This document shows positions 1 to 37,860 of a DNA stretch of 37,860 bases, piece by piece. Origin of the DNA: Deltaproteobacteria bacterium (GTDB taxonomy: Bacteria > Desulfobacterota > Desulfarculia > Adiutricales > JAFDHD01). The stretch spans positions 1 through 37,860 of the forward strand of contig JAFDLS010000009.1 in assembly GCA_019306365.1 (NCBI GenBank), written 5' to 3'. Both the position numbers and the translations under genes were made by a program. Within the stretch, counting starts at the first letter, position 1. Each line of letters starts with the position of its first letter. Below the pieces are notes generated by a model that saw only the letters and a program-made list of their open reading frames with translations, was not told where the DNA came from and searched no databases.

Positions 1-540
1 AAAAGCACGCTCGATCTGGTCATGGAAAAAACCAAGGACATGGTTCTGTCCGATGAAGATAAACAAGAGGTCCTGAACAGGGAACGGGAGAACCGGGCCT
101 GCGGTCTTCTGCTGAAGCTAAAACAAGGCCAAATCAAGCCGGATGATCTGCCGCAGATAATAGATAAGCTGGAAGAAGAAGCCGCACCGGTCAAAAGGAT
201 GTTGTTAGAACTGATGGTGGAAGAGTTGTCCCTGGGAGGAGAAAACGATTCAACTCTGACTGGAATCAGGATTTTATCCCCCTCAACCACGGGCGATGCT
301 GTCAAAAGAATTGAGGACCTTTTCCAGGAATACGATCAGAGCGTTATCGATCTTACGGCGGTTTATAGAAAAAAATTACTGGATGATCTTAAAGATCAGG
401 GGATATCCGGGTCAGCGGTCATACCCAAGGTGGATCAGGATCCGGCCTGGGCAGAGGCACGGGCCGGGATGAAAACCCAGTTCGAAGCCCGGTTTAACCA
501 GGTCAAGTCTGCCTTGATTGATGCTTCCCAGTCCGCCTGA
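1..540 (+). CDS. hypothetical protein, 5'-truncated by the window edge
   Basis: Frame is open from base 1 (KSTLDLVMEKTKD...), stop at 538-540; charged helical protein, no family recognised. Confidence 0.5.
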   Translation, partial: KSTLDLVMEKTKDMVLSDEDKQEVLNRERENRACGLLLKLKQGQIKPDDLPQIIDKLEEEAAPVKRMLLELMVEELSLGGENDSTLTGIRILSPSTTGDAVKRIEDLFQEYDQSVIDLTAVYRKKLLDDLKDQGISGSAVIPKVDQDPAWAEARAGMKTQFEARFNQVKSALIDASQSA

Positions 541-543
541 CAG

Positions 544-1209
544 TTAAAGCATCTGGAAGTACATCTGTTTAATAAATTGAAAATTTCGCTTGACGTCCTG
601 CGCTCCGAACACGGCCGGTCCATGACCGGGCAGTAAAACCTCAATTTCCAGTTCGGCCATACGTTCGATGCTTTCTTTCAACAGCGTCCCGCTTCCTCCG
701 GGGAAATCGGTCCGGCCAACACCCTGGGAGAAGATTAAATCCCCTGATATAAGAACCTTCCGCTCAGGCCAGTACAGACAGATGCTTCCGGGTGAATGCC
801 CCGGGGTATGATAGACTTGAAGACGTGTTTCTCCAAGTTCAAGCTCCCCTTCCACCAGATACAGGTCGATATGATACTCGGGCATCTTATGCCCAAGGGC
901 CTGGGAAAACGCTGGCCCGATTTTTTTTAAATAGTCCTCGCCGGCAGGATGCATGGCTATCGGGACGTTATAACTCGCCAGGCTAACGCTGGCCTCAAAA
1001 TGATCCGGGTGGCTGTGTGTATTGATGGCCAGGTCCAGTTCCTTGTAATCGATACCATCGCTTTCCAGCTGTTTTGCCAGTTGAGGGAAAAGGGCCTGGT
1101 GGCCCGGGTCAATCAAGGTATTGACTTTTCCGGTTATCATGAGGCTGTTGCAATTGTTTTGAGAATAACTTTCCCAGGGATAAAAATAGAGTCCGTCAAA
1201 TATTTTCAT
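544..1209 (-). CDS. MBL-fold metallo-hydrolase
   Basis: NTHSHPDH metal-binding motif, TPGHSPGSICLY and ISGDLIF motifs of the metallo-beta-lactamase fold. Confidence 0.85.
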   Translation of the reverse strand: MKIFDGLYFYPWESYSQNNCNSLMITGKVNTLIDPGHQALFPQLAKQLESDGIDYKELDLAINTHSHPDHFEASVSLASYNVPIAMHPAGEDYLKKIGPAFSQALGHKMPEYHIDLYLVEGELELGETRLQVYHTPGHSPGSICLYWPERKVLISGDLIFSQGVGRTDFPGGSGTLLKESIERMAELEIEVLLPGHGPAVFGAQDVKRNFQFIKQMYFQML

Positions 1210-1445
1210 TATGGTCCTTTGTATGCCTTATTTGGCCGCGAGCATACAGAAGCTCAAAGTTGCGGTCAAGGATTAATCGGGGCGATGTTTAAAAAAATGC
1301 GGTTCGATTTTAATCGTTAACCCCGTTTATATTCTTATCAATTGCTTTTTGGGTAGCCAGGGGAAGATCTTTAAGATAAATTATGAAGTTGCAGGATAAA
1401 AAAAATTTAAAAAACCAGGACATCCAAATAATTCTTGGAGAAGAT

Positions 1446-2672
1446 ATGAGTAAGCGCCGTAAAAAGGTAAAATCGAAATTACCGCCAGATGTGGTGGACA
1501 AGCTTGAAGGCGCGGCGGCAAAGCTGCTTGCAGGGATACCTGGACAAGATCCTTTGAGCCTTTTTCAAACGGTGACCGCGGACCTGGCCGGTTATGAGGC
1601 CGAATTGATTGATCTGCTTGGAAGTCAGCGAACGGTCGTTGTTTTAAATTTTCTTTACCGCCTGAAAATCCTTTTAAAAGGAAAAAACGCTTCCCGTTCT
1701 GTCAGAAGGGCGATCTACCGTCTGGAACAGGCTGGGTTGTCTGCGGATGATGAGGTCCTGGATAAAGGCAAACCCATGCTTCGTCCTCGGGAAGCCAGGC
1801 CCGCGCAGGGTTTTCTGACTCACTACGAGGGCTTGGATATCCGCTATGGTATGCTGGTTTTACCCGCTCAACCCTCAGGCCTGAATACCGGCAGCTTTGT
1901 TTTCAGCCACTCCAAGGGACTTGAATCCTTTGACCTTATGCATCAAACAGAGGGCGGATTAAGGCGCTTTCTCAAGGCAATAATCGACCGGCAGGGAGAT
2001 TGTCTGGTTGAGGTTCCTCCCGAGCATGTTCGTTTTGTTTTGGGTGAGACCGTTGCCCGGACTACTGAGCTCAACCGAACGCTTCCCCGGGAGTATGAGA
2101 GTTTTATCAAACTGGCCGGTACTGTGGCTTGGCCGGAACGGCCCGTGATTTACGATTTGATAAATGTTGATCAGGTGAAAGACCGAATCGATCTCCAGGC
2201 TATGGCCGCGCGTCTTTTAAACCACGAGTTTTTAGCGACCTGGATACTTACATCTGAACTCACCCCATACCTACGCAAACTTGACGAGGTCGAAGGTTCC
2301 GTGCTGGTGCTGGCTGAACACCAAAAGGCGGAGCGGAGGCAGGCTGTTTATGAACAGGCGGAAGAGGAGATCTTTGTGCCGGAAAAGAAGTTGGTCCTGA
2401 AACGCTGTTTGGAAGAAACAGCCCTCATGCTCTGGCAGCGGGACGAAAAGGATCTGGCTGAAGGAGCTATGGCTCTGGCACTGGATTTAGAACCGGATAA
2501 TCAGAAGGATTTAGGGCGGCGTTCTGACTTCACCCAGACCCTGGTTCGGTTTTCCTTTGACGAAATTATATCGGCAGGCATGGGGGCGGAACCAGTCAAA
2601 GAACGGTATCAGCGTTCAGAATCAGGTCTGATCCTGCCAGTTGGATTCAATACGCAAAACAAAGGAGAATAA
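1446..2672 (+). CDS. conserved hypothetical protein (~408 aa)
   Basis: Long ORF; ATG at 1446 preceded by GGAGAAG fits better than the 1383 start; no family recognised. Confidence 0.6.
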   Translation: MSKRRKKVKSKLPPDVVDKLEGAAAKLLAGIPGQDPLSLFQTVTADLAGYEAELIDLLGSQRTVVVLNFLYRLKILLKGKNASRSVRRAIYRLEQAGLSADDEVLDKGKPMLRPREARPAQGFLTHYEGLDIRYGMLVLPAQPSGLNTGSFVFSHSKGLESFDLMHQTEGGLRRFLKAIIDRQGDCLVEVPPEHVRFVLGETVARTTELNRTLPREYESFIKLAGTVAWPERPVIYDLINVDQVKDRIDLQAMAARLLNHEFLATWILTSELTPYLRKLDEVEGSVLVLAEHQKAERRQAVYEQAEEEIFVPEKKLVLKRCLEETALMLWQRDEKDLAEGAMALALDLEPDNQKDLGRRSDFTQTLVRFSFDEIISAGMGAEPVKERYQRSESGLILPVGFNTQNKGE

Positions 2673-2674
2673 CA

Positions 2675-3073
2675 ATGGCCGTTCAAATCCCGCTTCAAAC
2701 CAATCAGACAACGGAAATGATTGATATTACCGGGAAGGTCCAGGATGAGGTAGGCAGGACGGGAATTAAAAACGGGCTGGTCGTTGTCTATGTCTCTCAT
2801 ACAACCGCCGGAGTTACGATCAATGAAGGGGCAGACCCAAGTGTCAGGACCGATATCATTGAGACGCTGAATGAAATTGTGCCCTTTAAAAGAGCTTACA
2901 GGCATATGGAAGGCAACTCACCGGCCCACATTAAAGCCACCCTGGTTGGATCATCCGAAACCATACTGCTGGAGGATGGCCATTTGCGGCTGGGACGGTG
3001 GCAGCACGTGTTTTTTTGCGAATTTGACGGCCCCCGCCGACGCAGCGTTTTGGTCAAGGTCCTGCCGGAATAA
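2675..3073 (+). CDS. YjbQ family (UPF0047) protein
   Basis: SHTTAGVTINEGADP and LGRWQHVFFCEFDGPRRR motifs typical of the YjbQ/UPF0047 family. Confidence 0.88.
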   Translation: MAVQIPLQTNQTTEMIDITGKVQDEVGRTGIKNGLVVVYVSHTTAGVTINEGADPSVRTDIIETLNEIVPFKRAYRHMEGNSPAHIKATLVGSSETILLEDGHLRLGRWQHVFFCEFDGPRRRSVLVKVLPE

Positions 3074-3192
3074 CGCCAGGGTCGATTTTGGCCTTGTATG
3101 CCGCAGGATGATATATTAAAAGATATTCACAAAGTCTCGCCGTCAAGGTGAAATCAGTATCGCCGGTGGGCGCGGTTGACTTTTAATAAGGA

Positions 3193-3828
3193 GTGAACAT
3201 GGAATTTGATGATGATACTCAACTTGACGGCCTGATTGACCGTCTTAAGCAGTTTATAGGCGCCAGACCCGAAAACCCAACCGCTCACTATAACCTGGGG
3301 TTGGCTTTTGTGCGGAAAGGCCAGTTGGAGGACGCGGAATTCGCGTTCAAAATGGCTCTGGAACTGGATGAAAATATGGTCGAAGCCCACATTAACCTTG
3401 GAGGGCTCTATCTCCGTCAAAAGAAGCTGGACGAAGCCATTGCCGAAAATGAGAAGGCCCTGGCCATCAATTCGCATGCGTTTCTGGCCTATAACAATAT
3501 CGGTTTTGCCCGCTTGCTCCAGGATAATTTAGAAGAGGCGGCCCAGGCCTTTGAGAAAGTTATTGAGTTCAAGCCGGAACTGATTCCGGCGCGATTATCC
3601 CTGGCGCGTATTTCAGAGAGACAGGGCGATTGGGAGGCGGTTATTGCCCATTATGAAAATATCCTCGATCTGGACCCGGGTTTTGCGCTGGCCCACTATA
3701 ACCTGGCCCCGGCCTTTCTCGAAAAAGGGGACCCTCAAAAGGCTTCTCAGCATTACGATCAGGCAGTGGCGTTAAATTATCCGGTTGACCCCGAATTGGG
3801 CCAAAAAATTCAAACCGCTTTGGGTTGA
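3193..3828 (+). CDS. tetratricopeptide repeat protein
   Basis: Repeated TPR signatures (NPTAHYNLGLAFVRKGQLEDAEFAFKMALELDE, AHINLGGLYLRQKKLDEAIAENEKALAI). Confidence 0.88.
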   Translation: MNMEFDDDTQLDGLIDRLKQFIGARPENPTAHYNLGLAFVRKGQLEDAEFAFKMALELDENMVEAHINLGGLYLRQKKLDEAIAENEKALAINSHAFLAYNNIGFARLLQDNLEEAAQAFEKVIEFKPELIPARLSLARISERQGDWEAVIAHYENILDLDPGFALAHYNLAPAFLEKGDPQKASQHYDQAVALNYPVDPELGQKIQTALG

Positions 3829-4559
3829 AGGCAAATCTGATGGACCGGCTCGAAAAGATGGAGGAATTTAAGGACTCCCTGGAATCTGCGCGGGCTGAAG
3901 GCGACCAGGTAGCCGAGGCGGCGGCGCTGCACGGGATTGGCCGGATTTACTTAACGGAGAAGGTATATGACGCGGCTGAGGAATTTTTGAGCCAATGCGC
4001 GCAGTTGTGCCGTGAAAGCGGTCAGCGCGAAGGTCTGGCTCAGACCTTGATTGATCTGGGTGACCTGGCTTTGGCTCAAGAAGACGCCGAAAACGCCGAA
4101 AAAATGTTTCGGGAGTCTTTATTGATTTACCAGGACAATGACCTGTCTCAAGGGCAGGCCAGGGTAATGGACCGGATAGCTGACGTTACGGTTGCAAGGG
4201 GAAATCTGGATGAAGCCATTAACATTTCCCTGGACGGGTTGAATCTCTGCCGTCAGAGCGCCGACAGGATTGGGGCCATCTATTTTTTGGAAAAAATCAT
4301 ACCCTTATATAAGGCAAAGGGCGCGGTAGCTGACGTGGAGGCATCTTACCGCGAGTTGATTACTTTTGCTGAAGAATTGGGTGATTCCGAGCGCATGGCC
4401 ATGGGGCTGGCCGGTCTGGCCGACGTGTATGAACGGGTGGAAAAACCGGAGGAAGCTGTGCCTTATCTGGAGATGGCTCATGATATTTATTTACGCCTGG
4501 GCAAGGAGACAGAGGCGGGATTTATTCGGGAACACCTTGAGAAAATGGGTGATTCATGA
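3825..4559 (+). CDS. tetratricopeptide repeat protein
   Basis: TPR-like repeats (GLAQTLIDLGDLALAQEDAENAEKMFRESLLIY); overlaps the previous stop by 4 nt. Confidence 0.8.
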   Translation: MKANLMDRLEKMEEFKDSLESARAEGDQVAEAAALHGIGRIYLTEKVYDAAEEFLSQCAQLCRESGQREGLAQTLIDLGDLALAQEDAENAEKMFRESLLIYQDNDLSQGQARVMDRIADVTVARGNLDEAINISLDGLNLCRQSADRIGAIYFLEKIIPLYKAKGAVADVEASYRELITFAEELGDSERMAMGLAGLADVYERVEKPEEAVPYLEMAHDIYLRLGKETEAGFIREHLEKMGDS

Positions 4560-4600
4560 ATAAAATTAGCACGTTATATGCCTAGCGTGTATGATTTATT

Positions 4601-4802
4601 TTGTTAAAAATTTAAAAACCGAGACCTCTGCAAAACCAGTAATTTTGTTGAAATCGCGGAAGGCGAAAATTTAACCCGTAGGAATATTGCCAATATTTCG
4701 AGGACTTAAATTTGAGACTGACAAAGAGTTCGGCTAAAGGACGAAGTTTTGCAGAGGCCTCAACCTTTAAAATTATTCGTAGGGTCATATAATCTTGGCA
4801 TT
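4601..4802 (+). repeat. decayed duplicate of the dsrD promoter region, interrupted by the 141-bp MITE-like element
   Basis: 4601-4615 TTGTTAAAAATTTAA is identical to 5001-5015; 4771-4802 matches 5029-5061 with about 4 transitions and one 1-nt indel. Confidence 0.55.
4621..4761. mobile_element. MITE-like non-autonomous element, copy 1 (141 bp)
   Basis: 16-bp terminal inverted repeats GAGACCTCTGCAAAAC / GTTTTGCAGAGGCCTC (1 mismatch); possible 4-bp target duplication AACC (4617-4620, 4762-4765); second 141-bp copy at 16909. Confidence 0.7.
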
Positions 4803-4862
4803 AAATCACGGGGCGTGAAGCCTGTTGGACCTGAAAACAGTGTGACGCCGATGTGATTAAAT
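4800..4862 (+). other. nested inverted repeat (possible structured RNA)
   Basis: Stems 4800-4809/4853-4862 (10 bp, 1 mismatch), 4812-4816/4845-4849 (5 bp), 4822-4826/4836-4840 (5 bp), starting 6 nt after a TATAAT. Confidence 0.35.
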
Positions 4863-5023
4863 AGGCAAGTGATTCGATATTCTTGGGCAGGATTATAAAA
4901 TCAGCGCCTAATAATCCGTATGTTCATTCCGTCGTGCATACCAGAGAATAATTTGAAATAATTAAACATTTTTAGTGCGTCTTTTTTTATTTTTGATATT
5001 TTGTTAAAAATTTAACAAGCTCC

Positions 5024-5052
5024 TTGACAATTATTCGTTAAGATCATATAGT
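5024..5052 (+). promoter_or_regulatory. sigma70-type promoter for the upstream dsrD gene
   Basis: TTGACA (5024-5029), 17-nt spacer, TATAGT (5047-5052). Confidence 0.7.
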
Positions 5053-5092
5053 CCTGGCATTCACATGATGGGTAAAAACCCACTGGAGGTAA

Positions 5093-5323
5093 ATGATGGA
5101 AGACGCAGAAGTAAAACAGTCAATTTTTGATTTCTTAGAAAAGAAATCAAAAACTAAAAAGATGCATTATCTAAGTGACATTGCCAAAGGCATCGGGCTG
5201 AAAAAAAGAGAGATAAAAAAAGTCGTTCAAGCAATGATCGAGGCGGGTGAAATTGAGCCTTGGTCCAGTGGCAGCACAACCTATTATATGCTTCCCGGCT
5301 CTCGCGACGTAGAAAACTTATAA
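5093..5323 (+). CDS. dsrD: DsrD, dissimilatory sulfite reductase-associated winged-helix protein
   Basis: 76 aa with the DsrD signature EPWSSGSTTYYMLPG and KKREIKKVVQAM; RBS GGAGG at 5084-5089. Confidence 0.82.
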   Translation: MMEDAEVKQSIFDFLEKKSKTKKMHYLSDIAKGIGLKKREIKKVVQAMIEAGEIEPWSSGSTTYYMLPGSRDVENL

Positions 5324-5552
5324 ATTTATTTTTAACGGCTTGACAGATAGACGCAATTATTGAAGGCTCCGCCTTTGCAAGCTGTTGAAGGTTTATAGCC
5401 AAGGGTTTCGCCTATCTTAAATCAAGCCAATCGAAAAAGCCTGACTTAGTAAGCCTTTGACTAACAGTAAAGACGCAGAAGAGGGTCTTTGCCTGAAGGC
5501 TTGAGAACGGTTTTAATGGTTTGAAATCGCGGAATTTTACAAAGTTTTTTTA

Positions 5553-5581
5553 TTGACAAAAAAACAGGGGAACTTTATATT
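5553..5581 (+). promoter_or_regulatory. sigma70-type promoter, probably for dsrAB
   Basis: TTGACA (5553-5558), 17-nt spacer, TATATT (5576-5581), about 235 nt upstream of dsrA. Confidence 0.65.
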
Positions 5582-5672
5582 CCCTTTGATAAATCGCTTG
5601 CGATTATAAATAATTTTCAGTCAGTAAAACCAGACTATTAGAAAGGTTCTAAGGGGCTGAAAAAAGATCTTC

Positions 5673-5780
5673 ATGGACTTAAGTAAGATGATGTTGATGC
5701 TGGAAGGAGGTGAGACCGGGTCTTCAATAGGAGACAATGCCAGTTGTTTAAGCAATATACTGTTGAATCTAAAACTTTAG
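5673..5780 (+). CDS. candidate 35-aa leader ORF in the dsrA 5' region (MDLSKMMLMLEGGETGSSIGDNASCLSNILLNLKL)
   Basis: ATG to TAG open frame between the inferred dsrAB promoter and dsrA; weak RBS, so uncertain. Confidence 0.25.
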   Translation: MDLSKMMLMLEGGETGSSIGDNASCLSNILLNLKL

Positions 5781-5815
5781 AGATATTTTGATTAACCCAA
5801 AATCTGGAGGTAATT

Positions 5816-6784
5816 ATGCCAATTACTCACAAGACCCCTCTTTTAGATGAACTTGAAAAAGGCCCATGGCCTAGCTTTGTCACGGATTTAAAGCGAGCGG
5901 CTGAGGAAGGCGGCAGTGACACGGCCAACGACCTTCTGGGACAGCTCGAATTGTCATATGTACAGAAGGTCGGACACTGGAAGCACGGCGGCATCGTCGG
6001 TGTTTTCGGTTATGGCGGAGGCGTGATCGGCCGTTATACGGATGTGCCTCATCTGTTCCCCTCGGTCGAACACTTTCATACCATGCGTATCAACCAGCCA
6101 GCCAGTAAGTTTTATAGTTCTGACCAGTTGAGAACTTTGGCTGACATTTGGGATAAGCATGGAAGCCAGATTACAAACATGCATGGCTCCACCGGTGACA
6201 TCATCTTTCTCGGTTGCCGAACCGAGGCTTTGGAACCCTGCTTCGCGGATCTGACAGCGCATGGCTTTGACCTGGGCGGATCAGGTTCGGCTCTCAGAAC
6301 TCCCAGCTGCTGTGTAGGTAAGGCGCGTTGTGAATGGGCCTGCCTTGACACCCAGGATATCACCTATAACCTGACCATGACCTACCAGGATGAGATGCAT
6401 CGTCCTGCCTGGCCTTACAAGTTCAAGTTTAAGACTTCCGGGTGTCCCAATGACTGTGTGGCTTCAATTGCCAGGGCGGACTGCTCCATTATCGGCACAT
6501 GGCGGGATGATATTCGGATAAACCAGGATGAGGTCAAGAATTACGCCGAGAGCGGGCTGGATATTCAACAGTACGTCATTGATCTTTGCCCGACAAAATG
6601 CATTAGCTATGAAGACGGTGAAATTCAGATTGACAACAAGAACTGCACCCGGTGCATGCATTGTATCAACGTGATGACCAAGGCTCTCAGGCCCGGAACC
6701 GATACCGGCGCGACCATCCTCATCGGCGCCAAAGCTCCCATTCTCGAAGGTGCCCAGATGGGCGTGAGCGAGTGGGAGAGCTGA
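5816..6784 (+). CDS. dsrA: dissimilatory sulfite reductase alpha subunit, interrupted (N-terminal ~317 residues intact, then out of frame)
   Basis: [41 protein letters not shown] and ferredoxin domain [11 protein letters not shown]; frame lost after [13 protein letters not shown]. Confidence 0.93.
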
Positions 6785-6951
6785 TTCAGCGTCTGGGTTA
6801 CCGCGCTTTTCTGGAAGCGGTCGAAATTGATCCCATTCCGCAGATGATTAAAGAACCAAGATCCAATCCTTATATTTTCTTCAAAGAAGAGGATGTTGAA
6901 GGTGGTTGGGAACGGGATCTTGAGGCATACCGAAAAAGGCATCAGGCCTAG
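6763..6951 (+). pseudogene. dsrA: C-terminal part of DsrA in a different frame ([62 protein letters not shown])
   Basis: Matches the canonical DsrA C-terminus (RERLGE...KEPRTNPYIFFKEEEVPGGWDRD..YRKRH). Confidence 0.9.
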
Positions 6952-6971
6952 ATCTGGAGGAGGTTATTAAC

Positions 6972-8075
6972 ATGGCAGAAGAAAAACAAGAAAGAATTAC
7001 TGATATCGGTCCTCCGAAATACGATACGGCCTGGACCCCTTTTATCAAAGAAAACTACGGCAAGTGGCTCTATCATGAGGAACTGGAACCAGGCGTTTTA
7101 ATGCATGTTTCCGAAACCGGCGCGAAACTCTGGACGGTGCGTATTGCGGGTACCCGTTTGATGAGCACCCTGCATATGCGTGACCTGGCTGCCATTGCTG
7201 ACGAGTTCTGTGACGGTCTTCTCAGGTTCACCACCCGTAACAACATCGAATTTCTCATTACGGATGAAGCAAAGTTACAATCCCTTAAGGACAAGTTGAA
7301 AGCGGATGGTCACGCCATAGGTGGAACCGGCGCTGGTATTACCAACATTGTTCATACTCAGGGTTGGATTCATTGCCACACGCCGGCTATTGACGCCTCG
7401 GGTATTGTTAAGGCTGTCATGGATGAGCTTTTTGAATATTTTCATGACAAAAGGCTCCCCAACAAGGTTCGTATTTCACTGGCGTGCTGCTTGAACATGT
7501 GCGGCGCGGTCCATTGCTCGGACATTTCAATTCTGGGCGTTCACCGGAAGCCGCCCCTCATTGAGCATGACCGTCTGCTGAACGTCTGTGAAATTCCCAC
7601 GACCATCGCGTCCTGCCCCACGGCCGCCATCAGGCCTTACAACTTTGAAGACGAGGAAGGCAAGCAGGTCAAATCGGTTCAGGTCAATAATGAGCGATGC
7701 ATGTTCTGCGGTAACTGTTACACCATGTGTCCGGCCATGCCTCTGGCTGACCCGGTAGGTGACGGTGTGGCCCTGTGGGTTGGCGGTAAGGTCTCAAACG
7801 CCAGGTCTATGCCCAAGTTTTCCAAACTGGCCGTGCCGTTTCTCCCGAATAATCCGCCGCGTTGGCCTGAAACTGTTGAGGTTATTAAAAATATCGTTGA
7901 GGTTTATGCCGCTGACGCGCGTTCTTATGAGCGTGTAGGTGAGTGGGCCGAACGGATTGGTTGGGAAGAATTCTTCAAAAAGACCGATATTGCATTCACG
8001 CCCTTTCATATAGACGATTATCGGTTCGCTATGACCACCTGGCGGAGCAGCACCCAGTTTAAATTCACGGATTAG
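6972..8075 (+). CDS. dsrB: dissimilatory sulfite reductase beta subunit
   Basis: [38 protein letters not shown] siroheme/4Fe-4S motif, [16 protein letters not shown] ferredoxin domain. Confidence 0.96.
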
Positions 8076-8078
8076 TGC

Positions 8079-8294
8079 ATGGAACGCGAAGACTTAAAAC
8101 AAAGAGTCTTCGATTTGGTGGCTCAAAGCCAGAAAAAGGTAAAACCCACCGACCTGGCCAGGACTCTGGCCAGGTCGGTGGGCGTTGATAAAAAGGAAGT
8201 CAAAGAGGCCATTACCAACCTGGTCTCTGAAGGCAAGCTCATTTACACTTATATCGGACACACCTGGTTGGAACTCCCTTCGGACAAAGAGTGA
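8079..8294 (+). CDS. DsrD-like winged-helix protein (divergent, no WSSGSTT motif)
   Basis: 71-aa ORF in the usual dsrD position right after dsrB; VDKKEVKEAITNLVSEGKLIYTYIGHTWLEL aligns with the DsrD core. Confidence 0.7.
   Translation: MEREDLKQRVFDLVAQSQKKVKPTDLARTLARSVGVDKKEVKEAITNLVSEGKLIYTYIGHTWLELPSDKE
8145..8182 (+). repeat. perfect 17-bp inverted repeat with 4-nt loop inside the dsrD-like CDS
   Basis: CCCACCGACCTGGCCAG - GACT - CTGGCCAGGTCGGTGGG (8145-8161 / 8166-8182). Confidence 0.95.
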
Positions 8295-9718
8295 ATTTAC
8301 CCTGCCCTCGTTTGGTTGTGGCTGCCCTTCGAGGCGGCGGCGGCAAAACGACCATTTCATTGGGCCTGCTGGCCGCGTGGCGGAAAAACGGCCGCAATTT
8401 AATCCCCTTTAAAAAGGGCCCGGATTATATTGATGCCGGCTGGCTGGCCAGCGCGGCTCAATCCCCCTGTTATAATCTTGATACCTACCTTATGACGCCT
8501 GAAAAGGTGATTCAATCCTTCGCCTGCCGCCTTGGCCGGGAGTCAGACGGTGCTCTGATTGAAGGAAACAGGGGCCTGTATGACGGGACTGATAAAGACG
8601 GCACCAACTCCACGGCTGAGCTGGCCAAACTGCTGAACGCCCCCGTGATCCTGGTGGTGGACTGCACCAAGGCTACTCGAACCCTGGCGGCGGTTGTACT
8701 AGGCTGTCTGCATTTTGACACAAAGGTTCGTTTGGGTGGAGTAATCCTCAACAAGGTGGCCACAGCCAGGCAGGAAGCCCTGGTCAGGTCAACTATTGAA
8801 ACCGAAACCGGTTTGTCCATTTTAGGCGCCGTGCCCAGAGCCAGAGGGCAAAATCTCCCGGAACGTCATCTCGGCCTGGTGCCCCGGCAGGAACATCCAG
8901 CGGGAAAAGGTGAAATTGAAAAGTTGGCCGAATTGGCGGAAAATCATCTTGATCTCGATGGGTTATGGAATCTGGCGAAAAGCGCTCCAGAGCTTGAATA
9001 CAAAAAAGGCGTTTGGTTTGAAGAGATTGCTGAATCTGTAAAACAGGTTAAAATCGGGGTGATTCGCGATTCGGCTTTTCAGTTTTACTACCCGGAGAAT
9101 CTGGAAGCCCTGGAGCGTCTGGGCGCGAAGCTGGTTACTTTTTCAGCCCTTTCCGTGAAGACCATACCCGATGTTGACGCCCTTTATCTGGGCGGAGGCT
9201 TCCCGGAAACTCATGCTGAAATCCTGGCGAGTAACGAAAAACTGCGCCAGGAATTTTACCAAGCCGCCATGAACGGTTTGCCCATCTACGCTGAATGCGG
9301 CGGCTTGATGTATCTGGGCCGGGAGTTGATAGTAAGAGACCGGACCTATCCCATGGCCGGTGTTTTCCCGGTGACATTCGGTATTGAGAGCCGTCCTCAA
9401 GGTCATGGTTACACTATTTTGGAGGCCGTGAAGCCCAATCCATACTACCCGGTTGGCGAAGAGTTGGTAGGGCATGAATTTCATTACTCGCGCCCGCTCA
9501 ATTATGAGGCGGATAAGGTTGATCTGGTTTTAAAAGTCCGTCGCGGATATGGATTCGATCAAGGCCGGGACGGATTGGTAGTCCGTAACGTTTTAGGGAC
9601 TTATACCCATCTGCATGCACTGGGAAACGTTCGCTGGGCTGAGGCTTTGGTTGATCTGGCGGCAGGTTATCGAGGATCAGAGAACAACTGGCGGAGGGAA
9701 GCGGCTGATGAGTCTTAA
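8291..9718 (+). CDS. dsrN: cobyrinic acid a,c-diamide synthase family glutamine amidotransferase (DsrN/CbiA)
   Basis: Deviant P-loop AALRGGGGKTTISLGLLAAW; GATase domain YLGGGFPETHAEIL, YAECGGLMYLG, GHEFHYS; GTG start overlaps previous stop (GTGA). Confidence 0.88.
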   Translation: MNLPCPRLVVAALRGGGGKTTISLGLLAAWRKNGRNLIPFKKGPDYIDAGWLASAAQSPCYNLDTYLMTPEKVIQSFACRLGRESDGALIEGNRGLYDGTDKDGTNSTAELAKLLNAPVILVVDCTKATRTLAAVVLGCLHFDTKVRLGGVILNKVATARQEALVRSTIETETGLSILGAVPRARGQNLPERHLGLVPRQEHPAGKGEIEKLAELAENHLDLDGLWNLAKSAPELEYKKGVWFEEIAESVKQVKIGVIRDSAFQFYYPENLEALERLGAKLVTFSALSVKTIPDVDALYLGGGFPETHAEILASNEKLRQEFYQAAMNGLPIYAECGGLMYLGRELIVRDRTYPMAGVFPVTFGIESRPQGHGYTILEAVKPNPYYPVGEELVGHEFHYSRPLNYEADKVDLVLKVRRGYGFDQGRDGLVVRNVLGTYTHLHALGNVRWAEALVDLAAGYRGSENNWRREAADES

Positions 9719-10337
9719 ATCAGACGTTCGCAAACTTCTCGCAGATAATAATGAGGAAGCGCTGCTCGCTCTTTTAGATCAGGATCGCCGTGGGGTTGGG
9801 GCGCTTAATCGATTTCTTTTCGATACCGATGAACTGATACGCTGGCGGGCGATTACAGCCCTGGGATGGGTGGCTCGCGAGGATCCTTTTCTGCTGGAAA
9901 AGGTCATCAGCCGCCTGATGTGGACGATCAACGATGATTCCGGGAGTATTGGCTGGTCCACGCCTGAGGCGTTAGGTGAAATCTGCGCCAATGATTCGGA
10001 TTTGGTGGAAGACTTTTTTCCGATTATAATTTCCAAGCTAGAAGAAAAAATATTCAGGCAAGGAGTGCTTTGGGCCATGGGCCGTGTAGCCCCGGACAGG
10101 CCAGACCTTGTTGATGAAGCTGGCGATTTAATACCTGCTTATCTGAATGACCCTGACGCCGGGGTACGGGGAGCGGCCTGCTGGTGCCTTGGTCGTATTC
10201 CCTGGGTTGAGGCGGAAGATGAATTAGAGCGCCTGACCATCGATCAAGCATCTTTTTCGTGGTACGAAAAAGGTCAATTAGTCAATAAAACGGTGGGTCA
10301 GATGGCTCAGGCGGCTTTAAAAGCACGCCGGACCTGA
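9708..10337 (+). CDS. HEAT-repeat protein
   Basis: HEAT-like repeats (DTDELIRWRAITALGWVARED, DPDAGVRGAACWCLGRI); ATG at 9708 overlaps the dsrN 3' end. Confidence 0.75.
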   Translation: MSLKSDVRKLLADNNEEALLALLDQDRRGVGALNRFLFDTDELIRWRAITALGWVAREDPFLLEKVISRLMWTINDDSGSIGWSTPEALGEICANDSDLVEDFFPIIISKLEEKIFRQGVLWAMGRVAPDRPDLVDEAGDLIPAYLNDPDAGVRGAACWCLGRIPWVEAEDELERLTIDQASFSWYEKGQLVNKTVGQMAQAALKARRT

Positions 10338-10440
10338 AGATTGACTTTCAGGTTCGCGATAACATTTTTAAGTTTTTTATACCGCCATTATTTGACGCGA
10401 TTCAAAAAGCGTATTATTTAAAGGTGTTTCGATAGGATCA

Positions 10441-10466
10441 ACGCCGTCATGACGGTGTATTTTTTC
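10441..10466 (+). terminator. possible Rho-independent terminator after the HEAT-repeat gene
   Basis: ACGCCG-TCATGA-CGGTGT stem followed by ATTTTTTC. Confidence 0.45.
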
Positions 10467-10503
10467 ATTTGATGAATATTTCACAAATTAGTTGGTTTTC
10501 AGG

Positions 10504-10532
10504 TTGACGTTTGTTAGAGTATGTGCTATCAA
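10504..10532 (+). promoter_or_regulatory. possible promoter for the RsbRD-dsrMKJOP unit
   Basis: TTGACG (10504-10509), 17-nt spacer, TATCAA (10527-10532). Confidence 0.45.
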
Positions 10533-10649
10533 TGCCGCTGAGTTTGCAGCTGTTTTTACGCCCGTTCAGTGGGGAAAACGCGGTTCTAAATTAAGGATAA
10601 TCTTGAAGCGGTTGCATCTTTCGCTGAATCCCTTAGGAATTCTTTTGAC

Positions 10650-11213
10650 ATGGATTTAAAAAGCCTATTGGTGAAAAAAAAATCGGGCATTGTAAAAAAG
10701 TGGTTCCACAAAATAGCCGACACATATGACCCCGAAACATCAAAATTCCTAAAGCAAAAAAAGAATCGTTTCGCCAATCCGGTTGGATCAACCATTTCCA
10801 TGGAAATGGAAGCGTTATTTGATGAACTGTTTGATCAGGCTGAACAGGATAAGGTTTTAGCTTGCCTGGACAATATTATTAAAATCAGGGCTGTCCAGGA
10901 TTTTACACCCTCCGAAGCCATCCAATTTATTTTTTCACTGAAGCAGGTGATCAGGCAGGAGTTGAAAAAAGAGATTCAAGACGAGCAGATCTCCGAGGAG
11001 ATCATAAAGTTTGAATCTAAAATAGACGATATAGCCCTTCTTGCTTTTGACATATATATGTCCTGCCGGGAGAAAGTTTATCGAATCAAGGAAAATGAAT
11101 ATAGACAAAACAGATTCATGGTACTGGCAGGCGATGATATAGATGATATAAAAGGTGGGTCCCCGGCCGAGAAGCCGGCGCTTGGAACAAATAAACCAAA
11201 GAGCCTAACATAA
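10650..11213 (+). CDS. RsbRD N-terminal domain-containing protein
   Basis: Helical protein LLVKKKSGIVKKWFHKIADTYDPETSKFLKQKKNRFANPVGSTI resembling the RsbRD N-terminal domain proteins found next to dsrM in sulfate reducers. Confidence 0.7.
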   Translation: MDLKSLLVKKKSGIVKKWFHKIADTYDPETSKFLKQKKNRFANPVGSTISMEMEALFDELFDQAEQDKVLACLDNIIKIRAVQDFTPSEAIQFIFSLKQVIRQELKKEIQDEQISEEIIKFESKIDDIALLAFDIYMSCREKVYRIKENEYRQNRFMVLAGDDIDDIKGGSPAEKPALGTNKPKSLT

Positions 11214-11229
11214 TACGAGGTAACAACTA

Positions 11230-12234
11230 ATGAATATCGCTTTTTCAATTCTCACAGTTGTTGTCATCGGTTTGATTCCATGGATCGGAACGACAGCGGT
11301 GAATTTGCAGTATCTTTTTGGTATTATCATCCCTTACGCCGCCGTCATTATTTTCTTGTTGGGAGTGGTTTATCGAATTGTGAAATGGGGCAAATCACCG
11401 ACCCCGTTTCGTATCCCGACAACCTGCGGTCAGCAGAAAACACTTCCCTGGATCAAACAGAATAGAATTGAGAACCCCAGCAATGTAGTGGGAGTCATTA
11501 TCAGGATGGCGCTGGAAATTCTAGCTTTTCGTTCGCTGTTCAGGACTACCCGGGCTGAATTAAAGGAGGGGCCAAGACTGGCGTACGGCGGGTTCCCCTG
11601 GCTCTGGCTGGCGGCGCTGGTTTTTCATTACGCGTTCTTGACCGTCGTTATCAGACACCTCAGGTTTTTCCTGGACCCGGTGCCTTTTTTTATTGCATGG
11701 CTGGCAAGGCTTGACGGACTGCTGGAGGTTGGGCTGCCGGTTTATATGTTAAGCGGGTTTGCCCTTTTCGCGGCGGTTTCCTACCTGTTTATCCGGCGGG
11801 TGGTGGTGCCTCAACTCAGATACATTTCTCTGGCCGCTGATTACTTTCCTCTTTTCTTGATTCTTTGTATCGCTGGCACCGGCATTTTGATGCGGTATTT
11901 CTTCAAGGTGGATGTCATTAGCGTCAGGGAGTTGGCCGTGAGTCTGGCCGGTTTTCAGCCCAAGCTGCCTGATAACGGCATCGGCGGCGTTTCCTACCTG
12001 TTTTATATGCATTTGTTTTACGTCAGCGTGCTGGTCGCCTATTTCCCCTTCAGCAAATTGATGCACAGTGGAGGCATTTTCTTAAGCCCGACAAGAAACC
12101 TTGCTAATACCAACCGTGCGGTCAGACATATTAATCCCTGGAATTATCCTGTTAAGGTTCATACCTATGCGGAATATGAGGATGATTTCAGAGAGCAAAT
12201 GAAAGAAGCACAAATACCAGTGGAGAGGGATTAA
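11230..12234 (+). CDS. dsrM: sulfite reduction-associated complex membrane cytochrome b subunit DsrM
   Basis: Multi-TM NarI-like protein (HYAFLTVVIRHLRFF, FYMHLFYVSVLVAYFPFSKLMHSGGIFLSPTRN) directly upstream of dsrK. Confidence 0.93.
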   Translation: MNIAFSILTVVVIGLIPWIGTTAVNLQYLFGIIIPYAAVIIFLLGVVYRIVKWGKSPTPFRIPTTCGQQKTLPWIKQNRIENPSNVVGVIIRMALEILAFRSLFRTTRAELKEGPRLAYGGFPWLWLAALVFHYAFLTVVIRHLRFFLDPVPFFIAWLARLDGLLEVGLPVYMLSGFALFAAVSYLFIRRVVVPQLRYISLAADYFPLFLILCIAGTGILMRYFFKVDVISVRELAVSLAGFQPKLPDNGIGGVSYLFYMHLFYVSVLVAYFPFSKLMHSGGIFLSPTRNLANTNRAVRHINPWNYPVKVHTYAEYEDDFREQMKEAQIPVERD

Positions 12235-12239
12235 ATAAA

Positions 12240-13859
12240 ATGGCTAATGATATTCCGACTCCTGAAGAGCTAGCAAAGATCGACCACAAGCCTCCCCGCA
12301 AGGGGTGGATGGACACACCGACGGAGTTCAGACCCGGCACATGGTCATACCCTGGCAAGGCAAGCGCTTTAAAGGTACTCGATTTGCCGAACCCGAGGGA
12401 ATGGCAGCCCACCGATGAGGACTGGAAGCTCCCTGAAAACTGGAAAGAGATTATCATCGACGGTCTCAAGGAGCGGCTTGATAAATTCCGTTCTTTGAAA
12501 ATTTTCATGGATATCTGCGTACGATGCGGGGCCTGCGCCGATAAGTGCCATTTTTTCCTTGGATCTGGCGACCCCAAAAATATGCCTGTTCTCAGGGCGG
12601 AACTTCTCAGATCTATTTATAAAAATGAGTTCACCAAGGCCGGTAAGCTCCTCGGTAAAATGGCTGGAGCCAGGGAACTCACCAAGGATGTGATCAAGGA
12701 GTGGTTTAGTTACTTCTATCAGTGCTCTGAATGCCGGCGCTGTTCGGTGTTCTGTCCATATGGCATTGATACAGCCGAGATTACCATACTGGCACGAGAG
12801 CTGCTTACCCTGATTGGCTGTAATATTAACTGGATTCTCGAGCCGGCGGCTAATTGTTTCATGACCGGGAACCACCTGGGCCTAAAGCCTCATACCTTCA
12901 AAGAAAACATTGAATATATGGTTGATGACATTGAGGAGTACACCGGGGTCAAGATCGAGCCGACATTTAACCGTAAGGGCGCTGAGGTCCTGTTCATCAC
13001 GCCGTCCGGAGACGTTTTCGCCGATCCGGGTATTTACACCCTCATGGGTTATCTCATGCTGTTCGAGCATATCGGCCTTGATTACACCTGGAGCACCTAC
13101 GCCTCGGAAGGCGGGAACTTTGGATTGTTCACCTCGCATGAGGTGATGAAAAGGCTCAACGCCAAGATGTACGCCGAAGCCAAGAGACTGGGTGTAAAGT
13201 GGATTCTTGGCGGTGAGTGCGGGCACATGTGGCGTGTCGTAAACCAGTACATGGATACCATGAACGGCCCGGCTGATTTTCTGGAGGGGCCTGTTTCCCC
13301 GATTACCGGAACAAGGTTTGATAACGCGGCCTCAACCAAGATGGTCCACATTACGGAATTCACAGCCGACCTGATTAAAAATAACCGGCTGAAACTGGAT
13401 CCGAGCCGGAATGATCATTTAAAGGTCACCTTTCATGATTCCTGTAACCCGGCCCGAGCCATGGGACTTTTGGAGGAGCCGAGGTACATTATCAAAAATG
13501 TTTGTAACAATTTTTACGAGATGCCGGAAAACACTATTAAAGAGCAGACTTTTTGCTGCGGCGGCGGCGCGGGCCTGAATAACGAAGAATTCATGGAAAT
13601 GAGGCTTAGAGGGGGCTTCCCCAGGGCAAACGCCGTGGACTACGTGCATCAGAAACATGGCGTGAATATGCTGTCTTGTATCTGCGCGATTGATCGCGTC
13701 ACGCTTCCGCCTCTGATGGAATACTGGGTACCGGAGGTCGGCGTCTGCGGCGTCCATGAGCTGGTGGCAAACGCCCTGATCATGGAAGGTGAAAACGAGA
13801 GGGAATACAACCTCCGGGGAGAACTAATTGGAGAAACGGAGGATAATGAGGATGTATGA
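12240..13859 (+). CDS. dsrK: sulfite reduction-associated complex Fe-S/HdrD-like subunit DsrK
   Basis: CVRCGACADKCHFF and CSECRRCSVFCPYGIDTAE 4Fe-4S motifs; CCG-type motifs FHDSCNPARAMG and FCCGGGAG. Confidence 0.95.
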   Translation: MANDIPTPEELAKIDHKPPRKGWMDTPTEFRPGTWSYPGKASALKVLDLPNPREWQPTDEDWKLPENWKEIIIDGLKERLDKFRSLKIFMDICVRCGACADKCHFFLGSGDPKNMPVLRAELLRSIYKNEFTKAGKLLGKMAGARELTKDVIKEWFSYFYQCSECRRCSVFCPYGIDTAEITILARELLTLIGCNINWILEPAANCFMTGNHLGLKPHTFKENIEYMVDDIEEYTGVKIEPTFNRKGAEVLFITPSGDVFADPGIYTLMGYLMLFEHIGLDYTWSTYASEGGNFGLFTSHEVMKRLNAKMYAEAKRLGVKWILGGECGHMWRVVNQYMDTMNGPADFLEGPVSPITGTRFDNAASTKMVHITEFTADLIKNNRLKLDPSRNDHLKVTFHDSCNPARAMGLLEEPRYIIKNVCNNFYEMPENTIKEQTFCCGGGAGLNNEEFMEMRLRGGFPRANAVDYVHQKHGVNMLSCICAIDRVTLPPLMEYWVPEVGVCGVHELVANALIMEGENEREYNLRGELIGETEDNEDV

Positions 13860-14229
13860 TTCAGGGAAAATCATCGCCGGACTCGTTATCTTTATCATTC
13901 TGATAACGTTCCCGTTTTGGTACAATCACGGGAAAGCCTCAATCGCACCGGATCGAGTGCTGCCCAAGGACCAAAAGGAGTGCGTGGAAGAAATTTCATA
14001 TATGACGTCGTCCCATATGCAGCTTCTGAACGACTGGCGAACTTCGGTCGTACGCGACACAAATAGGATTTATAAAAATAAAAAGGGCAAGACGTTTAGT
14101 ATGAGTTTGACCAATACCTGCTTGGATTGTCATTCCAGCAAGGCTGATTTTTGCGATAAGTGTCATAACTATTTAGCGGTTGTGCCTTATTGCTGGGAGT
14201 GCCATCTCACCGAAAAGGGGAATCCGTGA
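13846..14229 (+). CDS. dsrJ: triheme cytochrome c DsrJ
   Basis: Three CXXCH motifs (CLDCH, CDKCH, CWECH) after an N-terminal hydrophobic helix; ATG at 13846 preferred to the listed TTG at 13828. Confidence 0.92.
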   Translation: MRMYDSGKIIAGLVIFIILITFPFWYNHGKASIAPDRVLPKDQKECVEEISYMTSSHMQLLNDWRTSVVRDTNRIYKNKKGKTFSMSLTNTCLDCHSSKADFCDKCHNYLAVVPYCWECHLTEKGNP

Positions 14230-14996
14230 TGGAAAGCAGCAGAAGAAAATTCCTGAAAATAGCCGGACTATCCGTTTTGGGGTTGGGTGCCAAGCCCGTT
14301 ATAGAATCATTTGCTCAGGGGATCGAGCCAACGTATTCCACGGATAAGAAGGCTTTAAAAGGGAAGAAGTGGGCGATGGTCATTGACGTGGACAAGTGCA
14401 AAGATGACTGTGAAGATTGTATCGCCGCCTGCCATCGTGGACATAACGTTCCGAAAATCGACAACGTCAAACATGAGATAAAATGGATCTGGCATGAGGA
14501 ATTTAAAAACGCCTTCCCGGCCCAGGAATATGATAATCTGGCGGAGCGTTTAGAGCATAAGCCCTTCATGGTGCTCTGCAACCACTGTACGAATCCCCCC
14601 TGTGTCAGAGTCTGTCCGACCAAGGCGACCTTCAAGCGAGAGGATGGCATCGTTTTGATGGACTTTCATCGATGCATCGGCTGCCGTTTCTGCATGGCCG
14701 CCTGTCCTTACGGTTCGAGGAGCTTCAACTGGTTTGATCCCAGGAAGTACCTGGAAGTGACCAGCCCGGATTTCCCAACCAGGTCCAAGGGAGTCGTGGA
14801 AAAGTGTAACTTCTGCGCGGAGAGACTGGCTATCGGGAAGATACCGTTGTGTGTGGAAGCATGTAAGGAAGAGGCCCTCGTTTTTGGCGATCTTGAAGAT
14901 CCCAACTCTCCCGTAAAAAAGATCCTCAAAGAACGGTATGCGATTCGGCGTAAGCCGAGTCTTGGGACTGGGCCAAATATTTTTTACGTAATATGA
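14229..14996 (+). CDS. dsrO: periplasmic Fe-S protein DsrO with Tat signal
   Basis: Tat motif SRRKFLK near N-terminus; ferredoxin motifs CNHCTNPPCVRVCPTKA, CIGCRFCMAACPYG; TGATG overlap with dsrJ. Confidence 0.94.
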   Translation: MESSRRKFLKIAGLSVLGLGAKPVIESFAQGIEPTYSTDKKALKGKKWAMVIDVDKCKDDCEDCIAACHRGHNVPKIDNVKHEIKWIWHEEFKNAFPAQEYDNLAERLEHKPFMVLCNHCTNPPCVRVCPTKATFKREDGIVLMDFHRCIGCRFCMAACPYGSRSFNWFDPRKYLEVTSPDFPTRSKGVVEKCNFCAERLAIGKIPLCVEACKEEALVFGDLEDPNSPVKKILKERYAIRRKPSLGTGPNIFYVI

Positions 14997-15003
14997 GGTC
15001 GTT

Positions 15004-16161
15004 ATGTTAGAAAAGCCACTGTTTGGAAGTAAAAAGTATTATGCGTGGATGACCCTTTTGATGGTTGTGATCGGAGTGGGTGTCATCTCCTATCTCTACC
15101 AGTTCATTGTCGGTCTGGGTACCACCGGGATGAGCCGGGATGTGTCCTGGGGATTTTATATCGCCCAACTCACCTTCCTTGTTGGAGTGGCCGCCTCCGC
15201 GGTTATGGTGGTCTTGCCCTATTACCTGCACAATTATAAGGAATTCGGCCGAATTACCATACTGGGCGAATTTTTAGCCGTTTCCGCTATTTTGATGTGC
15301 ATGTTGTTCGTGACCGTCGACTTAGGTAAACCGCTTAGGCTTTTAAACATGTTCAGGTATCCTACGCCAAATTCCATTTTATTCTGGGATGTAATCGTTC
15401 TTACAGGCTACCTTCTGCTTAATATCGTTATCGGCTGGATTACCCTGTCGGCTGAAAAGCAGGGCGTTAAACCTCCGGGTTGGATCAAGCCTTTGATCTA
15501 TCTTTCAATTCCCTGGGCTGTCAGCATTCATACTGTGACCGCTTTCCTGTATGCCGGCCTTCCCGGCCGGGGTTACTGGCTGACCGCTATCCTGGCTCCT
15601 CGTTTTCTGGCTTCAGCTTTCGCGGGCGGTCCAGCGATTCTGATCCTGCTCTCGCTTCTTCTTAAAAAGTTCACTAAATTCGATGCGGGGACGAACGCGA
15701 TTCAAACGCTGGCCAAAATCGTTACCTATGCCGCCATCATTAATATTTTCTTCTTCTTTCTCGAGGTTTTTACCGTTTTTTACAGCCAGATACCCGAACA
15801 CATGGATCATTTCAAATACCTCTTTTTCGGTCTCCACGGAAAGGGATTCCTCATACCATTTATGTGGTTCTCCATTACGCTTGGCTTCGCGGCTATCGCG
15901 ATGCTGATTACTCCGTCTGTCCGAAAAAATGAGAAGCTGCTGGCGTTGGCCTGTGTGCTGGTATTTATATCCATCTGGATTGATAAAGGACTCGCATTGA
16001 TCTCGGCGGGTTTCATCCCCTCCCCATTGCATCATGTGACCGAGTATGTGCCCACAATACCTGAGTTGCTGATTTCTCTGGGTATTTACGGCATAGGCTT
16101 GGCAACGCTGACCGTGCTTTATAAGATTGCCTTGAGCGTAAAGGAGGAGGCAGAAGCCTAA
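15004..16161 (+). CDS. dsrP: NrfD-like membrane subunit DsrP
   Basis: Multi-TM NrfD/PsrC-type protein directly after dsrO. Confidence 0.93.
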   Translation: MLEKPLFGSKKYYAWMTLLMVVIGVGVISYLYQFIVGLGTTGMSRDVSWGFYIAQLTFLVGVAASAVMVVLPYYLHNYKEFGRITILGEFLAVSAILMCMLFVTVDLGKPLRLLNMFRYPTPNSILFWDVIVLTGYLLLNIVIGWITLSAEKQGVKPPGWIKPLIYLSIPWAVSIHTVTAFLYAGLPGRGYWLTAILAPRFLASAFAGGPAILILLSLLLKKFTKFDAGTNAIQTLAKIVTYAAIINIFFFFLEVFTVFYSQIPEHMDHFKYLFFGLHGKGFLIPFMWFSITLGFAAIAMLITPSVRKNEKLLALACVLVFISIWIDKGLALISAGFIPSPLHHVTEYVPTIPELLISLGIYGIGLATLTVLYKIALSVKEEAEA

Positions 16162-16184
16162 AACTGTTCTTTTTATGCGTTGTT

Positions 16185-16219
16185 AAGGGCTTATCGCATT
16201 ATGGATAAGTCCTTTTTTT
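16185..16219 (+). terminator. Rho-independent terminator of the dsrMKJOP unit
   Basis: AAGGGCTTATC - GCATTATG - GATAAGTCCTT (1 G-T pair) followed by a T tract. Confidence 0.85.
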
Positions 16220-16239
16220 ATGGAAGCGAAAGTTTAGGC

Positions 16240-16830
16240 TCACTGCCACTTATTCTTTTTTTCAATTAAATCGTACCCCTGGCCGGGGTATATCTGCCTG
16301 TCTTGAACGGGAGTGGGCGCTTTTACCTCAGGCCACCTGCCAGGGCGAGGCTCTGGACCCTCAAAGGTAATGTCCGAAGGGACTCGGTCAACCATTACGG
16401 GATCCTTTCTGATATCAACATCACTGATATTCCAGCTAAATTCAATCGGGATCCCGTTGGGATCAAAGGCGTAGATCGAATAAATAAAGCCGTGGTTAAC
16501 CACCTCCGAGACCCAAAAGTCTGCGGCTTCAAGTTTGTCCTTTAGCTCCCAGAGGTTGTCCTGGGTTTCCACCCCAAACGAAACATGGTCAAAGATGAAC
16601 GGACCCTTCACCGGATAGCCATGGTCCTTTTCCGGGACGCGTTCCACCTCAGGCCATTCAAAAAAGGCAATCAGGTCAGTCGTAGATATTTCAAAAAAGT
16701 AATGCCTTGCTCCTGGTTTGCCCAATCCCGCAACCAGCCTCATCCCTAACAGATCTCTCCAGAACATGATGGTTCGGTCCATGTCATCCGTAGCCATGGC
16801 CAGATGATTGATCCCGTTATATTTGATCAT
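16240..16830 (-). CDS. VOC-family (glyoxalase/dioxygenase superfamily) protein
   Basis: NHLAMATDDMDRTIMFWRDLLGMRLV start and DPNGIPIEFSW motif. Confidence 0.88.
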   Translation of the reverse strand: MIKYNGINHLAMATDDMDRTIMFWRDLLGMRLVAGLGKPGARHYFFEISTTDLIAFFEWPEVERVPEKDHGYPVKGPFIFDHVSFGVETQDNLWELKDKLEAADFWVSEVVNHGFIYSIYAFDPNGIPIEFSWNISDVDIRKDPVMVDRVPSDITFEGPEPRPGRWPEVKAPTPVQDRQIYPGQGYDLIEKKNKWQ

Positions 16831-16908
16831 ATTGCACCTTCCTTATATTTAGCGCACCCAAGGGAAGCGCTTTTGGCGGCAATCGGCATGATGATTTGAC
16901 ACCCTCCA

Positions 16909-17049
16909 GAGACCACTGCAAAACCAGTAATTTTGTTGAAATCGCAGGAGGCGAAAATTTAACCCGCAGGAATATTACTAATATTTCAAGGACTTAAATT
17001 TGAGTCTGACAAAGAGGTCAGCTAAGGGACGATATTTTGCAGAGGTCTC
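16909..17049. mobile_element. MITE-like non-autonomous element, copy 2 (141 bp)
   Basis: About 14 mismatches and no indels versus 4621-4761 by eye; ends GAGACCACTGCAAAAC / ATTTTGCAGAGGTCTC. Confidence 0.7.
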
Positions 17050-17535
17050 ATCCAATCAGTTCCTCATTAACCTGCAACCGTTAAAAATAGTATGGCCCAC
17101 GTTCAATCGGAACAGAATTTCAGCAATCACTCTATCGCTTTTTCGAAGTGGTCCTCCTAAAAAAGCTTATTCTGAGGTTTCGGTCTAGTCAAGTCTGTGC
17201 CTCAAATCGAGGAAAATAGGAGGATTGGTTTAAAATTATTATAATATCAGGCAGATGACTAAGATATTTAAGACACTTTTTCTCCTTGACAATATCAATT
17301 CTACTGTTGTAAAAATCATGTGGCGGTGTCTGCTTGACTTTTAGCTCCAAGTCTATCGAGAAAAGCATCTGGGGCTTATCATTGTCAAGGTTAACATACA
17401 GACGCAAGTGAAGATGAGAAGGTCAGGGTTTGATTTCGAGCCGGTAACCTTGGGCCAAAAGGGATTTACAAGCTAGCCTTAATAAGGCTTCTAGTAAGAT
17501 TCGGGTGCGAGCAAGCGCCTTTTATTAATTCTTAA

Positions 17536-17739
<204 letters not shown>

Positions 17740-17768
17740 TACACCTGTCTTAATAACAAAAACTTTGG

Positions 17769-17801
17769 GGCGCCAATCTGGATTGGGTTAGCGCCTTTTT
17801 T
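17769..17801 (+). terminator. Rho-independent terminator after the ferredoxin gene
   Basis: GGCGC ... GCGCC stem with inner CAATC/GATTG, followed by TTTTTT; lies between convergent genes. Confidence 0.7.
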
Positions 17802-17812
17802 CTTGATTGTTC

Positions 17813-18598
17813 TCAAAGGCCGCTGGCTTTTGCCTCGGCCCATAATTCATCCATCTCGGCCAGGGTCGCTTCTGCGAGGGTTACCCCCTGGGCGGTTAGT
17901 TTCTCTTCGATATAATTGAAACGATCACGAAAACGTTTGTTGGTGGTTTGAAGGGCTTCCTCAGCGTTAATTTCCAAATGGCGCGCCAGGTTGGTCACGG
18001 TGAAGAGGATATCCCCCAGTTCTGATGAAATCCTGGTTTGATCCTTCTGCTTCAAGGCTTCCTTAAACTCGCGTACTTCCTCCTCAAGGGTATCGAGCAC
18101 TTGAAATGGTTCGTTCCAGTCGAAACTCACTCGACCGGCTCTTTCAGTCAGGCGGTGGGCCAGCATCAGGGCTGGTAGATTTCGTGGGACACTGGATAAA
18201 TATGGACCGGCCCGGTCTTCTTTTTGTTTCAATTCGTGCCACTGTTCTTTGACCTCTTGGGCCTGGTTGAGCGCTTTCGCTTCACCGAAGACATGAGGGT
18301 GCCGTCTGATTATTTTATCGGCCGCCGCGTTCAGCGCCTCTTCCAGGTTGAAATGACCGGTGGTTTCAAAAAGGCGGCTGATAAATATGAGGAGAAAAAA
18401 GCAGTCACCCATTTCATCCTTGATGGCGGAAATTTCTCCTTCCTCGATCGCGGCCATGAATTCATAAATTTCTTCCAGTAGATACTTTTTCAGGGTGCCG
18501 GGTGTTTGCTCCTTATCCCAGGGACATCCCTTTTCAGGATCAAGGAGGCGGTCGAGAACCTCGCTGATGCGTGTCATGGAAGAAGCGGCTTGACTCAT
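17813..18598 (-). CDS. mazG: nucleoside triphosphate pyrophosphohydrolase MazG
   Basis: LLDPEKGCPWDKEQTPGTLKKYLLEEIYEF and second EExxE...ELGDILFTVTNLARHL module. Confidence 0.94.
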   Translation of the reverse strand: MSQAASSMTRISEVLDRLLDPEKGCPWDKEQTPGTLKKYLLEEIYEFMAAIEEGEISAIKDEMGDCFFLLIFISRLFETTGHFNLEEALNAAADKIIRRHPHVFGEAKALNQAQEVKEQWHELKQKEDRAGPYLSSVPRNLPALMLAHRLTERAGRVSFDWNEPFQVLDTLEEEVREFKEALKQKDQTRISSELGDILFTVTNLARHLEINAEEALQTTNKRFRDRFNYIEEKLTAQGVTLAEATLAEMDELWAEAKASGL

Positions 18599-18675
18599 GT
18601 TTCTTTGTTCCTTGAAAAGCCGTATCCGGTTTTAACGCCGCTGGCTGGATTCTTTTTTCGGTAAGAGCGGATCTT

Positions 18676-19227
18676 TTATCGATTTTTTATATCGAGGAGA
18701 TCGCTGTCTATTTTTAGAGGAAGTTTCCTGGGTTCTAACTTGATATATTTTTCAAGTTCACCCGGAATTAGCTTCAGCATTATATCGGTGAAGTAATTAA
18801 AGTAGGGCCGGGCTTGGGATTCCTTCAGAAGAGGCGATTTGGGTTCGAGAAAACCTGTAATCACTATCAGCATAAGTGAAGCCAGAAATACGCCCTTTAT
18901 GAGACCCACCACCCCTCCGAGAATGATGTTCAAAGGCTTGGCCATGGATATTTTTATGAATCTGTCCAGGAGCAGTCCCAGGACGATGACAATGATGTAT
19001 GTGGCCAGAAATAGAGAGAGGAAGCTCAAGACGAGTAGATTACGGTAAGATAACTTGTCCAGGAAAGGTTCGAGAAGATCGGCGGTTTGAGGGTAGTACA
19101 AAATAGCCAGAAAAAAAGCTACCAGCAAGCCCACAATGGAAACGATCTCTTTAATGAAACCTCGAATGAAGCCCTTAAGCAGAAAAAAGCAAAGAATAAC
19201 AAGAATAACGATGTCAAGGCCGTTCAT
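18676..19227 (-). CDS. CvpA family membrane protein
   Basis: NGLDIVILVILCFFLLKGFIRGFIKEIVSIVGLLVAFFLA N-terminus typical of CvpA. Confidence 0.88.
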   Translation of the reverse strand: MNGLDIVILVILCFFLLKGFIRGFIKEIVSIVGLLVAFFLAILYYPQTADLLEPFLDKLSYRNLLVLSFLSLFLATYIIVIVLGLLLDRFIKISMAKPLNIILGGVVGLIKGVFLASLMLIVITGFLEPKSPLLKESQARPYFNYFTDIMLKLIPGELEKYIKLEPRKLPLKIDSDLLDIKNR

Positions 19228-19415
19228 ATTTTTTTGCCTTATGGAAGTAGTGTTTTGATAATAACGGGATCGAAATGTTCAGTCAAGTTGTTTTAATCCA
19301 CCCGCGTAAGGCTGGGGATGCAGGCGCTGAGTGGGTTTGAGGGAGCTGAAGAATGAGCTTGCACATTGGGTGAATAATGTGCTAAAGAGACCGCCTATAG
19401 AGGTTAGTGATTGAA

Positions 19416-19841
19416 ATGCTGATCCAGCGCTATGAAATATTTTTAAAAACGTCTGCCCGAACAGATATGATTGATCTAACGGGTCAGGTTCAGGAAAAAC
19501 TGGATAAGAGCGAAATAACCAATGGGATTCTCTTGGTCTTCGTCCCAGGGGCGACCGCCTCTTTAACCACGATCGAATATGAGAGCGGCGTCCTCAATGA
19601 TCTGGCCCGGGCCATTGAAAGATTGGCTCCCGAGGGAATTAATTACGAGCATGATTTGCGCTGGGGCGATGGCAACGGTTACTCCCACGTCCGCGCGGCC
19701 CTGCTTAAGCCGTCATTGTCAGTCCCGGTTATAGACGGGCGACTGACACTGGGCACATGGCAGCAGATTGTTTTACTGGATTTTGATAACCGGCCTAGAG
19801 AACGGCGAATTCTGATTCAAGTCATAGGCGAGGGTAATTAA
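19416..19841 (+). CDS. YjbQ family (UPF0047) protein, second paralog
   Basis: [66 protein letters not shown]. Confidence 0.88.
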
Positions 19842-19855
19842 CCTCGAATATAAAT

Positions 19856-20833
19856 ATGAATGACGATCCTAACGAGCCTCCCAACAAGCTTACCTTCCAT
19901 GACCCCAATCTGGCCAAGGCTTTATTTGGTGAACGTGAAAAGCACCTGAAACTGATCGAGTCAGAAGTCGGCCTTAAGATTCACACGCGGGGATCCACCG
20001 TGAACCTGGATGGCGATCCCATCGAGGTCGGTTTGGCGCGCAGAATTCTGGTTGAGCTGTACGATCTGCTTAAGGATGGCTATCCCCTTTACCCTCAAGA
20101 CGTGGATTACGCCATCCGCATTATTATGAGCGGTGAGAAGGTCAGCCTCAAGGAAATCTTCCTGGACACCGTTTTTATCGCGGCTAATAAGTCTGTTATC
20201 ACCCCCAAAAGTTTGACGCAGAAGCGTTACACCGAGGCCATTCGAAAACAGGATATAGTTTTCGGTATCGGCCCGGCCGGAACGGGCAAGACCTATTTGG
20301 CCATGGCGATGGCTGTGGCGGAGCTGAACGCCGGTTCTATCCACCGCATCATCCTGGCGAGACCGGCGGTGGAAGCGGGTGAGAAGTTGGGGTTCCTGCC
20401 CGGTGATCTGTATGAAAAGGTCAATCCCTACCTGAGGCCCCTTTATGACGCCCTGCATGACATGATGAAATTTGAACAGGCTTCGCGTCTGATTTCCAAG
20501 GGGGTGATCGAGGTGGCGCCACTGGCCTTTATGCGCGGCCGTACCTTAAATGATTGTTTTGTCATACTTGACGAGGCCCAGAACACGACCAGTGAGCAGA
20601 TGAAAATGTTTCTCACCCGCCTGGGTTTTACTTCCAAGGCGGTTATCACCGGAGATGTCACACAGACCGACCTGCCTGAAGGTAAGGTGTCCGGTCTTAT
20701 AGAGGCGTGCCAGATTTTATCGGATGTGGAAGGTATCAGCTTTATATACTTTAGTGAAAAGGACGTGGTCCGGCATCGCCTCGTTAGAGAGATCATAAAA
20801 TCTTATGATAAGTTTGAGACAAGCAGCCAGTAA
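19856..20833 (+). CDS. PhoH family ATPase
   Basis: Walker [50 protein letters not shown]. Confidence 0.95.
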
Positions 20834-23324
20834 GCTGTCTGCGAGAGACAGACAAAAAAAGAACGGAAATTCGGCCTTTGAGAAAAACGGAAAGATCGGC
20901 CGTCTTCTGATAAAGATGCCGGGCTTCAAGAATAAGGAATCAACCCGGTGGAATAAGGCGGAAGATCGGGTCATGGTGAACCCGGCCCTGCTTCGAATCT
21001 GTTTGCTGTTTTTTCTGGCTCTGCTTCTGGCTTTCCTGGCCTTTCCCGAGTTTCTCCCCCGTGAAATTGAGATGGAAATTGGTGACGTGGCGGACCAGGA
21101 TATCAAGGCGGATCAGGACTTGATGATACTGGACCAGACCTCCACAGCGGCTAAAAGGGAGGCCGCCAGCCGCAGTGTGTCGCCGGTTTTTGACCTGAAC
21201 GACCAGGCCGTCATCCGTGCCCGGGGGCTGATACACAGCGCCTTTGACGAGGGACGTTCTTTTTACCGGCCTTATTTGTCTGACATCTCTGGAGAACACG
21301 CCGACATCCCACCCCCCTCTGATTCTCAATCCTTGACGGAACTTAAAAAGAGATTCTACTCAACTTTCAGCCTGGATGCTCAAAGCGGAACCTTTGAAGC
21401 GTTTGCCCAAATCAATTTTTCCCTTCGGGTTGAAGAGGTCATCAGCCAGCTGGTGACGGAAATCATGGAACGCGGAATAGTGGCCGACCGGGACCTGCTC
21501 TCAACCCCGGAGAATCAACGGGTCACGGTGCGTTATCTTTCCTCCAAGAAAGAGAAAACGTATCCGGATACGTCCGGTTTTTTTGGTTTAAGCCATATCC
21601 AGCAGGTGGTTATGTCCAAGGTTCTTTTATTTCGGGACGACTTCAAACCGCGCCAGATAAAGGCCATAGTGACTGTGGCTCGCTCCATCCTGCAGCCTAA
21701 TTTAATCTTGAATCAGGCAGAGGCGGTGAAGCGGCGCATGGAAGCTGTTCGTAAGGTCTCGCCAGTTTACTTTCAGGTCAAACGCGGTGAGATGATAGTC
21801 CGTGAAGGGCAAAGGGTTGATGAGTTGGCCAGCTTGAAACTCAAGGCCCTGACTCGATCTAAAGCTGAATTTAATGGGTTTCCTCGCCTTGGAGGCGTCT
21901 TCATTTTGGCCATTATTTTCTTGGGCGTGATTTACATCACAGGATTCAGGCATTTCCACGAATTTAAATTATCGGACAAAGACCTTATTTTCCTATCCTT
22001 TTTACTGGTTATAAGCCTGCTTCTGGCCGACGCGGCCTCGTTGGTCGGCCAACCCCCGGCTCGAGGCGGGGTTAATCTGGAGGAGAGCGCGCTTCTCTAC
22101 ATGGTTCCTCTGGCGGCAGGCGGGATGGTGACGGCCATTTTCCTGGGACCGGTTATAGCCATTCTATATGCCGTTTCGATCTCAATATTAACCGGTCTTT
22201 TATTAGAAAGCTTTGTCCTGTCCTTTTTTTATTTCATTGGCGCGACGGTTGGTCTGGTTTCGGTGGGCCGCGCTCATGAACGCGGCGCGATTATTAAATC
22301 AGGCCTTCTGGTTGGTCTGGTCAACATAGGTGTGCTGCTTGGCCTGAGTCTTTATTATGAAAACTTTTTATCATATCAAACCTTGATTGAATGCGGGGCG
22401 GGCCTGCTGAACGGTCTTCTGGCCGGGATAGTGGTCACCGGCTTAATTCCCCTCATTGAGATGATTTTTGGATACACCACGAACATCAAGCTCATGGAAC
22501 TGGCCAACCTTGACCGTCCTATCTTGAGGGATCTGATGGTGCAGGCGCCGGGAACATATCATCATTCCGTTATCGTCGGGGTTTTGGTGGAGGCGGCGGC
22601 TGAATCTATCGGCGCCAACCCCCTTCTGGCCAAGGTCAGCGCGTATTACCATGACATTGGAAAATTGAAAAAACCGCTCTACTTTGTGGAAAATCAGATG
22701 TCCGGCCACAATAAGCACGAGAAACTGGCTCCTTCCATGTCCAGCCTTGTTCTTATTTCTCACGTCAAGGATGGAGTGGAGCTTGCCCGGCAGCACAAAC
22801 TTGGTCAAGATATCGTTGATATTATTCAGCAGCACCATGGCACCAGTCTTATTTCTTATTTCTATCAGAAAGCCCGGGAATGTCAGGGTGAGGATCAGCC
22901 AGAGATCAACGTCGAGGATTACCGGTATCCAGGCCCCCGGCCTCAAACCAAAGAAGCTGGCCTCGTTCTCCTCGCCGATGCCGCGGAAGCTGTCTCCCGA
23001 ACATTGCTGGAACCCACTCCGGCTCGAATTCAAGGAATGGTTCAGAAGGTTATTAATAATATCTTCTCTGACGGCCAGCTTGATGAATGTGAGCTGACAC
23101 TGAAAGATCTGCACCTTATTGCCAGCAGTTTTAACAAAATTTTAACCGGCATTTTCCATCGCCGGATTGACTATCCTGAATTTCCGGCAAAAGAAAGTTC
23201 TTTGAGGGTTAAGACGGCCAATGGCCACAATAGAATTAAGCAATCAACAAACGATTCATCCGATAAAGACGGGGCGATTAACGGAGCAGGCCAGGAAGAT
23301 CTTAGACGCCTTGGGATATCCTGA
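20805..23324 (+). CDS. PgpH-like HD-domain membrane phosphohydrolase (7TMR-HD)
   Basis: Multi-TM region followed by [45 protein letters not shown] domain. Confidence 0.92.
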
Positions 23325-23661
23325 AACCGAACTATCCCTGGTCCTGGTGGATGACTCTGAGATCAGTCGCCTCAATCAGGTTTATCTTGACCGGCAGGGC
23401 CCAACCAATGTTATCTCGTTCTCCATGCAGGAAGGTCCATATAACGAAATCAATCCCCAGCTTCTCGGAGATGTGGTCATTTCAGTGGAAACCGCCGCGG
23501 TTGACGCCGAAAAGGGAGGATTCACCCTGGAAGAGATGTTGGATTTCTATTTAATTCATGGTATCCTGCATTTGGCGGGCTACGATCACGAGGGGTCGCC
23601 TGACGAAGCCTCTCGGATGGAGACCAAAAGCGAAGAAATTTGGCGGATATTAGGCTATTGA
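23221..23661 (+). CDS. ybeY: endoribonuclease YbeY (rRNA maturation)
   Basis: PTNVISFSM and [13 protein letters not shown] metal-binding motif. Confidence 0.94.
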
Positions 23662-23749
23662 GACGGCTGTCTTAAACACCATTATCATCTCAAAGCACTT
23701 GGCCTTTAATATCGCCAGGTGCATTTTTTTTTCAAATGGAGGAAGAGCC

Positions 23750-24472
23750 GTGGCTATCCTTTCAGTAAACGTCGACCACATAGCAACTCTTCGGCAAGCC
23801 AGAGGAGGTAAGGAACCCGACCCCGTAACGGCAGCTGCCATGGCCGAACTGGCCGGAGCTGACGGGATTATCGTTCATCTCAGGGAAGACCGGCGTCATA
23901 TTCAGGATCGGGACGTGAGACTGCTTAGGGAGACGATCAAAACCAAACTCAACCTGGAAATGGCCGCCACTGAGGAAATGCTTGGCATAGCCCGGGAAAT
24001 CTTACCGGAGATGTCCACACTGGTGCCGGAAAAAAGAGAGGAATTGACGACTGAGGGCGGACTCAACGTGGCGGTTCAGGAAAAAGAAATCGCCCGGGCT
24101 GTGACGGCCTTGCAGGAAGCCGGCATCCTGGTCAGTCTTTTTATCGACGCTGACTCCAGGCAGGTGGAGGCCGCGAAGGCCGCAGGCGCTGATTTCGTGG
24201 AGATACATACCGGACATTACGCTGACGCCGAAACGGAAGACGAGGCCAATCGCCTCTTTACCGGAATCTCTGAGGCGATCAAGCTGGCCGCGGCGCTCGG
24301 CCTGAGGGTCAATGCTGGCCACGGCCTGAATTACACCAATATCAAACGGTTTGTCGGCCTGGAGGCGGAAGTGGAAGAGTATTCCATCGGCCACAGCATC
24401 CTTTCTCGGGCCGTGCTGGTGGGGATCGATCAGGCGGTGCGGGAAATGGCTGACCTGGTTCGATTCCTATAA
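23750..24472 (+). CDS. pdxJ: pyridoxine 5'-phosphate synthase
   Basis: [39 protein letters not shown] start at 23750 behind GGAGGAAG. Confidence 0.96.
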
Positions 24473-24558
24473 TTTGAGGATGTCCCTAAGTTTAATGTCT
24501 TTGATTTCAAGCTGTTAGTTGATACAGTATAGAAAAGAAGCATTTACCTGGATAGAAA

Positions 24559-24939
24559 ATGATTTACGGTATTGGAATTGATTTAGTAAAAATTGACAGG
24601 ATCGATCGAGCGTGGAAACGCTGGGGAACGCGTTTTGAAAAGCGTTTGTTTACACCGGCTGAAGTTGAGTCATGCCGTTCCCGGCCCCATCCCGCTTCAT
24701 GCCTGGCCATGCGCTTTGCCGCCAAGGAGGCTTTTTCCAAGGCTATGGGGCTGGGCTTGAGGAGCAGTGAATTGTTGTGGCGGGATATTGAGGTTAAGCA
24801 TAATGCTCGTGGCAAACCTTTCCTGGTTCTGTCAGGCACCGCTGTTTCAATCGCTCGCAAGGTTAAAATGAAAGCCAGCCATCTTTCGCTGACTGATGAA
24901 GCGGGCCTGGCCCAGGCGTTTGTGGTAGTCGAGGTTTAA
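24559..24939 (+). CDS. acpS: holo-[acyl-carrier-protein] synthase
   Basis: MIYGIGIDLVKIDRI and FAAKEAFSKAMG motifs. Confidence 0.95.
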   Translation: MIYGIGIDLVKIDRIDRAWKRWGTRFEKRLFTPAEVESCRSRPHPASCLAMRFAAKEAFSKAMGLGLRSSELLWRDIEVKHNARGKPFLVLSGTAVSIARKVKMKASHLSLTDEAGLAQAFVVVEV

Positions 24940-24940
24940 G

Positions 24941-26485
24941 ATGCATTTTGTTACAGCTGAAGAGATGAGGCGGCTTGATAATAAGACCATCTCAGAGTGC
25001 GGTGTGCCCGGTGTGGTATTGATGGAGAACGCCGGACGAGGAGCGGCTGTTCTGGCGCAAGAACATTTTGGCCTTTTAACAGGACGGAGTATAGCCGTGA
25101 TTTCCGGGCGGGGGAACAATGGTGGAGACGGCTTTGTCATGGCCCGGGTCTTCCATGGCTGGGGCGCTCACGTTCGGATTTATCTGCTGGGCAGCCGCGA
25201 TCAGGTTAATGGGGACGCGCGGATCAATCTCGAGATCGCTTTCAAGCTTGATCTGGAGATTGTTGAAGTCAGTGAGGATTCCGGCCCCGATCTCATTGAT
25301 TTATCAAACGCTGACATGATAATAGACGCTATCCTGGGCACTGGCCTGAACGCTGAGGTCAGAGGCCTTTATCGGGAGGTGATTGATCGAATCAATAAAT
25401 CCGGCCGCACCGTGGTGGCGGTGGATGTACCTTCGGGTTTGGATTCGGATACGGGCCGCATATGGGGATCGTGTGTGCGGGCCGATTTGACCGTAACTTT
25501 CGGTTTGCCCAAGGCGGGCTTGTTTTTACCGCCGGGCGAGGTTCTTGTCGGACGGCTCGAGGTCGTTGATATCGGTATTCCGCCTCAGGTCATGGCGGAG
25601 ATAGGCCAGACCCGAGAGCTGTTACTCGAGGATAACCTCAAAGGGCTGCTCAAGTCCAGGGACTTGGACGGCCACAAAGGGCATTATGGCCACGTCCTGA
25701 TCGTGGCCGGTTCTACAGGCAAGACCGGCGCGGCCGCCCTGACTTCTCTGGCCGCGGCCAAAAGCGGAGCGGGTTTGACTACCCTGGCTGTGCCCGGGAG
25801 CCTCAATACCGTCTTGGAGGAGAAGGTGACGGAGGTTATGACCGAGCCTCTGCCTGAATCGGAGCCCGGGTACCTGGCTCCCAACGCGATTGATAGAATT
25901 TTGGAGCTGGCTGAGGGTAAGTCGGTCCTGGCGCTGGGACCAGGAATTTCAACCCAGCCGGGCTCGATCGAGGTTGTCCGGGGACTGGTTGAACACTGTG
26001 AACTGCCTCTAGTCATTGACGCGGATGGATTGAACGCATTGGCCGGTTCAACCGATTTGTTGAAAAAGGCTAAACGAGAAGTTGTGCTAACGCCGCATCC
26101 CGGCGAGATGTCTCGCTTGGCAGGTATGACTGTGATAGAGATACAGTCTAATCGCTTGAGCTCAGCCGTGGATTTTGCCAAGGCTCATGGCGTTGTCCTG
26201 ATTCTTAAGGGTTACCGCACCGTTATCGGCGTACCTGATGGCAGGACATTCCTTAATACGACCGGCGGGCCGCATATGGCCTCAGGCGGTATGGGAGACG
26301 TTCTGACCGGAATAGTGGCCGGTTTGGTTTCCCAGGGACTTTCCGTTACGGACGCTTCTCGCCTGGGGGTTTTCATCCACGGTCTGGCCGCGGATGAGGC
26401 CGCCGCGGCCAAAGGGCCAATCGGACTGCTGGCCTCGGACCTGCTGGCTTGGCTGTCTGGGCTGTGGAGCAGGTTTATTGCCTGA
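24941..26485 (+). CDS. bifunctional NAD(P)H-hydrate epimerase / ADP-dependent dehydratase
   Basis: VVLMENAGRGAA, GRGNNGGDGFVMAR (epimerase); TPHPGEMSRL, GGMGDVLTGIVAG (dehydratase). Confidence 0.95.
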   Translation: MHFVTAEEMRRLDNKTISECGVPGVVLMENAGRGAAVLAQEHFGLLTGRSIAVISGRGNNGGDGFVMARVFHGWGAHVRIYLLGSRDQVNGDARINLEIAFKLDLEIVEVSEDSGPDLIDLSNADMIIDAILGTGLNAEVRGLYREVIDRINKSGRTVVAVDVPSGLDSDTGRIWGSCVRADLTVTFGLPKAGLFLPPGEVLVGRLEVVDIGIPPQVMAEIGQTRELLLEDNLKGLLKSRDLDGHKGHYGHVLIVAGSTGKTGAAALTSLAAAKSGAGLTTLAVPGSLNTVLEEKVTEVMTEPLPESEPGYLAPNAIDRILELAEGKSVLALGPGISTQPGSIEVVRGLVEHCELPLVIDADGLNALAGSTDLLKKAKREVVLTPHPGEMSRLAGMTVIEIQSNRLSSAVDFAKAHGVVLILKGYRTVIGVPDGRTFLNTTGGPHMASGGMGDVLTGIVAGLVSQGLSVTDASRLGVFIHGLAADEAAAAKGPIGLLASDLLAWLSGLWSRFIA

Positions 26486-26526
26486 TTTGAAGGAGACGGT
26501 CCAGGCATAACTTTTACCGGCTGGAT

Positions 26527-27003
26527 TTGAGAGTGAAAGAGATATTTTTTTTGGCCACGCCGGACGAAACCCGGCGGCTGGGCCGACTTTTAGGAAAGCG
26601 GCTGGGCCCTGATTCAGTGGTGGCGTTAATCGGTAACCTGGGGGCCGGTAAGACCTGTATGATTCAAGGGCTGGCCGTGGGACTTGGGGTCTCTGAGGAT
26701 TACATAATAGCCAGCCCCACTTTTAACCTGGCCAATGAGTACCTTGGCCGCGTTCCTTTTTTTCATCTTGACGTTTACCGGCTTGAAGGCAATGATTTTT
26801 TCGAAGCCGGGCTTGATGAATATTTTATTCGTAAGGGGGTTGTCGCTTTGGAATGGGCCGATAAGATAAAAGATGTACTGCCGCAGCCTTATTTGGAAGT
26901 GGAACTTACTCATATCGAGTCTGGAGGCAGACGTGCTGTTTTACGAACTCGGGACGATGGATACTGGAAAATAATAAAAAAGCTCAAGGAGCAGTGGGAC
27001 TAA
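26527..27003 (+). CDS. tsaE: tRNA threonylcarbamoyladenosine biosynthesis ATPase TsaE
   Basis: GNLGAGKTCMIQGLAVGLG, SPTFNLANEY, FFHLDVYRL. Confidence 0.94.
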   Translation: MRVKEIFFLATPDETRRLGRLLGKRLGPDSVVALIGNLGAGKTCMIQGLAVGLGVSEDYIIASPTFNLANEYLGRVPFFHLDVYRLEGNDFFEAGLDEYFIRKGVVALEWADKIKDVLPQPYLEVELTHIESGGRRAVLRTRDDGYWKIIKKLKEQWD

Positions 27004-27022
27004 TTTAATTGAAAGGAATCTT

Positions 27023-28249
27023 ATGGCTTTAATTGTTCAAAAGTATGGCGGAACCTCTTTAGGCAGTCTCGATTTGATCCGGCAGGTAGCTGAGCGAGTC
27101 ATTCAGACCAGAAAACGAGAAGGTCACCAGGTGGTTGTCGTCCTTTCGGCCATGGCCGGGGAAACCGACCGGTTGATTGGGATGGCGGGTGACATTTCAG
27201 AGAGCCCTGATCCGAGAGAAGTGGATGTTCTTATCTCCACTGGTGAGCAGGTTTCGGTAGCGCTCTTTTGCATGGCCGTGCGTGATCTGGGCTTTAAGGC
27301 CCGGTCGCTCCTAGGCTTTCAGGCCAAAATTATAACCGATAATTTGTACGGTCGGGCCAGAATTCAGGACATTGATGTCACCCGGATACGTGACCTGCTG
27401 GACCGGGGCAATATTGTGGCCGTGGCCGGGTTTCAAGGGTTTGATGAACGCGGCAATATTACCACCTTAGGCAGGGGCGGGTCTGACACAACGGCTGTGG
27501 CTCTAGCCGCGGCGCTTGAAGCGGACGTCTGTGAGATTTATACCGATGTGAGCGGTGTTTATACAACCGATCCCCGCATCTGTGAAGAGGCTCGAAAACT
27601 GGAAACAGTCTCCTACGAGGAGATGCTGGAAATGTCCAGCCTTGGAGCCAAGGTTCTTGAGATTCGCTCTGTTGAGTTTGCCATGAAGTTCGGCGTGCCG
27701 ATCCACGTCCGACACTCCCAGACAGATGAACCGGGAACTTTAATCGTTAAGGAGGACGAGGACATGGAGCATATGATCATTTCGGGTGTGGTTTACAATC
27801 GTAACGAGGCCCGTATTACTGTCACCAAGGTTCCTGACAAGCCCGGTATGGCGGCGGCCATTTTGTCACCTGTTTCTAACGCTGGTATTATAGTTGACAT
27901 GATCATTCAGAACACCAGTATTGGAAGCGAGGACGCGACGGATTTTTCCTTTTCCGTGCCTATGAATGATTTTGAGAGGGCGATGCGCCTCGTTCGGGAC
28001 GTGGCCAAAGAGATAGGGGCCGAGAAGGTTGTGGGGGATGATTCCATAACCAAAATTTCCCTGGTTGGGGTTGGGATGCGCAATCACGCCGGTGTGGCGA
28101 CAAAGATGTTCGATGCCCTGGCCAAAGAAGGTATTAACATTCTGATGATCAGCACGTCAGAGATCAAAATCAGCTGTGTTATCTCAGATAAGTACACTGA
28201 ACTGGCAGTAAGGGCGGTTCACTCAGCCTTTGGATTGGACAAGGAATAA
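27023..28249 (+). CDS. lysC: aspartate kinase
   Basis: VQKYGGTSLGS; GRGGSDTTAVALAAAL; C-terminal ACT domains. Confidence 0.96.
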   Translation: MALIVQKYGGTSLGSLDLIRQVAERVIQTRKREGHQVVVVLSAMAGETDRLIGMAGDISESPDPREVDVLISTGEQVSVALFCMAVRDLGFKARSLLGFQAKIITDNLYGRARIQDIDVTRIRDLLDRGNIVAVAGFQGFDERGNITTLGRGGSDTTAVALAAALEADVCEIYTDVSGVYTTDPRICEEARKLETVSYEEMLEMSSLGAKVLEIRSVEFAMKFGVPIHVRHSQTDEPGTLIVKEDEDMEHMIISGVVYNRNEARITVTKVPDKPGMAAAILSPVSNAGIIVDMIIQNTSIGSEDATDFSFSVPMNDFERAMRLVRDVAKEIGAEKVVGDDSITKISLVGVGMRNHAGVATKMFDALAKEGINILMISTSEIKISCVISDKYTELAVRAVHSAFGLDKE

Positions 28250-29833
28250 ATGAAAAAAATCGAGATATACGATACCACCCTGCGGGATGGCGCTCAGGCG
28301 GAGACCGTAACCTTCACTCTGGAGGATAAAATCCGCATAACCGAACGCCTGGATCGGTTTGGGGTGGATTATGTGGAAGGCGGCTGGCCCGGATCCAATC
28401 CTAGGGATATGGCTTTTTTCAAGGAAATAAAGAAATATCCGTTAAAGCACACCAGGGTAGCGGCCTTTGGCAGCACGCACAATCCCAAGGGTGCCCCGGA
28501 AAAGGATTCCAATTTAAAATCAATGGTCAGGGCTGGAACCAGGGTGATGACCATTGTCGGTAAGTCCTGGGACGTGCATGTAAAAGACGCCTTACGCATC
28601 AGCCTCAAGCGTAATCTCGAAATTATCGAGCATTCCTTAAGTTTTCTACGCCCCAGCGCGAAGCAGCTTTTTTTTGACGCGGAACATTTTTTTGACGGTT
28701 ACAAGAAAAACCAGGAGTATGCCCTGAAGACCCTGCAAGCGGCGGTGGCTGGCGGAGCCGATTACCTGATATTATGCGATACCAACGGCGGGACTTTACC
28801 CAGCGAGGTGGCTCGGATAGTCAAGGAGGTGCGCCGTAAATACCCTAAGATTTTTCTGGGGATGCACGCGCACAATGACGCTGAACTGGGCGTGGCCAAT
28901 TCCCTGGCAGCGGTGGAAGCCGGCGCAACCCAAGTTCAGGGAACAATCAATGGGGTGGGCGAACGCTGCGGCAACGCTAACCTCTGTTCCATTATTCCCG
29001 CTTTAATTCTCAAGATGGAAAGGAAGTGCCTGATTGAGGGCGGATTGCCTCAGCTGCACGAAGTCAGCCGCCTGGTAAGCGAACTGGCCAACATTCAGCC
29101 TAACTCTTTTCAACCGTATGTCGGACGGAGCGCTTTCGCCCACAAGGGCGGCATTCATATTAGCGCCGTGAAGCGAAACCCTGAGACATATGAGCATATT
29201 CCCCCGGCCGCCGTTGGAAACGTACAGCGAATTCTGATCTCTGACCTGTCTGGCAAGAGCACGGTAATTCACAAGGCTCAGCAGTACGGTTTGGATATCA
29301 ATTCCAAGGACCCGATCGTCCTTCAGATAGTCAAAGAGCTCAAAGAACTGGAAAATCAGGGATTTCAGTTCGAGGGGGCCGAAGGGTCGTTCGAGCTTTT
29401 GATGAACCGGGCCATGGGTACTCACAAGAAATATTTTGAATTAGTGAGCTTCAGGGTTATCACCCAGAAGAGCAAAGAAGAAGAACCGCCTCACGCTGAA
29501 GCGACAATTATGGTCAAGGTTGGAGGTAAGGTCGAACATACCGCGGCTGAGGGCAATGGCCCGGTCAATGCCCTGGACAATGCCATACGTAAAGCCCTGG
29601 AAAAATTTTATCCCGAGTTATCTCGAATGAGTCTTGAGGATTATAAAGTTAGGGTCCTGCCATCGTTGGGCCGCGGTACGGGCGCCAAGGTTCGCGTCCT
29701 GATTGAATCCGGTGACCGGAACGAAAAATGGGGGACAGTCGGGGTCTCACATGATATTCTTGAAGCCAGTTGGCAGGCCCTGGTTGACAGTGTCAATTAC
29801 AAGCTATACAAGGACGAAAAAAGGGGCAAGTAA
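28250..29833 (+). CDS. cimA: citramalate synthase
   Basis: IYDTTLRDGAQAE, MHAHNDAELGVANSLAAVEAGATQVQGTINGVGERCGNANL. Confidence 0.94.
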   Translation: MKKIEIYDTTLRDGAQAETVTFTLEDKIRITERLDRFGVDYVEGGWPGSNPRDMAFFKEIKKYPLKHTRVAAFGSTHNPKGAPEKDSNLKSMVRAGTRVMTIVGKSWDVHVKDALRISLKRNLEIIEHSLSFLRPSAKQLFFDAEHFFDGYKKNQEYALKTLQAAVAGGADYLILCDTNGGTLPSEVARIVKEVRRKYPKIFLGMHAHNDAELGVANSLAAVEAGATQVQGTINGVGERCGNANLCSIIPALILKMERKCLIEGGLPQLHEVSRLVSELANIQPNSFQPYVGRSAFAHKGGIHISAVKRNPETYEHIPPAAVGNVQRILISDLSGKSTVIHKAQQYGLDINSKDPIVLQIVKELKELENQGFQFEGAEGSFELLMNRAMGTHKKYFELVSFRVITQKSKEEEPPHAEATIMVKVGGKVEHTAAEGNGPVNALDNAIRKALEKFYPELSRMSLEDYKVRVLPSLGRGTGAKVRVLIESGDRNEKWGTVGVSHDILEASWQALVDSVNYKLYKDEKRGK

Positions 29834-29887
29834 TTTTTTAAGCTGGAAATAAATAGAAATCAGTGTCAGGCGCTGCTGCTGCTGTCC

Positions 29888-30391
29888 GTGCTGCTTGTTG
29901 GGCTGGGCTGGACGTTCAGTTATGGGTGGCAGTTTCAAACACGATCATTTCCATTGAATAATGATACTTATTTGGTGGAGGTGGTCAGCCCGCGTGAAGG
30001 GACCCGGGTGCTGTCTTTTCCCACTTCCCCCACGCTGCATCAGGTGCTTGAAGCTGAGCGAGTGTCTCTGCTTTCGGATCCGCCTGATATAGCTGTTGAA
30101 AACAGGACCAAGGTTTTGGTGATCGAACAGCATGGGGGAAGATCCGAGGTCAGGTTGAAACCGATGTCATCAGCGACTCTTTTGGGCCTGGGCCAGCGCA
30201 TGAATATCAACCAGATGGCGTTTCGCGATTTAACAATGCTTCCCGGAATCGGACCGGTGACCGCTAAGCGTATTTTGGCCGCTCGCCAGAGGCAGGGTAC
30301 TTTTTCCGGAGTTGAGGACCTTAAGCGAATAAGGGGTGTTGGAACTGAAACGATTAAGAAAATAAAAACATTTATAACCTTTGAGGATTAA
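29888..30391 (+). CDS. ComEA-like helix-hairpin-helix protein
   Basis: C-terminal MNINQMAFRDLTMLPGIGPVTAKRILAARQRQGTFSGVEDLKRIRGVGTETIKKIK. Confidence 0.82.
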   Translation: MLLVGLGWTFSYGWQFQTRSFPLNNDTYLVEVVSPREGTRVLSFPTSPTLHQVLEAERVSLLSDPPDIAVENRTKVLVIEQHGGRSEVRLKPMSSATLLGLGQRMNINQMAFRDLTMLPGIGPVTAKRILAARQRQGTFSGVEDLKRIRGVGTETIKKIKTFITFED

Positions 30392-30457
30392 GCATTAGTA
30401 TTTTATAGTTAATAATTATCGCATGATTATTCTAACCTTTTCTGGGGAGGTGTTAAT

Positions 30458-31468
30458 ATGCTTGGAAGAACTACCGTGACTCAGCATCTTTTGCTTACTC
30501 AGACAGAGGTGTCAGGAGCCACTGGCACTTTTACCCGGTTAATTAATGAACTCATCGTTGCCGCGAAATTGATCTCACGGGAGGTAAATAAGGCCGGGCT
30601 GAATGACATAATAGGTTATGCTGGACGTGAGAACGTCCAGGGAGAGGCCGTTCGCAAACTTGATGACTTTTCTAACGATGCCATTATTCGCCGCCTTCAA
30701 TCCAGCGGCGTACTTTGCGCCATGGCCTCGGAGGAAGTCGCCGACGTTATCGAAATCCCGCGTAATTATCCGGTGGGCGATTATTTGCTTATCTTCGATC
30801 CTCTGGATGGAAGCTCTAATATTGATGTCAATGTTAGCGTGGGAACGATTTTTTCCGTTTTGCATCGCACGACAGATTCATGCGATCAGGGAACCCTGGA
30901 AGATATTTTACAGCCGGGTTATAAACAGGTTGCGGCGGGTTATTTCGTTTATGGATCTTCTACTATCATGGTCTTTTGCGCCGGGAACGGGGTGCACGGC
31001 TTTACCCTTGACCCCTCTATCGGTGAGTTCCTTTTGTCACACGAAAACATGAAGATTCCCGAGTGGGGAAATACTTTTTCAATTAATGAAGGCAATTATT
31101 ATTACTGGTCTGAGGATATGCGGCGGTATATAGACTATCTAAAGGACCCCAAGGCTGACCATCGTGGATATACCTCCCGGTATGTCGGTTCGCTTGTGGC
31201 CGATTTTCACCGGAATCTGATTCATGGTGGTATCTTTCTTTATCCAGCGGATACCAAGGACCCGCGCAAGCCGCATGGCAAGTTAAGATTGATGTGTGAG
31301 GCCAACCCTCTGGCTTATATCGTGGAACATGCCGGCGGGTCAGCCAGCGACGGCACTCAGAGGATCATGAATATTATTCCTGAAGAACTGCACCAAAGGG
31401 TGCCGTTGATCATTGGGAGCAAGGAGGAAGTTCGCATCGTAGAGGAATTTATCCAGGGCAAGAGATAA
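30458..31468 (+). CDS. fbp: class 1 fructose-1,6-bisphosphatase
   Basis: IFDPLDGSSNIDVNVSVGTIF metal-binding motif; KLRLMCEANPLAYIVEHAGG. Confidence 0.96.
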   Translation: MLGRTTVTQHLLLTQTEVSGATGTFTRLINELIVAAKLISREVNKAGLNDIIGYAGRENVQGEAVRKLDDFSNDAIIRRLQSSGVLCAMASEEVADVIEIPRNYPVGDYLLIFDPLDGSSNIDVNVSVGTIFSVLHRTTDSCDQGTLEDILQPGYKQVAAGYFVYGSSTIMVFCAGNGVHGFTLDPSIGEFLLSHENMKIPEWGNTFSINEGNYYYWSEDMRRYIDYLKDPKADHRGYTSRYVGSLVADFHRNLIHGGIFLYPADTKDPRKPHGKLRLMCEANPLAYIVEHAGGSASDGTQRIMNIIPEELHQRVPLIIGSKEEVRIVEEFIQGKR

Positions 31469-31499
31469 TTTTGGTTGAAAATAGAAGACGTGACTGATC

Positions 31500-31530
31500 C
31501 CTCGCAGCCTCTTCAGGCTGCGAGGATTTT
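31500..31530 (+). terminator. Rho-independent terminator after fbp
   Basis: CCTCGCAGCCT - CTTC - AGGCTGCGAGG perfect 11-bp stem followed by ATTTTAT. Confidence 0.85.
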
Positions 31531-31547
31531 ATATTTCAGAAAATTTT

Positions 31548-32564
31548 ATGAAGATTCTTGGAATTGAAACATCTTGTGATGAAACGGCGGCGGCCGTGGT
31601 TGAGGATGGCCGGGTAATCCGGTCCAATGTGGTACGCACTCAGTTTGACCTTCACGGCCGATACGGGGGGGTGGTTCCGGAACTGGCGTCACGCCGGCAC
31701 GTGGAAGTGATTGTGCCTGTGGTTGAAGAAGCGCTGAATCAGGCCGGACTCGATCTGGCCCAGCTTGACGGTTTAGCCGTCACACAGGGGCCGGGATTGG
31801 TTGGATCATTATTGGTCGGCCTCAATTTTGCCAAGTCTTTGGCGCTGGCGACAGGTCTTCCGGTAGTCGGGGTCAATCATCTGGAGGGTCACATTGCCGC
31901 CGGGTTCTTGACGGGCGACATCCCCGGCTTCCCCCTTGCCGCGCTGGTTGTTTCCGGGGGACACACAAATCTTTACCTTGTCCGGGGGCCCATGGAGTTT
32001 GAGCTTTACGGTCAGACCAGGGACGACGCGGCCGGTGAGGCCTTCGATAAGGTGGCCAAGCTTTTAGGGTTGGCTTATCCGGGGGGTGTGTCCATCGAAG
32101 CTCAATCCAGCAGGGGAGACGGGCAGCGCTTTAAACTGCCCCGGCCAATGTGGGGACAGGGGCTGGACTTTTCTTTTTCCGGCCTTAAGACGGCGGTTTT
32201 AACTCTTGTAAACCGTGAGTTTGAGGGGGGCGAAATCGGGCCAAAGGACATGGCTGATTTAACAGCTTCCTTTCAAGCAGCCGTGGTTGAGGTTTTGACC
32301 GGTAAAACCTCGGCCCTGCTCGATCAAATAAAGGTCAAAGGTTTGATTATGGCTGGCGGCGTGGCGGCTAATCAATGCCTGAGGACGGAAATGACTGAGG
32401 TTGTGAAGCGATATGATGTCCCCTTTATCTTACCGCCGATTAACCTGTGTACTGATAACGGCGCCATGATCGCTGCGGCGGGTTATTACCACCTGGCCGC
32501 GGGTCACTTTTTAGACCTGGCCGCCGACGCTTATTCCAGAGTACCGAAACCGATATCGGCATGA
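31548..32564 (+). CDS. tsaD: tRNA N6-adenosine threonylcarbamoyltransferase
   Basis: MKILGIETSCDETAAAVV, ELASRRHVEVI, GVNHLEGHI, VSGGHTNLY. Confidence 0.97.
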   Translation: MKILGIETSCDETAAAVVEDGRVIRSNVVRTQFDLHGRYGGVVPELASRRHVEVIVPVVEEALNQAGLDLAQLDGLAVTQGPGLVGSLLVGLNFAKSLALATGLPVVGVNHLEGHIAAGFLTGDIPGFPLAALVVSGGHTNLYLVRGPMEFELYGQTRDDAAGEAFDKVAKLLGLAYPGGVSIEAQSSRGDGQRFKLPRPMWGQGLDFSFSGLKTAVLTLVNREFEGGEIGPKDMADLTASFQAAVVEVLTGKTSALLDQIKVKGLIMAGGVAANQCLRTEMTEVVKRYDVPFILPPINLCTDNGAMIAAAGYYHLAAGHFLDLAADAYSRVPKPISA

Positions 32565-32607
32565 TCTTTTGAGGAAGGCCGATTGTCATGGTTTTTAAGG
32601 AAATAGG

Positions 32608-33456
32608 GTGAGTTCTCCACGAAAAATCCTGGCAGAGAGGAAACTCACGGCTCAAAAAGGGCGGGGCCAGCATTTCCTCATGGACCCCGGCGTTATCCGG
32701 GGGATTCTTGATAAGGCGGGGTTGGACCCGAAAATTCCGGTTCTCGAGATTGGTCCGGGCCTGGGGGCCATGACCAAACCACTCCTTGAAAGGGGCTGCA
32801 CGGTTGTGGCCGTTGAGGTGGACCGGGGGTTGGTAAAATTTCTTGAGGAAGAGGTTCGGCCTGCGGCGCCTGAGAGGCTGAGGATTATTTCCGGCGATAT
32901 TCTGGAGACTGATTTCAGGAAACTGGCGGCTGAGTTTGGCGGGCGTTTTCTTGTTTTGGGCAACCTCCCCTATCAAATATCATCCCCGCTTCTGTTCAAA
33001 CTTCTTGATGATCGGTCGGTGGTGACCTCGGCGGTCTTGATGTTTCAGCGTGAGATGGCTGACCGGCTGACAGCTGCGCCGGGAACGAAAAGCTACGGGC
33101 GGGTGAGTGTTGTCTTTACCTATTTTGCGGGAGTGGTTCGTCTGTTAGACCTGGGAACAGCGGTTTTTTTCCCGCGGCCAAAGGTCGGTTCAACCATGCT
33201 TAAAATTATCTTTAAAGAGACCCTCGAACCGGCCCTTCTTTCAGAACGATTTTTTAAAGAAGTGGTTAAAGCTGGTTTCGCGAAGCGCCGAAAAACCCTC
33301 AGGAACGCGCTTCTCTCAGCGTTCACGCCTGCGGCGGTCGACGGCGCTTTGAAAAAGGTTGAAATAGAACCGTCACGGCGGGCCGAAACCTTAAGCCCTG
33401 CCGAGTTCGCGATTTTGGCCAACGCTATATATGAGCTTCAAGAAATTCGGTCTTGA
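32608..33456 (+). CDS. rsmA: 16S rRNA (adenine1518-N6/adenine1519-N6)-dimethyltransferase
   Basis: GQHFLMDPGVIRGIL, VLEIGPGLGAMTKPLL, LGNLPYQISSPLLFKLL. Confidence 0.95.
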   Translation: MSSPRKILAERKLTAQKGRGQHFLMDPGVIRGILDKAGLDPKIPVLEIGPGLGAMTKPLLERGCTVVAVEVDRGLVKFLEEEVRPAAPERLRIISGDILETDFRKLAAEFGGRFLVLGNLPYQISSPLLFKLLDDRSVVTSAVLMFQREMADRLTAAPGTKSYGRVSVVFTYFAGVVRLLDLGTAVFFPRPKVGSTMLKIIFKETLEPALLSERFFKEVVKAGFAKRRKTLRNALLSAFTPAAVDGALKKVEIEPSRRAETLSPAEFAILANAIYELQEIRS

Positions 33457-33460
33457 AACA

Positions 33461-33488
33461 TTGCAAGATTTGACAAAGCGGCTATAAT
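33461..33488 (+). promoter_or_regulatory. possible promoter for panC-panD
   Basis: TTGCAA (33461-33466), 16-nt spacer, TATAAT (33483-33488), about 225 nt upstream of panC. Confidence 0.35.
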
Positions 33489-33715
33489 AGGCTAAGAAAT
33501 AAACGGCGCTGGTTGCCAGTTAACAGGGGATTAGGATCAATAGGTCAGAAAGACAATATAATCCCGGAAAATAGTCTGGATTAACTCAGGTCGAATTTTG
33601 AGGAGTTTTTCCCTTTAACAGCCAGGCAGGGTTTTTAGCTCGTCTTAGGCAAGGGAAAATAAAAGCCTGGAACAAACATGAAAAGGGCCCGGGACTTTTT
33701 GCCTGGAGCGTGATT

Positions 33716-34564
33716 ATGGAGTTAATAACCGAAACAGAAAAAATGAAGACTTGGACTCGCGAAAAGCGGGCCAATGGTATGAAAATCGGTTTCGTACCAA
33801 CCATGGGTTATCTTCATCAGGGGCATTTGAGCCTGATGAAATATGCCCGATCCCACTGTGACTCGCTCGTAGTCAGTATTTTTATCAATCCTGCCCAATT
33901 TGGCCCTACTGAAGATTTCAAAACATATCCGCAGAATCTGGATCGCGACCTTGAATTAATGAAACCCATTCCAGTTGACATGGTCTTTAACCCAGCCCCG
34001 GAACAAATATATCCCGACGGGTTTCAGACATATGTTGAAGTCGCTAAACTGACCAGGGTTCTTTGCGGGGTTAACCGCCCTACCCATTTTCAGGGTGTAA
34101 CCACAGTGGTGGCTAAACTGTTCAATATCGTCAGGCCTCACCTGGCGGTCTTCGGTCAAAAGGACTTCCAGCAGTTAGTTGTTATCCAGCGTATGGTCAA
34201 GGATTTGAATATGGACGTGGAGGTCGTAGGCCAGCCTACTGTGAGGGAGGAAGATGGTCTGGCCATGAGTTCTCGGAACGTTCACCTTTTGCCTGGTGAG
34301 CGAAAGAGCGCTTTGGCTTTATCCGAGGCGCTGAAGCTGGCTCAAGAGATGGCCCGGCAGGGCCAGCGGACCGCGGCTGAAATTCTTCGAGCGGTAAAAA
34401 AACACATTGAGAGCCAGCCATACACCCAACTTCAATACGCCGTTCTGGTCGATCCTGAAACTCTGGAGGAGGTCGAGGTGATAGAAGGTAAAGCGCTTCT
34501 GGCTCTGGCAGCCGTCGTGGGAAAACCCCGGCTGATAGACAACGCGATCATTACGGCTTATTAA
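33716..34564 (+). CDS. panC: pantoate--beta-alanine ligase
   Basis: [41 protein letters not shown] 33716 preferred over GTG 33710. Confidence 0.95.
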
Positions 34565-34589
34565 AGCTAATATATTTTATGGAATTGAT

Positions 34590-34994
34590 ATGCAAAGAGT
34601 AATGTTAAAATCAAAGGTTCATCGTGCCACGGTAACTCAGGCGGACCTTCATTATGAAGGCAGCCTGACCCTGGATACTCTTCTTATGGACGCGGCCAAT
34701 TTACTTCCTTTTGAGAAGATTCAGGTTTTAAACGTCACCAACGGAGAGCGCTTCGAAACGTACGTTATTGAAGGCGAGCCTGGTTCGGGCGTAGTCTGCC
34801 TCAACGGGGCCGCCGCCCGTAAGGGCGCGCGAGGCGATCTGGTTATTCTCGTCAGTTACGCTGTCTGCAGCGAAGATGAAGCGCGAGATAGTAAGCCGGA
34901 CCTCGTTTTTGTGGACGAAAAAAATCGTATGGTTCGCAAAATGTCTGGTCACGATGAAGTGATCATAGACAAAGCGTCCTTAAATCTGGCTTGA
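34590..34994 (+). CDS. panD: aspartate 1-decarboxylase
   Basis: [25 protein letters not shown] with the YEGS self-processing site; [20 protein letters not shown]. Confidence 0.95.
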
Positions 34995-35017
34995 ACTAAT
35001 AACGGGCTGAAAATCAA

Positions 35018-35034
35018 CCCCGGTTAACACGGGG
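35018..35034 (+). terminator. short GC hairpin after panD, possible terminator
   Basis: CCCCG-GTTAACA-CGGGG, no clear T tract. Confidence 0.3.
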
Positions 35035-35311
35035 GATTAAACTGAACCCTCGCCGAAATTCATTTACCCCTTGCAGTTTTCAAGGGTGGTTGGCAGGTTG
35101 GGTATGTATTTACCGGTGCGGGCTTGAGCGTGGAGGCTGAAGTTTAACACGCTGATTGAGCTTATTCTCTATAAACTGATTCAATAAATGGTTTTATAAA
35201 TATTGCGCCCGGGATGGTCGGATTGTTTTTTCTGATCCCGCTTCAAATGGAACGTAATTCTGGCAATCATCCCAACCGGTCATTTCAAACGAAGACGGCA
35301 GGCTTTCAGGC

Positions 35312-35341
35312 TTGACAGGTAATAGATCAATAGAGTTAAAT
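35312..35341 (+). promoter_or_regulatory. possible metK promoter
   Basis: TTGACA (35312-35317), 18-nt spacer, TTAAAT (35336-35341). Confidence 0.4.
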
Positions 35342-35385
35342 AAAAAATTTGGGGGTTCGGTTTAAAAAGAGGAGGTACTATTTTT

Positions 35386-35637
35386 ATGAGTCCTAGTTAT
35401 CTATTCACATCTGAATCGGTTACAGAAGGACATCCAGACAAAGTGGCGGATCAAATATCTGACGCTATTTTAGATTCGGTCCTGGTTGAGGATAAAAAAG
35501 GCCGTGTTGCCTGTGAGACTCTGGTGACTACGGGTATGGCCGTAATAGCCGGGGAGATCACCACTGAATGCTGGGTCGATATGCCAAACGTGGTCCGAAA
35601 AACAATAAAAGAAATCGGATATAACGATGGGCCGTGA
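35386..35637 (+). CDS. metK: S-adenosylmethionine synthetase, N-terminal fragment of an interrupted gene
   Basis: [24 protein letters not shown] ... [15 protein letters not shown] then stop. Confidence 0.93.
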
Positions 35638-36203
35638 TTACTTCCATTGACAAACAGTCACCGGATATTGCGATGGGTGTTAATGGCGCGGAAGATCATG
35701 AGCAGGGCGCTGGCGATCAGGGCATTATGTTCGGCTATGCCTGCGATGAAACCGAAACATTGATGCCCATGCCTATTTTTTACGCCCACAAATTAACTCA
35801 ACGGCTGGCTAAGGTTCGAAAGCATGGAGTTTTGAATTTCCTGCGGCCGGATGGCAAGTCTCAAGTGACAGTCGAGTACGATCATGGGAAACCTAAAAGG
35901 ATTGAGGCCGTGGTTATTGCCGCGCAGCATTCACCTGATGTGTCGGAAAAGGTCGTCAGGGAATCCGTTATTGAAGAAGTAATCAAACAGGTTATCCCGG
36001 CGAATTTACTCGATGGTGACACCAAGCTTTTTATCAACGCCACAGGCCGGTTCGTTTTTGGCGGACCCGCGGCGGACTGCGGGCTGACAGGCCGGAAGAT
36101 CATTGTGGATACCTATGGCGGTCAGGGCAGTCATGGAGGCGGCTGCTTTTCAGGGAAAGATCCCTCCAAGGTAGACCGCAGCGCCCCGAGCCGGTGTCTT
36201 TGA
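35634..36203 (+). CDS. metK: S-adenosylmethionine synthetase, central fragment in a second frame
   Basis: [16 protein letters not shown]...[12 protein letters not shown]...[23 protein letters not shown] then out of frame. Confidence 0.93.
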
Positions 36204-36424
36204 TGATCAACACCTTTGGCAGCGGTAAAGTCGATGACGAAAAAATCGCCAAGGGCCTGCGCAGGATTTTTTCTTTCAAGCCCGCGAACATGATCGCCTA
36301 TCTCGACCTGCTAAGGCCGATTTATAAAAAGACAGCAGCTTATGGCCATTATGGCCGAGAGGAACCTGAGTTCACCTGGGAAAAGGTGGACAAGACTGAA
36401 GAACTGCTGGAAGCTGTAAAATAG
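36194..36424 (+). pseudogene. metK: S-adenosylmethionine synthetase, C-terminal fragment in a third register
   Basis: (EPV)[12 protein letters not shown]...[27 protein letters not shown]. Confidence 0.9.
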
Positions 36425-36510
36425 TTACTGAGATATTACGCTCTTATCATCAGATATGCTCACATTCCCCGGTTGATGCCGAGAAAAAGCAAACAGGAGT
36501 TGAAGATAAA

Positions 36511-37767
36511 ATGAACAGCGATGTTAAAGATCTTAATTTAGCTCAAAAGGGCCAGCTGCGCATCGAATGGGCCAACCAAAATATGCCGGTCCTGAATATA
36601 ATAAAACGCCGATTCACCAGAGAAAAACCTCTCAAAGGCGTTCGGATAGGGGCGTGTCTGCACGTAACTACGGAAACGGCGAGTTTGGCTCGAACCCTCA
36701 AGGCGGGCGGAGCCGAGGTTTTCATCTGTGCCTCGAACCCCTTAAGCACTCAAGACGACGTAGCCGCAGCCTTGGTAAAGAAGGACAAGATAGCCACTTT
36801 CGCGATCAAGGGTGAGGACAACCAGACTTATTACCAGCACATCAACGCGACCCTTGACGCCAAGCCTATGATCACCATGGATGACGGGGCCGACCTGGTT
36901 TCAACCCTGCATTCGGAACGCCAGTCTTTGGTCAAGCACGTTTTAGCCGGGACCGAGGAAACCACCACCGGCGTCATCCGGCTGACAAGCATGGCGGCGG
37001 AGAATGCTCTTAAATATCCCATTATTGCCGTCAATGACGCCAAGACCAAGCATTTTTTCGACAATCGCTATGGCACGGGCCAGAGTACTATTGACGGCAT
37101 CATCCGCGCCACAAATCGATTGGTGGCCGGTACAAATTTCGTGATTTGCGGTTACGGGTGGTGCGGACGCGGGTTGGCCATGCGGGCTCACGGTATGGGC
37201 GCGAGCGTCATCGTGACTGAAGTGGATCCTCTAAAGGCCCTGGAAGCGGTTATGGACGGATACAGGGTCATGCCCATCGCGGCGGCTGCGGAAATCGGCG
37301 ACTTTTTCTGCACCCTCACCGGCGATATTAACGTAATTCGTAAAGAGCACTTTTTGAAGATGAAAACCGGCGCGATCGTGGCCAATTCCGGGCATTTCAA
37401 CGTGGAATTGGATCTTGTTGGTTTGGAGAAAGTTTGTACCAAACAACGCATGATCAGGGAGTTTGTCCAGGAGTACACGCTAACAAACGGTAAACGTATT
37501 TATGTCCTTGGCGAAGGGCGGCTCATTAATCTGGCCGCAGCCGAAGGGCATCCGTCAAGTGTCATGGATATGAGTTTTGCCAATCAGGCCCTATCGGCGG
37601 AGTTTATTGTTAAAAATAAAGGCAATATTCCTATGGGAGTTATGCCGGTGCCCGAAGAAATAGATGATGAAATCGCCAGGTTAAAGCTTAAAGCCATGGG
37701 GATTAAGATAGACACCCTGACCAAGGATCAACAAAAATACCTTGCTTCCTGGGAAATGGGCACCTAA
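36511..37767 (+). CDS. ahcY: adenosylhomocysteinase
   Basis: [49 protein letters not shown]-type NAD site, [20 protein letters not shown]. Confidence 0.96.
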
Positions 37768-37812
37768 CTGAACCTGTACTGCTTCTCCGGTGAGGAGCTA
37801 AGTGTTTTTCAT

Positions 37813-37847
37813 GGGGGAAAGTGGCTCTGGCTGAGTCATTTTCCCCC
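37813..37847 (+). terminator. strong hairpin downstream of ahcY, probable terminator
   Basis: GGGGGAAAGTGGCTC - TGGCT - GAGTCATTTTCCCCC, 15-bp stem with 2 G-T pairs; T tract weak. Confidence 0.55.
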
Positions 37848-37860
37848 TAATTCGTGCTAA

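Follow-up and report, generated by a model that had tools for sequence, protein, structure and literature searches.

The window, by which we mean the whole 37.9-kb stretch of DNA that was analysed, carries on its + strand, in this order, dsrA, dsrB, dsrD2, dsrN, a HEAT-repeat gene, an RsbRD_N gene, dsrM and the rest of an MKJOP cluster, whose members we take to be dsrKJOP from their position and general knowledge. Genes at the dsrB-X-dsrN position are present in many genomes of the same phylum, and clusters of the order DsrABDN... have been described previously (PMC10504309). The features of the locus are as follows.

6972-8075, + strand: dsrB, directly upstream of dsrD2 (NIR_SIR, 132 bits).
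8079-8294, + strand: dsrD2, a 71-aa winged-helix gene between dsrB and dsrN, which carries the hairpins.
8291-9718, + strand: dsrN, encoding a CbiA/CobB-type amidase; its GTG start overlaps the dsrD2 stop (GTGA).
8087-8112, + strand: hairpin A, a 9-bp stem (one G-U) with an 8-nt loop, -10.8 kcal/mol, 9-34 nt into dsrD2.
8119-8131, + strand: hairpin C, TGGCT-CAA-AGCCA, weak and taken from the consensus fold.
8145-8182, + strand: hairpin B, a perfect 17-bp stem with the tetraloop GACT, -38.8 kcal/mol, at +67 to +104 of the dsrD2 coding sequence.
8140-8142 with 8185-8187, + strand: extension of stem B, three pairs beyond a 2x2 internal loop (RNAalifold, pair counts).
8061-8068 with 8291-8298, + strand: predicted long-range helix between the end of dsrB (AAATTCAC) and the start of dsrN (GTGAATTT) (RNAalifold).

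Among the genomes searched, a close dsrD2 orthologue was found in only two besides the window's own genome (G000), one from the same genus (G001; 77% protein identity) and one from the same order (G005; 70%), and the order dsrB-dsrD2-dsrN-HEAT is identical in all three. The host gene had been called dsrD-like in the preliminary description, a label that applies loosely: its DsrD (PF08679) score of 20.0 bits falls under the gathering cut-off of 24.2 bits, and MCM4_WHD scores 33. The G001 orthologue also remains below the cut-off at 21.2 bits, and that of G005 gives no PF08679 match at E<=0.01. The clear DsrD is encoded by a separate gene upstream of dsrA (5093-5323, 72 bits), within which lies the second-best inverted repeat of the window (5124-5153; 13 bp, perfect, 4-nt loop, A/T-rich), whose pairing is lost in G001. 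Some 490 nt between dsrD and dsrA (5330-5815) hold no clear gene and no Rfam match and could be a leader or promoter region. Near 6763, dsrA (5816-6951) is short of 121 nt relative to the G001 DsrA (418 aa), with a frame shift that splits it into ORFs 5816-6784 and 6652-6951; the missing stretch points to a faulty assembly or else to a dsrA that is broken. Elsewhere in the window, a perfect 11-bp hairpin (CCTCGCAGCCT-CTTC-AGGCTGCGAGG) occupies 31500-31525, in the gap that separates an ORF ending at 31468 from the one that begins at 31548.

The preliminary description had reported a perfect 17-bp stem with a GACT loop about 70 nt past the dsrB stop. Indeed, the arms of stem B (8145-8161 and 8166-8182) form 17 of 17 Watson-Crick pairs across the 4-nt spacer GACT, starting 69 nt 3' of that stop. 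Of the five inverted repeats in the 37.9-kb window that reach 12 bp (arms spaced within 60 nt), stem B is the longest. Second-order Markov shuffling of the window (60 shuffles) puts the expected number of stems of at least 12 bp at 0.017 and produced none of at least 13 bp. The two best folding z-scores (-7.1 and -5.8) among 503 overlapping 150-nt segments of the + strand, which served as the stability background, both fall at the stem B region.

Part of the stem can be traced to the protein sequence. The peptide LARTLAR is encoded twice by the self-complementary CTGGCCAG, two direct copies of which account for 8 bp, and one could regard the stem as a functionless by-product of this repeat, its palindromic codons and chance. 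The remaining 9 of the 17 pairs are additional to those 8, and with the protein fixed and its codons redrawn, 17 bp was reached in none of 4000 draws (maximum 14). A three-species null leaves proteins, divergence and codon use as they are: every codon column of dsrD2 is replaced at random by a column with the same amino acids in the three species, taken from a set of 2409 aligned columns in neighbouring genes. A full match of this kind was available for 55 of the 71 columns; when fewer than three columns matched, pairwise or single-species pools were used instead. About 10% of these draws do yield shared stems of 7-9 bp. None of 4000, however, gave a stem of 14 bp common to the three species (maximum 9) or one of 17 bp common to G000 and G005 (maximum 11). 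Together with the compensatory changes and gene-wide synonymous constraint set out below, this makes a mere by-product very improbable.

Stem B is present in every one of the three genomes with a close dsrD2 orthologue. In G001 it consists of 13 perfect pairs and one G-U, with the three outermost pairs lost; across 28 kb, no other inverted repeat there has arms of at least 9 bp. The G005 stem retains the full 17 pairs, two of them as G-U, and 14 pairs are shared by the three species at the same codons. In the three-species alignment, the extended stem has three pairs that have changed on both sides in a compensatory way. The middle pair of the extension is A-U in two species and G-C in G005; the three-pair extension is absent when the G000 hairpin is folded alone. 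Over the whole drawn structure, five pairs are changed on both sides against 2.0 expected in shuffles (7/500), a covariation signal from three sequences only and carried by few pairs, which is abolished when the pairing partners are slid. The preliminary description had proposed looking in orthologous genes for pairing conserved despite codon changes, and had considered that the inverted repeat might be an assembly or amplification artefact. The first expectation is borne out by both relatives, which keep the stem with compensatory changes and beyond what the codon-preserving null yields; the artefact is ruled out by the homologous stem in the genomes of two other species. A repeated, REP-like element was likewise rejected, the stem having a single genome copy even with up to three mismatches.

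The constraint is not confined to stem B. Hairpin A is kept in all three species, mainly through sequence identity, with pair probabilities of about 1 save for the outer pair in G001; hairpin C is absent from the minimum-energy fold of G000. The consensus folding energy of dsrD2 is -65.8 kcal/mol, against -34.0 +/- 5.9 kcal/mol in the codon null (z -5.4; 0/300), and third-position identities of 54/71 and 42/71 compare with null values of 34.3 and 28.9 (0/300 each). Between G000 and G001, 43 of 53 third positions are kept in dsrD2, compared with 46-65% in 20 other genes. Recent interspecies exchange was rejected as the source of this synonymous identity, since protein identity is merely average (77%). 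At codons 60-71 (8256-8291), next to the dsrN start, 11 of 11 comparable third positions are identical between G000 and G001 where 5.9 are expected; this identity is not seen in G005, and hairpin B leaves it unexplained. Because the stem is kept with paired changes, surpasses the codon null and is accompanied by hairpin A and third-position conservation, we conclude that it is a selected mRNA structure and neither chance nor an assembly fault nor a repeat. That the dsrD2 stem is a conserved functional mRNA structure is a conclusion in which we have high confidence.

The strand on which the stem acts bears on its function. Past 8182 the + strand reads CGTTGATAAAAAGG, with no U tract, and no + strand terminator was found at stem B, in agreement with the earlier statement that a stem followed by no T tract is not a standard terminator; the - strand does have a T tract (GGGTTTTACCTTTTT). 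The stem could accordingly be read as an intrinsic terminator for antisense transcription with a T-rich tail behind it. G000 has a terminator-like - strand site with a TTTTACCTTTTT tail, and the tail is similar in G001, where unpaired bases nevertheless separate it from the stem. In G005 the corresponding tail is CTTCAGCTTCTT, so that the features of an intrinsic (Rho-independent) terminator are absent from the + strand and, on the - strand, the tail is limited to G000 and G001. Moreover, the G005 mRNA strand folds at -33.4 kcal/mol and the opposite strand, with two pairs fewer, at -25.7 kcal/mol; since two of the G005 pairs are G-U on the mRNA, the + strand is favored. No - strand gene evidently needs a terminator here, and hairpin A would be left unexplained. 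We therefore consider antisense termination highly unlikely. Antisense coding was also rejected, as the - strand ORF at 8094-8360 is interrupted by an in-frame stop in G001. So was a programmed -1 frameshift: AAA AAG lies 6 nt 5' of the G000 stem and AAG AAG is found in the others, hence the slippery site is not conserved.

The inverted repeat might in principle act as DNA, as a cruciform or as the operator of a dimeric regulator, since operators too can be perfect palindromes split by a short spacer. The half-site, however, varies from CCGACC to GCGACC to GCGACT with the pairing kept, partly through G-U wobble, which points to RNA. The site is furthermore unique in the genome even with three mismatches, and no promoter-like site was found in 7900-8500. 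A role at the level of DNA consequently receives very little credence from us.

In a search with covariance model R1, 64 genomes from the class yielded no site beyond the three already known, and 396 genomes from the phylum added none. A weak match in G063 (E 0.005) was rejected as a GC-rich chance match inside a gene that reads as glutamine synthetase (glnA). Contig scans returned only the G005 contig and one distant relative, and no Rfam family matched the window at gathering score, the best sub-threshold match reaching 22 of 40 bits. The dsrD2-like genes in 20 more distant dsrB-X-dsrN loci contain no such stem; hence the dsr operon has no general need of it, and within these collections stem B is confined to the lineage. 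The dsrD2-like genes of one family group (L018, L019, L024, L026-L028, L030, L031 and L034) often contain, around codons 8-14, a stem of 8 bp (CTTGTAGA/TCTACAAG) or its 7-bp form (TGGTAGA/TCTACCA), which is not universal in the group. This stem was rejected as the same element, being broken in several members.

What, then, might a conserved hairpin in this position do? The preliminary description had suggested protection of dsrAB relative to dsrN, with translational control inside the operon as the alternative. Of 26 protective hairpins reported for E. coli, 17 are placed within the gene that comes next, 107 +/- 56 nt into its sequence, and such intra-gene hairpins lack a U tract and display extra conservation at wobble positions (PMC5927463, Dar & Sorek 2018). 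Hairpin B resembles this class closely. It lies inside the gene 3' of the presumably favored one, at +67 to +104, its stability is well above the window background (-38.8 kcal/mol, z -7.1), no U tract follows, and both structure and wobble positions are conserved in relatives (3/3; 0/4000 and 0/300). It differs in that the E. coli structures are backed by measured 3' ends, half-lives and coverage steps (PMC5927463), whereas the present hairpin is predicted from sequence; it also belongs to another phylum and to other genes (dsrB, dsrD2 and dsrN), and a second hairpin follows directly after the start codon. By this analogy, hairpin B may serve as an intra-ORF 3' protective element that stabilizes dsrAB over dsrD2-dsrN. 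This is the likeliest of the mechanisms considered, and we hold it at even odds.

Under the proposed protection, an endonuclease would cut the polycistronic message downstream, in its dsrD2-dsrN part, and 3'-to-5' exonucleases of the PNPase/RNase II type would halt at the base of the stable stem. The dsrAB portion would stay intact and the dsrD2-dsrN portion would decay, with dsrB and dsrA the presumed beneficiaries. The outcome would be abundant DsrAB and scarce DsrN. DsrN has been assigned to siroheme cofactor amidation (PMC10504309). The enzyme is needed for that step only. The same exonuclease halt after an endonuclease cut, with protection of the upstream gene, has been proposed for the malE-malF structure, which is intergenic, the dsrD2 hairpin being intragenic (PMC5927463). 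In the cip-cel cellulosome operon, the ratios of the subunits depend on stem-loops 3' of the highly expressed genes, and these stem-loops are conserved in relatives (PMC4423207). Selective RNA processing and stabilization there shares with the dsr locus a conserved stem-loop behind the presumably favored genes, although the cip-cel element is intergenic, is found in a Clostridium and has experimentally mapped processing sites (PMC4423207).

The main rival to protection is translational control, whereby hairpins A and B, behind the dsrD2 start, would slow ribosomes and the long-range helix would couple dsrN to ribosome passage through dsrD2. Hairpin A begins 9 nt into dsrD2 in a form kept by all three species, the dsrN start lies within the dsrD2 stop, and the third-position identity of codons 60-71 between G000 and G001 adjoins that start. 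The long-range helix contributes two covarying pairs, changed on both sides, and its shared 7 bp is matched in 41 of 2000 codon-null draws. Its ensemble probability, on the other hand, is about 0.09 in G000, 0.01-0.38 in G001 and 0 in G005, and we treat the pairing of the dsrB end with the dsrN start as a weak prediction, to be taken as a lead only. Hairpin B, moreover, is located far inside the gene, where stems are opened by the translating ribosome, and burial of the Shine-Dalgarno regions is not clear in every one of the three species. A precedent exists in RNA phages of the MS2 type, where long-distance pairing between coat and replicase joins an upstream coding segment to a downstream start region. 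The dsr arrangement is alike in that a distant upstream coding segment, the dsrB end, would pair with the downstream start of dsrN, and unlike it in that its helix has a low predicted probability and lacks support in G005. On this evidence translational control is possible, and we lean against it.

It is tempting to speculate that the whole dsrD2 frame doubles as a regulatory RNA, in which hairpins A and B, and perhaps the long-range helix, would form a switch setting DsrN output against that of DsrAB, an idea we consider improbable. The winged-helix protein DsrD2, by binding the message that encodes it, might act as the sensor or autoregulator of such a switch.

For the dsr operon, which encodes the dissimilatory sulfite reductase, post-transcriptional control appears to be undescribed, and a search of the open literature returned nothing on hairpins in dsr operons. 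The strategy of protective hairpins is known from E. coli operons, and none was found for this pathway in the open literature searched. A dual-coding, covarying element behind dsrAB would offer a testable account of how DsrAB could far exceed DsrN from one message. Coverage steps between dsrB and dsrN in dsr metatranscriptomes need not, in that case, imply separate promoters. If protection by hairpin B is true, programmed intra-operon decay, which has been measured mainly in enterobacteria, would extend to an uncultured sulfur-metabolizing lineage.
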